NCBI GenBank assembly: GCA_019694165.1
Contig: JAIBCL010000005.1
Span: forward strand, 248,001 to 312,000
Direction: 5' to 3'
Length of the DNA stretch: 64,000 bases
Source: Verrucomicrobiaceae bacterium
Lineage (GTDB): Bacteria; Verrucomicrobiota; Verrucomicrobiia; Verrucomicrobiales; Verrucomicrobiaceae
Shown: positions 1-64,000 of the stretch, one piece after another
Position numbering within the stretch: position 1 is the first letter of the stretch
Layout: every line of letters begins with the position of its first letter
Notes under the pieces: model-generated
Seen by the model: the letters and a program-made list of their open reading frames with translations, nothing else
What the model was told of the DNA's origin: nothing
The model's database searches: none
Made by a program: the position numbers and the translations under genes

Positions 1-1369
1 CAATCTCACGCTGCTCTGGCCGGAACTGACACGGCAGCAGATCCGGCTGCACGCGCGACATCAGTTCAGCGAAGGCGACGTGCTGCACTGGTGGCACGAA
101 GCGCCGGTGGGCCGCGGCGTGCGCACGCGCTTCTCCGACGATCTCCTGTGGCTGCCCTTCGTGACGAGCGAATACGTGCGTGCCACGGGTGACGCCGCCT
201 TGCTCGACGAGCGCGAGCCATTTCTCGAAGCGCCGCCGCTCGATCCGGGCGAGGACGAGAGCTACCAGAGGCCGGCGGTGAGCGACGAGTTCGCAAGCAT
301 CTACGAGCACTGCTGCCGTGCGCTCGAACGCTCGCTCACCCGGGGCGCACACGGCCTGCCGCTGATGGGCACGGGCGACTGGAACGACGGCATGAACCGC
401 GTGGGCCGTGAAGGCCGCGGCGAGAGCGTCTGGCTGGGCTTTTTTCTCTTCGAGATTCTGGCGCACTTCATTCCGCTGGCGCGCCGCCGCGGTGATGAGG
501 AGCGCGCCGGGCGTTGGCGGAGGTATCGCGACCGCCTTCAGTCGGTGTTGAACGATGCGGGTTGGGACGGCGCGTGGTACCGCCGCGCTTACTATGACGA
601 TGGCACGCCGCTCGGCACGAAGTCGGCAGACGAATGCCGCATCGACGCACTCGCACAATCGTGGGCGGTGCTGTCCGGCGCCGCGCCGGCTGCACGCGCG
701 GCACAGGCGATGAGCGAGGCGGAAAAGCTGTTGATCGACGAACGCGCAGGCATCATCCGGCTGCTGACGCCGCCGTTTGAAAACGCCAGGGAAGATCCCG
801 GCTACATCAAAGGTTACGTGGCCGGCGTGCGCGAGAACGGCGGACAATACACCCACGCCGCCTGCTGGATGGTGCGCGCCGTGGCGAGGCAGGGAAGGCG
901 TGACCGGGCGGCCAGGCTGCTGGAGATGTTGAGTCCGCTCTGGCACGCGTCTTCGCCGGAGCGGCTGAATTGCTACAAGGTCGAGCCGTACGTCATCGCC
1001 GCCGACGTGTATGGCGCGCCGCCGCACGTCGGGCGCGGCGGTTGGACCTGGTACACCGGCTCTGCGGGCTGGGCGTGGCGCGTGGCGGTGGAGTCGGTGC
1101 TGGGCTTGCGCATCGAGAATGGTGACACGCTCGTGCTGAAGCCGTGCGTGCCGGACGAGTGGACGTCCTGCCGCATGCGTCACCGCTGCACGAGGACGGC
1201 TACGACGCACCACATCCACATGAGAAATCCGGACGGGCGCGCGGAACAGATCGCGTGCGTTTCGATCGACGGCGTGGCGGCAGTTGTTGGCGACGGCGAG
1301 GTGCGCGTGCCGTTGTTCGCCGACGGCGGTGAGCATCAGATTGTCGTCACGCTGGGCCGCGCAAAGTGA
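1..1369 (+). CDS. GH94 domain of cyclic beta-1,2-glucan synthase-type protein, 3' partial
   Basis: The frame is open from base 2 at the left edge, so this is the C-terminal part of a longer gene. The residues encoded before base 80 ([14 protein letters not shown]) belong to the same protein, so the GTG at 80 is not a start. The stretch [13 protein letters not shown] carries the Asp expected to be the general acid of GH94 phosphorylases, and the HWWHE and YTGSAGW segments fit the (alpha/alpha)6 barrel. In NdvB-type cyclic beta-1,2-glucan synthases this domain is the C-terminal chain-length-controlling phosphorylase; free cellobiose or chitobiose phosphorylases share it, so the product could also be a catabolic GH94 enzyme. 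The missing N-terminus (GT84 and membrane part) would decide. The stop lies 6 bp from the stop of the convergent ABC gene. Confidence 0.85.
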
Positions 1370-1375
1370 GCGCGG

Positions 1376-3064
1376 TCAATTCTGCACGGTGCGCCACGTC
1401 CACGATCCATCCGTCGCGAGATTGAGCGCGGCGTCGAAATGGCCGAGCTGGTCGTCGGGCTTGCCGAGCACGAGATAGGTGATCTTGCGTTCTGTGAAGA
1501 GCTTCAGCATCTGGTCGGCCTGCGTCGTGTCCATGGCGATGCTCATGCGGTCGAGGAAGACAAACTCCGGCTCCGCCAGCAGCACGCGCGCCACGGCCAG
1601 CGCCGCCTGCTCGCCGAGGCCGAGCGTGCCGTCCCAGTCGCGCTCCACATCCAGACCGCCGATGTGCTTCACCACGGTGTCCATCTTGAGCAGGCGCAGC
1701 ACATGGATGATCTCCTCGTCGCGCACTCCGCCATTCTGCGTGGTCCGCAGCAGCAGCTCGCGCATCGTGCTCCGCGGCAGATAGGGGCGCTCGGGAAGGA
1801 AGAGCATCCGGTCGGCATCTGGCCGGCGGATGTTTCCCGAGCCCGCGCAGCACAGACCGGCGGTCGCCTTGAATAGCGCCACCTTCGCATGGCCGGAGGT
1901 GCCCATGATCAGCGTGCGTGTGCCGCGTTCGATGGTGACGCCGAGATCCCGGACAAGCGTCGTGCCGTCATCGCGGCGCAGCGTCAGGTTTTCGAAGACC
2001 ACGCGGCCGCTTTCCTCGCAAATCCTCACCGGCGAGCGGTCGATGCATTCAGTGTCCTCGATGGCCTCCACCATCTTCCCGAGCCGCGCGATCACCGCGG
2101 CATACGACGAGATGGAGTTGAACTGCGTGACGATGAGCGAGAACGCCCCCATCAACTGCGCGAAGGCCATGGCCGACTGCGTCACCACTCCGAACTCCAC
2201 CGCACCGTCGATGAAGAATGGAGCGACCACGAGCGCCGGGATGAGCTGGATCATATAGTTGTAGCCCGTGGTGAAGAAGCCCAGGTTCCGGTTCACGCTC
2301 GTCATGTGGCGGAAGTTCGCCACCAGCGCATCGAGGCGCGCGAGCAGCCGTGCCTTCAGCCGGCCCTCACGATGCAGCAGCGCCACGGACTCGGCATGCT
2401 CGCGCAGGTGGACCAGCTCGGAGCGGAAGTTTGCCTCCTTGTCGAGCTGCTGGTTGTTCAGGCCGACGAGCCTCCCGCCGATCAACACGGTGAGCACGGT
2501 GCCTGCAGCCGCATATGCGACGGCCACGAGGAAGAGGCGCGGGCTGATGCTCCACAGAACGCTGGAGAATGCGACGACGGTGAAGGTGCCGTTCATCAGC
2601 ATGAGCACGAATGACAGCGTGGTGGTGGTGAAGGTCTTGATGTCTTCGGAGATGCGCTGGTCGGGATTCTCCAGCGCAGCGTGCTCCTCGAGGTGGTAGT
2701 AAACACGCTTTGCCAGGTACGCATCGAGGAGCTGCCGCGTCTGCCAGTCGCGCCACAACAGGCCAAGCCGCTCCTCGGCGAACCGATACACCACGGCCAC
2801 GAGCGTGGAGAGAGCGAAGACACCCGCGTACAGCCAGGCCTGCCTGACGAAGAGACCGCGGTCTTTGTGCTCGATGGCCGAGATGAAGTCCCTGCCCACG
2901 TAGCTGTTCACGACGTTCAGGCCGTTGATCGCAAACAGAAAAACCACCAGCAGTGCAAACCACGCCAGTCCGCGGCGACCGGCGGGCGATGCGCGGAAGC
3001 TGCGCACGGCACGCTTGAACCTCAGCCAGGTCTCCCGGCGGCTGTGATGTCCGTTGTTGTTCAT
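1376..3064 (-). CDS. SbmA/BacA/YddA-type ABC membrane protein with degenerate ATPase domain
   Basis: The 562-residue protein has an ABC_membrane_2-type transmembrane half (residues about 20-320, including ENPDQRISEDIKTF typical of the SbmA/YddA family) fused to a C-terminal nucleotide-binding-domain-like region. The start at 3064 (MNNNGHHSRR) is preferred because upstream codons encode low-quality sequence and this start gives a short basic N-terminus before the first helix at about residue 31. The ATPase motifs are broken: the Walker A position reads GTSGHAKVA (G388, K394; Gly replaced by Ala393 and Ser/Thr by Val395), the signature reads LGLGEQ (481-486), Walker B reads FVFLDRM with Arg506 where the catalytic Glu belongs, and the switch His is replaced (VLGKPDD). 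The family exports or imports peptides or cobalamin-like solutes; SbmA/BacA lack an ATPase domain and are proton-driven. Substrate unknown. Confidence 0.85.
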   Translation of the reverse strand: MNNNGHHSRRETWLRFKRAVRSFRASPAGRRGLAWFALLVVFLFAINGLNVVNSYVGRDFISAIEHKDRGLFVRQAWLYAGVFALSTLVAVVYRFAEERLGLLWRDWQTRQLLDAYLAKRVYYHLEEHAALENPDQRISEDIKTFTTTTLSFVLMLMNGTFTVVAFSSVLWSISPRLFLVAVAYAAAGTVLTVLIGGRLVGLNNQQLDKEANFRSELVHLREHAESVALLHREGRLKARLLARLDALVANFRHMTSVNRNLGFFTTGYNYMIQLIPALVVAPFFIDGAVEFGVVTQSAMAFAQLMGAFSLIVTQFNSISSYAAVIARLGKMVEAIEDTECIDRSPVRICEESGRVVFENLTLRRDDGTTLVRDLGVTIERGTRTLIMGTSGHAKVALFKATAGLCCAGSGNIRRPDADRMLFLPERPYLPRSTMRELLLRTTQNGGVRDEEIIHVLRLLKMDTVVKHIGGLDVERDWDGTLGLGEQAALAVARVLLAEPEFVFLDRMSIAMDTTQADQMLKLFTERKITYLVLGKPDDQLGHFDAALNLATDGSWTWRTVQN

Positions 3065-3249
3065 GTGGCCCGGTGCCGTTCGACGCGATTGGCGATGGCG
3101 TGGAAGCGCGGAACATAGGCACGGGAGCGCGCCACGCCACCGGCCGATGCAGTCAAAGCCTGCGCGGCATTTGCCGTGCGGAACGCTGCGGACGACCCTG
3201 GGGGCAGACACTGCTTTGACTCCGCACCTCCCACCGTCCACCATCCGCG
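3065..3249. promoter_or_regulatory. Divergent intergenic region between ABC protein and sbcD
   Basis: A 185-bp region separates two divergently transcribed genes, so promoters for both should lie here. I see no clear -35/-10 pair or operator palindrome; the assignment rests only on gene orientation. Confidence 0.4.
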
Positions 3250-4476
3250 ATGCGCATCCTCCACACCGCAGACTGGCACCTCGGCGCACGGCTCGTCGAA
3301 CGGGATCGCCTGCCGGAGCACGCTGTCTTTCTCGACTGGCTCATCGACACCCTGCGCTCCGAGCGCATCGACGCCTTGCTTGTCAGCGGTGACATCTTCG
3401 ATGCCGCCAGTCCGCCTCAGGATGCCGTCGCTTTGTACTTCGATTTCATCAAGCGCCTCGCCGACCTGAAGACCGTGCGCACCGTGATCACCGGCGGCAA
3501 TCACGACTCCGCCACGCATCTCAACGCCCCGCGCGCCCTCCTGCGCCGCTTTGACGTGCACGTCCTGGGCCACGCCGCGTCCTGCGCCGAGGCAGCGCTC
3601 GACCTCGGCGGAGCGGTCGTCGGAGCCGTGCCTTTCCTGCGCGAGCGCGATCTCCGCCGGTCCGCCGCCGCCGAGACCGCGACCGATGCGCAAACGCTCG
3701 TCCGCTCCGCCATCCGCTCGCACTACTCCGCCCAGCTCGAAGCCTGCCGCGCCATCGCACACGCACGTCCCGTCATCGCCATGGGCCATCTCACCGTGCT
3801 CGGCGCGGCTGCCAGCGACAGCGAGCGCGACATCCACATCGGCAATCTCGGCGCCATCAGCGCGGACGTGTTTGCCGGCTTCGACTACACCGCGCTCGGG
3901 CATTTGCACCGCCCTCAAAATGTCGCCGGCTTCGACGCCATCCGCTACAGCGGCTCGCCCATTCCGCTCAGTTTCTCCGAGGCCGGCGATGCCAAATCCG
4001 TCGTGCTCATCGAGATTCCAAACGGCCGCACTGCGGAACCAGCGACAACGCGGAGTTCCAAATCCAATGGCGATTCTCCGCAGCGTTCCAGTTTGTGCGG
4101 TGTCCGGCTGCTGCCTGTTCCCACCACCCGACTGCTGATTCGAGCCACCGCAAACCGGGCCATGCTGGCCGCGGATCTCGGGGCGGTACCCACCGGATGC
4201 TGGGCGGAGATCACAGTAAAGCTCGACGCACCGGAGCCCGATCTCGATCGCCACGTCCGCGAGGCCGCTGGCTCGCGCTTCGAAGTGCTCAAAGTCCTCG
4301 TCGATCTGCCTGCCGCCCAGGAGCCCGCCTGGCGGCACGCCGGCCCCGCTCTCAACGAGCTGCAACCGCGCGACGTGTTTCGCGAGCTGCTCAAGGAGCG
4401 CCAGATCGAGGACGCGGAACTCGTGGCGACGTTTGACCAACTGCTGAGGGCGAGGGAGACAAAGACGCACATGTAG
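3250..4476 (+). CDS. sbcD: Exonuclease SbcD / Mre11-type DNA repair nuclease subunit
   Basis: A 408-residue metallophosphoesterase. The five family motifs are present: TADWHLG near residue 6, VSGDIFDAASP near 46, TGGNHDS near 82, MGHLT near 178 and ALGHLHRPQ near 216. SbcD pairs with the SMC-like ATPase SbcC to open hairpins and process DNA ends. No sbcC follows; the next gene is an unrelated DUF1501 protein 82 bp downstream, so SbcC must be encoded elsewhere or be absent. Between IEIPNG and VRLLPVP (about residues 258-284) there is a polar insert (TAEPATTRSSKSNGDSPQR and flanks) not typical of the family, at a place where the DNA has a weak inverted repeat (4027-4039 against 4085-4099). The start ATG gives MRILHTADWH, the usual SbcD N-terminus. 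Confidence 0.92.
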   Translation: MRILHTADWHLGARLVERDRLPEHAVFLDWLIDTLRSERIDALLVSGDIFDAASPPQDAVALYFDFIKRLADLKTVRTVITGGNHDSATHLNAPRALLRRFDVHVLGHAASCAEAALDLGGAVVGAVPFLRERDLRRSAAAETATDAQTLVRSAIRSHYSAQLEACRAIAHARPVIAMGHLTVLGAAASDSERDIHIGNLGAISADVFAGFDYTALGHLHRPQNVAGFDAIRYSGSPIPLSFSEAGDAKSVVLIEIPNGRTAEPATTRSSKSNGDSPQRSSLCGVRLLPVPTTRLLIRATANRAMLAADLGAVPTGCWAEITVKLDAPEPDLDRHVREAAGSRFEVLKVLVDLPAAQEPAWRHAGPALNELQPRDVFRELLKERQIEDAELVATFDQLLRARETKTHM

Positions 4477-4558
4477 AATAACCCTTGAAGACTCTGCCGG
4501 CCGGGCAAGGAATTGCGCAAGCCGCCGGTGCCGGGGCGTTCCAGCGTCCGAATCCACC

Positions 4559-5989
4559 ATGTGTCCTCCGCTCACTCGCCGTCATTTCCTTCGCAACTCC
4601 GGCTGCGGCTTTGGCACGCTCGCGCTGGCTTCGATGCTCGAGTCCGACGGACTGCCGGCTTCGCCGATCTCGGATTCCAATTCCCAGATTTCAAATCCAC
4701 TGGCTCCGAGGCGCCCTCACTTTCCTGCGCGGTCGAAGAGCGTGATCTTCCTCTTCATGTCGGGCGGGCCGAGCCATGTGGACTTGTTCGATCCCAAGCC
4801 CGATCTCGTGCGGCTGGCGGGACAGCCGATACCGGAATCCTTCGGCACGTTCAAGACGCGACGCGCTGTGGCCAGGAACACATTGATGCCGCCGCTGCGG
4901 CCCTTCGCGAAACATGGCGAGTGCGGGATGGAAGTGTCCGGCTGGCTGCCTCACATCGCGCAGTGCGTGGATGACATCTGCCTGTTGCGCGGATGCCACG
5001 GGGACAGCGTCACGCATCCGGAGTCGGTGTACCTGATGAACACGGGCACCATTCTCATGGGCAAGCCCAGCCTCGGCTCGTGGGTGAGCTACGGCCTCGG
5101 CAGCGAAAACCAAAACATGCCCGCCTTCGTCGTCATGCCCGATCCCGCCGGCTGGGTGAAAGGCGGCGCGCCAGCATGGGGCAGCGGCTTCCTGCCCGCG
5201 GCGCATCAAGGCACCATCCTGCGCGGCGGAAGCTCGCCGATTCTGAACCTCGCCACGCCTTCAAGCGTGAGCACCGCGCAGCAGCAGAGCACCGTGGGCC
5301 TCATCAACCAGCTCAACCGCCTCAATCTCCCTCGCGGCGGAGAAGAGTCCGAACTGGCCGCGCGCATCGCCGCCTACGAGCTTGCCTTCCGCATGCAGGC
5401 GCAAGCGCCGGACGTGGTGGACATCTCGAAGGAAACCGAAACGACCAGGAAGCTCTACGGCATCGACAACAAGACCACGGCGGACTTCGGCACGCGCTGC
5501 CTGCTCGCGCGGCGCATGGTGGAGCGCGGCGTGCGCTTCGTGCAGCTCTATTGCGGCGACACGAACGGCTGGGACGGCCACAACGACATGGAGGGCAATC
5601 ACTCCAAACTCTGCGCGCAGAGCGATCTGCCCGTCGCCGGCCTGCTGCGCGATCTGAAGTCCCGCGGCCTGCTCGACACCACGCTCATCGTCTGGGGCGG
5701 TGAATTCGGACGCATGCCGATGAACGAGAGCGGCACCGGCCGCGATCACAATCCGCACGGCTTCTGCATGTGGCTGGCGGGCGGCGGCGTCAAAGGCGGC
5801 ACGGTGATCGGCGCGACAGATGCCGTCGGCCTCCGCGCGACCGAAGACAAGACGCATGTGCACGACATCCACGCGACGATCCTCCATCTGCTCGGCTTCG
5901 ATCACACGCGCCTTACGTACGCCCACAACGGCCGTGACGACCGTCTCACCGACGTATATGGCGACGTGATCACCAAGGCCGTCTCGTAA
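4559..5989 (+). CDS. DUF1501 family protein with Tat signal
   Basis: A 476-residue DUF1501 protein (sulfatase-like alkaline phosphatase fold) with a twin-arginine signal (TRRHFLRNSG, residues 6-15) and the family segments FMSGGPSHVDLFDPKP near 65, GRDHNPHGF near 395 and HDIHATILHLLGFDH near 440. In Planctomycetes and Verrucomicrobia these genes usually accompany DUF1549/DUF1553 cytochrome proteins; here the partner is missing and a different cytochrome fusion (6331-11256) lies convergently next door. It is probably exported folded to the periplasm; its reaction is unknown. The linker after the signal peptide (ISDSNSQISNP) is encoded by a low-complexity tract like one found in the neighbouring large gene. 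Confidence 0.93.
   Translation: MCPPLTRRHFLRNSGCGFGTLALASMLESDGLPASPISDSNSQISNPLAPRRPHFPARSKSVIFLFMSGGPSHVDLFDPKPDLVRLAGQPIPESFGTFKTRRAVARNTLMPPLRPFAKHGECGMEVSGWLPHIAQCVDDICLLRGCHGDSVTHPESVYLMNTGTILMGKPSLGSWVSYGLGSENQNMPAFVVMPDPAGWVKGGAPAWGSGFLPAAHQGTILRGGSSPILNLATPSSVSTAQQQSTVGLINQLNRLNLPRGGEESELAARIAAYELAFRMQAQAPDVVDISKETETTRKLYGIDNKTTADFGTRCLLARRMVERGVRFVQLYCGDTNGWDGHNDMEGNHSKLCAQSDLPVAGLLRDLKSRGLLDTTLIVWGGEFGRMPMNESGTGRDHNPHGFCMWLAGGGVKGGTVIGATDAVGLRATEDKTHVHDIHATILHLLGFDHTRLTYAHNGRDDRLTDVYGDVITKAVS
4666..4698. repeat. Low-complexity GATTC/AAATC tract in coding sequence
   Basis: The tract contains the words CGGATTCCAATTCC and CAGATTTCAAATCC and encodes ISDSNSQISNP in the linker just after the Tat signal of the DUF1501 protein. 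A sister tract with the same words lies at 9627-9664. It looks like an expandable, linker-tolerated repeat. Confidence 0.5.
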
Positions 5990-6010
5990 TGAGGCCTGCC
6001 CGGCCTCATT
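5988..6010. terminator. Hairpin between convergent stop codons
   Basis: A perfect 9-bp stem (AATGAGGCC / GGCCTCATT) with a 5-nt loop overlaps the stop codon of the DUF1501 gene (5987-5989) and abuts the stop of the convergent small gene (6010-6012). There is no T tract on either side, so it is a candidate bidirectional transcription end rather than a classical intrinsic terminator. Confidence 0.5.
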
Positions 6011-6267
6011 CACCTGCGCCATCTCCTGAGCAGATGCACCGCGAAGTGCCCGAGTCCGCTGAACTTGAACCGCGGATCGACCCAGCGCTCGATCACATAG
6101 AACGCGAAGTAGTAGGCGCGGCAGAAACCCCACACGCAAAGCATCAGCAAACCGGCGCGTCGCCATGACCAATCCTCGAACAGCAGCATCGCTGCCGAGA
6201 GCAGGCCGATGAGCAGGAACAGCCAGCCCTTCAGCCACATCGCGCGGATGGAGTGGAGATTGCGCAT
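6010..6267 (-). CDS. Small membrane protein, function unknown
   Basis: An 85-residue protein with two hydrophobic segments (about residues 11-30 and 37-56), a basic end (HLLRRWRR) and a Trp/Arg-rich loop. I recognise no family. It is convergent with DUF1501, and its start lies only 5 bp from the palindromic element at 6272-6334, which separates it from the large cytochrome gene upstream on the same strand. Composition and the positive-inside pattern support a real gene. Confidence 0.65.
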   Translation of the reverse strand: MRNLHSIRAMWLKGWLFLLIGLLSAAMLLFEDWSWRRAGLLMLCVWGFCRAYYFAFYVIERWVDPRFKFSGLGHFAVHLLRRWRR

Positions 6268-6271
6268 GGTT

Positions 6272-6334
6272 GTAGCTTCGATTGGCAGTCGAAGCCTTCA
6301 AGCACGTCCTGCTTCGAGGAACGCTCGAAGCTAC
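6272..6334. repeat. REPIN-like palindromic element (two hairpins, GTAG...CTAC)
   Basis: Ends GTAG (6272-6275) and CTAC (6331-6334) enclose two hairpins: GCTTCGA/TCGAAGC (6275-6281 / 6289-6295) and CTTCGAG/CTCGAAG (6312-6318 / 6324-6330). The right-end CTA (6331-6333) is the TAG stop codon of the 1641-residue gene. This is the layout of a REP doublet (REPIN) with GTAG feet. Confidence 0.75.
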
Positions 6335-9300
6335 TTCCCCTCCAACCTCACATAGTCGATGCCGACCATGTGGGACTTCACGGCTTGGGGATTCGAGCCT
6401 TTGATGGTGAAGGTGAGTTTGTGCTCCCCGGAGGTGAGGTCGTGGGTGCCGAGGTCGAGTTCGTCGGTGAGGATGACGGCGGGGAAATTGTAGCCATCGA
6501 AGTCGGCGAGCACGGTTTTGCCGTCGAGCGCGATGTCGCAGATGCCGTAGTCGCGGGCTTTTGTGAGCACGGTCTTCACGGCGAACTTGCCGGCTTTCTC
6601 GACGGGAATGGCGAGCGTGAGCGTGTCTTTGGGCTTGGGGCCCGTCCACCACAGTTGGGCACCGCCGCTCCACTTGTTGCCGAAGCCGCCCATGCCTTGG
6701 GTCTTCGCAGTGCCGCCGGTCTTGGCGAGAATCTTGAGCGTCTCGGCTTCGAGTGCGCCTTCGACTTTGCGCGCGGGACCTCCGGCAGTCGGCTTCGCGG
6801 GCGAGGCGTTGGTTTGCAGGTAGGCGACGAGCTGCTGGAGCTGCTCGGGCTGGAGCGCGTCGAAGAGTCCCTCGGGCATCGTGCTGAGCTTCGACACCTC
6901 GCGCTTTTTGATCTCGCCCACGGGCAGTGTGAACTGAACGCCGCCCATCATGGCGATCTTCACGGCGGCGGGCGTGTCTTCCTTCACCACGCCGCTGAGC
7001 ACGCGGCCATCGGTCATGGTGAAGATGTTGAGCTGGTAGTCTTTGCCGATGACGGCGTTGGGATCGAGCACGTTGTCGAGCAAGTATTCGAGGTTTGCGC
7101 GGTTCGAGCCGGTGAGATCCGGGCCGACGCTCTGGCCTTCGCCGAAGAGCTTGTGACACTGGCCGCAGGTGGCGCTGTAAAGAGCGCGGCCTTTCGTCAC
7201 GTCGGCCTTCGCGAGAATGACGGGCTTCAGCAACGGACGGAATTTCTTCTTCCGCTCTTCGAGATCGGCCTTCGGCTTGTTGATTTCGCCGAAGGTGGCT
7301 TTGATCAAGGCTGACACATCCGCATTGCCGAGCGCATCCATTTGTCGGGCGAGAAAGGGCGAGAGCATCGTGCTGGGGATCGTCTTCGAATTCACGGCGG
7401 TGAGCAGCGCCTTCGCTCCGGCGGCGGTGGTGGCGAGCGTGTTCACGGCATCGACCTGTGTCGCGGCATCAAGGCTGGTGAACTTCTCCGTCAGCAACGC
7501 GGCGGTGTCAGGATGCGAAAGCGTGGCTAGGCCCTGCACGGCGCGGCGGGTGAGCGCTTTGTCGCCTGAGCGGACGATCGACACGAGCGCGGGCGCTGTG
7601 TCGGCATCGCGAATGCTGACGAGGAGCGACAGCGCGGCTTCGCGTTGCTCGCGCGAGGCGGAGTTGTCGCTGAGTTGCGCGCGGAAGTGCTGCTTCGCCT
7701 CGGGGATGCCCATGAAGGCTTCGAGTTCGGTCAAAGTAGTGATGGGCTTCAGCCCGTCACCACCTGCCTTGCTCTCGGATTTGTCGGACGAGCTAAAGCT
7801 CGCGACTACTTTGGCGCGGAGCGCGGCCCAGTTCTCCGGCTTCGCGATCTTGTTCCCCGAGCGTGCTGCTTGGACGACGGTATTTAGCAAAGCATCGCGC
7901 TGGGCGGGCTCCTTCGCTTCCGCTGCGAGCGCGAGCAAGCCGGTGCGGCCCGATTCCTCCGCGCCCATGCGGCGGTAGATGAACTCGGTGACCTTCGGCA
8001 ACTTCGACACCTTCGCGAGTTCGAGCCCCGCCTTCGGGTCCGCGCCGACCAGCGGCTCGATGCCATACCAGATCAGCAGCGGGATGTAGGGATCGTCTTT
8101 GTCCTCGCCGTGGGCCAGGAGGGCGACGGCGATTGTCTGACGAGCGGCAATGGGAAGCCTTTGCAGCATCGAAGCCATTTCACGCCGGACCACAGCAGAG
8201 CTCTCAGCCCTGACGTGTTTAGCAAAGTCGCTCAGATCAAAAATCGTTGGCTCGGCCGTTTGTGTTCTGTCGGGCAATAGTTTGTCGGTCGCTCCCGTTT
8301 TTGACTGGGGCAAAGCCTTGATTTCGTCGGCTGTCATGAACCGCTGATTGGGTAAATCCGGATTCCAGTCTTTGACCATGAGACGCACAGCTTGTGAGCG
8401 TATGTTCTCGTTAGACAAGGCGTCGTAGAACTCGCCTCCTACGATCATAGGACCGTAACCGATGGCCTCCCAGCACCACATTTGGTGAAGCAGTATTGCG
8501 GAGCTTGAATGCTTGACGGTTGATTCCCAAAAAGCATCGAGCATTTGAACCAGCGAAGATGAGTGACCGTTCACTACAACCATGTTACTCGTTGTGGCTC
8601 GCTCCATCAGCACTCTCCTCGCCATCCGCGAGAACCACTCGTTCTCCGTCTGCACCGCGAGCTTCGCGAGCGTCTCATCGCTTTCCTTCGCGAGATCGAA
8701 CGGCGCGCTCGGGATGTAGGCTGGCTCGCCAGAGCCAGGGGTTTTGGGGTCCGCTGCTCCGCGTTCGCTCTTGCTCTGGCGAGCAAGCCTACTTTCTCCA
8801 TAGCTCACGCGATAAATCCGCCCATTGCTCCGGTCCCACAACTCCACGGCCCCGCTGCCGCGATGGCACACTTGCTTGTCGCTCCAGTCACTCACATACA
8901 GCGAGCCATCGGGGCCGACCTTTTGCGTGACGGGGATGAAGTTCATGTCGTTGCTGCGCATGAAGTCGCTGCCGTGCTTGCCGATGTAGGTGCTGCCGTG
9001 CGGCTCGAGGTAATCGGTCACGAGGCGATGGCCGTGCAGGTTGCCGAAGATGAGTTTGTTCCGGAAGTCGGCGGGGAACTGGCTGCTTTGATAAATGGCG
9101 AGGCCGCAATGCGCGTGGCCGCCGCCGGCGGAGTTCGTGTCGTCCTGCACGATGGCTCCGGCATCGCGACCACCCCAGTGCGCGTTGTCGCGGATGTTCC
9201 CGGCGTAGTGCGCGTGGTCGGCGATGGTCTCGATGTCCTCATACGTGTAGGGATTGAAATGCTGCCCACCCTGCCGGTGATAACGCGCGCCGGGCACGAT

Positions 9301-11256
9301 GTGATAGAGATGCGGGATCACGCAGGCCGTGACGAAGAACTCGCCGTTCTGGTCGTAATCGAGCCCCCAGGGATTCGAGGTGCCGTGCGCGAAGACTTCA
9401 AACAGATGCCGCACGGGATGATAACGCCACACGCCGGCGTTGATCGGCGTGCGCTGCTCGTCCGGCGTGCCGGGCTTTCCAACTTTCGAATGCGTGAACA
9501 CGCCGTGGCAGCCGTAGAGCCAGCCATCGGGCCCCCAAATGAAGCTGTTCAGCGTCTCGTGCGTGTCCTGTGAGCCGAAGCCGTCGAGCAGCGCGTAGGC
9601 GGCGAACTTGAGTCCGGGGACCCTCTCAAATTTCTGATTCCCGATTTCGGATTTCGGATTTTCTGCGGGGCGGTCGCCGTCGCGAGGAATGAACATCAAA
9701 AAAGGCGCTGCGCCGACCCACACGCCGCCGAAGCCGACCTCGATGCCGCTACCGAGGCTGATGCCTTCGCAGAACACTTTCTTCGTCTCGTATGTCCCGT
9801 CGCCGTCTTTGTCCTCGAGGATGACGATGCGGTCCTTCCCTTCGTCAGGTTTGCGCGGCTGCGGATAGCTCAGGCCTTCCAGCACCCAGATGCGACCGCG
9901 CTCGTCGAAGCAGAAGGCGATCGGCTGCACGATGTCCGGCTCGGCGGCGATTAGGTCCGCTTTGAAGCCGGTGGGAAGCTGCAGATTCTTCAGGGCATCC
10001 TGCGGCGACTGGCCGTGCGCGTACTCCGTCTGCGGCTTCAAGCCGGGGCCATACATCTTCACGGGCTTCACTTCCGCCGTCGTGTCGGTGGGCTTCTGTG
10101 TGAGGATGAAGACGCCGCCTTTGTTGGCCGACACAATGTCAGGCAACCCATCGCCATTCACATCGCCCACGGTGACGTCCACTCCGACGCCGCTGTTCGC
10201 ATCGGCAAGGTGCGGGATGAAATCGACGCCGCCTTTGCCATCGCGCTTCGTCTCATACCAATAGACGACACGAGCACCGTGCTCGTCCGGATCGTGGCCG
10301 TTGTGCGCCCAATAGCGTTTGCCCACGACGATGTCCATGACGCCATCGCCATTGATGTCCGACAGCGCCGCCGCATGAGGCTGGGAGAAGACGATGCCGT
10401 AGTCGTTGTCCGCCGGATTCTCGCTGGCGAGCATGACTTGCTTCCAGTTCGGCTGACCCTCGGCTGGCTTTTGCTGGAGATATACCGCCACGCCATACCG
10501 GTGCGCCGCGAGGCTGGTGAAAACGTCGTTCGTTCCGTTGCCATCGAAGTCATACGCAAACATTTGCGCACCACCACCGACTCCAGCGGCGAAATTGTGC
10601 TGCTCCCAGAGTCCCGAGTCTTTGTGTCCCCACCAGCGCCGCGCTTCGAGCAGATCGAGCTTCCCGTCGCCATTCACATCACCGACGCCGAGGCCGTGCG
10701 TGAATTTCGCCACCTTCATGTCCTCGCTGATCGCGACGAAGGGCCACTTTTCCGTCGGCTTTTCCCAGTTCGGCGCGAACCAGCCAAACTTCCCGCCGGT
10801 GCTGCACACGATCTCCGGTTTGCCATCGCCCGTGATGTCAGTGAAGACGGGCGACTCGTTGTCAACCACATCGGCGACGATGCTCATCGGCCACGGCTTG
10901 TCGTCGTGAACGCCGGGGTTCAGATACAGCCGCGCTTCCTTGCCGGGGAAGCCGAGGATGAGGATGTCGTTCTTCTTGTCGGCATTGAAGTCATGGACGT
11001 AGGCGAAGAAGTTGTCCGAGTAGCCATTGATGCTGAAGATGCTCGGCGTGTAGTAGGCGTGCTTCTTTTCAAACGCCGGCCCCTCCCACCAGAACGGTCC
11101 CGCGACCACGTCCGGCTTCCCGTCGCCATTGATGTCGCCGATCGCCGCGCCCTCGGAGTAAAAATCACCGTGGAGCTGCTTTCGTTCCCACGTGATCTGT
11201 GTGGCAGCGTGGAGGGAGGCGGCGCAAACGAGCGCGAGAGAGAGGATGGTCTTCAT
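6331..11256 (-). CDS. Giant secreted FG-GAP / PVC-type CxxCH cytochrome dehydrogenase fusion
   Basis: A 1641-residue protein with a signal peptide (MKTILSLALVCAASLHA). Domains in order: about seven FG-GAP/VCBS calcium loops in residues 30-385 (for example DINGDGKPD, DVNGDGKLD, DFDGNGTND, DVNGDGLPD); a PVC-type membrane-bound dehydrogenase/beta-propeller domain from about 425 to 800 (FKADLIAAEPDIVQPIAFCF, WGPDGWLYGCHGVF); a HEAT-like helical region of about 850-1330; a class I cytochrome c domain with CGQCH at 1364-1368 and a distal Met in STMPEG; and a C-terminal beta domain from about 1480 that resembles a carbohydrate-binding module. Such proteins are thought to oxidise sugars in the periplasm; the substrate is unknown. 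Two palindromic elements and one low-complexity tract are inserted in frame, and the stop codon comes from a third palindrome. Confidence 0.9.
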   Translation of the reverse strand: MKTILSLALVCAASLHAATQITWERKQLHGDFYSEGAAIGDINGDGKPDVVAGPFWWEGPAFEKKHAYYTPSIFSINGYSDNFFAYVHDFNADKKNDILILGFPGKEARLYLNPGVHDDKPWPMSIVADVVDNESPVFTDITGDGKPEIVCSTGGKFGWFAPNWEKPTEKWPFVAISEDMKVAKFTHGLGVGDVNGDGKLDLLEARRWWGHKDSGLWEQHNFAAGVGGGAQMFAYDFDGNGTNDVFTSLAAHRYGVAVYLQQKPAEGQPNWKQVMLASENPADNDYGIVFSQPHAAALSDINGDGVMDIVVGKRYWAHNGHDPDEHGARVVYWYETKRDGKGGVDFIPHLADANSGVGVDVTVGDVNGDGLPDIVSANKGGVFILTQKPTDTTAEVKPVKMYGPGLKPQTEYAHGQSPQDALKNLQLPTGFKADLIAAEPDIVQPIAFCFDERGRIWVLEGLSYPQPRKPDEGKDRIVILEDKDGDGTYETKKVFCEGISLGSGIEVGFGGVWVGAAPFLMFIPRDGDRPAENPKSEIGNQKFERVPGLKFAAYALLDGFGSQDTHETLNSFIWGPDGWLYGCHGVFTHSKVGKPGTPDEQRTPINAGVWRYHPVRHLFEVFAHGTSNPWGLDYDQNGEFFVTACVIPHLYHIVPGARYHRQGGQHFNPYTYEDIETIADHAHYAGNIRDNAHWGGRDAGAIVQDDTNSAGGGHAHCGLAIYQSSQFPADFRNKLIFGNLHGHRLVTDYLEPHGSTYIGKHGSDFMRSNDMNFIPVTQKVGPDGSLYVSDWSDKQVCHRGSGAVELWDRSNGRIYRVSYGESRLARQSKSERGAADPKTPGSGEPAYIPSAPFDLAKESDETLAKLAVQTENEWFSRMARRVLMERATTSNMVVVNGHSSSLVQMLDAFWESTVKHSSSAILLHQMWCWEAIGYGPMIVGGEFYDALSNENIRSQAVRLMVKDWNPDLPNQRFMTADEIKALPQSKTGATDKLLPDRTQTAEPTIFDLSDFAKHVRAESSAVVRREMASMLQRLPIAARQTIAVALLAHGEDKDDPYIPLLIWYGIEPLVGADPKAGLELAKVSKLPKVTEFIYRRMGAEESGRTGLLALAAEAKEPAQRDALLNTVVQAARSGNKIAKPENWAALRAKVVASFSSSDKSESKAGGDGLKPITTLTELEAFMGIPEAKQHFRAQLSDNSASREQREAALSLLVSIRDADTAPALVSIVRSGDKALTRRAVQGLATLSHPDTAALLTEKFTSLDAATQVDAVNTLATTAAGAKALLTAVNSKTIPSTMLSPFLARQMDALGNADVSALIKATFGEINKPKADLEERKKKFRPLLKPVILAKADVTKGRALYSATCGQCHKLFGEGQSVGPDLTGSNRANLEYLLDNVLDPNAVIGKDYQLNIFTMTDGRVLSGVVKEDTPAAVKIAMMGGVQFTLPVGEIKKREVSKLSTMPEGLFDALQPEQLQQLVAYLQTNASPAKPTAGGPARKVEGALEAETLKILAKTGGTAKTQGMGGFGNKWSGGAQLWWTGPKPKDTLTLAIPVEKAGKFAVKTVLTKARDYGICDIALDGKTVLADFDGYNFPAVILTDELDLGTHDLTSGEHKLTFTIKGSNPQAVKSHMVGIDYVRLEGK
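7732..7813. repeat. REPIN-like element inserted in frame in the cytochrome fusion
   Basis: Perfect 9-bp terminal inverted repeats (CAAAGTAGT 7732-7740, ACTACTTTG 7805-7813) enclose a left hairpin GTGATGGGCT/AGCCCGTCAC (7739-7748 / 7751-7760) and a right hairpin CGAGCT/AGCTCG (7789-7794 / 7797-7802). Each end has GTAG reading inward. It encodes about residues 1149-1175 of the host protein (including SSSDKSESKAGGDG), a polar linker between HEAT-like helices. Confidence 0.8.
8716..8792. repeat. REPIN-like element inserted in frame in the cytochrome fusion
   Basis: GTAG at 8716-8719 and CTAC at 8789-8792 bound an inverted repeat of 20 bp with one mismatch (8716-8735 against 8773-8792). The left hairpin has a CTGG/CCAG core with a CTCG loop; the right one has CTTGCTC/GAGCAAG with a GCCA loop. 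It encodes about residues 822-847 (SRLARQSKSERGAADPK and following), between the dehydrogenase propeller and the HEAT-like region. Confidence 0.8.
9627..9664. repeat. Low-complexity GATTTCG tract in coding sequence
   Basis: Tandem-like words (GATTTCGGATTTCGGATTTT next to CAAATTTCTGATTCCC) encode ENPKSEIGNQKFE (about residues 531-543) in a loop of the propeller domain. It is the same tract type as 4666-4698. Confidence 0.55.
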
Positions 11257-11331
11257 GGCTGGCAGAAAACGAACGCTACCAGAACGCCCGCCTGTCAGAC
11301 AAGCTTTTGGAGGAATCGGCCAGCGATTACT

Positions 11332-12213
11332 TCAAGGCTTCGACTCAATCGACGGGTCGGAGTCCAGTTTGGTCACCTCGCGTCCGGGGGAGTTGAACTC
11401 CTGCGCATGGAAGCGAGTGAGAATGGATCCTGCGTCGGAGAATCCGCGAGCGAGTCTTTCAATCGTTGTCTTGTCCAACGTGCGGCTGCCGACTTGCTTG
11501 AATCGCCAGTGGGCGAACTGCCGTTTGCTCAATGGTCGATGCGACAAGACATAAAGATCGGCATCGAAGACGCCGCTGTGAGACGAAAACTTGAGCGGGA
11601 ATTCGAGCGCCGGCTTTTGCCATTCGATGTGCAGAGGCGGGATTTGAAGTGAACCCTCGGGGGGCATCTTGGTGACACGCACGCAGAGAAACGAGCGCCC
11701 GGGCTTCAAGTAGTAGCTCTGGTTCGCCGGCGGAACGGGGCCAAAACCATGGCTTTCCAGCCATTCATTCAGCACCTCCGCTGCTCCTTCTTGCCGGATC
11801 TCGACGACTTGCGTGGTGAAGTGCTCGGTGGTCGCTGGTTCATGCACTCGAATCGCGCTGTAGTCTGCAGACATAGCCGAGCAACTTGGAAGAAGGCGAA
11901 CGGCAAGTGGCTCGGCGTTCACTTTGTCAGGGATCAATCCATACAATACGGGAAACAACTTCGCTGACTCCTCGGAGACTTTGCTCGGAACGTCTGGAAC
12001 TGGAATGACCCAGGCAAGACCCTTGGCACCTTGGAGGCCGGTGATCCCGGTGCGGATGATCAAATGCGATCGCTCACCCTTGCGAAACAGGAGCGCTTCC
12101 TTTTTGGTCTCGCTGACTTTGTAGGGCGCATCAATGACATGAATGCACGAGATGCTAAACGGGAGCGCGAGCAAAAATGCGGCTGCGAGACGAGCTGGAA
12201 TGCGATGGTTCAT
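11332..12213 (-). CDS. DUF2330-like secreted protein
   Basis: A 293-residue protein. The start at 12213 (MNHRIPARLAAAFLLALPFS) gives a signal peptide; upstream in-frame codons would bury it. Residues 45-75 (EALLFRKGERSHLIIRTGITG, GLAWVIPVPDVPS) fit DUF2330 proteins, which begin with a conserved AWVIPVP-type segment. Function unknown; probably periplasmic or cell-surface. It lies 32 bp downstream of the DUF2851 tail copy on the same strand. GC is visibly lower than in its neighbours, which suggests different ancestry. Confidence 0.7.
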   Translation of the reverse strand: MNHRIPARLAAAFLLALPFSISCIHVIDAPYKVSETKKEALLFRKGERSHLIIRTGITGLQGAKGLAWVIPVPDVPSKVSEESAKLFPVLYGLIPDKVNAEPLAVRLLPSCSAMSADYSAIRVHEPATTEHFTTQVVEIRQEGAAEVLNEWLESHGFGPVPPANQSYYLKPGRSFLCVRVTKMPPEGSLQIPPLHIEWQKPALEFPLKFSSHSGVFDADLYVLSHRPLSKRQFAHWRFKQVGSRTLDKTTIERLARGFSDAGSILTRFHAQEFNSPGREVTKLDSDPSIESKP

Positions 12214-12245
12214 AAAGCGTCCTGTAATTGCAGCGGAATCAGCAG

Positions 12246-12697
12246 TCACCTCCACTCCCTCAGCCTCTCCGGAAACGGACAGTCCGCACACGCGGAGGCG
12301 TCTTCGAGGCAGAAGTCTTCATACACTTGAAGGAGACCTTGCTGGTGATGGAGCTTTTTTTGGAACTCCTTCACTCGCGGGCTGTCGCCGAAGAGACGAA
12401 GCACGGCGCGGCGGACCTTTTGATTGTCGAGAATCGCGGGGAGTTCGAGATACTCGGCCCGGAGGCGCGTGCGCTCGGGGACGAGCAGCGGGTAGGCGAC
12501 GTTCGCCAGCATCTCCTGCACACGTGTCTCGCCGATGAGCGCGAGCGGCTTGGCCGATGGCTCGGCGAGCAGCGTGAAATGCGTGGACCAGAAATCGTGA
12601 TCGAGCGCGAGCAACGTCTCGCGCCAGGCCATCTGGCTCCAGCGTGTGGCGTCGGCGAGCGGTGCGGCGATTTTTTCCACGACGCGAGCATCGCGGG
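12246..12697 (-). pseudogene. Decayed 3'-end copy of the DUF2851 gene
   Basis: This stretch matches the last ~150 codons of the intact DUF2851 gene at 16457-17866 (shared VQEMLANVAYPLLVPERTRL and FQKKLHHQQGLLQVYEDFC). Homology begins abruptly near 12697. Soon after, the copy has lost one base relative to the intact gene (TGGAAAAAATC against TGGAAAAAGATC, near 12680), so the codons before it are out of frame. A residual 160-codon frame starts at a GTG (12726-12728) that overlaps the TGA of the S10 peptidase gene, so a peptide could still be made by coupling. The first 17 codons of that frame come from the palindrome at 12700-12715, not from DUF2851. I call it a tail-only duplicate. Confidence 0.85.
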
Positions 12698-12699
12698 AC

Positions 12700-12715
12700 G
12701 GTCGGCACACCGACC
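12700..12715. repeat. Palindrome at duplication breakpoint
   Basis: GGTCGG-CACA-CCGACC is a 6-bp stem with a 4-nt loop. It lies between the S10 peptidase stop (12725) and the point near 12697 where homology to the DUF2851 gene starts. Read on the minus strand it has a GTGG foot. Confidence 0.6.
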
Positions 12716-12724
12716 ACAAGTTTC

Positions 12725-14326
12725 TCACTTCAACCCCGCCGCCGAGCGGACAAACTTGGCCAGGTCAGCTTTTTGCTTTCTGAGGTCGGGGAGGTTCAGG
12801 TACATCATGTGGCCGGCTTCGTAGTCGTCCATCGTGATGTTCCTCTGCAAGTCGGGTGCGACGTTGAGGTGGTTGAACGTGTAGCGGCTGGCGAAGTGAG
12901 GGGTGGCGAGGTCATAGTAGCCGCTGGAGACGTGAATTTTGAGGAAGGGATTCTCGGTGAGGCTTTCGGCGAGGGTGTCGGCCACATTGACGAAGCCGTT
13001 GTCCGATCCCCAGTCCCAGCGGCCGACACTGGCGAGGATCTCGTAGGGCTTGTCCTCCTCGAAGCCCAGCTCGGTGCGCACGTAGTTGTTGAAGGCCGCG
13101 CCGTATGCGCCCATCACGGCGGCTCCGCTGGGATCGTATTCCATGCCGGGCGAGAGTTCGTCACGGATGAGGCCCTTGTAGCGGCCGTCGAAGCGGCCGA
13201 CGACCTGCCGTTCATCGCGCAGCAACTCCGCGGCGAAACGACCAAGGCTCACGCGCAAGTTCGCACGCGACACGAAGGTCTCGCCGAGGCCGGTGAAGCG
13301 CGCGACATTCTTCACCATCGCCGCGCGCTTGTCGGCGGGCAGCGCGGCACCTTGGAAAAGAGCCTGACTGTACTCGCCCTGCGCGAATGCCTCGGCACGG
13401 GCGACGACTTCCTTGAGCGGCAGTTTTTGCAGATCGGCCGGCAGCTTCTTGTGATACCAGGCCGTGGCGGTGTAGCCGGGCAGGAAGAGTACGAAGGGAA
13501 GGTCGTTCCCCTCTCCAAAGGAGAGCGTCTGGAAGTTCAGCACCGTGGAGACGAGCATGATGCCGTTGACGTTGATCTTGAGGTGGCCGGCCAGCTCGCC
13601 GGACAGCGCGGCGGCGCGCGTGGTGCCGTAGCTCTCTCCGATCACGAATTTGGGCGAGGCCCAACGCTTGTTCCGGGTGACGTAGAGCCGGATGAACTCC
13701 GCCACGGACTTCACGTCGCCGTCGAGCCCGTGAAACTTCTTCGCGTCATCCGGCTTCGCGGCGCGGCTGTAGCCGGTGCTAACGGGGTCGATGAACACGA
13801 GGTCCGTCTCGTCGAGCAGCGAGAACTCATTGTCCACCAGCGTGTAGGGAGGCGGCACGGCGCTGCCGTCATCGGCCAGCTTCACGCGGCGCGGTCCGAG
13901 CAGGCCGAGATGCAGCCACACTGAGGAGGAGCCGGGACCGCCATTGAAGGAGAAGGTCACCGGCCTTTTGCCCGCTTCCTTCTGGCCATCGCGTGTGTAG
14001 GCGATGTAAAAGATGCTCGCGGTCGTTTTGTCCTCCGCGTCCTTGATGGCGATGGTGCCGGCGGTGGCGGTGTAATCGACCTTCTGCCCGCCGATGGTGA
14101 TGCTGTGCTTGGTCTCCGATTTCTTCTCGGCCTTGTCCTTGTCCTTCTCCTTTTCCTTGTTCTCGGCGCTGACCTTGTCGGAGGCTTTGGATTGTTCTCC
14201 AGCCTTTGTGTCGTCAGCCTTTGGGGCAGCGGTCTTTTGCTCAGCCTGCGCCTGCTGGGCGGGCAATGGCGTGGCGGACCAGGTGACAGCGGAAACGACA
14301 AGGAGCAGGGCGCGGAGTTTTTTCAT
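12725..14326 (-). CDS. S10 family serine carboxypeptidase-like protein
   Basis: A 533-residue protein from MKKLRALLLVVSAVTW (signal peptide ending near PLPAQQ). A Lys/Glu/Asp-rich linker (about residues 27-75) precedes the alpha/beta-hydrolase domain. Family segments: NGGPGSSSVWLHLGLLGPR near 127-145, the nucleophile in IGESYGTTRA near 231, the acid in GYYDLATPHFA near 470 and the His in YEAGHMMY near 507. Bacterial S10 peptidases remove C-terminal residues, usually in acidic periplasm; here probably exported. The next gene upstream is the membrane protein at 14437-16362, on the same strand 110 bp away. The stop overlaps a GTG that opens the DUF2851 tail copy. Confidence 0.88.
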   Translation of the reverse strand: MKKLRALLLVVSAVTWSATPLPAQQAQAEQKTAAPKADDTKAGEQSKASDKVSAENKEKEKDKDKAEKKSETKHSITIGGQKVDYTATAGTIAIKDAEDKTTASIFYIAYTRDGQKEAGKRPVTFSFNGGPGSSSVWLHLGLLGPRRVKLADDGSAVPPPYTLVDNEFSLLDETDLVFIDPVSTGYSRAAKPDDAKKFHGLDGDVKSVAEFIRLYVTRNKRWASPKFVIGESYGTTRAAALSGELAGHLKINVNGIMLVSTVLNFQTLSFGEGNDLPFVLFLPGYTATAWYHKKLPADLQKLPLKEVVARAEAFAQGEYSQALFQGAALPADKRAAMVKNVARFTGLGETFVSRANLRVSLGRFAAELLRDERQVVGRFDGRYKGLIRDELSPGMEYDPSGAAVMGAYGAAFNNYVRTELGFEEDKPYEILASVGRWDWGSDNGFVNVADTLAESLTENPFLKIHVSSGYYDLATPHFASRYTFNHLNVAPDLQRNITMDDYEAGHMMYLNLPDLRKQKADLAKFVRSAAGLK

Positions 14327-14436
14327 GCGCGCAACGGTCACAGGCCCGAAGCGCTTTTGCAATACCGAACCCGTTGCCCCGGCCGGGCAGGTCTCGCGGT
14401 GGACAAGGGAATCGGCGCACCGCTGTCCTGCGGCGG

Positions 14437-16362
14437 CTACCGCTCGTAAACGGTCAGGCCCGGGACTTGCATGGCGACACGGAGCCGGGGTATTGCGGAG
14501 TCGGGCACGGGTTTTTCAGCCGTGCTGATGATGTGGTGGATGCCGAGCTTGTCGGCGAAACGCAGCGCCCACGCCGCATCGGTCTCGTCTGGCAGACGCG
14601 GCAAGAATTCCTCGGGGCGCGCGGTGCCGTAAAAACGGGAGGACGCGGCATGGTCCACCGTCTCGACAGGAGTCAGCCGGATGCATCGGGTGCCGAGCAG
14701 ATTGGCAAGCATGGCCTGATCGCTGATCCACCAGAAGCGGTCTGACGCAGCAAAATAGCCCCATGGGCGGCCGGCGAGAAACTTCTTCACCTGCGCGAGA
14801 TCCGTGGTCGTGATGGCCCTGGGCGGCCCGTTCGTCCGTGCGGCAGCCATGTCGAAGACACCCGTCACCACGGCGAGGAAAAGAAGCGCACTGCTCCAGA
14901 CACGCCTGATGGCGGCCAGGCCCCAGACGCCGAGCGGCAGCACAAACAACGCATGCGCGTAGAGGGTGAAGTGCGAGCGGTCTCCCTCCGGCAGCAGGAA
15001 TTGGTAGGCGGCGTACGAACCCGCGAGCGCACAGAGGCCGAGCCACCCGATCATCTGCGCCTCGCGCTTCGAGGAGCGGCACCAGTGCCAGAGCCCCGGC
15101 ATCACCACGGCGGCCAGCAGCACACCCGTGGCGATCGAGCGCGCGGTGCGCCACGCATTGTTCAAGAGGACGTCCGGCCTCAAGTCGATGAACACGCTGC
15201 CGGGTGCTTTCGGCAAATCCATGCTGAACAGGAAATGCAGCAGTGCCCACCCGAGCAGAAGCAGCGCAATGCACCGCAGCGAAAAGGCCGCCATCGCCCT
15301 GTCCCGACGAACCAGGGCGGGGGCCAGCAGCGTGCCGGCGATGACACCACCGCTCGCCACCGTGTGTGGCGCACTGACGGCGGCCGCCACCAGCAGCATG
15401 GCCGCAAGGACGCGGCCGGACCGCAGCCACGCGAGCAGGGCGGCAAAGACGAGGAGCGCCTCGCACTTGTAGCTGAACTGGTAGGTGAGATTCGTGTGAA
15501 CATGGGCGTTCAAGTCGCCAGGCGGCGCGATCTTGAGCAGCCACCCCGTCTCCGCCATCGCCGGAAACGACAGCGCCACGATGGACGCTGCCCCGGCTGC
15601 GAGGCACTGCCACGCGGGCATGCCGGTGAGGCGTCGAACCGCCGCAGCGGCGACGACGACGAGGGCGAAGTTCAGCAGCGGGGCCACCACGAACAGGAGG
15701 ACATTCACTTCACCCATGCCCGAGAGCCGGCTCGCACCGAAGACGAGCCACGCCGGCGTCCAGTGATACCACAGGTCGGCCGTTTCGCCGAAGTCCCGAC
15801 AGGAAGCTCCGAGCGTCCCGGACCAAAAAGACATCACGCCTGCTTCCGGCAGGCCCCTGGCGAGCTGGGCCAGAGAGGGGAGATCCATGTTCAGGCGCTC
15901 GATCCGGTGATCGTCACGCGTCCAGTCGTTCCAGATCCAAGTGCCGGCATAGGTCACCGCGAATGTCGAGGCGAGCATCAGCAGGGAGCGGAGTTCCGGT
16001 CGCGCGGCAGTGCCGGCTGTTTCCCCGTCATGCCGTGCGCTGCTGCGCGGCGGAGATTCACGCGGGCTGGTGTCGCTTCGGCGGAGCCGCAGCCAGATGG
16101 CGGCGAGAGTGAGAAGCAATGGCAGCAGTGCCAGGCCGTTCCACCGGCCCAGCCCGGCCACGGCGAGTGCACCGGCCAGCCAAGTGATGCCTGCGGCCAG
16201 CCGCAAGGCCAGCGTTTCCAACGGCACGGCATCGGCATGAGATGGCACCAGCAGGCGGCCGACGAGCCAGGCGAGCGCTGTGCAAACCAGCGTCCATGCG
16301 AGGCAGATGGCGGCCGAGGGTTCGATTGCGTCGGCGGCAGGGGTCAGGAGACTGGCAAGCAT
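14437..16362 (-). CDS. Polytopic membrane protein, GT-C-like, function unknown
   Basis: A 641-residue protein; start at 16362 (MLASLLTPAADA), 94 bp after the DUF2851 stop. At least ten hydrophobic helices are spread between residues 15 and 480, followed by a soluble C-terminal region from about 490 (TTTDLAQVKKFLAGRPWGYF). The first periplasmic loop has WIWNDWTRDDHRIERLNMDL, which places acidic residues as in GT-C glycosyltransferases and O-antigen-ligase-like proteins, but I cannot assign a family. The reading frame is unbroken and strongly hydrophobic, so the gene is real. Confidence 0.75.
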   Translation of the reverse strand: MLASLLTPAADAIEPSAAICLAWTLVCTALAWLVGRLLVPSHADAVPLETLALRLAAGITWLAGALAVAGLGRWNGLALLPLLLTLAAIWLRLRRSDTSPRESPPRSSARHDGETAGTAARPELRSLLMLASTFAVTYAGTWIWNDWTRDDHRIERLNMDLPSLAQLARGLPEAGVMSFWSGTLGASCRDFGETADLWYHWTPAWLVFGASRLSGMGEVNVLLFVVAPLLNFALVVVAAAAVRRLTGMPAWQCLAAGAASIVALSFPAMAETGWLLKIAPPGDLNAHVHTNLTYQFSYKCEALLVFAALLAWLRSGRVLAAMLLVAAAVSAPHTVASGGVIAGTLLAPALVRRDRAMAAFSLRCIALLLLGWALLHFLFSMDLPKAPGSVFIDLRPDVLLNNAWRTARSIATGVLLAAVVMPGLWHWCRSSKREAQMIGWLGLCALAGSYAAYQFLLPEGDRSHFTLYAHALFVLPLGVWGLAAIRRVWSSALLFLAVVTGVFDMAAARTNGPPRAITTTDLAQVKKFLAGRPWGYFAASDRFWWISDQAMLANLLGTRCIRLTPVETVDHAASSRFYGTARPEEFLPRLPDETDAAWALRFADKLGIHHIISTAEKPVPDSAIPRLRVAMQVPGLTVYER

Positions 16363-16456
16363 GGGTGGAGTGGCGAGGGGCGGTACTTGATGGAACGGCA
16401 GGCGGCTGACAACTGGATGTTCGTCGAAGCACAGGGCGGCAGCGCGCAAAATGCAC

Positions 16457-17866
16457 TCACCGCCACTCCTTGAGCCGCTCCGGGAACGGGCAGCCGGCGC
16501 ACGCGGAATCATCTTCGAGGCAGAAATCTTCGTACACTTGCAGCAGGCCCTGTTGATGGTGGAGTTTTTTTTGGAACTCCCGTGCACGCGGGCTCTCGCC
16601 AAAGAGGCGGAGCACGGCGCGGCGGACCTTTTGATTGTCGAGCATGGCCGGCAGCTCGAGGTACTCGGCCCACAAGCGCGTGCGCTCGGGGACGAGCAGC
16701 GGGTAGGCCACGTTTGCCAGCATCTCCTGGACGCGCGTCTCGCCGATGAGCGCGAGCGGCTTTGGCGATGGCGCGGAGAGCAGTGTGTAGTGCGTGGTCC
16801 AGAAATCGTGCCCGAGAGCGAGCAATGTCTCGCGCCAGCCGGTCTGGCTCCAGCGCGTGGCATCGAGCAGCGGCGCGGCGATCTTTTTCCATGCCGCCAG
16901 CATCGCGGCGAGCGCACCGAGCCTGCGCTGCGGGTGATTGCCGGGCCGCGTGGCGGCGAGCTTCCACCTCAGCGCGTTGTGCGGTTCCATCCAGCGGAGG
17001 CACTCGTCACGCTGCTTCCACCAGCCAGACCATAGTGCGCGCAGGTAGGCGCGCGTGGCAGGCTGCGTGTCCTCGGCGCGAACGCTTTCGAGAAATCCGC
17101 TCGCGCCGAAGAGCAATGCCTCGCGCGCCTCGGCGGGCAGCCGTGCGAGCCGCTTCCGCGGCAGCCTTTGCGCGAGGATGAGAAAGGGGCGCTGGTTGTT
17201 CCGGTAGCCGAGCGCGACGGCGAGCGCCTGAAAGACGGCTTGCTCCCTGCCTTGCGCGGCCACCCAGGCGTGCAGGCGCACGGATTTCTTCTGGAGCCGG
17301 TACTGCGCGGAAGCCTCGAGCATGGAGGCCACATGCGCGTCGTCCATCTCGCGCAGCGGCGTGGCGCAGCGCCCGAGCCGTGCCGCGGCGAGTTCGAGCG
17401 CGGGCCGCGCATCGCCGTCGAGCATCGCGGGTGTGAGGCGCACTTGCGCGATCTCGCGGTGCCCGGCATCGCGGGTGAAGACGCGCACTCCCTCAGGCGC
17501 GTGGAGGAACAGGTGGAGCACCACACGGTTGTAGTCCGCATTGGCTCCGTGCGCGTGGCGCTCCCAGTCGCGCACATCGGGGTCCAGCTCGATGTCACCG
17601 CGCAGCGTGGCGCCATCGATCTCGACGGCGCAGCCGGTGAAGTCGGGGCCGGGGCCGGCATTCCACACACCGAAGTCGCGGACAAGAATGCGCCTGCCCT
17701 CCGTGCTGGTGAACTCGGCGCCGAACTCGCCCGCAAACCAGAGGCTCTGCACGTCGATCTCGCAGAGTGCATCGTCCCACTCGCGCGGCGGGGCCTCGGC
17801 GAGACCGCCGAAAACAGAGTCGCGAAAGCGCTCGTAGCGTTCTGCGAGAGGGAGCGGCGAGGTCAT
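16457..17866 (-). CDS. DUF2851 family protein
   Basis: A 469-residue protein starting at 17866 (MTSPLPLAERYERFRDSVFG). Conserved segments include LWFAGEFGAEFTSTEGRRIL, NAGPGPDFTGCAVEIDG and a C-terminal DFCLEDDSACAGCPFPERL with a Cys pair that could bind metal. DUF2851 is widespread in Bacteroidetes and Verrucomicrobia with unknown role; the DFGxWNxGPGPDF core hints at a nuclease-like fold (inference). It is divergent from the three-gene operon starting at 17955. A decayed copy of its 3' end lies 4 kb away at 12246-12697. Confidence 0.85.
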   Translation of the reverse strand: MTSPLPLAERYERFRDSVFGGLAEAPPREWDDALCEIDVQSLWFAGEFGAEFTSTEGRRILVRDFGVWNAGPGPDFTGCAVEIDGATLRGDIELDPDVRDWERHAHGANADYNRVVLHLFLHAPEGVRVFTRDAGHREIAQVRLTPAMLDGDARPALELAAARLGRCATPLREMDDAHVASMLEASAQYRLQKKSVRLHAWVAAQGREQAVFQALAVALGYRNNQRPFLILAQRLPRKRLARLPAEAREALLFGASGFLESVRAEDTQPATRAYLRALWSGWWKQRDECLRWMEPHNALRWKLAATRPGNHPQRRLGALAAMLAAWKKIAAPLLDATRWSQTGWRETLLALGHDFWTTHYTLLSAPSPKPLALIGETRVQEMLANVAYPLLVPERTRLWAEYLELPAMLDNQKVRRAVLRLFGESPRAREFQKKLHHQQGLLQVYEDFCLEDDSACAGCPFPERLKEWR

Positions 17867-17954
17867 GCACGCAGGATGGCCGCAAAGGCGCGCGGATGAC
17901 ACAAAAAAATCTGCTTTGCATGTTGGCGCGCCGGCGAGCGTAGATGTCGCCACC

Positions 17955-18464
17955 ATGCCGCCAGCCGCCAGCCCGCTGCCTTACACCGACACGAAGCCAC
18001 ACGGCCACGCGGACTTCTATTTCGCGGTGAATGCCACGTTCCGCTTCATCCTCGCACGTTTCGGCTACGAGAAGCTGAAGCGCTACTGGACCGACATCGG
18101 CTCCGGCTACTACAAGCCTGTGAGCGACAACTGGAAGCTCGGCGGGCTGGCCGCAGTGGCGGAGTACTGGCGTGCATTCTTCGTGCCCGAACCGGGTGCG
18201 GAAGTGGAGATCATGCAGGCGGACGATGCGGTGACGGTCGAGGTACGCACCTGTCCGCTCATCAAGCACCTGCGAGACCATGGTCGCGAGATCGTGCCGT
18301 GCCTCTGCCAGCATTGCTATTACGTGAACGATGCAATCGCCGGGCCGGCGGGCATGACGGTGCGGGTGAAGGGAGGGAATGGTTGCTGCACACAGCGCTT
18401 CGTCTTGTCGTCCCGCGATGAACCGCCGCAACAACCAGGCGAAATCAAGGAGGCCACGGCATGA
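17955..18464 (+). CDS. Cys/His-rich protein A of paired operon (ATC-hydrolase-like?)
   Basis: A 169-residue protein starting at 17955 (MPPAASPLPYTD). N-terminal helical part (FRFILARFGYEKLKRYWTDIG), then a Cys/His core: CP...(15 residues)...CLCQHC around 105-123 and a C-terminal GGNGCC. The next gene encodes a protein that aligns over its core (CP, C-x-H-C, G-x-C), so the two are paralogues and may form a heterodimer. The pattern recalls small ATC-hydrolase-like (L-2-amino-thiazoline-4-carboxylate hydrolase) proteins, but this is a guess. The stop overlaps the start of the next gene by 4 bp (ATGA), so translation is probably coupled. Confidence 0.75.
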   Translation: MPPAASPLPYTDTKPHGHADFYFAVNATFRFILARFGYEKLKRYWTDIGSGYYKPVSDNWKLGGLAAVAEYWRAFFVPEPGAEVEIMQADDAVTVEVRTCPLIKHLRDHGREIVPCLCQHCYYVNDAIAGPAGMTVRVKGGNGCCTQRFVLSSRDEPPQQPGEIKEATA

Positions 18465-19015
18465 TCGGCTGCTACGATTTCTGCGGCCACTACGAGTGGA
18501 CTTTCGAGTGGCTGCACCAGCAGGGCGGGCACGCGGCAGTGAAGGCGTATTGGGACGAGGCGATCCATCGCGACTCGCAGGTCCACGCAGGAAGGCTGAT
18601 ACGCGAAAAGGGATTCGAAGGCATGAAGGAGTACTGGGGGCCGACGCTCGCCGACGAAGGCGCGGTGTACGAGCGCACAGTAACCGATGATGTGTTCAGG
18701 ATCGACATGCACGAGTGTCCGTCAAAGGGGTTCCTGCTGCGCAACGGCCTGCATCAATATGCCGACTATTGCGATCACTGCATGGGCTGGATAGGCCCGC
18801 TGATGAAGGACGCCGGCTTTGTGATCGACCATGAGCACAATCATCACGGCCAGTGCTGGTGGGAGATGCGCCGCGCGGCCGATGCCACGCCGGCCAGCGT
18901 ACCCGGCGCGCTGAGCGGCAGCCACGACGTGCGGCTGCGCGCCGACTGGCCGCAACCGGCCACCGACCACTATGAGAGAGCAACTGATCCTGACGACAAG
19001 AACACTGTGGTTTAG
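18461..19015 (+). CDS. Cys/His-rich protein B of paired operon
   Basis: A 184-residue paralogue of the preceding protein. The helical part (HAAVKAYWDEAIHRDS, GFEGMKEYWGPTL) is followed by the core CPSKGFLLRN...YADYCDHCMGWIG (Cys about residue 87, then the CDHC set about 103-106) and HEHNHHGQCWWEM near 126-138, richer in His than its partner. The C-terminal ~40 residues are polar and run past the start of the Kelch gene, which overlaps by 44 bp. Function not recognised; conserved Cys and His suggest metal or thiol chemistry. Confidence 0.75.
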   Translation: MIGCYDFCGHYEWTFEWLHQQGGHAAVKAYWDEAIHRDSQVHAGRLIREKGFEGMKEYWGPTLADEGAVYERTVTDDVFRIDMHECPSKGFLLRNGLHQYADYCDHCMGWIGPLMKDAGFVIDHEHNHHGQCWWEMRRAADATPASVPGALSGSHDVRLRADWPQPATDHYERATDPDDKNTVV

Positions 19016-19970
19016 CGCCGCTCTCTTGACGACGTCGCTGTACGCCGTGGAGTGGGAGCATCTGCCGCCGTTGCCTGAACCGAACGGTGGCTTTGTATGC
19101 GGCGCGCATCACGGCGCGATTTATGTCATCGGCGGCACGAACTGGAAGGACGGAACCAAGCATTGGCTCGATGCCGTGCGCTCGTACGATCCCGGCACGA
19201 AAAAATGGACGCTGCACGATGGCCGGCAGCGCATCGCCTACGCCGTGACGGCTGACTGGCCCCTCGGCAGGCCGGATCCCCGCCTCACATGGATCGGCGG
19301 CTTCGACGGGAGCGCAGGTGTGAAGTCGTGCGGCGATCTGTGCGATCAATCGACCATCGCGAGCAGGCCGCTGGTGCTGCCGGATGCGACGGTGCTTTGC
19401 GCCGGCGGTCGTGTGGGAGACAGATTTGTCATTGTCGGCGGCACGAACGATCCTGCGAACGTGGCCGGCTTCGCGCGCACGGCGACCATGATCGAGATGC
19501 CGCTGAAGACAACGCCGCTGCCCGAATATCCCGGCAAGGCTTTCGGTACCGCGGCGAGCGCCGTGGCGGGCGATGAGTTGTTCGTCTTTGGTGGCGGGAA
19601 CTGGGACGCGGCTGCGAGTGCGGTGGTGAATGCGAACGAGGCGCATGCGTTCTCGGTAAAAAGCCGCATATGGCGCGCGCTGGAGCCGCTGCCATTCGCC
19701 GCGCGCGGGATGGCGGCCGTCGCGCTCGACGAGCACCGAATTTACCTCGGTGGCGGTTACAAGACGAATCCGGAGGGATTCACCGCAGATGCGTTCATCT
19801 ACGACGTGAAGACGGGCTGCTACACCGCCGCCAAGCCGGTGCCGTATGCCGCGATGGTCACGCTGGTGAAGCTCGACGGCTTCGTCTATTGCCTCGGCGG
19901 CGAGGACCGGATGAAGCATCGCACGGATGCATGCTTCCGCATTGCGGTTTCGGCGCTGATGGGAGGATGA
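18972..19970 (+). CDS. Secreted Kelch-repeat protein, NanM-like
   Basis: A 332-residue protein with an N-terminal signal (MREQLILTTRTLWFSAALLTTSLYA) and a six-bladed Kelch propeller: blades at about YVIGGTNWKDG (50), WIGGFDGS (106), FVIVGGTNDP (153), LFVFGGGNWD (200), IYLGGGYKTN (255) and VYCLGGEDRMK (307). NanM/YjhT sialic acid mutarotases have this size and blade pattern. The start overlaps the upstream gene by 44 bp, which places it in one operon with the two Cys/His-rich proteins. No nanA, nanK or nanE is present, so a sialate role is only a possibility. Confidence 0.8.
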   Translation: MREQLILTTRTLWFSAALLTTSLYAVEWEHLPPLPEPNGGFVCGAHHGAIYVIGGTNWKDGTKHWLDAVRSYDPGTKKWTLHDGRQRIAYAVTADWPLGRPDPRLTWIGGFDGSAGVKSCGDLCDQSTIASRPLVLPDATVLCAGGRVGDRFVIVGGTNDPANVAGFARTATMIEMPLKTTPLPEYPGKAFGTAASAVAGDELFVFGGGNWDAAASAVVNANEAHAFSVKSRIWRALEPLPFAARGMAAVALDEHRIYLGGGYKTNPEGFTADAFIYDVKTGCYTAAKPVPYAAMVTLVKLDGFVYCLGGEDRMKHRTDACFRIAVSALMGG

Positions 19971-19984
19971 GAGGGGCGCGGCCT

Positions 19985-22477
19985 TCAGGTTTCTTCGCTC
20001 GTGCGGTTCATGTCGAGAACCTCACGGATGACGATGGAGAGATCGCGGCAGGAGACGGGCTTGTTCACCACGCGGCGGATGCCGGCCTTGGCGAGAGTTG
20101 GGAAGGGGACGTCGCCGGCGTTGCCGCTCATCAGGATGACGGGGATGCCGGGTGCGATCTTTTGCGCACGGGTGGCCAGTTCCAGCCCGCTGACACGCGG
20201 CATGCCCATGTCTGTGATGACCAGATCGTAGTCGTAGGACTTGGTGCGGAAGTGCTCGAGCGCCTCGACCGGATGGGTGAATACGTTTACTTCGTAATCG
20301 AGCATCTCGAGCGCCTGACGCACGAAGTGGCCGACGGACTCGTCATCGTCAACGTACATGATGCGTTCGCCGTGGCTGCGGGGCGACTCGCCCTCGGCGT
20401 ATTGCTCACGAGTGTTCTCGTCCACGTTCACCGCCGGCAGGTAAATGTGGAAGGTGGTGCCGCGGCCGGGCTCGCTCTCCACAGTGATCGCGCCGTCGTG
20501 GGATTGGATGATGCCATGCACGACGGAGAGGCCGAGTCCGGTGCCCTCGCCGACAGGCTTCGTGGTGAAGAAGGGCTCGAAGATGCGCTGCACGGTGGCT
20601 GCATCCATGCCACAGCCGGTGTCTGCCACCCAGATGTGCGCATACGGTCCCGGATTGAGGCCGGGGTAGTTTGGCGCGGCGGCGGCGGAGACCTCGACAA
20701 GTGCCTCGCCGAGGCGGATGGAGCCGCCCTTCTCGCGCATCGAGTGGGCGGAGTTCGTGCAGAGGTTCATCAGCACCTGGTGCATCTGCGCCGGGTCGAT
20801 GCAGGCGGAGCTTTGACCGCGGTCGAATTCCTGCTTGATCTCAATGGAGGCGGGAATGGAGGCGCGCAGGAGTTTCACCACTTCCTCCATGAGCGGGCGC
20901 AGCTTTTGCGTCTGGCGCTCCGGCGGACGCTGCCGGCAGAAGGTGAGGATTTGTTTGACGAGGTTCTTCGCGCGGTCGCTGGCCTTGAAGATTTCGCTGA
21001 GGGATTGCTGGACGCGCGGTTCGGTGGTCTGCGCCAGGGCGAGTTCGGCGTGGCCGAGGACGGCGGTGAGGATGTTGTTGAAGTCGTGCGCGATCCCGCC
21101 GGCCAGGGTGCCCAGCGCCTCAAGCTTCTGCGTCTGGCGCAGCATGGCTTCGAGCGACTTGCCGGCCTTCTCTGAGTTGCGCTGCTCGGTCACATCACGG
21201 TAGCAGCACACACGGCCAACGATCTCGCCGTCGAGGCGCTGCGGCTTCGAGGTGCGCTCAAAGACGCGGCCGTCCTTGCATTCGATCACATCGCAGGTCT
21301 CCGTTTCGGGATTCTCAAAAAGAGAGCGCACCTTCTCCTGGAATACAGTGACGTCGGCGACTTGGTCCGCCAGAAGGTGCAGCACCTCGGAGATGTTGCG
21401 TTTGGAGAGCTGCTCCTGGCTCAGGTTCCAAAGGTCAAGGAAGCGTTTGTTGAAGCCGGTGACTCCGCCGCCGCGGTCCACGATGACAATCCCGTCAGCG
21501 GTGGCATTGAATGCGGCGGTGAGCAGTGAGTGGGAGTACTTCAGCCCGGTCTCCGCCCGCTGACGCTCGCTCGACTCCACGATGAGTGAGATCAGGTCGG
21601 AGAGCGAGCCGATGAACGCAACTTCCTCGGTCGTCCACCGGCGCACCGGGCCGACGTGCTCGAGGCAGATGACCCCCACCAGATCGCCGTCTCGGCGAAT
21701 CGGCGCATCCAGCATGGAGGTGATGTTGTGAGGCGTAAGGTAGTTCTTTGAGAACTCGTGCGTGCGAGGATCCTTCTGCGCGATGTGTGCGTCGATCACC
21801 CGATGCGTGGCTAGGGCGGCAAAGTAGGAAGGATAGTCGCGCGCGAGCACTTCGACACCGCTGCTGTGACGATGCTCCTTTTGCTCATAGAGATCCAGGC
21901 AACGCAACCGCGCACCCTGCTCGGCGGAGACCCACACGCTGGAGCGGGCTACGTTGAGGCTCTCGCCGGCGGCCTCGGTGATCTCACGCAGCGCCACGAT
22001 GAGATTCTGCCCGTGGCGCCTGGTGTTTGATGTCAGCTTTTGGAGCGCGGCGTTCATCCGCTCCAACAACTGGCCGCTGGCGTGCAGGCCCTCTGCTTCA
22101 TTGGGGGTGCTGTCGCCGCCGTTGTGCAGCGGGCGCGTGGGCACAGACGGCGCGGCGGTCCCGACATCGCCCGCGTCGATCTCGCGGATGATTGTCTCGA
22201 AACGGCGCGTGACGCCGGCTGCGTCGATTTCGAAGGGGGCGTTGGCGCTCTTTCGCGTGCCGACGACGTGGTCGATGAGTTTCAGCCACTGGTCGGCGAG
22301 CATCGGCAGCAGAATCTCGGGCTGGATCGGACCACGTTGCTTCGCGGCCGAGGTGGCAGCGGGCAAGCCGCCAGCCGGATCACCAGTCGGAACGACAGGC
22401 CTCTTGCGCGGCGCTACTGCGGAAGCGGTGCCGGCAAAAGGCGTCAGGGGTAAAATAGAATCGTGCCTAAAGCTCAC
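19985..22477 (-). CDS. Hybrid sensor histidine kinase (GAF-PAS-HK-receiver)
   Basis: A soluble signalling protein of about 830 residues. In order: N-terminal helical part; GAF domain (VSAEQGARLRCLDLYEQ to GDLVGVICLEHVGP); PAS domain (AFNATADGIVIVDRGGGVTG); dimerisation/phosphoacceptor helix with the H-box LGTLAGGIAHDFNNILTAV; ATPase domain with N-box LMNLCTNSAHSM, VADTGCGMD and GEGTGLGLSVVHGI; and a C-terminal receiver with YVDDDES, phosphoacceptor Asp in VITDMGMP and Lys in VVNKPVS. No membrane segment. The start is uncertain: the frame stays open to 22576, but codons upstream of 22477 cross an AT-rich promoter-like island, so I take the GTG at 22477; a later start is possible. Confidence 0.9.
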   Translation of the reverse strand: MSFRHDSILPLTPFAGTASAVAPRKRPVVPTGDPAGGLPAATSAAKQRGPIQPEILLPMLADQWLKLIDHVVGTRKSANAPFEIDAAGVTRRFETIIREIDAGDVGTAAPSVPTRPLHNGGDSTPNEAEGLHASGQLLERMNAALQKLTSNTRRHGQNLIVALREITEAAGESLNVARSSVWVSAEQGARLRCLDLYEQKEHRHSSGVEVLARDYPSYFAALATHRVIDAHIAQKDPRTHEFSKNYLTPHNITSMLDAPIRRDGDLVGVICLEHVGPVRRWTTEEVAFIGSLSDLISLIVESSERQRAETGLKYSHSLLTAAFNATADGIVIVDRGGGVTGFNKRFLDLWNLSQEQLSKRNISEVLHLLADQVADVTVFQEKVRSLFENPETETCDVIECKDGRVFERTSKPQRLDGEIVGRVCCYRDVTEQRNSEKAGKSLEAMLRQTQKLEALGTLAGGIAHDFNNILTAVLGHAELALAQTTEPRVQQSLSEIFKASDRAKNLVKQILTFCRQRPPERQTQKLRPLMEEVVKLLRASIPASIEIKQEFDRGQSSACIDPAQMHQVLMNLCTNSAHSMREKGGSIRLGEALVEVSAAAAPNYPGLNPGPYAHIWVADTGCGMDAATVQRIFEPFFTTKPVGEGTGLGLSVVHGIIQSHDGAITVESEPGRGTTFHIYLPAVNVDENTREQYAEGESPRSHGERIMYVDDDESVGHFVRQALEMLDYEVNVFTHPVEALEHFRTKSYDYDLVITDMGMPRVSGLELATRAQKIAPGIPVILMSGNAGDVPFPTLAKAGIRRVVNKPVSCRDLSIVIREVLDMNRTSEET

Positions 22478-22479
22478 TG

Positions 22480-22516
22480 GAATATGAAAAATATTATATT
22501 TATACTTATCAGGCAA
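22480..22516. promoter_or_regulatory. AT-rich promoter island between divergent genes
   Basis: This is one of the most AT-rich stretches of the window (for example AATATGAAAAATATTATA) and lies between the divergent kinase and hydrolase genes. TATAAT-like words occur on both strands. Promoter function is inferred from composition and position. Confidence 0.5.
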
Positions 22517-22613
22517 GGTGTAATTCGTGCCAGCGGCAATTTCCTTCCCTGTGCGGCACGATTTCGGCCTTGCCATGCACGCACCGGCAGCTTCGGACCG
22601 TTCCCGGTGGTCG

Positions 22614-23516
22614 ATGTTCCTTCCTATCTGCCGCCCAATTCAACCGCCACGAGCGTGCGCCTTGGTGGCCGCACTATTTGGACTCGTGACGGTGTTTGGC
22701 GGTGAATTGGAGATGGCGGACCTGTCATTGATCACGCCGGACCTGACGGTTCCGGTCTGTCAGGAAGGCATCCCCGCTGCCGGAGCGCGTGTGGCGCAGA
22801 CGACAGCCGGCTGGACCGGTACCGCAGCCCACCACTCCCTGTACCTGCCGTCTGATTGGAAGCCGGGCACGAAGTTTCCTGTGCTCGTCGAGTACCCGGG
22901 AAACGGGAACTACCGCAACAAGTTCGGCGATGTCTCCACCGGCCGGGTCGAGGACGGTCGCCTTGGCTATGGCATCAGCGGCGGCAAGGGGTTCATCTGG
23001 GTGGTGATGCCGTTCGTAGAGATCGCCGACGGCACCCGGCGCAACGCCATCACCTGGTGGGGCGACACGGAGGAGACGAAGCGCTACTGCATCGCCACCG
23101 TGCCCGACGTCTGCGCGCGTTTCGGCGGCGATGAGAAGCGGGTGATACTCACCGGCTTCTCACGTGGCGCCATCGCCTGCAACTTCATCGGCCTGCACGA
23201 CGACGAGATTGCAAAGCTCTGGCTGGCATTTGTCTGCCACAGCCACTACGACGGCGTGAACGAGAAGTGGCCCTATCCAGGCGCTGACCGCGGGTCTGCG
23301 CTCGAACGCCTGAAGCGGCTTGCCGGCCGCCCGCAGTTCATCAGCCACGAAGTGAGCACTACCGCCACCGAGGCCTACCTGAAACAAGCGGGCATCACGG
23401 GCCGCTGGACCTTCGAGCCGATCCCCTTCCGCAACCATTCCGACCAGTGGACGCTGCGAGACATCCCGGCGCGCAGGAAGCTTCGCGACTGGCTCGGCGC
23501 TGTCCTGGCTCAGTAG
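22614..23516 (+). CDS. Secreted alpha/beta hydrolase, esterase-like
   Basis: About 300 residues from the ATG at 22614, which gives a basic then hydrophobic signal (RACALVAALFGLVTVFGG); in-frame ATGs at 22527 and 22575 are alternatives. The nucleophile elbow is GFSRGAIACN near residue 182, preceded by YLPSDWKPGTKFPVLVEYPG and VVMPFVE. A His near the end (IPFRNHSDQW) would complete the triad. The pattern matches poorly characterised esterase/acetyl-xylan-esterase-like proteins of PVC bacteria. It is convergent with proS; the two stop ends overlap by 7 bp. Confidence 0.8.
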   Translation: MFLPICRPIQPPRACALVAALFGLVTVFGGELEMADLSLITPDLTVPVCQEGIPAAGARVAQTTAGWTGTAAHHSLYLPSDWKPGTKFPVLVEYPGNGNYRNKFGDVSTGRVEDGRLGYGISGGKGFIWVVMPFVEIADGTRRNAITWWGDTEETKRYCIATVPDVCARFGGDEKRVILTGFSRGAIACNFIGLHDDEIAKLWLAFVCHSHYDGVNEKWPYPGADRGSALERLKRLAGRPQFISHEVSTTATEAYLKQAGITGRWTFEPIPFRNHSDQWTLRDIPARRKLRDWLGAVLAQ

Positions 23517-25045
23517 CTCCTGGCGAAGACCACCCGCCGCCTGCTCGCCTTGCCCGTCAGGAAGCACGCCCCTTCCTCCGCGTATTCGTCGCCGTGAGGG
23601 ATGCAGCGTATCGTGGTCTTGAAATCCTTCGCCAGCTTTTCCTCGTCCTCGCTCGTCCCGGCCCAGTGCATGAGCGCGAAGCCGCCGCCCGGCGCGCCTT
23701 TTTCGTCGTCGTCGGCCCCGAAGAACGCCTTGAACTCGTCCAGCGTGTCCAGCCGTTTGGTGTGTTCGTCACGCAGCGCCGTGGCGCGCTCCAGCAGCTT
23801 CTCCTGTATGTCCTCGAGCAGATCGGTGGCATTGCGGATGAACTCCTCCTTGCCCATGATCTCCTTGGCCTTCGGGCCGAGGTCGCGCCGGCTCACCGCC
23901 ACGCTGCGGCTGGTGATGTCGCGCGGGCCCATCTCCACGCGCAGCGGCACGCCTTTCTTGATCCACTCCCAGTTCTTCGCGCCTCCTTGCAGATCCCGCT
24001 TGTCCACATGCACGCGCAACGGCTCGCCGAAGAAGACCTGGGCGCGCAGCGTCTGTGCCAGCGCCTCGCAGGCGTCGATCACCTCCTGCCGCGTGTCCGG
24101 CTTCGGTGTCACCGGCAGGATGACGATCTGGTGCGGTGCTACGCGCGGCGGCACGATCACGCCGTCATCATCGCCGTGCGCCATGATCAGCGTGCCGATC
24201 AGCCTCGTGCTCACGCCCCAGCTCGTTGTCCAGGCGAACTGCCGCTGATTATCGCGCCCGAGGAACTGGATGTTCGAGGCCTTCGCGAAATTCTGTCCGA
24301 GGAAATGCGACGTGCCTGCCTGGATGGCCTTCCGGTCCTGGACCATCGCCTCGACAGTGAAGGTGTTCACTGCACCCGGGAAGCGCTCACGTTCCGTCTT
24401 CTCACCTGGGATCGCGGGGATCGCGAGATGGTGGCGCAGGAAGTCGGCATACACCCGGTGCATCGTGCGCGTCTCCTCCATCGCCTCCTCGGCCGTCTCG
24501 TGCGCCGTGTGCCCTTCCTGCCAGAGGAACTCCGCCGTGCGCAGGAACAGGCGCGGGCGCATCTCCCAGCGCATCACGTTGGCCCACTGGTTGATGAGCA
24601 GCGGCAGATCACGGTAGCTCTCCACCCAGCGTGCAAAGGCGGCGCCGATGATCGTTTCGCTAGTCGGCCGGATCACGAAGGGCTCCGCCAGCTCTCCGGT
24701 GGGGATCATCTTCGTGGTGCCGTCCGCCTGTTTCCGCGCCTCGAGCCGGTGATGCGTCACCACCGCGCACTCGGTGGCGAAGCCCTCGGCGTGCTGCGCC
24801 TCCTTCTCCAGGTAACTCAAGGGGATGAGCAGCGGGAAGTACGCGTTCACATGCCCCGTCGCCTTGAACTTCGCATCGAGCTGCCGCTGGATGTTCTCCC
24901 ACAGGCCGTAACCCCACGGCTTGATCACCATGCAGCCGCGCACTTCCGAGTTTTCCGCCAGATCGGCGGCGCGCACGACCTGCTGATACCATTCTGGGAA
25001 ATCCTGTGCGCGTGTTGGTGTGATGGCGGTGGTCGGCTGGCTCAT
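23510..25045 (-). CDS. proS: Prolyl-tRNA synthetase
   Basis: A 511-residue class II synthetase of the shorter archaeal/eukaryal-like type without the bacterial editing insertion. Class II motifs: VMRWEMRPRLFLRTAEFLWQ region (motif 2), IRPTSETI, and motif 3 near SWGVSTRLIGTLIMAHGDDDG. The anticodon-binding domain begins at HQIVILPVTPKPDT, and the C-terminal domain ends in the typical Tyr (FARSY). It charges tRNA-Pro. ATG at 25045 gives MSQPTTAITPTRAQDFPEWY. Confidence 0.96.
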   Translation of the reverse strand: MSQPTTAITPTRAQDFPEWYQQVVRAADLAENSEVRGCMVIKPWGYGLWENIQRQLDAKFKATGHVNAYFPLLIPLSYLEKEAQHAEGFATECAVVTHHRLEARKQADGTTKMIPTGELAEPFVIRPTSETIIGAAFARWVESYRDLPLLINQWANVMRWEMRPRLFLRTAEFLWQEGHTAHETAEEAMEETRTMHRVYADFLRHHLAIPAIPGEKTERERFPGAVNTFTVEAMVQDRKAIQAGTSHFLGQNFAKASNIQFLGRDNQRQFAWTTSWGVSTRLIGTLIMAHGDDDGVIVPPRVAPHQIVILPVTPKPDTRQEVIDACEALAQTLRAQVFFGEPLRVHVDKRDLQGGAKNWEWIKKGVPLRVEMGPRDITSRSVAVSRRDLGPKAKEIMGKEEFIRNATDLLEDIQEKLLERATALRDEHTKRLDTLDEFKAFFGADDDEKGAPGGGFALMHWAGTSEDEEKLAKDFKTTIRCIPHGDEYAEEGACFLTGKASRRRVVFARSY

Positions 25046-25202
25046 GGGGCGGCCACCGTAGAGGAAATCGCCACACGGTCAAATCTCGCCGCCACTCCGA
25101 TCTTGCCGCCCACGCACACTCCGCATAAGATCGCCACCCGCTGATCCGTTAACGACGGCCAGCGCGAGCCATCTCGCCCCGAATCCCAACTCCACACCCA
25201 AC

Positions 25203-25496
25203 ATGAAACACAAGATCATCCTGCTCACCCTCGTCGCCGCCCTCAGCGGCATCGGCGACGCCGTCGCCGCCGAACCACCGAACTTCGCCACCGCCGACAA
25301 GAACAAAGACGGCAAGCTCGACTACAATGAGTTCGCCGCCGCCGACGCCGGTCGCAAAGGCGACGAGAACACCAAGCAGATGTTCGAGAAGATCGACACG
25401 GATCACGACAAGTTCATCTCCATGACCGAGTTCGCTCCGTATCGCGTCCGCCGTGGTGACACGACGAAAAAGCCGGACAAGAAGAAGAAAAAATAG
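25203..25496 (+). CDS. Small secreted EF-hand protein
   Basis: A 97-residue protein with a signal peptide (MKHKIILLTLVAALSGIGDAVAA) and two EF-hand loops, DKNKDGKLDYNE (32-43) and DTDHDKFISMTE (65-76), each with Glu at position 12. The C-terminus is a Lys run (KKPDKKKKK) that could contact polyanions. It probably binds calcium in the periplasm; partner unknown. An intrinsic terminator follows at 25530. Confidence 0.88.
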   Translation: MKHKIILLTLVAALSGIGDAVAAEPPNFATADKNKDGKLDYNEFAAADAGRKGDENTKQMFEKIDTDHDKFISMTEFAPYRVRRGDTTKKPDKKKKK

Positions 25497-25529
25497 TCCG
25501 CACTCACACCGCTCCGACGAATCAACCAG

Positions 25530-25567
25530 AACCCCGGCCCTCTCGCGAGAGCCGGGGTTCCTCTTTT
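25530..25567 (+). terminator. Intrinsic terminator after EF-hand gene
   Basis: A GC-rich stem (AACCCCGGC 25530-25538 with GCCGGGGTT 25551-25559, extended by CTCTCGCGAGAG) is followed by CCTCTTTT. It lies 34 bp after the stop. Confidence 0.85.
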
Positions 25568-25831
25568 CCGCCGCAGGCTTCGACAGCCTTCGCATGGCCT
25601 GCCTTCCAGTGCGAGATCCCGTAGAAACCGGAGAACATTCAGCAGATCGGATCTACCGATGGCATTTGGCCCCACAACAAACGCCCGCTGAAACAAGAGC
25701 AGATCATCAACCGACTCGAAGTTGCCGCCTGATACGAAAAGTGAGGCGCGCAAAGCGCATGGTTTTGCATATGCGCGGACATTTGATCGGCAATCAACGG
25801 CGAGGAAGCCGCATGTCTCGCCTGCTGTTTG
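25568..25831. other. Intergenic region with possible gene-tail remnant
   Basis: No complete gene. On the plus strand, 25631-25732 reads PENIQQIGSTDGIWPHNKRP... and ends ...NRLEVAA with a stop. It has no start codon or upstream frame (TAG just before), so it could be the tail of a lost gene. Nothing else recognised. Confidence 0.3.
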
Positions 25832-28180
25832 TTACCTCGGTGGCAGCTTGGCGGAGTAGTGCACGGCGCGGTGGCGGTTGTCGTCGAAGGCGAAGTGGAG
25901 CCACTGACCGTCCTGGCTGACAAAACCGTCGGGGTAGTTCATGCGACCCTTCGGTCCATCAACGGACTCCTGCTGAAGCACGCGCTGATAGGGCCAGGTC
26001 TTCATGCCGTCGAAGCTGATCCACAGAGCCATCGGCGTGCGCTGCTTCGGGTTGGGATTGTGAAGGATGGCGACGCGGTCGCCGCCGAGGTTGTAGAGGG
26101 TGGTCTTGCTGCCGGGATTGGGGATCGACGTGAGGCTGGCGAACTCCGGCCAAGTGAGGCCACCGTCTTTGCTCTCGGCTTTCCACAGCCGGCCGCCGAG
26201 TCCGTCACCGCGGATGACCATCGTGATGCGGCCGTCGGGATGCTCGAAGAGATCGTTCTCGGCCCAGCCGAAGTAGCGATCATTCGGCGTGAGGCGAATG
26301 TTGCCGTGCTCGGTCCAGGACTTGCCTCCGTCGCTGCTGATGAGCACGCCGTTGCGCGGATTGGTGAAGTCGCGGTCGAGCGGCGCGCGATCCTGCTGGT
26401 CGTCGGGTCCGATGTAGTGCTGGAACGGAATCATGATGCGGCCGTCTTTGCAGACGATGTGCTTGCGGATGAACGTGCGCTCTTTCAAGCGGCCCGGCAC
26501 TTCACTCGGCTTGCTCCATGTCTTGAATGAATCGTCGCTGGTGAGGAACCACGAGCGCCAGTCATTGGCCCAGTGCTTCGAGTGCGTGCTGAAAAACAAC
26601 GTCGCGCGCGGGCCGGTGATCATGAGTTCGGTCGGCCCCTGGCCGATGGTTTTGCCTTCTCGCGGGAAACCGACGTCGAAGCGCTCCAGCGGTGTCCAAG
26701 TTTTTCCGTGATCCAAACTGCGCGTCACGCCGGTGTAGTTGAGCGGCGACGGCTCGGTGTCGCCGCCCGCGAGCATGAAGAGAATCCATGAGCCATCGGG
26801 CAGCTCGCGCAGCGTGGTGTCGCAGACCATTTTGTTCGGAGTCACACCATCATACGGGATGCTTTTGAAGTCTTGCTTCGCGTCCTCAATGCCCTGTGCG
26901 GTCCACTTGGGGTCAGGCGTGATCGCCTTCGGCAAATGCGGCGCGAGAGCTTTGTTGACGATGGTTTTCTTGGGAGTCCAAACTGCGGCTGCATTGGTGG
27001 CCTTTGGCTTGGCGGGGTCCAGGGGAACGGGTGGGGCCACAGGACGTGGAGCGAAATCCGCCTCGGTGAACTTCACATGCAGGATCTCGGCGTCCGTGTG
27101 GCGGTTCCAATCATAGAGGATGTGGATGTCGCCATTCGGAGCCTGGAAGCCATCGGGATACGAAACCTCGGCGCGGTCATCGATCAGCAATCCCCTGCCC
27201 CACGTCTTGCCATCGTCGGCGGAGAGAAACGCCGTCATGCTGCTCCGGCGTGGCAGGCGCACATCGGTCGGGCCGTTCTTCACGAGGATGAGTTTGCCGC
27301 TCGCGAGGCGGCGAATGAAGAATCGCGCGCTGACATTCTGAATCGCGCTCGGCTGCGGTGCGCTCCATGTCGCGCCTTTGTCCTTCGATGTGCTCTCGCT
27401 GATGCCGTCCTTCGTGCGCGCGAGCATCCACAGGCTGCCGTCCTGGCGCTCGACGATCATGTGCTCGTCGAAGTCCGTTCGTGGAAAGGCGACACCACCG
27501 CGCCGCGTCCACGTTTTCCCCTGATCGGTCGAAGCGAACACATTCGCCATGCGGATCACGTCGAGATCCTTGTGCGCGTCTTTGCTTGTGCCAGGACCAC
27601 CGATGCGGTCGCGCGTCCACAGCGCCACGGGGATGAGCCAGTCGCCGTTGCTGAGCACGGTCGGCTTGTTCAACGTGCAGCCATCGGCGAAACGCACCGG
27701 CTTCGACCACGTCGGTTCCGCGGCATCGGGATCATCACAGCGGATGAACCAGTCGCCACAGCGGCCATCGAAGTAACCGAGGCTCTGATCGAAGAAGCAC
27801 CAGAGGCGTCCGAGCGGATCGGTCCAGAGATTGCCGACGAGCGCACGGCGCTCATACCTCACACCGTTCAAGTCGCCATCCTGCGGATCGATCACCACGC
27901 GAGGCTTGCTCCAATGCGCGCCGTCATCATCGCTGGTCGCCAGCATGAAGAAGCCGTTCGCGTTGTCGCCATTGCCCACCCACGCGGCCCAGAGGCGGCC
28001 CTGCGGCGTGCGGTCGATGCCGATGATCATGTTGCCGGGGCGCTTCCCGGCATCGTACTCTGGACCGGGGCTGGTGTTGATGACGGGCGGCTCGAGCGCG
28101 AGATCGAGCAGAGCCTTGTCGGCCGAGGCGGCAAAGGCGCGGGCAACAAGAAGCGTGGCGAGGAGAAAGATGAGTCTCAT
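25832..28180 (-). CDS. Sialidase-like (BNR) protein with tandem propeller domains
   Basis: A 782-residue protein from 28180 (signal MRLIFLLATLLVARAFA). Many Asp-box motifs (S-x-D-x-G-x-T-W): STDQGKTW, SKDKGATW, SADDGKTW, SLDHGKTW, SSDGGKSW and SKDGGLTW. The two halves (about 30-410 and 440-782) each look like a six-bladed GH33-like propeller. PVC bacteria carry many such 'exo-alpha-sialidase' paralogues whose real substrates are unproven. It is 89 bp downstream of the FAD-oxidoreductase on the same strand, probably co-transcribed. Confidence 0.88.
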   Translation of the reverse strand: MRLIFLLATLLVARAFAASADKALLDLALEPPVINTSPGPEYDAGKRPGNMIIGIDRTPQGRLWAAWVGNGDNANGFFMLATSDDDGAHWSKPRVVIDPQDGDLNGVRYERRALVGNLWTDPLGRLWCFFDQSLGYFDGRCGDWFIRCDDPDAAEPTWSKPVRFADGCTLNKPTVLSNGDWLIPVALWTRDRIGGPGTSKDAHKDLDVIRMANVFASTDQGKTWTRRGGVAFPRTDFDEHMIVERQDGSLWMLARTKDGISESTSKDKGATWSAPQPSAIQNVSARFFIRRLASGKLILVKNGPTDVRLPRRSSMTAFLSADDGKTWGRGLLIDDRAEVSYPDGFQAPNGDIHILYDWNRHTDAEILHVKFTEADFAPRPVAPPVPLDPAKPKATNAAAVWTPKKTIVNKALAPHLPKAITPDPKWTAQGIEDAKQDFKSIPYDGVTPNKMVCDTTLRELPDGSWILFMLAGGDTEPSPLNYTGVTRSLDHGKTWTPLERFDVGFPREGKTIGQGPTELMITGPRATLFFSTHSKHWANDWRSWFLTSDDSFKTWSKPSEVPGRLKERTFIRKHIVCKDGRIMIPFQHYIGPDDQQDRAPLDRDFTNPRNGVLISSDGGKSWTEHGNIRLTPNDRYFGWAENDLFEHPDGRITMVIRGDGLGGRLWKAESKDGGLTWPEFASLTSIPNPGSKTTLYNLGGDRVAILHNPNPKQRTPMALWISFDGMKTWPYQRVLQQESVDGPKGRMNYPDGFVSQDGQWLHFAFDDNRHRAVHYSAKLPPR

Positions 28181-28269
28181 AGGATGCGGCGGGCAGACAA
28201 ACGCGCGAGGGTGAACGGCATTGCGCCGATGCGCAAGCCTTCGCGAGGTGTCGGAACGAGGCGTGCGCT

Positions 28270-30336
28270 TCAGTTCCCTGCCGCGAGCACCTGCAGCGCA
28301 TCGACGATGACAAAGCCATCCGTTTCTGTGTTGCGGATGGTGATGGCGACTTCGCCATCGGCATCGAGATCGACGCTGCCGACCGCGCGGAAGGCCTCGC
28401 CAGCGGGCATCGGCTTGGTTTGATCCACGGTGAGGGACATTGTCTTCCCGCCGCATTGGATCGTGAGCGGAACGCTCTTCGCGCGCGTCTCGTGCGCTGA
28501 GTAGGCCATGCGGACCTCGTAGCGGCCGGTTTTCGGCGCTTTGAAGCGAAATGTCGCCGAGCAGCTTCCATCACCGCGGCGGTCATCATGCAGATAGCCG
28601 GCTCCGATGTGCGGCCTGAAATTCGCCGAGGTGCTCCACGCGCCTGTCAGCGTGGCCTGCGCATCATCGAGCACGATGCCCGGCAGCGTCTTCGGATCGA
28701 TGCCCGCCTCGCCCTTCGGTTCCGGCGGCAGGTCCGGCAGCATGGGGAGATCGAGCACCTGCCGCTGCGCCAGCAGACGCTCGCGCAGCGCCACGTAGGG
28801 CAGCCGCTGCACCGGGAGGTTTTGCTTCGCGGCGAGCGCGGCTGCAATGCCCGCACTCTGGCCGAGCATCATCCACGTCGGCTCCACTCGGAGCGAGCAG
28901 TACGCCACATGCGTGGCCGAGAGCGCGACGGGGACCAGCAGGTTGTCGCACTCCGCCGGCTTCGGTGTGAGGCTGCGGTATGGGACGTGATACGGATAAC
29001 CATGCGCGCGGCCCTTCATGCGCACGGGGATGATGGTGCCTTCATTGATCACGCCGTCTTTGAGCGCAACACGCTGGCAGTCGTGCGAGTCGATGGGAAA
29101 GGAGGCCACGGCGACGGCATCCTTCTTGTCCGGCTGCTCCATGATGTCCTTCTGGGTCAGCACATGCTCACCCTTCATGCGCCGGCCCTCGCGCACGTAG
29201 AGCTGCGGCGGCCAGTGGTCTTCGCCGGGAAACTCATCGCGACAGAGGCCGAGTTCACCGAGTTGCGTGCGCAGGTTCCCGGGCACGGCGCCATCCGTCG
29301 TGAGGAAGTGATACAGCTCCAGCGTGTATTGCTTGTGGGCCTCCCAGATCTTCGCGCGCCCCGCTTCGTCGGCCTCGCACCACTCGTTGCCTCCGCCGAC
29401 GAGGCCCATGGAGAATTGTTTCCCGATGCCGTTGTTCGCGTCGAATTTTCCGCCCGGCAGCGGATACAGGTCCCACAGCAGGACGGGCCGCTTTTCCTGC
29501 GCGAAGTAGCGGCGCACGACCTCGAACCGCGCCGGATCGTAGTGCGCCGGCTCTGGAAGCGGCACGCGGTTCGCGGGGTCGCCCGTGAGGCAGAGGCGGA
29601 AGCTGTACACCATCACACGCCGGTCGCCATCTTCATCGGGGCCGGCATCGGCGGTGGTGATGAGCGGCAGCGGTTTCCCATCCGCGTCGAGGCCCGAGAT
29701 GTTCATCTTTGGCTTCGGATGCTGCTTTCCTGCGAGAGGCTCGCCAAACTCGCCCCGCCCCTCGCGACCGATGCTCCAGCTCACGCCCGCGGCCGCCATC
29801 AAGTCGCCCTCGTAGGTGGCGTCGATGAACACACGCGCGGCAAACTCGCCACCGCTGGTGACGATGCGCGTGACGCGTGCGCCGTTCTTCGTCACCGACT
29901 TGAGGACTTGCTTGGTCAGCACTTTCACGCCGGCTTCGTCGAGCATCTGCCGGGTGATCTTCGCCGCCACATGCGGTTCGTATGTCCAGGGCCTGTGGTC
30001 CTTTTCAGCGACCTTGTAAGGCAATGCGATGCCGCGCGACTGGTAGTCCCTCTCGATGCGTTCGTGCCACTCTTCGAAAAGTCCGCACACGGTGTTGCGG
30101 ATGGTCTGGTTTGAATCGCTGAAACACAAGCCACCCGTGTTCACGCCGCCGATGTGGCCCGTTGGCTCGATGAGCGAAACCGAGACGCCTTCCCGCGCAG
30201 CCGCGATCGCCGCGCAAAAGCCGCCGGGCGTGGCGCCGTACACCACGACATCGACGCCAGCGGCACCCGAGGCCGAACCACGGAGGATGGCGAACACGCA
30301 AAGAACGGCGAGGAGCGGCGGAGTAGTGTTTTTCAT
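28270..30336 (-). CDS. FAD-dependent oxidoreductase with golvesin/xanthan-lyase-type C-terminal domain
   Basis: A 688-residue protein from 30336 (signal MKNTTPPLLAVLCVFAILRGSASG). FAD_oxidored domain: VVVYGATPGGFCAAIAAARE near 29 is the nucleotide-binding turn, with HIGGVNTGGLCFSD and FIDATYEGDLMAAAG further on. From about 545 a beta domain (GAWSTSANFRPHIGAGYLHD, YEVRMAYSAHETRA) resembles the golvesin/xanthan-lyase C-terminal module, which may bind polysaccharide. Such proteins are common in PVC carbohydrate clusters; the oxidised substrate is unknown. It lies between SDR and sialidase-like genes on the same strand. Confidence 0.87.
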   Translation of the reverse strand: MKNTTPPLLAVLCVFAILRGSASGAAGVDVVVYGATPGGFCAAIAAAREGVSVSLIEPTGHIGGVNTGGLCFSDSNQTIRNTVCGLFEEWHERIERDYQSRGIALPYKVAEKDHRPWTYEPHVAAKITRQMLDEAGVKVLTKQVLKSVTKNGARVTRIVTSGGEFAARVFIDATYEGDLMAAAGVSWSIGREGRGEFGEPLAGKQHPKPKMNISGLDADGKPLPLITTADAGPDEDGDRRVMVYSFRLCLTGDPANRVPLPEPAHYDPARFEVVRRYFAQEKRPVLLWDLYPLPGGKFDANNGIGKQFSMGLVGGGNEWCEADEAGRAKIWEAHKQYTLELYHFLTTDGAVPGNLRTQLGELGLCRDEFPGEDHWPPQLYVREGRRMKGEHVLTQKDIMEQPDKKDAVAVASFPIDSHDCQRVALKDGVINEGTIIPVRMKGRAHGYPYHVPYRSLTPKPAECDNLLVPVALSATHVAYCSLRVEPTWMMLGQSAGIAAALAAKQNLPVQRLPYVALRERLLAQRQVLDLPMLPDLPPEPKGEAGIDPKTLPGIVLDDAQATLTGAWSTSANFRPHIGAGYLHDDRRGDGSCSATFRFKAPKTGRYEVRMAYSAHETRAKSVPLTIQCGGKTMSLTVDQTKPMPAGEAFRAVGSVDLDADGEVAITIRNTETDGFVIVDALQVLAAGN

Positions 30337-30506
30337 TGAGCGATGGCCCGCGGTGCTGCTGTGTGACGAGGCGGATGGTGAAGGCACCGCGCCGGCGAGC
30401 GGGTGCCACGGGGGGCGCATTGAGAGCGAACCTCCCTCAATTACGATTCAACGCCGAGCGCGGGCGGCCACATCCGACGAATCAGGCCATTCGTTCCCAG
30501 CAGCGC

Positions 30507-31289
30507 TCACCATGCCGTCCAGCCGCCATCGACGGGGAGATTGACGCCGTTTACGAATGAAGAGGCATCGCCGAGCAGGAAGGCGACGGCACCGGCGATT
30601 TCATCCGCCTGCCCGACGCGGCCAAGCGGCACTTTTTTCGACAGCCGCGCGATGAAGGCGGGATTGTCGCGCTGGAGCGCGGGGTTTGGGAAGGGTCCGG
30701 GCGACACCGAATTGCAGCGCACGTTTTGTGCGCCGAAGTGCACAGCCAGATAGCGCGCCATCTGCTGGATGCCCGCCTTGTTCACGCCGTACTCCAGCGG
30801 GTTGGTGTTCATCGGCGGCTCGTAGATGGCGGGATCGGGCGAGACGGTGCCGTACATGCTGGAGAACAGCGCGATGCTGCCGCCGTCATTTGCCGCCATG
30901 CACCTCCCGATCTCGCGCGCGAAGACGAAGGTGGAGGTGAGATTTCCGTGGTTCACGAGGTCGAATTCGGCGGCGCTCAGATCATCGAGCTTCTTCGCCG
31001 TGGATGCGTAGGTGAGCACGGCGACGCCGTGGGGCGTCCCGTAAGCCTCGATCTGGCGCGCGATCCAGGCGGGCGCGGCATCGGTGTCGGTGATGTCGAA
31101 GTCAGCCGCGCGCACGGCCGCGCCGGGCTGCACGGACTCGACAAACGCCGCCGCTTTGCCCGGAAGGTCTGCGCACAAAACTTCCGCGCCGAGCCTGGCG
31201 AGCAGGCGCACGACGGACTGCCCCAGATAGCCCGCACCACCGATGACCCACAGCCGGCGGCCTTGAAGATCGAAGGGATTCGCCTTCAT
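30507..31289 (-). CDS. Short-chain dehydrogenase/reductase
   Basis: A 260-residue classical SDR. NAD(P)-binding turn GGAGYLGQ near 18; catalytic Ser in FSSMYG near 142 and YGVNK near 166-170; C-terminal VNGVNLPVDGGWTAW is typical. The TGxxxGxG motif is modified to GGAGYLGQ. The start ATG (31287-31289) overlaps the TGA of the upstream M20 gene, so translation is coupled. Substrate unknown; a sugar or acylated amino sugar is plausible from the neighbours. Confidence 0.9.
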   Translation of the reverse strand: MKANPFDLQGRRLWVIGGAGYLGQSVVRLLARLGAEVLCADLPGKAAAFVESVQPGAAVRAADFDITDTDAAPAWIARQIEAYGTPHGVAVLTYASTAKKLDDLSAAEFDLVNHGNLTSTFVFAREIGRCMAANDGGSIALFSSMYGTVSPDPAIYEPPMNTNPLEYGVNKAGIQQMARYLAVHFGAQNVRCNSVSPGPFPNPALQRDNPAFIARLSKKVPLGRVGQADEIAGAVAFLLGDASSFVNGVNLPVDGGWTAW

Positions 31290-32452
31290 GCAGTGCGGGG
31301 TGTGCGGAGGCTCTGCAGGAAGCCGCGGAAAAAGGCGGCGCCGTTTTTCAAGTCTTCGATTCTGATGAACTCATTCTTCGTGTGCGCCTGCGCGATGGAT
31401 CCCGGTCCGATGGCAACGGCGGGCGTGCCATGGGCAGCGAGGAAGGCCGCATCACAAAACCACGGCGCGCCGGTGAGCGCGGCGCCGCAGGAGACCAGCC
31501 GGTGAACGAGAGGATGCTCGGGATCTGTGCCCAGCGGCTGTGCATCCGCGGCAATGGTGACGGCGGCGGCGGCATCGTGGCGGGCGATGAAGTCACGCAG
31601 CAGCACGAGCGCGCCGCCGTGCTTCTGCAGGCCGGGCGTGGTGCGGATGTCCACGCGCAGGGTGCAGGAGTCGGGCACGATGTTTGAGCGTGTGCCGCCG
31701 CGGATCATGCCGATGTTGATGGTGCTGCCGCCGAGCCATTCGTCCGTGCCCCCGGCTTCGACGAGCAGCTCGCGGAATTCACCGTCGAGCGCCGACACGA
31801 GCCGCGCCATTCTTACGATGGCATTCTCGCCGGCCTCGGGCGTGGCGCCGTGGGCGGCGATGCCGGTCGTGTGAATGTCCGCCCAGAGGCAACCCTTGTG
31901 CCTGAACACGGTTTTCAACTCAGTCGGCTCGGCGATGATGGCGAAGTCATACGGCCCATGATGCCGCGCGAAGTGCTGCGAGCCGAGCTGCGCCGATTCT
32001 TCCGACATGAATCCGGCGAAGTGCACCTCCACCGGCAGCCCGGGGATTTCGTCACGCATTTCGTGCAGGGCCCAGAGCATGGCGGCCATGGGACCCTTCG
32101 TATCCGATGCGCCGCGGCCCCACACGCGCCCATCGCGCACCTCGCCGCCGAAGGGATCGATCTCCATGCCGCCGACGCCGACCGTGTCCGTGTGGGGGCC
32201 GAAGACGATGCGCGGTTTCTTTTTGCCGTCAGCGGACGGTGCCGACGGAAACCGTCCGATCACATTCGGGCGGCCCGGGAGGACTTCGTCGAGGAACACC
32301 TCGGCGCCCGAGTGTTCGAGAAAGCTCCCGACGAACTCGGCGCAATTCTGTTCACCCGTCTGGCCGGTGCCCGGATCACCGTCGGGATTGACCGACGGGA
32401 TGCGGACGAGCGCCTGGGTCAGCTCGATGACGCTGGAGGGCGGCGGTGGCAT
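31286..32452 (-). CDS. M20 family metallopeptidase / ArgE-DapE-like deacylase
   Basis: A 388-residue protein from the ATG at 32452. Di-zinc site: GPHTDTV (His, Asp), GRGASDTKGPMAAM (bridging Asp), MSEESAQLG (catalytic Glu-Glu), AEPTEL, and the late His in IAQAHTKNEF. The lid domain is present (GIAAHGATPEAGENAI). The family hydrolyses amide bonds of N-acyl amino acids or dipeptides. It is first in the coupled pair with the SDR and 85 bp downstream of the secretin-like gene. Confidence 0.9.
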   Translation of the reverse strand: MPPPPSSVIELTQALVRIPSVNPDGDPGTGQTGEQNCAEFVGSFLEHSGAEVFLDEVLPGRPNVIGRFPSAPSADGKKKPRIVFGPHTDTVGVGGMEIDPFGGEVRDGRVWGRGASDTKGPMAAMLWALHEMRDEIPGLPVEVHFAGFMSEESAQLGSQHFARHHGPYDFAIIAEPTELKTVFRHKGCLWADIHTTGIAAHGATPEAGENAIVRMARLVSALDGEFRELLVEAGGTDEWLGGSTINIGMIRGGTRSNIVPDSCTLRVDIRTTPGLQKHGGALVLLRDFIARHDAAAAVTIAADAQPLGTDPEHPLVHRLVSCGAALTGAPWFCDAAFLAAHGTPAVAIGPGSIAQAHTKNEFIRIEDLKNGAAFFRGFLQSLRTPRTA

Positions 32453-32537
32453 GCGCTCAGTGAGGCACAGGGCACGCTGACCGTCCACTGCGAAGAATGA
32501 TCCGACTCTGGCCTGCGGCGCAACAGCACGCGGCGTT

Positions 32538-34607
32538 TCACCGCGCATCGGGCGCCACGCTCACGACATCCGCGCGGAGAAATGCAGCCTGCAAGACATC
32601 GCCGTCCAGCTCGGGTGTGCCGCTGGGTTTCCAGACGGAGATCATGCGCGTGGAGCCGCTGCGCGTGGTGATCGAACTCTTGAATTTTTGCCGGTGGAAT
32701 TCGGTGGCGGGCGCGGCGAGGCGGATGGTGTGCTCCGGCAGCGGTTCATCGATGACGCGCTGCACGGGCGGAGCGTAGTCGTAGTCGAGCGCGAGGTTGA
32801 GATCGAGCGTCCAGCCATCGGCACCGAGGGTGGGTTCCAGCTCAAAGCGAAGACCCGCCGGATGGGTGATGCTGGACACCATGTAGGGATGGCCGGCAGC
32901 GTTGTTCGTCACGCTCGCGGTTGCTACAGGCGCGCCTTTGGCGGCATCACCGTCGCCGGACTTTTTCGTCTCGTTCGTGGCCGTCGTTGGCGTGCTTCCG
33001 GCGAGGTCCGCGCGGCGGTATTCGAGCACGCTTTGCGTGGTGCATTGCTGGCCGGACTTGGTTTCGATCCACGCCGAGCGCACGATCTTCGCGGTGCCCT
33101 TCGCGGCAGCGTCTTCGATTTGCTGCCACGCCGCGGAGTGGTCGGGCTGGCTGAATGCCTCGCGGTCGAGCTTGCGGATCAGCGCGGCGTCCGCCTGGAC
33201 GATGTGGAGGGAGCAGGCGATGACCTTGGGCTTCAGGTCCAAGATCGACTGCACGAACTGCTCGACGAGATCGAGGTTGGCCGGCGTGTTGCGGACGACG
33301 AGTTCGCCAGTCGCCTGAAGATAATTGGCCGAAGCGCCGGGCGGGAACGGAATGCCTTGCTGGCGGAGCATTTCCTCGACTGTCACGCGCCTCACGAACC
33401 TGGGTTCGTTTGGGACGGCTGAGGATGCAAACGGATCAGCGGGAGAAGCGGAGCCGGCAGCCGCTCCACTGCCCATCGACAAGAAATCCGGCGGCACGCG
33501 AAATCTCCGCACGCTCATTCCCGGCGGCATGTTCGGATCGGCCACGGGCCGGACGGCCTTTGGCGTCGGCTCCACGGCCTCTCCGCGCGATTTGAGCATC
33601 CGTCCCACGCGGCCGTCATCCAGAGGCTGGATGGTGATGATGCCCGCGCGAAGAAATGCCACGCGCACGGCATCGGCGTGCTCGGGCACGGTGTCGCCAT
33701 CGAGAGCCCAGGCACCCAGCAGCTTGGTGCTGCCGCTGGTCAGCGTGAGCGATGTCCTCACGACAGCGAGGGGACGATCCACCCACCGCGCTTCGAGTTT
33801 CTCCGGTGACGCGGTCGTCAGCGGCTCCCAACGCGTTTTGCCTGACGCATGCCGGTGAGTGAGGGCGATGTTCAGGTCCACGGTCTTGCCGTCCACGCCG
33901 ATGGTGGGATCCAGTTCCACTTCCGTGCCGGTGCCATTTTCCTCCAGCACAGGCGCCACCCGGTTCTTGTCATCGAGTGAATACTCGACCGGATCGTCGG
34001 TCCGTGCGCTCTGCGCCGCCTTCGTAATCTGACCCGACTTCATCTCGCCGCGCATGCTGACCACGATCTTCGACTGCGGCAGGAGGCGGTCGTAAGCACC
34101 CGCGTGGTCGTCGATGCCGGTGGCTTGCTTCATCGCGGCGCGGGCGGAGGCGGACTTGGTTTCGAGGATGTCGAGCGACCACGAGAGGTTCATCGGCAGT
34201 GCGCCCTCCAACGATCCGGCCAGGGGCGCAACGATCTCATGCACGACGTTCATCGCGCGCAGGGCGAGCGTGCCGGTGGCCGGATCGTAGCAGGCGAGCG
34301 AGCCTTTCGGCAGGGTGACGCCGTGCTGCGCGAAGTATTCCTTCACCACGTCGTGGCTGCGTTTGATGAATGCCTCGATCTCGCCGTTGCCTGCATTCGG
34401 CCCCGGCAGCGCGGGCGCGCTGAGCTTGCCTTTATCCTTCGAGACAAAGCCCGACATGAGTTCCTCCGACGGCATGCGATACACGCGGGTGGAGAAGGCG
34501 TAGGCATCGTCGGCGGTCGCATCTTTGTCCTGGGCGCGGATGGCGCTGAATACGACCAACGGGGCAAGGATAAGTGCCCGGAACCAGGGGAGAAATTTGG
34601 TATTCAT
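32538..34607 (-). CDS. Secretin-like secreted protein with internal duplication
   Basis: A 689-residue protein from 34607 (signal MNTKFLPWFRALILAPLVVFSAIRA). Two halves align: GTEVELDPTIGVDGKTVDLNI near 231 matches GLRFELEPTLGADGWTLDLNL near 598, and SGSTKLLGAW matches SGSTRMISVW. The second half opens with VTVEEMLRQQGIPFPPGASA and GELVVRNTPANLDLVEQF, the ring-building N-domain type found in secretins and in many Verrucomicrobia proteins. No outer-membrane secretin barrel is visible. Role in secretion or envelope structure is inferred. Confidence 0.75.
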   Translation of the reverse strand: MNTKFLPWFRALILAPLVVFSAIRAQDKDATADDAYAFSTRVYRMPSEELMSGFVSKDKGKLSAPALPGPNAGNGEIEAFIKRSHDVVKEYFAQHGVTLPKGSLACYDPATGTLALRAMNVVHEIVAPLAGSLEGALPMNLSWSLDILETKSASARAAMKQATGIDDHAGAYDRLLPQSKIVVSMRGEMKSGQITKAAQSARTDDPVEYSLDDKNRVAPVLEENGTGTEVELDPTIGVDGKTVDLNIALTHRHASGKTRWEPLTTASPEKLEARWVDRPLAVVRTSLTLTSGSTKLLGAWALDGDTVPEHADAVRVAFLRAGIITIQPLDDGRVGRMLKSRGEAVEPTPKAVRPVADPNMPPGMSVRRFRVPPDFLSMGSGAAAGSASPADPFASSAVPNEPRFVRRVTVEEMLRQQGIPFPPGASANYLQATGELVVRNTPANLDLVEQFVQSILDLKPKVIACSLHIVQADAALIRKLDREAFSQPDHSAAWQQIEDAAAKGTAKIVRSAWIETKSGQQCTTQSVLEYRRADLAGSTPTTATNETKKSGDGDAAKGAPVATASVTNNAAGHPYMVSSITHPAGLRFELEPTLGADGWTLDLNLALDYDYAPPVQRVIDEPLPEHTIRLAAPATEFHRQKFKSSITTRSGSTRMISVWKPSGTPELDGDVLQAAFLRADVVSVAPDAR

Positions 34608-34657
34608 GCTGCTGGTTGTAGCAGGCCGGGGTCTGCGAGCACAAGCCAAATCCGCAG

Positions 34658-34706
34658 CACGACCGGCGTCAAGTCGGTCGTAACGGTGACGACCGTGCCG
34701 GTCGTG
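34658..34706. repeat. Palindromic element / possible terminator
   Basis: Outer inverted repeat CACGACCGGC (34658-34667) / GCCGGTCGTG (34697-34706) encloses two smaller hairpins based on CGACCG/CGGTCG. It lies 21 bp beyond the stop of the leftward flavoprotein gene (34727), a terminator position, but has no T tract and has the two-hairpin layout of the other elements here. Confidence 0.65.
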
Positions 34707-34726
34707 TTACGGGCGGTTTGCGGAGA

Positions 34727-35884
34727 TCAATAAACGTCGCGGCGGTAGCGCTTCGCGTTCTTCAGCTCGGTGACGTAGGCGGCGGCTTCTTCGGAGGATT
34801 TGCCGCCTTCTTTTTCGATGATCTGGTGGAGTGCCTTGTCCACGTCGAGCGCCATGCGGGAGGCATCACCGCAGACGTAGAAGATGGCGCCTTGCTCAAG
34901 CCACTCCCAGAACTGGCGGCTGTTCTCGAGCATCTTGTGCTGGACGTAGATCTTCTCGGCCTGATCGCGGGACCAGGCGCAGTCGAGCTTCGCGAGCGTG
35001 CCGTCGGCGAGGTAGGCGGCGAATTCGTCTTTGTAGAAATAGCAGGTCTTCTCGCTCGTCTCGCCGAAGAAGAGCCAGGCCTTGCCTTTGGCGCTCGTGG
35101 CCTTGCGCTCTTGGAGGAAGGCGCGGAAGGGCGCGATGCCGGTGCCGGGGCCGCACATGATGACGGGGATGTCTTCGTGCGGCTCGGGAAGGCGGAAGCC
35201 TTTGCCGGGATTCACAAAAACGGGCAGCGGCGTGCTGGTGTCGATGCGCTCAGCGAGGAAGGTGGAGCAGACTCCTTTGCGCGCGCGACCGTGGCTCTCG
35301 TATTTCACGGTGGCGACGGTGAGATGGACGGCCTCACCGACAGCGCGCTGGCTGGAGGAGATGGAGTAGAGGCGGATGATGAGCTTCTTGAGCAGGCCGA
35401 TGAACTCGGCGGGCTCGAACTTCGCCGTCGGATTCTCAAGCAGCACGTCGATGACCTCGCGGCCCCAGAGGTAGTTTTTGAGATTGTCTTTTTTCTCGGG
35501 CGCGAGCAACGCTGCGACGGGTGAAGAGCCGCCAGTTTTCTCGACGACGGCTTTGAGCAGCTTGTTGTCGATATCGGTGATGGAGAAGCTTTCAAAGAGC
35601 GCCTGACGGATCGGCACGGATGCGCCTTTGGGATTCACGACGCTCTCATCGCCGGAGAAGCCGAGCGCGGCGAGGACATCGGACACGAGCGCCGGATCAT
35701 TCGTCGGCAGCACGGCGAGCGAGTCGCCGGGGGTATATTCGAGACCGGAGCCGGTGAGGTCGATCTCGAAGTGAGCCGTGTGCTTCACCGCGCCGGGAGC
35801 GGTGAGGTCGTGCATGTGCTTGAGGCGCGCGATGTACGGATTCTTGACGTTGTAAACGGGCTTGCCCGTGGATTCGGTGCTCAT
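34727..35884 (-). CDS. CysJ-like ferredoxin-NADP reductase-type flavoprotein, no flavodoxin domain
   Basis: A 385-residue protein from 35884 (MSTESTGKPVYNVKNPY). FAD site RLYSISSSQ near 188-196 and KGVCSTFLAERI; NADP site CGPGTGIAPFRAFLQERK near 255, GCxxP-like YVCGDASRMALDV near 340; C-terminal KRYRRDVY is the CysJ/CPR end. The N-terminal FMN (flavodoxin) domain of full CysJ is absent, so it resembles the reductase half used by SiR-FP-like or nitric-oxide-synthase-type enzymes. It should pass electrons from NADPH to an unknown acceptor. No cysI lies nearby. Confidence 0.88.
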   Translation of the reverse strand: MSTESTGKPVYNVKNPYIARLKHMHDLTAPGAVKHTAHFEIDLTGSGLEYTPGDSLAVLPTNDPALVSDVLAALGFSGDESVVNPKGASVPIRQALFESFSITDIDNKLLKAVVEKTGGSSPVAALLAPEKKDNLKNYLWGREVIDVLLENPTAKFEPAEFIGLLKKLIIRLYSISSSQRAVGEAVHLTVATVKYESHGRARKGVCSTFLAERIDTSTPLPVFVNPGKGFRLPEPHEDIPVIMCGPGTGIAPFRAFLQERKATSAKGKAWLFFGETSEKTCYFYKDEFAAYLADGTLAKLDCAWSRDQAEKIYVQHKMLENSRQFWEWLEQGAIFYVCGDASRMALDVDKALHQIIEKEGGKSSEEAAAYVTELKNAKRYRRDVY

Positions 35885-35969
35885 GGTTGGGCGCGGTTGG
35901 GTGACGAGGGCGGCTAGCGTGGGAGTCTTTGCCTGAAAGTCAAGAGTGGCGGGCACCACATGGATGCGG

Positions 35970-36533
35970 TCAGGGCCGGCGCTGGCGCACAGCCTCAAAG
36001 AGACACACACCGGCGGCCACGGACACGTTCAAGCACTCGACCTGGCCGAGCATGGGAATGCGCGCGAGGAAATCACAGTGCTCGCCGGTGAGCCGTCTCA
36101 TGCCGCTGCCCTCGGCACCCATGACGAGGCCGACCGGACCTTTGAAATCGATGTCGTAGATCGACTGCGTCGCCTCGTCCGCGGTGCCGACAAGCCAGAG
36201 GCCGAGTTCCTTGAGCTTCTCCATGGCGCGCGCGAGATTTGTAACCCGCACGACTGGCACATGCTCGGCAGCCCCGCAGGCCACGCGCCTCACGGTGTCG
36301 GTGATGGGCGCCGATTTGTCCTTCGGCAGGATCACGGCATCGACGCCGGCGGCATCGGCCGTGCGCAGGCAAGCGCCGAGGTTGTGAGGGTCCTGGATGC
36401 AGTCGAGCACGAGCACGAAAGGCGCGGGCTTGCCCTCGAGGATCGACGCGAGATCACCCTCGTCGAAGAGCCTGGCGGACGATGCCTGGCCAGCATGGCG
36501 GTTCTGGCGGGCGGCGTGTTCGTGGCGTGACAT
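35970..36533 (-). CDS. SpoU-type rRNA/tRNA 2'-O-methyltransferase, RlmB/TrmH-like
   Basis: A 187-residue protein. SPOUT motifs: [16 protein letters not shown] near 48, [12 protein letters not shown] near 137 and [18 protein letters not shown] near 160, which form the knotted SAM site. It is shorter than RlmB (about 245 residues) because the N-terminal L30e-like substrate-binding domain is missing; only a ~25-residue polar leader precedes the knot. It methylates a guanosine ribose by family inference. It lies 69 bp downstream of the sigma gene on the same strand. Confidence 0.85.
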
Positions 36534-36602
36534 GGCTTCAAAAAACGCGCCGCATGAGCCGTCGCCGATGCGCCGTCACGAATGCATGATGCGCGCGCCG
36601 GA

Positions 36603-37505
<903 letters not shown>

Positions 37506-37914
37506 TTACGGGTGGATACGATTGGGGTGTGAAGTTTGTTGGCCCCCGCGCGGTCAATGCACGGGGAACATATTATTACGTTTCAGAAGGGCGCGTTTGT
37601 CCATGTTTCTGAGCAAATCCTCGGCCAAGCTGCCGCAGGACACGCTTGAATTCCGATGGCGTTGATTTCGGGAGGTGGCACAAAGAATTGGATTAGTGTT
37701 TGTTGAACTAAATTTCGGCCCTCTCGTCAATCGCAAATTTCATAAAAGTTGATTTTTCTTCTGGATTCCCGGCCGTGATCGCAGCGCGAGTCTGGCGGGC
37801 CATGTGGAGCGGCCGGTGAGTCCGCGCCCCGCGTCTCCGGAAGGAAATGACCCTGAAAAGGCGGTGATGCTCCGGCCTCCACAAGGGCCGCCCCAGGGAC
37901 CGGAGGCAAGGCAC
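37506..37914. promoter_or_regulatory. Long intergenic region upstream of sigma gene
   Basis: A 409-bp region between two leftward genes. It contains an AT-rich patch (about 37681-37765) with TTGACG on the minus strand (37730-37725) as a possible -35, but no convincing -10. The right end (37875-37910) has GC-rich pairing words (GCCTCC/GGAGGC) that may end transcription from the upstream protease gene. No gene is seen. Confidence 0.4.
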
Positions 37915-39537
37915 CTACTGGATCCGTTTCAGCGTCCCGATCCGGTAGGCACCGCCGACGAGCTTGAGGTTGTCACGCTCGGCGCTGACGGCATCGATGT
38001 GGAGGAGTTTCGGGAAGTCGGCCAGCTCGATGATGTGCACGCCGTCCTTCGGAGTCTTGAATGCCTCGGCAAGGTCGTTGAGGTCGTTGACCTTTACGCC
38101 GTTCACCAGATTCACCACCTGCCCGCCGAGCCGCTCGTAGCCCTGTACGGTGGGTGTGGGCAGCACCGCGCTGAGGAAGACAAGCTTCCGGCGGCCTTCC
38201 TTCTCGTAGTCCTCGGGATGCTCGGCGATGCGGGAGAGGCGGAGGATGGCACCGCTCTGTTGATCGCTGCCAAAGGCCTGGAGGTAGGGCTTGGAGAGTT
38301 CCTGGAAGAGCAGGCCGCCCATCATCACGTAGTTCGGGCCGCGGTCAAAAATGTAGGGCGTGACGAGGTAGTCGGCGGGCTGCTTGCGCAGCAGCTTGCC
38401 GGAGAGTTCGATCTCCTTGCCGTCGCGGAGCACTTTCATCTCGATCTTGTCACCCACGAAGGCGCGGCCCCGGACGACGTGGCTGATGCTCAGCGCGCCG
38501 AACTGCGGGTCCTGGTAGTCACCGCGGGAATCAACGGAGAAGCCGTTGATCGAGAGAATGATGTCACCCTGTTTCACGCCGATCTTGTCGGCCGAGGCAC
38601 CCTTTGACACGCCGCTGATGAAGGCACCCTTCATGCCGCCCTTCATGCCAAGGTACTCGCGGAACTGCTCGTCGAGCGTCTGCTGCAGCTCGACACCGAG
38701 GCTGGGAAAGCCGTCGTACTGCCCGTCGTCCGTGTCCTTAAGGAAGTGCTCGATGATGGGCGCGGGCAGCAACGTGGCCACCTGGTTCTTCGAATCGTAG
38801 CGCAGCAGGAGCGCGGCGAGTTTTCCACCTTTGACGACCGGAAGCGTGAAGCTGTTCCCCTCGCTGCGGACAATGCCAGTAGCCTCATAGACGAGGAAAC
38901 TGGCGTTCTCGACGACGTAGCCCTGCGTCATCACCTTGCTGATGCGCATGGGGGTGACGATGAGGTCGCCCACGCGGCCGGTCTGCCAGATGGAGAGCGA
39001 ATCGCCGATGCGCGCGGAGGTGTCCAGCGTCATCGGCGTCAGACTCGCGAAGAATTCCTTCTCCTTCGACGGCGAGGCCGAGGCCAGCAGGGCGACGTTT
39101 GCCTCGTAATCGACGGCCACCACCTTCGCCGGCAGCTTCTGGCCGCTCTCGGGCATCTCAAGTTCTATGTAGGTGGCATCCGCCACCATCTGGCCGGTGA
39201 CGAGGATGCGGTTGCCGGCGAGCACCACGCCGAGGCCGCGGCGCGCGCCGGGAGATTCCTTCTGCCAGGGGATGTGCGGATTGTAGCCCTGCGAGGTGGC
39301 GTTGACTTTGACGAGCGAAGTCGAGCGGATGATGGTCTCGCGTTGCGAAGGTGCCGCGGGTGCGACCGGGAGGTTGCGTTTGGGAAGAACTCCAGCGGGA
39401 GGCGGCGTGATGGTGCCGATGGGTTTCTTCCGCTCGGCTTTGCCCCTCGGCTCGAGCACGGAGGCTGAGTTCTGCGCGACGACGGCGCTGGTGGCGGAGA
39501 GGAGTGCGAGGAACAGCGGGAAAACGACGCGTTTCAT
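37915..39537 (-). CDS. Inactive trypsin-like/PDZ paralogue (pseudoprotease)
   Basis: A 540-residue protein from 39537 (signal MKRVVFPLFLALLSATSAVVA). It aligns along its length with the active protease encoded just upstream. The catalytic positions are lost: His becomes Gln116 (ILVTGQMVADAT against FLTNAHVVSNAT), Asp becomes Asn147 (YEANVALLAS), and the GNSGGP loop reads GNSFTLP, keeping Ser229 but not the oxyanion glycines. PDZ domains are retained (FPSLGVELQQ region; GASADKIGVKQGDIILSING). It starts 38 bp after the protease stop, so the two are one operon; it may be a binding partner, adaptor or regulator of the protease. Confidence 0.85.
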   Translation of the reverse strand: MKRVVFPLFLALLSATSAVVAQNSASVLEPRGKAERKKPIGTITPPPAGVLPKRNLPVAPAAPSQRETIIRSTSLVKVNATSQGYNPHIPWQKESPGARRGLGVVLAGNRILVTGQMVADATYIELEMPESGQKLPAKVVAVDYEANVALLASASPSKEKEFFASLTPMTLDTSARIGDSLSIWQTGRVGDLIVTPMRISKVMTQGYVVENASFLVYEATGIVRSEGNSFTLPVVKGGKLAALLLRYDSKNQVATLLPAPIIEHFLKDTDDGQYDGFPSLGVELQQTLDEQFREYLGMKGGMKGAFISGVSKGASADKIGVKQGDIILSINGFSVDSRGDYQDPQFGALSISHVVRGRAFVGDKIEMKVLRDGKEIELSGKLLRKQPADYLVTPYIFDRGPNYVMMGGLLFQELSKPYLQAFGSDQQSGAILRLSRIAEHPEDYEKEGRRKLVFLSAVLPTPTVQGYERLGGQVVNLVNGVKVNDLNDLAEAFKTPKDGVHIIELADFPKLLHIDAVSAERDNLKLVGGAYRIGTLKRIQ

Positions 39538-39574
39538 GGCGCGATGAGGCGTGGTGGTTTGTGGTCGCGACATG

Positions 39575-41086
39575 TCATTCCTCACCGAGGTAGGAGGCTT
39601 CGCGGATGTTGTAGGTCTTCATGATGCGCGGATGCGCAGCCTCGGCGAGCTCGCGCTTGAGCACCAGAGGGCGGCCCTTTTCGAGCAGTTTGATTTTGAT
39701 GAAACCGGCCCTCTCGTCCTCCTTCGCCAGCGCGGCCTTCACGTCCTTGAGGGTCTTGATCTTCACCCCGTTGATCTCATCGACGATGCTCTGCTGGTAG
39801 CCGGTGAGATAAGTGTTCACCTCGTCGGGCAGGACGTTCGTGAGCACGATGACCTCGGGCCGCTCTTCATAGATCTTTTTCGTCATGTAATTGTCGAAGA
39901 CGTAGCTGGTGAGCGGATCACGGATGCTGTGCGCGTCCATCAGGTTCCGGTCCATGGGCTGGAAGACCAGGCCGGCATAGACGATGTAGCGCGGGCGCTG
40001 GTTGTATTGCAGGCCGAGCTTCACGTAGGGCAGGAAGCGCTTCAGCGTGACGGTGGCGGACTGCTTCTTGCGGTCGCGCACGAAGTCGAGCTTCACCTTG
40101 CCGCCGGCGTATTTGCGCTCCACCACCTCGTTCATGTCGATGAGTTCGCCGTCGATCTTGATGAGGCCGTTGTTGAGCACGGGATTGCCGTCGATAGCTA
40201 GCAGCACGTCCCCTTGCTTGAGCACCCCGCCTACACACCCGGCCGGCTCCACGTCGGCAATGAGCACTCCGTGACCGTCGTTTTCGAGGCCCAGCGCCTT
40301 GATTTGCGCGGGGTTTTCGATCGAAAAATCACCCGCCGCGAGATCCACGTAATGGTCATAGTGGCCGTCCTCGATGTCCTTCAGGAAGCGCTCGATCACG
40401 GGTACCGGGATCATGTAGCCCACGTTCTGCGCCACGCGGCCGCTGAATCCCTGGAAGGCCACGCCCACGACCTTGCGGTTTTGCAGCACGGGGCCGCCGG
40501 AGTTCCCCGGATTGATCGCCGCATCCACCTGGATGGTGAGGTGATTGTCCACTCCCGTATGGCTGTAGGGTCGGAAGTCGATGCGCGAGACCACGCCGCG
40601 TGTGACGGACACTCGCTCGCCGCCGATCGGGTAGCCCACGGCGATCACCTCGGTGTTCAGCTTCGGGATGCCGCCGAAAGTCAGCGGCTTGAGTTTTTCA
40701 AAGTGCGAGGCGTCCTCCGCCTCGATGAGCGCGAGGTCACAGTCGTGTGCGATGTGCACCACCCGCGCGGCATGCGGCTCGGGGTCGCTCATCGTGCGGA
40801 TCACGATCTTTGTCGCGTTGCTCACGACGTGCGCGTTGGTCAGGAATCTGTTTTTGCCAATGAGGAATCCCGTGCCCGATCCGCCCGACGGCTGCCCGGC
40901 ATTCCACGGCTCGCGATAGTCGGGCATGAGCACCGACACGTCGATGTTGACGATACCCTCCCATTCGCCCGAGTTGGTGTCGATGGCCTGGCTTGCACCG
41001 GGATCCTCGTCCTTCGCCCGGGCCGGTATTGAAGTGCATAACAGCAGCGCGGCAGCGGACGCAAGGAGCAAGGGGTGTTTCGTCAT
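39575..41086 (-). CDS. Trypsin-like serine protease with PDZ domains (HtrA/Deg-like)
   Basis: A 503-residue protein with a signal peptide (MTKHPLLLASAAALLLCTSIPARA). Full triad: His86 in LTNAHVVSN, Asp117 in DCDLALIE and Ser196 in NPGNSGGP. Two PDZ-like regions follow (GVLIADVEPAGCVGGVLKQGDVLLAIDG near 270, and LTNVLPDEVNTYLTGYQ near 420). The arrangement is like plant Deg and bacterial DegP-type envelope proteases. The next gene downstream is a catalytically dead paralogue. Confidence 0.9.
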   Translation of the reverse strand: MTKHPLLLASAAALLLCTSIPARAKDEDPGASQAIDTNSGEWEGIVNIDVSVLMPDYREPWNAGQPSGGSGTGFLIGKNRFLTNAHVVSNATKIVIRTMSDPEPHAARVVHIAHDCDLALIEAEDASHFEKLKPLTFGGIPKLNTEVIAVGYPIGGERVSVTRGVVSRIDFRPYSHTGVDNHLTIQVDAAINPGNSGGPVLQNRKVVGVAFQGFSGRVAQNVGYMIPVPVIERFLKDIEDGHYDHYVDLAAGDFSIENPAQIKALGLENDGHGVLIADVEPAGCVGGVLKQGDVLLAIDGNPVLNNGLIKIDGELIDMNEVVERKYAGGKVKLDFVRDRKKQSATVTLKRFLPYVKLGLQYNQRPRYIVYAGLVFQPMDRNLMDAHSIRDPLTSYVFDNYMTKKIYEERPEVIVLTNVLPDEVNTYLTGYQQSIVDEINGVKIKTLKDVKAALAKEDERAGFIKIKLLEKGRPLVLKRELAEAAHPRIMKTYNIREASYLGEE

Positions 41087-41315
41087 AGGTCGGTCTCCGG
41101 AAAAGTGACGTGGATCATCGCCGAGGCCCCGTGAAAGACAAGGGCCGGTGAAGAACGCTGCAAACCTGCCCGCTCAGTCAGTGAAATGGCGATGCCGGGC
41201 GGGGCGTTTCTCCGGCGGATTTCCACGGTGGTCTTCCGCTTGACCGCGGCAGCGTCCCGGGGAAAACATCCGCCGGCCAAAAAACTCAACCCCGCAACCC
41301 CCACGAAGCAAACTC

Positions 41316-41729
41316 ATGAACCTCAAACTCCTCTCACTCATCAGTGCCGCCGCCGTGTTCGGCGCATGGAACGCCCGCGCCGTCGATTTTGAAAAAGAAG
41401 TCCTGCCCATCTTCAAGGACCGGTGCTTCGACTGCCACCAGAAGGAGCGTACCGATCCGAAGACCGGCAAGCTCAAGAAGCCAAAGGGCAAGTTCCGCAT
41501 GGACAGCGCCGCGCTGCTCATGAAGGGCGGCGAGGAAGGCAAGAACGTCGTCCCCGGCAAGCCGGATGAGAGCACCGTTTACACCTCCGTCGTCGTCCCT
41601 GAGAGCGACGACAAGGCCATGCCGCCCGAAGGCAAGGGCGAGCGCCTCACCAAGGACCAGCAGGAGCTGATCAAGAAGTGGATCGCCGAAGGCGCGAACT
41701 TCGGAGCATGGAAGGGTGCCGCGGACTGA
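41316..41729 (+). CDS. Planctomycete-type cytochrome c, stand-alone
   Basis: A 137-residue secreted protein (MNLKLLSLISAAAVFGAWNARA) with one heme site CFDCH (37-41), preceded by VDFEKEVLPIFKDR, the signature of the PSCyt1/planctomycete cytochrome c domain usually found at the start of DUF1549/DUF1553 proteins. AMPPEGKGERL near 101-111 supplies the distal Met. Here it is free-standing, with no dehydrogenase next to it; it may serve the DUF1501 or cytochrome-fusion proteins of the same genome (inference). Confidence 0.88.
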   Translation: MNLKLLSLISAAAVFGAWNARAVDFEKEVLPIFKDRCFDCHQKERTDPKTGKLKKPKGKFRMDSAALLMKGGEEGKNVVPGKPDESTVYTSVVVPESDDKAMPPEGKGERLTKDQQELIKKWIAEGANFGAWKGAAD

Positions 41730-41976
41730 TCTGCCACGGGCGGTCGTCCGCTTGCAATCACCTTCCTGTCTTCATTTCTCGAAGAGCATCGGGTGCCGTC
41801 CGCGGCCAGCCCGGTGCTCTTTCTCTTTCCATCACAGACCAACGAGCGCCCGGGCCGGCAAGCCGTCCTTTCGGTGCCGGGAAAGCAGCCATGCGACGAG
41901 AGGGCGTATCCCTCCGTCGCGGCTGACGCACCCGATTGCAAAACAGGCATTCACCCCCATCTTGCGCGCCCTTTTT
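41730..41976. other. Intergenic region before valS
   Basis: A 247-bp region without a recognisable gene, hairpin or T-box-like leader. The valS frame stays open upstream of 41977, but that part encodes Arg/Pro-rich sequence unlike ValRS, so it is treated as leader. Confidence 0.4.
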
Positions 41977-44835
41977 ATGCCCGAACTCGACAAGACCTAC
42001 ACGCCGGCGGACGTGGAAGCCCGCTGGTATCAGCAATGGCTCGATGACCAGGCCTTCGTGGCCGATCCCGCGCGCGTCAGCGACAAGCGCCCGGCGTATT
42101 CCATCGTCATCCCGCCGCCGAACGTCACGGGCATCCTCACGCTCGGCCATGTGCTGAACAACACGATCCAGGACATCCTCGCCCGCCGCGCGCGGATGCT
42201 CGGCAAGGAAGTGCTCTGGCTGCCGGGCACGGACCACGCAGGCATCGCCACGCAGAACGTGGTGGAGAAGACGCTGAAGAAGCAGGGCGCGATCAAGCAT
42301 CGCGACGATCTCGGCCGCGAGAAGCTCGTGGAGAAAATCTGGGAATGGAAGGAAAAGCACGGCGGGATCATCATCCAGCAGCTCAAGAAGCTCGGCGCTT
42401 CGTGCGATTGGAGCCGCGAGCGCTTCACGATGGATCCCGACTACAGCCAGTGCGTGCTGCGCGTGTTCGTGGATCTTTATCGGAAGGGACTCATCTATCG
42501 CGGCCGCCGCATGGTGAACTGGTGTCCATCGTCGCTCACTGCGCTGAGCGATGAGGAAGTGATCATGAAGTCGCAGAACGCGACGATGTTTTATTTCAAA
42601 GTGCAGGTCGTCGAGGAACCGGACACGTGGCTCACCATCGCGACCACGCGCCCCGAAGTGATTCCGGGCGACACCGCCATCGCGGTGAATCCGAAAGACC
42701 CGCGCTACGCCCATCTCATCGGGAAGCACGCGCGTCGTCCGCTGCCCCTGGAGAATCAGGAAGCGCTGCCGATCATCGGCGACGAGCATGTCGATTTCGA
42801 ATTCGGCACCGGCGTGCTGAAGGTGACGCCTGCGCATGACAAAGCGGACTTCGAGATCGCGCAGCGCCATGGTTTGCCGCTCGTCGATGTCATGCATCCG
42901 AACGGCACGATGAACCTCATCGCGGGCAAGGATCTCGCCGGCATGGATCGCGTGGAAGCGCGGAAGAAAGCCGCCGAATTGCTCCGCGAGATGGGCAGCC
43001 TCGTGAAAGAGGAGCCATATCAAAACAACGTCGGCTACTCCGAGCGCGCCGATGTGCAGATCGAGCCGCGCCTCAGCGACCAGTGGTTCTTGAAGTACCC
43101 GAGCCAGGATGCCTCGCGCGACGTGGTGGCGAAGGGTGAGATGCGCTTCTTCCCCGATCGCTGGGCCAAAGTGTATGACCACTGGATGAGCAACCTGCAG
43201 GACTGGTGCATTAGCCGCCAGCTCTGGTGGGGCCATCGCATCCCCGTCTGGCACAAGTCGGTGACCATCAATGACTACCAGCTCGATGCCGATGTCTTCG
43301 GCTGGAGTGGTCTCGATTACAACGCCGAGGAAAACGCGAAGGCTGGCCGTGTGGTGCGCTGCATCCGCCGCCGCGACGGCCTCGAAGTCGATCCCGAGTC
43401 CGACGACTTCCGCGTGTCCGACACGAAGAACGATCAGGACACCTTCGACGTGTATGTCGCCACCGCCGACGAAGAAGACGGCCGCAAGCTTGAGCAGTTC
43501 GGCTTCGTGCGCGATTCCGACGTGCTCGACACCTGGTTCAGCTCCTGGCTCTGGCCATTCGCCACGATGGGCTGGCCGGAGAAAACCGACACGCTCAGCA
43601 AATTCTATCCGACCACCGATCTCGTCACCGGCCCCGACATCATCTTCTTCTGGGTCGCCCGCATGATCATGGCCGGCTACGAGTGGATGGGCGAGCTGCC
43701 GTTCAAGAACGTCTATTTCACTGGCATCATCCGCGACAAACAGGGCCGCAAGATGAGCAAGTCGCTCGGCAATTCGCCTGACCCGCTCGAACTCATCTCG
43801 AAGTACTCCGCCGACGCCCTCCGCTTCGGCATCATGCGCAGCGCACCGCTCGGTCAGGACATCCTCTTTGACGAAAAGAACGTCGAGCTGGGCCGCAACT
43901 TCTGCACCAAGCTCTGGAACGCCGCGCGCTTCCGCCAGATGCAAGGTGGCGAAACCGAGACAGACATCAGCAGCGCGCTCCTCAGCAGCGACGACAAATG
44001 GATCCTTCTCCGTCTCAACACCGCCATCGCCGAAGTCACCACTTCTCTTGAAGAGTATCGCTTCAGCGATGCGACGAACACGCTCTACCGCTTCTTCTGG
44101 AGCGAGTATTGCGACTGGTATGTCGAGGCATCGAAAGCCGTGCTGCAAGGTACCGACGCCGACCGCAAAGCCAACACGCTCGCCGTCATCGACTTCGTGC
44201 TCGGCCACACGCTGCGGCTCTTCCATCCGTTCCTGCCCTTCATCACCGAAGAGCTGTGGCACGGCATGGGTTTCAGCTCCGACATGCCCGAGAACCAGGG
44301 CGGCAAGAGCATCATGTTCGCCCCGTGGCCGAAGCCGCTCAGCGAAGACGAACTCGCGCACTTCGGCATCCTTCCCGAAGACGAGCAGGCCGCGAACGAC
44401 AAATACAAAACCGTCGAACTCGGCCGCGGCCTGAAGAGCACCTTCAACATCAACAAAAAGGTCCGCTTCGTCCTCAAGCCCGCGAACGAACTCCCCGCGC
44501 ACGAGATCGAAGTGCTGCGCATCCTGCTCAACGCCGAGCCGCTCGACGTGGACGCCGCCTTCACGCCCAAGAAAGGCACGCCCGCCTCCATAACACCTCT
44601 CGGCGAACTATTCCTCCCGCTCGACGGCATCATCGACGTCGATGCCGAACGCGCCCGCGTGACCAAAGAGATCGCCAAGGTCGAATCCGAACTCACGAAA
44701 GTCCGCGCCAAGCTCGCCGACGAGAACTTCACCGGCAAAGTCCCGCAAAAGGTCCTCGACGAACACAAACAACGCGATGCTGACTGGAGCGCACAGTTTG
44801 AGAAACTGAAGGGGATGCTGGAGGCGCTTGGGTAA
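41977..44835 (+). CDS. valS: Valyl-tRNA synthetase
   Basis: A 952-residue class I synthetase from MPELDKTYTPADVEARWYQQ. HIGH motif region PPPNVTGILTLGHVLN near 46, editing domain (TTRPEVIPGDTAIAVNP near 227), KMSKS site GRKMSKSLGN near 591, and a C-terminal coiled coil arm (ERARVTKEIAKVESELTKVR). Between GHRIPVWHK and DSDVLDTWFSS there is a ~75-residue stretch (SVTINDYQLDADVFGW and beyond), longer than in E. coli ValRS. It charges tRNA-Val. Confidence 0.96.
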   Translation: MPELDKTYTPADVEARWYQQWLDDQAFVADPARVSDKRPAYSIVIPPPNVTGILTLGHVLNNTIQDILARRARMLGKEVLWLPGTDHAGIATQNVVEKTLKKQGAIKHRDDLGREKLVEKIWEWKEKHGGIIIQQLKKLGASCDWSRERFTMDPDYSQCVLRVFVDLYRKGLIYRGRRMVNWCPSSLTALSDEEVIMKSQNATMFYFKVQVVEEPDTWLTIATTRPEVIPGDTAIAVNPKDPRYAHLIGKHARRPLPLENQEALPIIGDEHVDFEFGTGVLKVTPAHDKADFEIAQRHGLPLVDVMHPNGTMNLIAGKDLAGMDRVEARKKAAELLREMGSLVKEEPYQNNVGYSERADVQIEPRLSDQWFLKYPSQDASRDVVAKGEMRFFPDRWAKVYDHWMSNLQDWCISRQLWWGHRIPVWHKSVTINDYQLDADVFGWSGLDYNAEENAKAGRVVRCIRRRDGLEVDPESDDFRVSDTKNDQDTFDVYVATADEEDGRKLEQFGFVRDSDVLDTWFSSWLWPFATMGWPEKTDTLSKFYPTTDLVTGPDIIFFWVARMIMAGYEWMGELPFKNVYFTGIIRDKQGRKMSKSLGNSPDPLELISKYSADALRFGIMRSAPLGQDILFDEKNVELGRNFCTKLWNAARFRQMQGGETETDISSALLSSDDKWILLRLNTAIAEVTTSLEEYRFSDATNTLYRFFWSEYCDWYVEASKAVLQGTDADRKANTLAVIDFVLGHTLRLFHPFLPFITEELWHGMGFSSDMPENQGGKSIMFAPWPKPLSEDELAHFGILPEDEQAANDKYKTVELGRGLKSTFNINKKVRFVLKPANELPAHEIEVLRILLNAEPLDVDAAFTPKKGTPASITPLGELFLPLDGIIDVDAERARVTKEIAKVESELTKVRAKLADENFTGKVPQKVLDEHKQRDADWSAQFEKLKGMLEALG

Positions 44836-44845
44836 GTCGTCGCTG

Positions 44846-45382
44846 CTATCGCCAGTTCGTCACATCGTCCGCATTTCCTGGAATGCCATCAGGCCCAGCA
44901 CTGAAAAGAGCAATTGAGTCCGGCACACTGTGAGGTGGTGTTTTCACGCCCTGAGGCCATGCCAGCATGCCATTTCCGGTGTCAAATCCGACAAAGACTT
45001 CGTGCCCCCATTGATCGACCAAGCACAGCTCGTTATTGTTGTCGATCCGCAGGCCGCCGATCCCTTTCTTCGCCTTCGCAAACTCCACAAGCGCAATTGC
45101 ACGGGAATTCGAATTGTTTTTCTCACACAAAAGGTTTCTGAGCAAGGAACCTCGAACAACGGCGAATTGAACGTCGGGACGCTGGGAATCTGGCCATGCG
45201 TTGTATTCGATCGTGTAGTTCTTGAGAGCCCGTTGGAGGTCGTGAAGCATCGCGCGTGTTTGTGCTCCTGCTCCGAGGTGAGGAGGGAATATCGTTAGAA
45301 GCACGACGCCGGTTAATCCGATGAAGAGTACTGATGCCACAAAAATCCGGTACCAGGGAATCCGACCCGAAGACTGGTTCAT
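44846..45382 (-). CDS. GspG-like pseudopilin-fold protein without cleavable leader
   Basis: A 178-residue protein from 45382 (MNQSSGRIPWYRIFVASVLF). One N-terminal membrane helix (about 12-31), then ALKNYTIEYNAWPDS and a C-terminal calcium-site-like end VDQWGHEVFVGFDTGNG...FSAGPDGIPGNADDV, which is the GspG major-pseudopilin signature. It lacks the G-F-T-L-I-E prepilin peptidase motif, so it may be a membrane-anchored derivative rather than a true pseudopilin. It is convergent with valS and divergent from the triterpene cyclase gene; visibly lower GC. Confidence 0.75.
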   Translation of the reverse strand: MNQSSGRIPWYRIFVASVLFIGLTGVVLLTIFPPHLGAGAQTRAMLHDLQRALKNYTIEYNAWPDSQRPDVQFAVVRGSLLRNLLCEKNNSNSRAIALVEFAKAKKGIGGLRIDNNNELCLVDQWGHEVFVGFDTGNGMLAWPQGVKTPPHSVPDSIALFSAGPDGIPGNADDVTNWR

Positions 45383-45488
45383 GCGATTCTGATACCCGAA
45401 CCAATGCGTGAACGTCAAGCTTTCGAGTTTTGCGGTACGAAGGAATTGAAAACGCGTCGTCCGTGCTCTCCCGTGCGAGTTCGCGTCC

Positions 45489-47588
45489 ATGTCGCTAGAC
45501 CAAGCCATCGCCAGCACCCGCGCCCATCTTCTCTCGCTCCGCAATGAGCGCGGGCATTGGGTGGGCGAACTGTCGAGCAGTGCGCTCTCAACGGCGACGG
45601 CGGTAGTTGCGCTGAGCCTGGTAGATGCTGAGGGACATGCAACGCTCATCAAGGATGGCGCGCGGTGGCTTGCGGCGCATCAGAACGCGGACGGCGGCTG
45701 GGGTGACACGACGATCAGCAAATCGAATCTCTCGACCACGCTGCTGTGCTGGTCGGCGCTCACGCTCGTGGACAAGCAACGCGCATTCCGTTGCCCGGAC
45801 GACATCGCGAGCAGCGGCCCCGCGCCTCAATCGCTCGCACCCGTCTTTGCCCGCTGCGAGAGCTGGCTGCGCGAGCGAGCCGGCTCGCTGGAGCCGGATG
45901 CGATCTGTCGCGCGGTCATTGCGCGCTACGGAAAGGACAAGACCTTCTCGGTGCCCATTCTCATGACCTGCGCGCTCGGTGGTCGTCTCGGCGAGCATGA
46001 CAAGGCGTGGCGTCGTGTGCTGTCGTTGCCATTTGAGCTGGCCGCGCTGCCTCGCACATGGTTTGGCGCGATTGGCCTGCCTGTCGTCAGCTACGCACTG
46101 CCGGCGCTGATCGCGATTGGCTACGCTCGTTTTCACCATGCGCCTCCGTCGTTTCTGAACCCGCTCCGCTGGCTGCGCGCGCTCTTTTGGTACCGTGTGT
46201 CGCCGATGCTGAAGACTCTGCAGCCATCGACCGGCGGCTATCTCGAAGCGACGCCTCTCACGAGTTTCGTCACGATGGCGCTCGCGGGCAGTGGCGAGAA
46301 GCATCATCCGTGCGTGCCCGATGCCGTGCGCTTTTTGCGAGAATCGCAACGCGAAGACGGGAGCTGGCCTATCGACACGAATCTCGCGACCTGGGGCACG
46401 ACGCTCGCAGTGAAGGCTCTTGCAGGCTACGATGATGCTCTTTGGAGTCCAGGCTTCAGCCGGTCAGAAGAAGCTGCGAATGACCGGCTGAAGCCTGGAC
46501 TCCAACCATTCACCGCCGTCCGCGAGTGGCTTCTCGATCAGCAATACAAAGCCGTCCACCCTTTCACGAATGCCGCGCCCGGCGGCTGGGCGTGGACGGA
46601 TCTCCCCGGCGGTGTGCCCGATGCCGATGACACCAGCGGTGCGCTCATCGCGCTGTGGCATCTCATGCATCGTGAACGCAAGGTAGGGCGGACTGTCCTC
46701 AGTCCGCCGACGGACGCCAATTGGCATTCGGATGCAGGCGATGCGAACGAGGATCGAGAACGATCGGCGGCGCTTGCAGGAGCAAGCGCCCTACCCATCG
46801 CCCGTATCGAAGCAGGTATTGCATGGCTGCTCGATCTTCAAAACCGCGACGGCGGTGTGCCCACGTTTTGCCGCGGTTGGGGTACGCTGCCGTTTGATCG
46901 CAGCACGCCGGAGATCACGGCTCATGCGATCTGGGCCGTCAGCCTTTGGGTTGAAGAAGTGGATCCAGAACTGAAGGCCCGCGCGCGCGAGTTCATCCGC
47001 TCGGCCTTAAGCTATCTGGACTCCCGACCGACGACCGACTGGAAAGGCCGGCTTTCAAGCCATTGGATTCCGCTCTGGTTTGGAAACGAACACGCCGCTG
47101 ACGAAGAGAATCGTGTATTCGGCACCGCGAAGGTCATAAGAGCGCTCGTGCATTCAGGACTTGCGCGACGGGATCACTGGGAACGATACCTGACCGAACG
47201 CGAAGACCCGGACGCCTTCCTCGCGACGCGCATGGTCAAGGAAGGCGCGAAGTACTTGCTCCGGCAGCAACTGCCATCCGGCGCTTGGGGTGGTGATGCG
47301 TCCACGCCGCCGACCATCGAAGAGACCGCGCTCGCTTGCTCCGCGCTGGCTGTCACGCATGGCATCGTGCTCAGCGAAGCACGCTGCGATGAGGAACGCG
47401 CGTGCATCAGAAAGGCCGTCGAGCGCGGTTGCGCATGGCTGATTGAAGAGACACGAAATGGCACACATTTCCCGCCGGCACCGATCGGCCTTTATTTTGC
47501 GCGGCTTTGGTATCACGAGCGGCTGTATCCCGTCGTATGGACGTTGGAGGCGCTGACGGCGGCGCGGGCAGCCATTGAGCGGCCATGA
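45489..47588 (+). CDS. shc: Squalene-hopene cyclase-like terpene cyclase with two palindromic insertions
   Basis: A 699-residue protein. The catalytic acid motif D-x-D-D is PDADDTSG with Asp378, Asp380 and Asp381; QW repeats include NADGGWGD, REDGSWPI, NRDGGVPTF and PSGAWGGD; the N-terminus (NERGHWVGELSSSALSTATAV) fits bacterial cyclases. The family turns squalene into hopene on the membrane. Two inserts interrupt helix-linking loops: residues about 319-339 and 399-436, each encoded by an in-frame palindromic element. No hpn genes lie nearby. Product identity (hopanoid or other triterpene) is not proven. Confidence 0.88.
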   Translation: MSLDQAIASTRAHLLSLRNERGHWVGELSSSALSTATAVVALSLVDAEGHATLIKDGARWLAAHQNADGGWGDTTISKSNLSTTLLCWSALTLVDKQRAFRCPDDIASSGPAPQSLAPVFARCESWLRERAGSLEPDAICRAVIARYGKDKTFSVPILMTCALGGRLGEHDKAWRRVLSLPFELAALPRTWFGAIGLPVVSYALPALIAIGYARFHHAPPSFLNPLRWLRALFWYRVSPMLKTLQPSTGGYLEATPLTSFVTMALAGSGEKHHPCVPDAVRFLRESQREDGSWPIDTNLATWGTTLAVKALAGYDDALWSPGFSRSEEAANDRLKPGLQPFTAVREWLLDQQYKAVHPFTNAAPGGWAWTDLPGGVPDADDTSGALIALWHLMHRERKVGRTVLSPPTDANWHSDAGDANEDRERSAALAGASALPIARIEAGIAWLLDLQNRDGGVPTFCRGWGTLPFDRSTPEITAHAIWAVSLWVEEVDPELKARAREFIRSALSYLDSRPTTDWKGRLSSHWIPLWFGNEHAADEENRVFGTAKVIRALVHSGLARRDHWERYLTEREDPDAFLATRMVKEGAKYLLRQQLPSGAWGGDASTPPTIEETALACSALAVTHGIVLSEARCDEERACIRKAVERGCAWLIEETRNGTHFPPAPIGLYFARLWYHERLYPVVWTLEALTAARAAIERP
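46442..46505. repeat. Perfect palindromic element inside the triterpene cyclase gene
   Basis: A perfect 25-bp inverted repeat (46442-46466 with 46481-46505) and a 14-nt loop; arms begin TTGGAGTCCAGG and contain the small hairpin GGCTTCAGCC. On both strands GGAG is near the outer end, the variant foot known for REP sequences. It codes for WSPGFSRSEEAANDRLKPG. Confidence 0.85.
46682..46795. repeat. REPIN-like double hairpin inside the triterpene cyclase gene
   Basis: Left: GGTAG (46682-46686) then GGCGGACTG-TCCT-CAGTCCGCC (46687-46708). Right: GGCGCTTGC-AGGA-GCAAGCGCC (46769-46790) then CTACC (46791-46795). Read from either end, each unit is GTAG + GGCG-stem with a TCCT loop, i.e. two inverted REPs. 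It codes for residues of about 399-436, just after the DxDD helix. Confidence 0.88.
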
Positions 47589-47593
47589 ATCCA

Positions 47594-47666
47594 TTCAGTC
47601 CCATTCGTCCCTTCAGTCCTTTCGCCCGATGATCGAGGGACGGAAGGGACGAATGATGGGACTGAA
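47594..47666. repeat. Long near-perfect inverted repeat in intergenic space
   Basis: Left arm 47594-47619 (TTCAGTCCCATTCGTCCC...) pairs with right arm 47638-47666, differing by one substitution and a 3-nt insertion; the loop is about 18 nt. It lies 5 bp after the cyclase stop, so it may act as terminator or be another repeat family. Confidence 0.75.
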
Positions 47667-47674
47667 AGAACCCC

Positions 47675-47703
47675 GTGGGTGCAGTCTGGCGGGACTGCCA
47701 CCC
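47675..47703. repeat. Second palindrome before protease gene
   Basis: A hairpin with GGGTGCAGTC and GGGACTGCCACCC arms (one bulged base) directly follows the preceding inverted repeat. It may be part of a composite repeat or of the 5' region of the protease gene (start 47768). Confidence 0.55.
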
Positions 47704-47767
47704 CCGTCCGCGACACCGGCCGAGGCAATCATTGACCGGCGAGCTGAAATTTCGTAGCTTTCCCGCC

Positions 47768-48763
47768 ATGTCTGGCACCCGGAGGCCATCGCTCACGGTT
47801 TCGGTTTGCGTCGCGGTCCTGGCCGCGGCGTGGGTGACTGTTGCCGGGCGCGCCTCGGCCTTGGAGTCGTCGAAGGAAACGATCGGCGAGCTTTTGAAAA
47901 TCCAGGCGCAGGTGCAGTCGAGGCTCGATCTCGTCTCGCGCGCGGTCGTCGCAGTCGAGTCCGATGATGGCGCGGCCAGCGGTGTGATCGTATCGCCCGA
48001 CGGACTCGTGATGACGGCGGCGCATGTGACGACGAATCCCGGGCGGAAGATTCTCCTGCATCTCGCTGATGGAACGAAGACCGGCTGCAAATCGCTCGGT
48101 CTCGACAAGTCCACCGACGCCGCGATGATGCGCATCGACGGCGACCGGAAGGACTGGCCCTACGTGCCGCTCTGCCGCGACCTGCGCATGGCGAAGCCCG
48201 GCACATGGTGCTTCGCGCTCGGACATCCCGGCGGCTATGATGCAAAACGCGGCCCCGTATTGCGCGTGGGCAGGGTGCTCAAGCAGATGGCCAATGGACT
48301 CCAGACCGACTGCGTGCTCATGGGCGGCGACTCGGGCGGGCCGCTCTTCAACCTCGACGGCGAAGTCATCGGCATCCACAGCCAGATCTGGGAGGAGCGC
48401 GATCAAAATGTGCATGTGTCCGTCGCGCCCTTCCTGCGCGCGTGGGACACACTTAAGCAGTCCCATGTCGTGCGCGTGTGGAATACCGGCGTCGGCGGCT
48501 GGCTCGGCGTCATGACGCGTATCTCGAGCGCCGCCGAACTCGAGATTGCCGAGGTCGCCAAGGATTCGCCCGCGGCCAAAGCGGGACTGCAATCTGGCGA
48601 CGTGATCGTCACGCTCGACGGCGAGCGGATGCTGGATCAGCCGCAATTCTCCAGCGCCATCAACAGCCGCGCGGCGGGTCAGCGCATCTCGCTCCGGCTC
48701 CGCGGCAAATCCGGACCGCGTGTGGTGGAGGTGAGCCTCGGAACCAAGCCTGTGGAGGATTGA
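47768..48763 (+). CDS. Trypsin-like serine protease with PDZ domain (S1C)
   Basis: A 331-residue protein from 47768 (MSGTRRPSLTVSVCVAVLAAAWVTV, signal or anchor). Triad: His86 in MTAAHVTTN, Asp117 in STDAAMMRID, Ser189 in GGDSGGPLF; GHPGG near 152-156 helps the substrate loop. One PDZ domain occupies about 233-325 (DSPAAKAGLQSGDVIVTLDG). It is an HtrA/DegQ-like envelope protease by family. The next gene begins 3 bp after its stop and is a dead paralogue. Confidence 0.9.
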   Translation: MSGTRRPSLTVSVCVAVLAAAWVTVAGRASALESSKETIGELLKIQAQVQSRLDLVSRAVVAVESDDGAASGVIVSPDGLVMTAAHVTTNPGRKILLHLADGTKTGCKSLGLDKSTDAAMMRIDGDRKDWPYVPLCRDLRMAKPGTWCFALGHPGGYDAKRGPVLRVGRVLKQMANGLQTDCVLMGGDSGGPLFNLDGEVIGIHSQIWEERDQNVHVSVAPFLRAWDTLKQSHVVRVWNTGVGGWLGVMTRISSAAELEIAEVAKDSPAAKAGLQSGDVIVTLDGERMLDQPQFSSAINSRAAGQRISLRLRGKSGPRVVEVSLGTKPVED

Positions 48764-48766
48764 ATC

Positions 48767-49744
48767 GTGAAGCGCGCGCTTGTCTTTTGCCTCCTTCATG
48801 GCCCGCTGTTGCGCGCCGGGGCGCCGGCCACCGCGCCGCCTGATGCGCGGCAGACCGTCGCCGCGTCCGTGATCCGCATTGAGAAACCCGCCGGCAAGCT
48901 GGCCGCCACCGGCGTGATCGTCACCCCCGACGGCTACTTCCTCACGAAGGCCAGCGAGGTGCCGAAGCTGGCCGGCAGCTCATTCTTCCTGCCCGACGGC
49001 AAACCGGCGCGGGTCCGCGAAGTGCGGCGCGACTCCCGCACGGACGTGCTCCTGCTCCAGTGCAGCGGCGTCAACGGGCTGGCCGCCGTGAAGTGGAGCG
49101 AGTCGAAATCGCTCGCGCCCGGCCAGTGGCTGCTCGCCCCCAGGCAGGGTGGCAGGGAGGACGCCCGCCTCGGCGTGATGAGCGCTCGCCGCCGCGAGAT
49201 CAAAGGTGGCAGTGCAGCCATCGGCATCCGCATGGCCGACCAGGACTCGCCCGAAGGTGTAAGGATCATCGGCGTCGCCGAGGACAGCCCTGCCGCAGCC
49301 GCGGGATTGAAGGAAAACGACCGCCTCATCTCCATCGCCGGTGAAGCCGTGAAGAAATACACTGTCGCGCACGAACTCATCAGCAGTCGCGAGCCCGGAG
49401 ACGAAATCGAGATCGAATACAAGCGCGGCGGCAAGCTCACCAAGTGCAGCGTGCGTCTGGCCAGCCGGAATCGCGTGCTCTCGAACTGGACCGGCGAGGA
49501 CTACGCCAATGGCGGCATCTCCATCCGCACCGACAATTTCCCCGAAATCATCCAGCACGACATCCCTCTCGGGCCTGCTGACATGGGCGGCCCCGTTTTC
49601 AATCTTCTCGGCCAGGCCGTCGCGCTGAACATCGCCCGCGTGGATCGCGTGACCACGTTCGCCCTGCCGATGGAGGTTTTCTGGCCCGGCGTGCAGCAGT
49701 GGATCGAGGACGACCGGCACCCGCCAAAGGCAGTGGTGAAATGA
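48767..49744 (+). CDS. Inactive S1C protease paralogue with PDZ domain nested inside the protease fold
   Basis: A 325-residue protein with GTG start (48767) and probable signal sequence. The N-terminal barrel matches the upstream protease (ATGVIVTPDGYFLT against ASGVIVSPDGLVMT), but His is replaced (Ser63 in LTKASEV), Asp93 is kept (SRTDVLLLQ), and the serine loop reads GPADMGGPVFNL with Met273 for Ser. Unusually, the PDZ domain (about 150-235, DSPAAAAGLKENDRLISIAG) lies between the strand LGVMSARRRE and the Ser-loop segment IIQHDIPLGPADMGGP, i.e. it interrupts the protease domain instead of following it. It is likely a non-catalytic partner of the protease encoded just before it. Confidence 0.82.
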   Translation: MKRALVFCLLHGPLLRAGAPATAPPDARQTVAASVIRIEKPAGKLAATGVIVTPDGYFLTKASEVPKLAGSSFFLPDGKPARVREVRRDSRTDVLLLQCSGVNGLAAVKWSESKSLAPGQWLLAPRQGGREDARLGVMSARRREIKGGSAAIGIRMADQDSPEGVRIIGVAEDSPAAAAGLKENDRLISIAGEAVKKYTVAHELISSREPGDEIEIEYKRGGKLTKCSVRLASRNRVLSNWTGEDYANGGISIRTDNFPEIIQHDIPLGPADMGGPVFNLLGQAVALNIARVDRVTTFALPMEVFWPGVQQWIEDDRHPPKAVVK

Positions 49745-49808
49745 TGGTGGCGCAAGCGGCCCGGTTGCGTTTGAATCCGGCACGCAGGCCGGCGGCCTGC
49801 TCCACATC

Positions 49809-51101
49809 ATGCGCTATTCACCTCTTCCTGCCGACCAATTCATCGAAGCCCGCAAACGCCTCACCGCACAGCTCAAGCCGCGCTCGCTCGTCATCGTCCA
49901 CTCGAATGACATCATGCCCACGAATGCAGACGGCACGATGGGCTTCACCCAGAACAGCGACGTGCTTTACCTCAGCGGCGTCGATCAGGAGGAGAGCATT
50001 CTCGTCTTGTTCCCAGATGCGGCGGATGAGAAACAACGCGAGATGCTCTTCGTGCGCGAGACCTCCGAGCACATCGCCGTGTGGGAAGGTGAAAAGCTGA
50101 CGAAGGAGCAGGCCACAAATCTTTCCGGCATCAAGCACGTCCACTGGCTGCAGGAATTTGAGACAAACTTCCGCCAGCTCATGTGCCACGCCGGGCATGT
50201 GTACTTGAATTCGAACGAGCACCAGCGCGCAAAGATAGAGGTGGAGAGCCGTGAGTTGCGCTTCGCCCGCCGCTGCCGGCACGAGTATCCGCTGCACAGC
50301 TACGAGCGGCTCGCGCCCCTGATGCACGATTTGCGCGCGATCAAGTCGGAGCACGAACTCGGCGCGCTCAAGGAAGCCATCCGGATCACCGACCTCGGCT
50401 TCCGCCGCCTTCTGAAGTTCGTGAAGCCAGGCGTGCATGAGTTTGAGATCGAAGCCGAGCTGATTCACGAGTTTGTGCGCCACCGCGCCTCCGGTTTCGC
50501 CTATCCGCCCATCATCGGCACCGGCGCAAACGCCTGCGTGCTGCATTACGTCACGAACAACACCGAGTGCAAAGACGGCGAGATGCTCCTGCTCGACGTC
50601 GCCGCGCGCTACGGCAACTACAACGCCGACCTCACCCGCACCATTCCCGTGAACGGGCGGTTCACCGACCGCCAGCGCGCCGTTTACAATGCCGTGCTCC
50701 GCGTCTTCCGCGCCTGCTGCCAGATGCTCCGCCCCGGCGTGATCATCCACGAGTATCAGAAGGAAGTCGGCAAGCTCATGGAGCGCGAACTCATCGGCCT
50801 CGGCCTCCTGAAGCGCGATGAAGTCGAGAAGCAGGACCCCGAGAAGCCGCTCTTCAAAAAGTACTTCCCCCACGGCACCTCGCATCACCTCGGCCTCGAC
50901 GTTCACGACGTCGGCGATACTTGGAAGCCCGTCCAGCCAGGCATGGTCTTCACCATCGAGCCCGGCATCTACATCCGCGAAGAAAAGCTCGGCGTCCGCA
51001 TCGAGAACAACATCCTCATCGGTGCGGAGAAGAACATTGATCTCATGGCCGGCATTCCAATTGAGGTGAAGGAGATCGAGGAGATGATGAATTCACGCTG
51101 A
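49809..51101 (+). CDS. pepP: Xaa-Pro aminopeptidase
   Basis: A 430-residue M24B peptidase. N-terminal AMP_N domain (DQFIEARKRLTAQLKPRSLV) and pita-bread domain with metal ligands Asp in LLLDVAARYGNYNADLTRT (two Asp), His in HGTSHHLGLDVHD, Glu in FTIEPGIY and Glu in GVRIENNI. It releases N-terminal residues before proline, in the cytoplasm. ATG at 49809 gives MRYSPLPADQF, the usual N-terminus. Confidence 0.94.
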   Translation: MRYSPLPADQFIEARKRLTAQLKPRSLVIVHSNDIMPTNADGTMGFTQNSDVLYLSGVDQEESILVLFPDAADEKQREMLFVRETSEHIAVWEGEKLTKEQATNLSGIKHVHWLQEFETNFRQLMCHAGHVYLNSNEHQRAKIEVESRELRFARRCRHEYPLHSYERLAPLMHDLRAIKSEHELGALKEAIRITDLGFRRLLKFVKPGVHEFEIEAELIHEFVRHRASGFAYPPIIGTGANACVLHYVTNNTECKDGEMLLLDVAARYGNYNADLTRTIPVNGRFTDRQRAVYNAVLRVFRACCQMLRPGVIIHEYQKEVGKLMERELIGLGLLKRDEVEKQDPEKPLFKKYFPHGTSHHLGLDVHDVGDTWKPVQPGMVFTIEPGIYIREEKLGVRIENNILIGAEKNIDLMAGIPIEVKEIEEMMNSR

Positions 51102-51110
51102 GAAATCGAT

Positions 51111-51647
51111 ATGTCGAAGGCATTCAAGTGGTCGATCGCGATCCTCACTGTGATTGCCACGGTCGAGTATCTTGTGTTCTTTTGTAATCTTGCGCTCTTC
51201 AAAGAGCGCAAAACGTACACATGTGGGCAATGCATATCCCAACAGGAAGTCTGGCAATGGCGTCTGGGAGGCTGGCCTGACGCCAGTGTTCCGGTTTCTT
51301 CGATGTGGACAGTTTCTCATCCGAGTTGGGCGTTTCGTCAGCATTTCACGTCCTCACACAAACACTCATGGATTTTTGCCCAAGGATCGCCTTATCCAGC
51401 GATTGGTGGGCATGAAGGTTGCGCGCTTGGCTACGGGTGGCCGCCAAATCGATTCGCGTGTTTCTTCGAAGCCGACTCCGAACTACGCGATAGGATGGAT
51501 GGACTCATAAAAGGCGGTGTATTAATGGAGGACGAATTGAAACGCCTGCTTGAGACAGATTTTCAATCAGCCCATCAAGGCTTTGTTGATGAGGCAGCGC
51601 AGGAGAAGGCGTTAAAGCTCCTTGAGAACCATGGACTCAGCAGGTGA
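51111..51647 (+). CDS. Small membrane-anchored protein, unknown
   Basis: A 178-residue protein with one N-terminal membrane helix (KWSIAILTVIATVEYLVFFCN), then a periplasmic part with six Cys and many Trp/His (TYTCGQCIS, GGHEGCALGYGWPPNRFACFF). The C-terminal ~50 residues are helical. GC is visibly lower than the neighbouring genes, suggesting recent acquisition. It starts 9 bp after the pepP stop and its end overlaps the DUF3820 gene. No family recognised. Confidence 0.65.
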   Translation: MSKAFKWSIAILTVIATVEYLVFFCNLALFKERKTYTCGQCISQQEVWQWRLGGWPDASVPVSSMWTVSHPSWAFRQHFTSSHKHSWIFAQGSPYPAIGGHEGCALGYGWPPNRFACFFEADSELRDRMDGLIKGGVLMEDELKRLLETDFQSAHQGFVDEAAQEKALKLLENHGLSR

Positions 51648-51945
51648 CCTGGCAGCCCAAATGGCCGCCGACCTCGCGGAGATCGGCCGCACGCGGATGC
51701 CGTTCGGCAAGTTCGGCCCGGAGCATTTCCCACCGCATGGCGTGCCGATCTACGACTTGCCGGCCGAGTATTTGATGTGGTTCGCCAACAAGGCCGGCTT
51801 CCCGAAAGGCCGGCTGGGGAAGCTCCTGCAGATGGTTTATCAAATGAAGGTCGATGGCTCCGACATGGTGTTCGAGGTGTTCCGCCGGAAGTCAGGCAAG
51901 ACGGAACTGCGGCAGCCGCGGAAGCGGAGCTTCGATTTCGGCTGA
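51631..51945 (+). CDS. DUF3820 family protein
   Basis: A 104-residue protein from ATG 51631 (MDSAGDLAAQMAADL; a TTG three codons earlier is an alternative). Core RMPFGKFGPEH...GVPIYDLPAEYLMWFANKAGFPKGRLGKLLQMVYQMKVDG is the DUF3820 (putative quorum-sensing-regulated virulence factor) signature. Function unknown. It overlaps the preceding gene by 17 bp. Confidence 0.85.
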   Translation: MDSAGDLAAQMAADLAEIGRTRMPFGKFGPEHFPPHGVPIYDLPAEYLMWFANKAGFPKGRLGKLLQMVYQMKVDGSDMVFEVFRRKSGKTELRQPRKRSFDFG

Positions 51946-52388
51946 CAACGATTGCACCGGAGCCGGCGGAATGATGGACCCCGATTCAACGAGGCGGGAG
52001 TTGTGGTCGATCTGAGTGGCTGGCAGGTTCGGGGCGTCTTGCGGAACTGCGGAGTGTGCCTGCCAACCAAGCTCTTGAACATTATGCATCTCTTTCGTCA
52101 TGCCGTGTCGCCGCTGTGCGTGGTGGGTTGTGTCTGCGTCATGAGCGGAGTGTCCGTGGTCCAGGTCGCCGGCAGCGATCAGCCGCCTGCACGCTGGGGC
52201 AGGGCGGAGAGTCCGGATCGTGACTGCATGAATTGAAGACTGGCGTGGCAGGCATCAGCACGTCGAAGGCAGAGTTCGATCCGCGCTTTTCCAAGCTGCA
52301 GATCTTGAAATGACCGGCGCTCACCGCGCGCGAACTCCGCCGCTGAACGTGCTGGCGCGAGGCATCAGCGGGCCTATCCTCGCCGCGC
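51946..52388. other. Intergenic region with a palindrome and degenerate coding remnants
   Basis: A 443-bp region. TGGCAGG (52021-52027) and CCTGCCA (52065-52071) form an inverted repeat around GTTCGGGGCGTCTTGCGG. Frames downstream are short: 52084-52235 could encode a 50-residue hydrophobic peptide (MHLFRHAVSPLCVVGC), and 52224-52313 ends KAEFDPRFSKLQILK with a stop, like a gene tail. None is convincing as a gene. Confidence 0.35.
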
Positions 52389-53120
52389 ATGATGAACGGA
52401 CATCCGTGGCTTCTGCGGCAGATCGGGCGTGCGGTGGCGTGCGGCCTGCTGCTGCTGCTCGGCGCGCTCTGCTACGGGCACACGGGCGCGGCGCTGCCGG
52501 TGGCCGGCAGCTACGTCAGTGACTACCTCATCTCCGCGCCCCGATGGCCATGGCTCGTGGTGGCTTGTTTTTGTTTCGCCGTGGTGCTCATGCTGCTGGC
52601 GTACGGCTTTCTGCTGCGGGCCGGCTCGTCACCTCTGATGCTGCTCGCCTGCGCGTTCATGGCTGCGTCGTCGATGGGCGTCTATTTCATGGCTTACGCA
52701 CCGGTGCGGCACGCGGAGCAGCCGCCGGCGGTGCCTCATGCGTTCTGGACGCCTCAGTGGTGGTTCACGTCGAAGACGGCGGTCACGGCCCATGAGAAAG
52801 GCCTGGCCGATGCCTACTCGGACATGCACTATCACGCGAGCCGGCTCGCCCTCGGCATGGGCGCGCTGGCGATTCTGCTGCTGGCGGTCGCGCACTGGTC
52901 TGCTCCGGACGGAAGACGCTTTGCGGCGACCACTTTCGTGATGGCCCTGGGCATGCTGGGCTTCTTTGTGATGGCGAATCATCCTGCCGGCACCCACGGC
53001 CTTTGGCAGCGTGCGGGTTTCGCCATGCTCTATGCGTGGCTTTGGATCGCACGGAAGAAGGTCGTTTCTGTGGCCGCCACACCTGCATCCTCCGTCGTGC
53101 CCGATCGTCAAGCTCCGTGA
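52389..53120 (+). CDS. DUF998-like membrane protein
   Basis: A 243-residue protein with six or seven hydrophobic helices starting at IGRAVACGLLLLLGALCYG. A soluble loop (HAFWTPQWWFTSKTAVTAHEKG) and YSDMHYHASRLALGMGA follow the DUF998 pattern, a family of polytopic proteins of unknown role. It is alone on its strand. Confidence 0.6.
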   Translation: MMNGHPWLLRQIGRAVACGLLLLLGALCYGHTGAALPVAGSYVSDYLISAPRWPWLVVACFCFAVVLMLLAYGFLLRAGSSPLMLLACAFMAASSMGVYFMAYAPVRHAEQPPAVPHAFWTPQWWFTSKTAVTAHEKGLADAYSDMHYHASRLALGMGALAILLLAVAHWSAPDGRRFAATTFVMALGMLGFFVMANHPAGTHGLWQRAGFAMLYAWLWIARKKVVSVAATPASSVVPDRQAP

Positions 53121-53290
53121 CATCGCGGGAGTCCGCTGGCATCCGGGGCCGGGCAATCAATCGTCTGGCCGCGCGCCCGAATCATGACGCACGCATTGCA
53201 TGCGTGCCTTCCTCAGCCGGGTGCAAGAGCGGTTACCTTCCGTCGTTTGCGATTCCGCCTGCCGCATGGTAGCCTCGCGGCCCCGATTCC

Positions 53291-54562
53291 ATGTTTCGAT
53301 TTTCCCTGTTGTTTCTCACCTTGGCGTCGCTCAGCCCGGCTGACGATTTCTTCGTGGCCGTCAGCGGCAATGACGCCGCCGCCGGCACCAAGGACGCGCC
53401 ATGGCGGACCGTGCAGCACGCATGTGATGCGTTGAAACCCGGCGACACCGCCCATGTGCTGGCCGGCACATACAAGGAGAAGATTCGCTTTCGCACGTCG
53501 GGCAAGCCCGGCCTGCCGCTCACACTCAAGGCCGAGGGGGCGGCGGTCATCAGCGGCCGGGACGTGGACGGCGAGAACATCGTGCTCATCGAAAACCAGA
53601 GCCACATCCGGCTCGTCGGTTTTGAGCTGCGGGATCACCTCAGGGCACGCGATGGCTCCGGCGTGCGCGTGCGCGGTGCGTGCTCGCACATTGAGATACG
53701 GAACTGCCGCATCCATGAGATTCGCGGCAAGGATGCGATGGGCATCACGGTGTACGGCACGTCCGAGACGCCCGTCTCCGATCTCGTCATCGACGGCAAT
53801 GAAATCTTCAACTGTGCTCCCGCGCGCAGCGAGGCGCTGACGCTCAACGGCAACGTGGCGGGCTTCCAGGTCACGAACAACTACATCCACGACGTGAACA
53901 ACATCGGCATCGACTTCATAGGCGGCGAGGCCTGGATGGGCAGGCATCCGGAGCGCGTGGCGCGGCAGGGCGTGTGCCGCGGGAACCGCGTCGAGCGCTG
54001 CCGCTCAAGCTACGAGGGCGGCTACGCGGCCGGCATCTACGTCGATGGCGGCAAGGACATCGTCATCGAAGACAACCTCGTCATGGAGTGCGATCTCGGC
54101 ATCGAGGTAGGCGCGGAAAACCGCGGCACCGTCACCACCGGCATCACCGTGAAGAACAACCGCATCTTCAACAACGACAAGGCCGGCCTCGTCTTCGGCG
54201 GCTTCGACAGGACCGCCGGCCGCGTGAAGGACTGCATCTTCACCGGCAACACCTGCTACCGCAATGACCGGCACAGGAAGGACCAGAACGGCGAGCTGTG
54301 GATCCAGGCCGCGTCAGACAACAAGATCACCGGCAATGTCTTCTGGAGCGGGGAGGAGACGCCCCTCGTGCAGGTGGACGTTACAGCCGGGGACAACGTC
54401 ATCGACCGGAACAGGTACTTCTCCGAGGCCGGCGCCGCGGACTGCTACTTCAACTGGCGCGGCAGGGACGTCGATGGATTCGCCGCCTGGAAAAAGATCT
54501 CGCGTCAGGATGCCGGCTCCGAGTTTCAGCGTCCGGACATCCAGCTTCCCGCCGTGAAGTAG
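53291..54562 (+). CDS. Secreted right-handed beta-helix protein
   Basis: A 423-residue protein with a signal (MFRFSLLFLTLASLSPAD). Opens with FVAVSGNDAAAGTKDAPWRT, the PbH1/polysaccharide-lyase-like start, and continues with many repeats (for example IRLVGFELRD, IVIEDNLVMECDLGIEV, ITVKNNRIFNNDKAGLV). The family includes lyases and GH-like enzymes acting on acidic polysaccharides; catalytic residues cannot be assigned by eye. Probably acts outside the inner membrane. Confidence 0.85.
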   Translation: MFRFSLLFLTLASLSPADDFFVAVSGNDAAAGTKDAPWRTVQHACDALKPGDTAHVLAGTYKEKIRFRTSGKPGLPLTLKAEGAAVISGRDVDGENIVLIENQSHIRLVGFELRDHLRARDGSGVRVRGACSHIEIRNCRIHEIRGKDAMGITVYGTSETPVSDLVIDGNEIFNCAPARSEALTLNGNVAGFQVTNNYIHDVNNIGIDFIGGEAWMGRHPERVARQGVCRGNRVERCRSSYEGGYAAGIYVDGGKDIVIEDNLVMECDLGIEVGAENRGTVTTGITVKNNRIFNNDKAGLVFGGFDRTAGRVKDCIFTGNTCYRNDRHRKDQNGELWIQAASDNKITGNVFWSGEETPLVQVDVTAGDNVIDRNRYFSEAGAADCYFNWRGRDVDGFAAWKKISRQDAGSEFQRPDIQLPAVK

Positions 54563-54619
54563 CATCACGCCGCGGTGCCGCGCTCCGCATCGGGAACGCG
54601 GCCCGCATTCCGAAGCGGC

Positions 54620-55795
54620 ATGCGCATCACCCCTCGAGATCACAGGTCCTTTGAGTTCGCCACCGCCACTCGGATCATCTTCGGCTCCGGCACGCTCGCG
54701 CAGATCGGCGGCGTCGCGCGTGACCTTGGCAAACGAGCATTGATCGTCACCGGCCGCGATCCCGGCCGCGCGTTGCCGTTGGTTGAATGCCTCGACGAGT
54801 CAGGCGTCGGCAGCATCGCATTTTCGGTGACAGGCGAGCCGCAGCTCGAAACCATCACGCGAGGCGTCGCGCTCGCCCGATCCGAGAAATGCGACCTCGT
54901 CATCGGCTTCGGCGGCGGCAGTGCCATCGACGGCGGCAAAGCCATCGCCGCCATGCTCACGAACGATGGCGACCTGCTCGATTACGTCGAAGTCATCGGT
55001 CGCGGCAAATCACTCGTCCACCCGAGCGCGCCCTTCATCGCCATCCCCACCACCGCAGGCACCGGGGCCGAGGTCACGCGCAACGCCGTTCTTGGTTCGA
55101 CCGAGCACCGCGTCAAAGTCAGCCTCCGCAGTCCGTTCATGCTGCCGCGCGTCGCCCTCGTCGATCCCGCGCTCACACTCGATCTTCCGCCCGCCATCAC
55201 CGCGACCACCGGACTCGATGCGCTCACGCAACTGCTCGAAGCCTACGTTTCCAACCGCGCCAATCCGATGACCGACGCTCTCTGCGAGCAGGGCATCCGC
55301 CTCGCCGCCCGCTCGCTCGAGCGCGCCTTCACCCACCCGCACGATCTCGCCGCGCGCGAGGATATGTCCCTAGCCGCCATGTACTCCGGCATCGCCCTCG
55401 CGAATGCCGGCCTCGGGGCCGTGCATGGTTTCGCCGCGCCCATCGGCGGCAGGTTCAGCGCTGCGCACGGAGCCGTCTGCGCCGCGCTGCTCCCCCACGT
55501 CTGGGAAGCCAACCTCGCCGCCGTGAACGAACGCGGCACCGATCCGCAACGCCGCCGCTTCGCACAGGCCGCACGTCTGCTCACCGGCAAGGAAGACGCA
55601 GACGCTGCCTCTGCCACCAACTGGCTGCGCGACCTCAGCACCCGCCTCGCCATTCCAGCTCTACGCGCCTGCGGCATCGCCGAAAGCGACTTCGATGACA
55701 TCATCACCCGCGCCCAGCAAGCCAGCAGCATGAAGGCGAATCCGGTGGTGCTGACGACGGAGGAGCTGCAGACCATCCTGCAAGCTGGTTTCTGA
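54620..55795 (+). CDS. Iron-containing alcohol dehydrogenase
   Basis: A 391-residue protein from ATG 54620. Family motifs: IGFGGGSAIDGGKAIAAM near 93, PTTAGTGAEVTRNAV near 140 and the iron ligands Asp/His in TTGLDALTQLLEAY, GAVHGFAAPIGG and SAAHGAVCAALLP. Reduces or oxidises small alcohols or lactaldehyde-like substrates with NAD(P); the exact one is unknown. Confidence 0.9.
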   Translation: MRITPRDHRSFEFATATRIIFGSGTLAQIGGVARDLGKRALIVTGRDPGRALPLVECLDESGVGSIAFSVTGEPQLETITRGVALARSEKCDLVIGFGGGSAIDGGKAIAAMLTNDGDLLDYVEVIGRGKSLVHPSAPFIAIPTTAGTGAEVTRNAVLGSTEHRVKVSLRSPFMLPRVALVDPALTLDLPPAITATTGLDALTQLLEAYVSNRANPMTDALCEQGIRLAARSLERAFTHPHDLAAREDMSLAAMYSGIALANAGLGAVHGFAAPIGGRFSAAHGAVCAALLPHVWEANLAAVNERGTDPQRRRFAQAARLLTGKEDADAASATNWLRDLSTRLAIPALRACGIAESDFDDIITRAQQASSMKANPVVLTTEELQTILQAGF

Positions 55796-55798
55796 TTC

Positions 55799-55928
55799 TC
55801 GTCCAGTTTTTGTAATCCATTGGTGTGCCCGCCGGCATCCCAAGAAAACGGGGGCCGAGAGCGTCGACATTGCGGCCAGCGTCTTCGATGTTGTTTCCAT
55901 TCAAGTCAGAAACGACGATCTCCCTGGA
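55799..55928 (-). pseudogene. Possible gene-tail fragment
   Basis: On the minus strand this reads EIVVSDLNGNNIEDAG, then ALGPRFLGMPAGTPMD and NWTRIRNQLAG, with a calcium-loop-like DLNGNNIEDAG. No start or complete domain is present, and the frame runs into the alcohol dehydrogenase gene. It may be a remnant of a secreted protein gene. Confidence 0.3.
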
Positions 55929-57494
55929 ATGCCCAATCCCCCACCATTCAGCAGCCTGGCTCCTTCCAACCCGCGCGGTGATCGAATCAACGGGCTGGGC
56001 AAAAAGGTATCACTTGCGTGTTTCGTGGCGATGGTCTTGGCCTTTTGTGCGGATCTTGTTTGGGAGCGATTGCATGACTCGATCAGTACACGTCGGCTGT
56101 ATCCTCGGCACGACGGTTCCACGGGAAGATGTTTGGTGGTCACCAACGCCAAGATGGTCCTCACGAACGAAATTCAAGCGGACCAGCATGCGGCAGGCTT
56201 GCTCCGCCCCTGGTTGTGGTTGCCGTTCCGCACAAAAGGGATCGAGCGTCCATTGTTGCCTTGGTTGCTGGCGTGGGGATTGAAGGCGGGCTTTACCGAC
56301 ACGGATTACTACGACGCGAAGGAAGTGGCGGCGTGCTGGGCATCCGTTCTAGCCTTGATGGGCATCAGCTGGATCGGCTATCGAATGTTCTCGCTGCCGT
56401 CAGCCATGCTGCTGTCGGCGGTGTCGTTAGTTTATTTTCTGCTGTGGCGTTCTCTGCTCCATGCACTCTTCCTGATCGGATTCGTGATCACCTGGTCCTG
56501 TTGCCACAAAGCGATCGCGAGATGTGAAGGCCGCTGGTGGCTGGCGGCGGGTATCTCATCCGGAATCACGAATCTCGTTATGCCAGGCACCACAGGACTC
56601 ATCCTTGTGCTTGTCGCAGTTGCTACGACGAGATGGACATGGCATCGCATCCGCCGAGAGCTCCCTGTGAAGCAGCCCCTGCGGGTGTTCGCGGGAAACG
56701 TCTCGAAGCTGGGGCTCTCCCATTTGCTCGTCACGGCTCCGATGCTGCTTTTCGTCCTGTCCGATCCACAAGGGAGGCCTGTGTTTCATTGGCGGTGGTA
56801 TGACAGTTACTCCAATTCGGATGACACTTGTTTTCTTCGCGAACCACCCCTCGAACTTGTTTCCAAGATTCCTGGGTCGGGACCTCCGACATTCTCAAAA
56901 TTCGTCAGTGCGTATGGGAAAGAAGGATTCGTTTCGCGGATGGACAAGATCTCGCGGAGTTTTGCGGAATGGTTTCGTTTGTCGCCATACTTTCGCCCTC
57001 ATGTCTCAAGTTTTTGTGGCACATTCGTCATCTGGGATTTCTTGGGGCCAGTGCCATTTGTCGTCGTTTTTCGGGGCTTTTTCGTGCTCGCATTGATTGT
57101 CCTGATTGCCGGGCTTGCCGCAGGGACAAGACGGGTCGCGATGATGCGTGCGCCTGGAGAAAAGCTCAGCACTGCGATTCGGCCGGACGAGACATCAAAC
57201 AAAGCCGCCATCTTTTTCTCATTTGCGTCGATGGTCGTCTGCGGTTGCGATTTCGCCTGGGACCTGCCGGTTCTTGGGGCGGGTCGCGTTCTGGTGTTGT
57301 ACATCCTGTTGATCTTTTGTTTGATCTGGATTTGCGAACATCAGGTGCGTCGTTTGCGTGCCTGGAATGGAAGCTGCCTGATCCCTCTGGCTTACAACGC
57401 GATCATGATCCTGTTGTGCTTTGCAGCAGTGTTGCGCGAGATTTACAACGTGTGGTTTGTCGCGCACGGCCAGATCCCTCCTGTCTTTCTGTGA
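55929..57494 (+). CDS. Polytopic membrane protein, GT-C-like, low GC
   Basis: A 521-residue protein with about ten hydrophobic helices. Segments such as KGIERPLLPWLLAWGLKAGF and LVTNAKMVLTNEIQADQHAAG recall GT-C glycosyltransferases of the ArnT/PMT type, but I cannot place the family. GC is visibly lower than its neighbours and the gene has no partner, so horizontal gain is plausible. The start ATG at 55929 follows a fragment of another gene. Confidence 0.6.
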   Translation: MPNPPPFSSLAPSNPRGDRINGLGKKVSLACFVAMVLAFCADLVWERLHDSISTRRLYPRHDGSTGRCLVVTNAKMVLTNEIQADQHAAGLLRPWLWLPFRTKGIERPLLPWLLAWGLKAGFTDTDYYDAKEVAACWASVLALMGISWIGYRMFSLPSAMLLSAVSLVYFLLWRSLLHALFLIGFVITWSCCHKAIARCEGRWWLAAGISSGITNLVMPGTTGLILVLVAVATTRWTWHRIRRELPVKQPLRVFAGNVSKLGLSHLLVTAPMLLFVLSDPQGRPVFHWRWYDSYSNSDDTCFLREPPLELVSKIPGSGPPTFSKFVSAYGKEGFVSRMDKISRSFAEWFRLSPYFRPHVSSFCGTFVIWDFLGPVPFVVVFRGFFVLALIVLIAGLAAGTRRVAMMRAPGEKLSTAIRPDETSNKAAIFFSFASMVVCGCDFAWDLPVLGAGRVLVLYILLIFCLIWICEHQVRRLRAWNGSCLIPLAYNAIMILLCFAAVLREIYNVWFVAHGQIPPVFL

Positions 57495-57578
57495 GGGTGA
57501 GTGCTCGCTTGAGGGCGCCGCACCGCAAGCAAGAGCGAGGACACCGTGGGCCCGGTTCGTTCGGACCTTCGCTCTTCG

Positions 57579-57655
57579 TGAATCAAAAACGTGTGAGGCT
57601 AAATGTTGTCGAGCCAATGATTCGCGCAGGTGGCGATGACGACGACGAAGCGCGC
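57579..57655 (-). pseudogene. Probable decayed copy of the pelG 3' end
   Basis: On the minus strand this reads ...IATCANHWLDNI, stop, PHTFLIHE, against ARVNHRLDNLEYHTFRIQPE at the pelG end. Of the first 55 aligned bases, about 40 are identical by eye (57581 onward against 58517 onward). It carries a stop codon inside. It lies downstream of the hypothetical gene that follows pelG. Confidence 0.6.
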
Positions 57656-57755
57656 CGATGCACTCGTTGCTGGCGGTGGCGGCGACGTTCCATCACGCCG
57701 TCAACGCCACTTGCTCCATGTGTGACTCGCTGACCTCCCGCCAGACAACGTCCAC

Positions 57756-58409
57756 CTACTTTGCCTTCAACGACTCCACCTTGAACTTGCCGCTGCTGAA
57801 GGATCCGGAAAACGTGAAGTCGTGAGAGTCATCGGTCAGGCTTTGCGGCACCTGCAGGACGCCCGAGCCACTGAGCGAGAGTTTTTTCCCAAACTCAGCC
57901 GCTCCGATGGTCATCGCGCCTTTGAACGCGGGATTCTTTTTCTCGCGGGCATCTCCGGCCTGCCGGAGGCTCGTCATCACATCGCCCAGCCAAGTTGCCT
58001 TGCCATCGCTGATGCGGAAGGCCTCCGCCTGATGGGTGTCCCACTTGCCCTGCTCCAGCTCGAGCACCTGGGATGAGTCTTTGGACCAGATGACCTCAAG
58101 CGAGTTGTAATTGTATTTTTGGTTTGGTCCACGATGAGCCACAGGGCTCCATGCGATCACCCTGTTCAGCTTGAGATCCACGAGGCAGGTTTCCTCCTCG
58201 CTGTAAAAGCCGAACGCATATCGCCCGTCCGGCGAATGGGAGCCCTCGATGATCTCGCACAGCTCCGAGGCCGGATCTTCGGGCAGCGGTTTGGCGCGGA
58301 TCGCACTCCACTCGGCCTGCTGATCGGGGGCGGGTTCCGCCGGAGTCTGGGAGACTGCGGCGCGCGCGCCCAGCAAGAGCGCAAGGGCAAGGACGGCGTG
58401 CGTTTTCAT
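57756..58409 (-). CDS. Secreted protein of unknown function, downstream of pelG
   Basis: A 217-residue protein with a signal peptide (MKTHAVLALALLLGARAAVSQ). Contains SHSPDGRYAFGFYSEEETCL and an acidic, beta-rich body, perhaps a propeller fragment. It begins 95 bp after the pelG stop on the same strand and may be the last gene of the Pel operon, but I recognise no family. Confidence 0.7.
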   Translation of the reverse strand: MKTHAVLALALLLGARAAVSQTPAEPAPDQQAEWSAIRAKPLPEDPASELCEIIEGSHSPDGRYAFGFYSEEETCLVDLKLNRVIAWSPVAHRGPNQKYNYNSLEVIWSKDSSQVLELEQGKWDTHQAEAFRISDGKATWLGDVMTSLRQAGDAREKKNPAFKGAMTIGAAEFGKKLSLSGSGVLQVPQSLTDDSHDFTFSGSFSSGKFKVESLKAK

Positions 58410-58504
58410 CAGTTTAGCAATGGTTTGTCAGTCAACGGCTTTGACCGGCGCATGTTAGCCTGCAAAACCGAGAGCACCAACGGTGGTCGCACATGAGCGC
58501 CCCG

Positions 58505-59878
58505 TCACTCCGGCTGAATCCGAAACGTGTGATACTCCAGATTGTCGAGCCGGTGGTTCACGCGGGCGGCAGCGATGAAGAGAGCAAGGCCGGCGGCGAC
58601 GACGAATCCGAAGCCGTACCAGGCTTCGTTTTGCACGACGGTGGCGGCGCTGAGCAGGCCGTTGGCGACGAGGAAGACGAAGGAACAGAGCAGCGCGCCG
58701 CGTCGGTCGTTGAAATAGAAGAGCACCGTGAGCATGGCGAGGAACATCACGAGCAGGAAGGTGCCGAAGAGCGTGATGCGGAAGATGCCGATCTGGATGA
58801 AGGTCACGTTGAACCACGCGGTGAGTTCATTGGCATAGACGACGAGCAGGGCGGTGGTCACGCCCTGCACCTTGAGCAGGCGGTTGAAGCCGTCGCGCAG
58901 GCTGTAGATGAGCATGCGCTTGGCGCTGATCACCTCGGAGAGCGTGCCGCCCTGGTTCACGGTGTCGAAGTACTGATGAAACTTCTCGGCGAAGTCGGTC
59001 TCGACCTGAAGGATGAAGACGGCCATGCCGGGCGCGATGGACAGGAGGCTGAGGTAGATGGCCAGGTCGTAGTCGGGCGCGGCATGAAGCGCGCCGGAGA
59101 CGCGGACATTGCTCTGCGAAAGCCACCAGAAGAGGAATTTGTCGATCCAGATGCCCAGGTTGTAGTACAAGCCGCAGAGCATGAGGTCGGGGAATTTCGC
59201 GAAGCTCTTCACAAAGGTGAATGCCGAGCCGGCGCCGGTCTTCAACTCGCGCCGGATGCACAAGGCGAGGAAGACGAAGAGCACGAGGTGCCCGATGAGC
59301 AGCCCGGCCATCGCACCATTCACGCCGTACTGGAGTGCGAGCCGCCAGGCGGCCACGACGCCCGAGCCGTAGCCGGCGGCGAAGGCGAACACGATGCCGT
59401 AATACTTCCGCAGCGCGCTCAGATAGACGCTGGAGACGAAGATGCACGAGACGTAAACGAGCAGTCCGGCGGCGAAGGCGGAGAACATCACTCCGGCGTG
59501 GACGAAGCGGAAAAAGAACACGCCGCCGAGCAGCGCCGAGAGAAGCGCGGCGAGCGCCACACCGCCCTTGAAGCTGGGAAAAATGCGGTCCTCGTGCTTC
59601 AGCGAGATGCAGTCCGCGGTGTAGCGCGTGAGCACGATCTGGAGCGGTCCGGTGAGGATGAGGGCGAAGGCGTACACATGAGTGACCGAGGCGGTGAAGA
59701 GCCGTATCTGATCGCCCGGGAGCGTCTGGTGCAGGAGCCAGGTGAGCACCATGAGCGCGATGATGGAGATGATCCACGGCCCGGCGCTGATGGCCGCAGC
59801 GCTGGCATACGCGCCGAGCACGCCGCTGAAGGTGCGCGGTGCGGTGAGTCTGCGAAGCTGGAAGCCGATGCCTGCCAT
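58505..59878 (-). CDS. pelG: PelG, inner-membrane Pel polysaccharide exporter component
   Basis: A 457-residue Wzx/MATE-like protein with about 12 helices. N-terminus MAGIGFQLRRLT and segments such as AGPWIISIIALMVL, YYNLGIWIDKFLFWWL match PelG. In Pseudomonas the PelDEFG complex polymerises and exports Pel, with PelG as the channel-like partner. The start is 2 bp from a heptamer repeat tract; pelF lies directly upstream. Confidence 0.92.
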   Translation of the reverse strand: MAGIGFQLRRLTAPRTFSGVLGAYASAAAISAGPWIISIIALMVLTWLLHQTLPGDQIRLFTASVTHVYAFALILTGPLQIVLTRYTADCISLKHEDRIFPSFKGGVALAALLSALLGGVFFFRFVHAGVMFSAFAAGLLVYVSCIFVSSVYLSALRKYYGIVFAFAAGYGSGVVAAWRLALQYGVNGAMAGLLIGHLVLFVFLALCIRRELKTGAGSAFTFVKSFAKFPDLMLCGLYYNLGIWIDKFLFWWLSQSNVRVSGALHAAPDYDLAIYLSLLSIAPGMAVFILQVETDFAEKFHQYFDTVNQGGTLSEVISAKRMLIYSLRDGFNRLLKVQGVTTALLVVYANELTAWFNVTFIQIGIFRITLFGTFLLVMFLAMLTVLFYFNDRRGALLCSFVFLVANGLLSAATVVQNEAWYGFGFVVAAGLALFIAAARVNHRLDNLEYHTFRIQPE

Positions 59879-59880
59879 GG

Positions 59881-59929
59881 GTCAGAGGTCAGAGGTCAGA
59901 GGTCAGGGGTCAGAAGTCAGAGGTCAGGG
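59881..59929. repeat. Seven-copy heptamer repeat between pelF and pelG
   Basis: Seven consecutive 7-nt units (GTCAGAG and variants GTCAGGG, GTCAGAA) fill the whole pelF-pelG junction. One unit supplies the TGA stop of pelF, and the tract occupies the pelG leader, with no recognisable Shine-Dalgarno sequence. Unit length 7 is not a multiple of 3. Confidence 0.9.
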
Positions 59930-61531
59930 GGTGGCGGGGAGCGGGGTGAGGTGGGGGGCGGGGGCTTGGTGGTGATCGCCCGGGCCGTTGGTGCTTTTCG
60001 CATTCTCCTCCATGAGCCGTGCGTAGAGTTCGCGGTAGGCGCCGAGGGCGATGCGCTCATGGTAGTGGCGCGAGGCGAGGGCGCGGCCGTTGTCGGACAT
60101 GTCCTGGAGCAGGGCGGGGTCGTTCAGGATGTTCACGCACGCGGCGGCAAGCTGGTCGGCTGCGCCCACCTCGGCCACGAGTCCACACGGGCCGATGGGT
60201 GGAGAGTCAGCCGGCCGGCCGGCGAGAATCTCCGCGCACGCACCCACATCGGTGGATACGACGGGCACGCCGGCGGCAAGGGACTCGATGACGACGAAGG
60301 GCAGCCCTTCGCTGACGCTGGTGAGGATCATGAGATCGAGCTTCGGAATGAATTCCGCGGGCTTGACCGGGCCGATGAACTCGACGTGATGCTGAAGATT
60401 GAGCTGGCCGGAGAGTGCCACGCATTCTTCGAAGTAGTCCTTCTCCTCCTCGGTGGGGCCGGCGATGAGAAAGCGCGCCGCGGGCAGTGCATCGCAAACT
60501 TTGCGCGCCGTCTGCAGCAGCGTCTTCACGTCCTTGATGGAGACGACGCGGCCGAGGAAGCCGATGACCTGGCTGTCCGGGTGCGCCGCACGCCGCGCCG
60601 CACGCCGCTCATTCCACGCCTCGCACTCTTCGGTGCGAATGCCGTTCGGGATGATGGTCAGCCGCGCGGGATCCGCGCCGAAGTGCCGCTGGGCCTGTGC
60701 GTTCTTTTCGAAGAGGGACACCACCGTGTCCGCGCGCTGGTAGCACATGCGGCCGAGGACGTCGAAGAAGCCGATCCACAGGCGGCGCAGGGAGCTGAGC
60801 GGCTGCGCCAGGGCTGGATGCAGTTTTTTCCTCTCGGGAATCCAGACGGAGCGGCAGATGTCGCCGATGCGCTCGCGGATGTAGATGCCGTGCTCGCTGA
60901 GCAGCATGGGCGCGCCGTTTTCCTCGGCGGCGATGGCGGCGGCGAGTCCGGCGTAGCCGGTGCACGCGGTGTGGTAAAGGCGTGCCTTCGGCACCCGCGC
61001 GAGACCCCGCGCGAGCTTCCACAGGGGCTGCACGAGGAAGCAGCACGTCCAGTAGAAGTCGAGGAACGAATCCTCCGGTGTGTAGCGCTCGTAGAGTTCG
61101 CGGATGACGGCCCAGGTCTCGGGATGCTGCCAAAAGTTCTCGAAGCTCACCGCGGTGTGTGAGGCGATGTGGCTGATGAGGCCGCGGAGCAGCTCGAGAT
61201 CGTGCATGTCTCCGGCGGGAAGGCGCACGCAGAGCTTGCGCAGCGCGGTGTAGAAGGGCGACCAGCCAGTGCCGGGCCGCAGCTTGAGGCGGGCGAGCGG
61301 TGTGGCGGTATCGAAGAGGAACACTTCCTCGATGTGCGTCACGTTCGGCGGCACTTTGTATTTGTGCTTTGCCGCCGGATCCTTCTGCGCGCCGAGGAAA
61401 AAGATGGAGAAGCTGAGATCCGGATACGCCGAGACGATCTGATGGACCCAGGTGGACACGCCGCCGGAGACGTACGGATAGGTGCCTTCGAGAATGAGGC
61501 AGACGTCGGTGGACTGGTGCTTCGATGCCAT
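59924..61531 (-). CDS. pelF: PelF, GT4-type cytoplasmic glycosyltransferase for Pel
   Basis: A 535-residue glycosyltransferase. N-terminal acceptor domain starts DVCLILEGTYPYVSGGVSTWVHQ; donor domain has IIPNGIRTEECEAW, GFLGRVVSIKDVKTL and ESLAAGVPVVSTDVGACAEIL, with the EX7E-type Glu near SEGLPFVVIESL. In Pseudomonas PelF uses UDP-GlcNAc to build Pel. The last ~20 residues (GPGDHHQAPAPHLTPLP) are Pro-rich. It starts 6 bp from the pelE-like stop. Confidence 0.95.
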   Translation of the reverse strand: MASKHQSTDVCLILEGTYPYVSGGVSTWVHQIVSAYPDLSFSIFFLGAQKDPAAKHKYKVPPNVTHIEEVFLFDTATPLARLKLRPGTGWSPFYTALRKLCVRLPAGDMHDLELLRGLISHIASHTAVSFENFWQHPETWAVIRELYERYTPEDSFLDFYWTCCFLVQPLWKLARGLARVPKARLYHTACTGYAGLAAAIAAEENGAPMLLSEHGIYIRERIGDICRSVWIPERKKLHPALAQPLSSLRRLWIGFFDVLGRMCYQRADTVVSLFEKNAQAQRHFGADPARLTIIPNGIRTEECEAWNERRAARRAAHPDSQVIGFLGRVVSIKDVKTLLQTARKVCDALPAARFLIAGPTEEEKDYFEECVALSGQLNLQHHVEFIGPVKPAEFIPKLDLMILTSVSEGLPFVVIESLAAGVPVVSTDVGACAEILAGRPADSPPIGPCGLVAEVGAADQLAAACVNILNDPALLQDMSDNGRALASRHYHERIALGAYRELYARLMEENAKSTNGPGDHHQAPAPHLTPLPATP

Positions 61532-61537
61532 GGCGCG

Positions 61538-62248
61538 TCAGCTGGCCTCCGCCCTTTGTTTGATGACCAGCGCGAAGTGCACGCGCGGCTCCAGCTCGCG
61601 CCGCAGCGGCGCATCGGCCGGCATCGCATCGAGGATCGAGCGCGCCCTTTGCGGATCACCCGCGACGAGAAAGACGCGCACGCACGCTGCCAAAAGCCGC
61701 GGCGTGTGGGTGCAAGAGGCGAGTGCCTCGCCGGCTCTTTTTGCGATTTGACGGATGCGGCTCTCTCGCTCATCCGGCGCAGCGAGCGAGGGCGCAACGA
61801 TGCGCAGGCTGGTCTCGAGAAATCCGGCGGCGATGCGCGGATCCGTCTGCTCGTGATGATTCTGGAGCTGGTTGAGCGTGGTCTGCAACTGCTCGCGTCC
61901 CTGCTGAAGGATGCTCTGCGAGAAAAGCGCCAGCTCAGGATCGGCGCTCTGCATGAAGTGCTTCAGCAGCGGCGCGGCCTCCTCGACCGGGGCGTTGCGC
62001 AGACCCAGCGCCAGGCCGCGGAGATCGGCGGCCGTCTCCGTGCGGGATAGATGGAGCACACACTCGTGCACGGTGTCGTGATCAAAGACTTCGGCGTCGT
62101 GCTTCAGCGGACTGCCGACGCGGATGACTCCCGGCTTTTCGGGCCGCGATGAAAACAGGCCGAGCAGCCACACGATCATCACCGGCACGAACGTGATGAG
62201 CACCAGTGCGAGCTTTGCCGTGGAAAGGCTGTCGGAGAGCGGAGGCAT
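61538..62248 (-). CDS. PelE-like membrane protein
   Basis: A 236-residue protein with one or two N-terminal helices (LALVLITFVPVMIVWLLGLF) and a helical-repeat body (LRNAPVEEAAPLLKHFMQSA, RIAAGFLETSLRIVAPS). Position between pelD and pelF matches PelE of Pseudomonas (a TPR-bearing partner of PelG), but its length is shorter and sequence divergence prevents a firm call. Confidence 0.7.
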   Translation of the reverse strand: MPPLSDSLSTAKLALVLITFVPVMIVWLLGLFSSRPEKPGVIRVGSPLKHDAEVFDHDTVHECVLHLSRTETAADLRGLALGLRNAPVEEAAPLLKHFMQSADPELALFSQSILQQGREQLQTTLNQLQNHHEQTDPRIAAGFLETSLRIVAPSLAAPDERESRIRQIAKRAGEALASCTHTPRLLAACVRVFLVAGDPQRARSILDAMPADAPLRRELEPRVHFALVIKQRAEAS

Positions 62249-62266
62249 TGGGCGGAACGCTCGGGA

Positions 62267-63604
62267 TCAGAGTTCGAGGATGCGCGACCACAGCTCCTCG
62301 ATCTTCGCGGGGCCGACGACGAGGTAGTGCGAGGTGCGCAGCGAGGGCAGCCGCTCCTTGATGTGCCGGGAGGCCTCCTCGGCCCCCTGCTCGCCTGTGA
62401 AAGGCAGCAGCGAGACGAATCCACCGGACGGAGGCCGCGTGGTGAGCGCCGTGACGGGAAGGATGCCGGTGATCTGACGGCCATCGCTTGAGACGGCGCG
62501 CTCGCCCTCGGGCACTTCGCACCGGATCACAGCCGAGGGGATGCGGTGCGTCTGCTCCGTCTCGAGCGCTTGTGCGAGCAGCACCATGAAATCCTCGAGC
62601 GGCAGCAGCTTGCGGCCGGATGCGGCGCCGCCGGGCGATTCGGCATGGGCGCGCAGCGTGAGCACCCAGTGCAAGATGACCTCGATGCGGGCCAGGTTCC
62701 GCGGGTCGGAGGACTCCAGCGGCATGTCCTGGATGAGCAGCACGCCCTCGTGATCGTGATGTTTCCACGGCACGGCGGTGAGGAAGGGCTGGTCCTTGGA
62801 ATTCTCCAGCGGATTTGTGAGCGAGGCGATGGCCTTCTCCTCCAGCGCCCGCGCGGCGAGCGGTGAGCGCGCCAGCGTCAGGCTCGCCGCCAGCGGCGCC
62901 GTCTCGTGTATGACGGCCTCGCGGTGCAGCGTGCCTTCGCGCAGCGAGTAGAATCCGGCGGACGTGACTCCGGCGAGACGGTGCAGCAGATGAAGCAGCG
63001 CCGGAAAGACCTCACCGGGAGGCAGCGGGACGAGCTTGCGCAATTCCACGTCGAGGGAGGCAAAGGAAGCATTGTGAAGCGCGAGGCGCTGCTGCAGCTC
63101 GTGGCGCGTCTCATTGACGATGTCCAGCTCGCTGCGCAGACGATCGACCTGCGCGGTGAGCATGTCATTGCCGCGCTGGAGCTTCCAGGCATCACCGCGC
63201 AGCATGTGGTGAAGCTGGCCGGCAAGAAAGCCCGCGACGACAAAACTGGTGAGCGGGTAGCGATGCTGCGTGGCGAAAACCCACGGCTCCACGCCCTCGA
63301 TGCGCGCCCGGATGACGGACAGGACGGCCACCGTGAGCAGACCCACCGTGGTGCCGGCCGCTGCGCCGTAGCGCGCGCCGATGAGCAGCGCGGGCAGCAA
63401 CCAGGGCGTGGGGTTGAGATCGAGCCAGCCGGCATCATCCCGCGCCAGCACGTAATTCAGCCCGGCCAGCAGTGCGCAGAGCAGCAGTGCATCACGCACC
63501 ACGCGTCCGATAGAGTCGTTTGTTCCTTCCATGCTCGTGAGTCGATTGATGCCAGCGCCAAGGCCCGTGGCAAATGGCAATGTGAGGGCGCGGGCGGAGT
63601 TCAT
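62267..63604 (-). CDS. pelD: PelD-like regulatory membrane protein
   Basis: A 445-residue protein. N-terminal helices (about 35-130), a short coiled coil (RSELDIVNETRHELQQRL), a GAF domain (about 165-310, AGVTSAGFYSLREGTLHRE) and a degenerate GGDEF-like C-terminal domain. In Pseudomonas PelD binds c-di-GMP through an R-x-x-D site in that domain; here I find no R-x-x-D in residues 230-445. The ATG at 63604 overlaps the upstream stop (ATGA), so I use it; the ATG at 63532 is an alternative. It begins the pelDEFG order. Confidence 0.88.
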   Translation of the reverse strand: MNSARALTLPFATGLGAGINRLTSMEGTNDSIGRVVRDALLLCALLAGLNYVLARDDAGWLDLNPTPWLLPALLIGARYGAAAGTTVGLLTVAVLSVIRARIEGVEPWVFATQHRYPLTSFVVAGFLAGQLHHMLRGDAWKLQRGNDMLTAQVDRLRSELDIVNETRHELQQRLALHNASFASLDVELRKLVPLPPGEVFPALLHLLHRLAGVTSAGFYSLREGTLHREAVIHETAPLAASLTLARSPLAARALEEKAIASLTNPLENSKDQPFLTAVPWKHHDHEGVLLIQDMPLESSDPRNLARIEVILHWVLTLRAHAESPGGAASGRKLLPLEDFMVLLAQALETEQTHRIPSAVIRCEVPEGERAVSSDGRQITGILPVTALTTRPPSGGFVSLLPFTGEQGAEEASRHIKERLPSLRTSHYLVVGPAKIEELWSRILEL

Positions 63605-64000
63605 CGGCGGGTGATGGGTTTGTCGCTGATGGCGTCAGCGGCGATGCTACCGGGCGCGCTGTGCCGGGCGATCTTGCGGCTCACGACGGAGAGCGCTTTC
63701 GCGTAGGCTTCATTCGCCTCAGCGGCGAGGCCCAGCTTCATGTGCGCATCACCGAGCAGCATCCAGTCCGCGGGCTGCGGCTGCGTGCTCTGGGCGATGT
63801 TCTGCCGCGCGAAGACTTCGGCCTTGTCGAAGTGACCTGCCATCAGATGGGCGGAGGCGAGCATGGCAAAATTCTCGCGCTCAGAAGGAACGGACGCAAA
63901 GAGCCGCGCGCCGCGCGCCGCATCACCGGCGAGGCAGCAGGCGGCTGCAAGATGCAACCGCGCCTGCTTGGAAAGCTCGAACCTGCCTTCGAAATCCGGA
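63601..64000 (-). CDS. TPR-repeat protein, 5' partial
   Basis: The frame is open to the right edge (PDFEGRFELSKQARLHLAAA) and ends ADAISDKPITRR at 63601. TPR-like helices include MLASAHLMAGHFDKAEVFARQN and WMLLGDAHMKLGLAAEANEAYAKAL. The stop overlaps the pelD start. In Pel operons a TPR outer-membrane protein (PelB) precedes pelC/pelD, but this end lacks a barrel, so it is probably another TPR protein. Confidence 0.8.
   Translation of the reverse strand, partial: PDFEGRFELSKQARLHLAAACCLAGDAARGARLFASVPSERENFAMLASAHLMAGHFDKAEVFARQNIAQSTQPQPADWMLLGDAHMKLGLAAEANEAYAKALSVVSRKIARHSAPGSIAADAISDKPITRR

Follow-up and report, generated by a model that had tools for sequence, protein, structure and literature searches.

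HtrA proteases are a textbook example of allosteric enzymes in quality control, and they have been studied as homo-oligomers whose every subunit is both sensor and scissors. In their activation, a client bound to PDZ1 acts via loop L3 on loop LD of the adjacent protease domain (PMC3575494, PMC3640471). Dead relatives have been described: in magnetotactic bacteria MamO is needed for proteolysis by MamE and promotes it without using its own triad, no physical complex of MamE and MamO was detected, and pseudoproteases arose repeatedly (PMC4794232). Pseudo-HtrA proteins are already known, and what is new here is the insertion of a PDZ domain, the strict pairing with an active protease, and the fusions.

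The window is a stretch of 64,000 nucleotides from a Verrucomicrobiaceae bacterium, in which a gene for an active HtrA-type protease, A2, is followed by one for a degenerate relative, D2. As in the case of MamE and MamO, where an active HtrA works jointly with a dead relative, the degenerate protein stands beside an active one. However, in MamO the His and Asp remain and Thr replaces Ser, and activation of MamE depends on the TauE transporter domain at its C terminus (PMC4794232), whereas D2 has no such Pfam domain and carries a PDZ inside its protease fold. PflC, a flagellar-motor protein of Campylobacter jejuni, is like D2 in having a triad-less HtrA fold and, as supposed for D2, a non-catalytic role. 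It is a motor scaffold with the usual protease-PDZ-PDZ order, where D2 has one inserted PDZ, and, in contrast to D2, it is not described as standing next to an active HtrA or as being fused to one (PMC12222027). The chloroplast proteins Deg5 and Deg8 are a synergistic HtrA duo of which one has no PDZ, comparable to the PDZ-less active halves that accompany D, but both have complete triads and the single PDZ of Deg8 is not described as inserted (PMC3640471). DegP, DegQ and DegS (MEROPS S1C, NCBIfam TIGR02037) share their fold and domain content with A2 and D2, and the model proposed below builds on their PDZ1-L3-LD path; these are homo-oligomers with C-terminal PDZs and an intact triad, whereas A2 and D2 split the parts between two proteins.

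An active protease followed by a dead one

The features of the A2 and D2 genes are as follows.

47768-48763, forward strand: A2, HtrA-type (S1C) protease, ATG start, 331 aa
48754-48759, forward strand: GGAGGA within the 3' end of A2, probably the ribosome-binding site for D2 (inferred from sequence)
48767-49744, forward strand: D2, conserved pseudoprotease, GTG start, 325 aa
48839-49204, forward strand: D2 protease half 1, residues 25-146, with TKASE at residues 60-64 (HHalign, family alignment)
49205-49513, forward strand: inserted PDZ and flanks, residues 147-249, at the HtrA L3 loop (Pfam, alignments)
49514-49720, forward strand: D2 protease half 2, residues 250-318, with Met273 and the conserved NIAR..R motif (HHalign, family alignment)

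The active-then-dead order and the 3 bp spacing of the original prediction are both borne out, the gap between the A2 stop and the D2 start being 3 nt (48764-48766), and GGAGGA stands 7 nt upstream of the D2 GTG. A2 has the features tested for the HtrA/Deg (S1C) family, with a trypsin-like domain (Pfam Trypsin_2, residues 70-203, 6.7e-24) containing an intact His86, Asp117 and Ser189 triad, and a C-terminal PDZ (PDZ_2, residues 247-323, 3.5e-10). Its N terminus is signal-peptide-like, so A2 would be secreted. The scores of both A2 (138 bits) and D2 (84 bits) fall short of the 416-bit cut-off for the curated DegP/HtrA subfamily TIGR02037. Among the A proteins that partner D, the H-D-S triad is present in 132 of 132 scored rows, some genomes being counted twice. 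The C-terminal PDZ is missing from some A orthologues, but A2 and 153 of the 159 separate A genes have one of their own; D is therefore not the sole source of a PDZ in most species. The L3 loop of A is short, with 12-13 residues between the flanking Gly and Asp in all 146 scored rows, against about 16-27 residues counted for L3 in other HtrAs of the same genome.

D2 has Ser63 in place of the catalytic His and Met273 in place of Ser, as had been predicted, and retains Asp93. It thus lacks the His-Asp-Ser triad of the S1C family while sharing homology with its protease domain, as seen by HHalign and in the best 50 Foldseek hits, all of which are HtrA-family chains. The AlphaFold2 model of D2 has a pLDDT of 91.7 and a pTM of 0.84. 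Across the D family, counted with some genomes represented twice, the catalytic His is missing from all 137 rows with a letter at that site, where 132 have Ser and 5 have Thr. The catalytic Ser is missing from all 141 (121 Met, 11 Cys, the others Ala, Ile, Val and Asn). A TKASE-type motif occupies the His site. In a 40-row family alignment the KASE motif, Gln263, and NIA with Arg291 and Arg294 are near-invariant. Some lineages, most of the planctomycete members among them, have Cys at the Ser site; conversion to a Cys protease was considered and rejected because the His is missing in every D.

Relaxed selection, with dN/dS near 1, had been named in the original prediction as the mark of a pseudogene. 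Close orthologue pairs of D gave values of 0.02-0.25, similar to the 0.01-0.26 of A, which argues against a pseudogene. The D2 family is catalytically dead by sequence and is maintained under purifying selection. By every sequence test made, D2 is widespread and functional.

A PDZ domain inside the protease fold

The original prediction missed the main feature of D2, which is that a PDZ has been inserted inside its protease fold, and because of this D2 is more than a simple dead copy. The Pfam Trypsin_2 match is split in two, with PDZ_2 at residues 151-231 (4.4e-16) in between. Comparison with solved HtrAs is non-collinear: D2 residues 45-146 correspond to 96-198 of a DegP-like protein and residues 250-294 to 194-238 of the same protein, while residues 159-231 correspond to its PDZ at 289-361. 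The PDZ therefore lies between the protease halves rather than C-terminal to the protease, as is the rule for HtrAs. With residues 147-249 removed, the core of D aligns nearly end to end with the protease domain of A (HHalign 99.7%, E 2e-25), and the excised segment aligns to the C-terminal PDZ of A2 (HHalign E 1e-25). The half-PDZ-half order is repeated in the 40-row family alignment. The junction comes after the strand GVMSARRREI, which, by comparison and from DegP numbering, we take to be the start of DegP loop L3. Foldseek whole-chain TM values for D2 are low, about 0.3, as expected if a domain has moved; such scores are no direct test of the insertion, which was tested directly by HHalign. 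No account of the A-D pair, or of an HtrA with a PDZ in its protease domain, was found in the open-licence papers searched.

Partnership of A and D

Of 289 sampled Verrucomicrobiota genomes, 31 have both full-length D and A2-type A and neither was found in the other 258; the two lists, compared at the thresholds used, show no genome with one alone. For nearly every D gene the next gene upstream is an A gene, and the two often share a 4-nt ATGA overlap. In one genome, G011, both are present and unlinked. In an Akkermansia-like genus (g12), the 9 genomes without full-length D are also without A. This genus includes a sub-lineage with small genomes (2.2-2.7 Mb) that has neither full-length D nor A2-type A (G036, G118, G154, G186, G331, G101, G234, G241, G244), and at L058-L060 g12 genomes have a second, diverged A-D pair besides that at L037-L041.

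A and D form a single ORF in 21 genomes, many with 2-10 residues between the matched regions. The second signal peptide has been lost in the fusions read. The active half is without its own PDZ in 17 of the 21, and the inserted PDZ of the D half is retained in every fusion aligned. The separate A genes at the main g12 locus are also without a PDZ, and their D partners keep the inserted one. A and D are obligate partners, linked by gene order, co-occurrence and natural fusion. An AlphaFold2 model of a natural fusion reached a pTM of 0.56, at which the A-D interface cannot be read; it was built from an alignment of fusions only, a mixed alignment with the separate genes having slid D rows onto the A half.

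At three planctomycete loci (L207, L213 and L221), A and D are in the same frame with one stop codon between them, one step from fusion, and readthrough of this codon is conceivable. At L188, L189, L195 and L196 the linker that joins the active half to the dead one contains an EF-hand-like stretch (DIDRDGKITRTELPEG, DFDQDGRLTLTELPDG), suggestive of calcium binding by this linker. Tight fusions at L198, L201, L211, L212 and L214 have long charged low-complexity C-terminal tails, rich in Ala, Lys and Glu, or in Pro, Lys and Glu in L212.

Distribution and gene neighbourhood

Homologues of D2 are present in 55 of 57 relatives, the weakest being generic PDZ or trypsin matches, and full-length matches are found across the family and much of the order. 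The D family extends to Limisphaerales, marine Opitutia-labelled genomes and Planctomycetota. Across this last phylum the D profile was matched in 34 of 246 genomes, and in one planctomycete order an A-D fusion query was matched in 119 of 247. Planctomycete ORFs of approximately 960-1150 aa (G652:C58, G734:C71, G807:C12, G762:C18, G631:C23, G775:C67, G704:C8) align with the D profile over no more than the stretch that runs from the PDZ into protease half 2, and are possibly a further, more diverged multi-domain relative.

Nothing but the A-D pair is common to the gene neighbourhoods across lineages, so gene context gives no indication of the substrate. Mainly in the Verrucomicrobiaceae, an aminopeptidase-P-like gene is repeatedly found downstream of the pair and a dihydrolipoamide-dehydrogenase-like gene upstream of it. 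In the window, the gene at 45489-47588, upstream of A2 and outside the conserved unit, encodes a protein of 699 aa whose repeats (PF13243, PF13249) resemble those of squalene-hopene cyclases.

Proposed function of the pair

Because the couple, sometimes fused, has been kept together in two phyla, the dead half is probably not a broken gene but a component that contributes to the machine. There is about an even chance that D serves a two-part HtrA protease as its regulatory subunit, non-catalytic and equipped with a PDZ. A2 and D2 would both be obligate parts of a split HtrA protease that works outside the cytoplasm, A2 doing the cutting and D2 being a dedicated non-catalytic subunit with a trypsin-like fold. 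The presence of the PDZ in the L3 of the dead protein and the short L3 of its active partner suggest that sensing and cutting are divided between the two. The PDZ of D2 would sit in the loop that relays the PDZ-client signal to the activation loop LD of the neighbour. A and D would co-assemble, the PDZ of D would capture exposed C-terminal or hydrophobic client tails, and this capture would both switch on the neighbouring A and supply it with substrate. We infer physical assembly of A with D, activation over inhibition, and PDZ-to-LD signalling, with evidence that is compatible with activation as well as inhibition of A by D. The full proposal, that of a split and obligately heteromeric HtrA of Verrucomicrobiota and Planctomycetota in which the sensor PDZ in L3 of the dead subunit activates A in trans, or in cis in the fusions, is tentative and somewhat short of an even bet.

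Inhibition could take the form of a built-in latch, D taking up places in the HtrA oligomer as a safety catch produced along with the protease, and A staying off as long as the PDZ of D has no ligand. The adjacency, fusions and co-occurrence speak for this just as well, a downstream D with possible translational coupling suits dosage-matched control, and the conserved Glu64, Arg291 and Arg294 around the former active site could seal it. It is nonetheless unlikely, as tight fusions in which D has the only PDZ resemble a permanent part more than a removable inhibitor. Tight fusions, with their long charged repetitive tails after D, would suit a chaperone or scaffold subunit that binds clients or builds oligomers without regulating catalysis. 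PflC provides a precedent for a pseudo-HtrA scaffold (PMC12222027), but strict 1:1 co-occurrence with a single type of active protease, and a PDZ placed in the regulatory loop, point to a role linked to catalysis, making this a rather unlikely reading too.

It is quite improbable that D has put its old active site to a new use, such as metal or ligand binding as in MamO, with A as its maturation protease. The strong conservation of the replaced site (KASE, NIAR..R) and the MamO precedent (PMC4794232) are in its favour, but D has no evident metal-ligand motif and the Ser site varies among Met, Cys, Ala, Val, Ile and Asn; with six residues occurring there, it holds no fixed new ligand. The view of D as a copy of A that is decaying into a pseudogene can be given hardly any credence. 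Two catalytic residues have been lost, but ORFs are open in two phyla, the replacement motifs are invariant, D has its own clade (100/100), and the low dN/dS values together with this conservation led to rejection of pseudogene status.

If the regulatory-subunit model is true, the path from PDZ to active site becomes testable by mixing subunits instead of by mutation of a single protein, and the natural fusions, which fix a 1:1 ratio, would be useful for structural work. The pair is also a broad example of how a dead enzyme is retained beside its living sister, in bacteria from gut, soil and aquatic habitats.

A second pair and the origin of the dead members

The first pair in the window is on the opposite strand, 6.7 kb from A2 and D2.

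39575-41086, reverse strand: A1, active member, with Trypsin_2, PDZ_2 and PDZ_3 (Pfam)
37915-39585, reverse strand: D1, dead member, canonical domain order, apparently of independent origin (Pfam, tree)

The same pairing had been expected about 7 kb away with the same 3 bp spacing. The second occurrence is there but the spacing is not, since D1 overlaps A1 by 11 nt from its GTG start, or is 1 nt apart from it if an alternative in-frame ATG at 39573 is used. D1 is found in 38 of 38 genomes of the order searched and adjoins A1 where the locus was read. Genome-wide there are 12 Trypsin_2 matches, and inspection of the other copies, as far as these could be resolved, showed no third pairing of an active with a dead member.

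A phylogeny of the S1C proteins had been suggested as the means of learning whether dead members form one clade or arise repeatedly. In a tree of 84 protease domains the D2-type, A2-type and D1-type sequences form separate clades, each 100/100, and D1 groups with A1 (100/99). A single origin for both dead members was rejected when these were constrained to one clade (AU p = 0.017), a rejection of moderate strength because the branches are long. The separate clades and the rejected constraint are moderate evidence that dead partners originated at least twice, both having been retained. Conservation of both pairs across the order puts them beyond chance, and with the dead members in two clades this supports the view that active/dead pairing is a recurring strategy rather than an accident. 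Both pairs are old inheritances, without recent duplication in the lineage.

D1 died by a different route from D2. Its catalytic His has become Gln, Glu or Ser and its Asp has become Asn or Glu, while Ser or Thr is kept at the third position and the subsequent Gly-Gly is lost. The triad context of A1 is intact in the orthologues covered.
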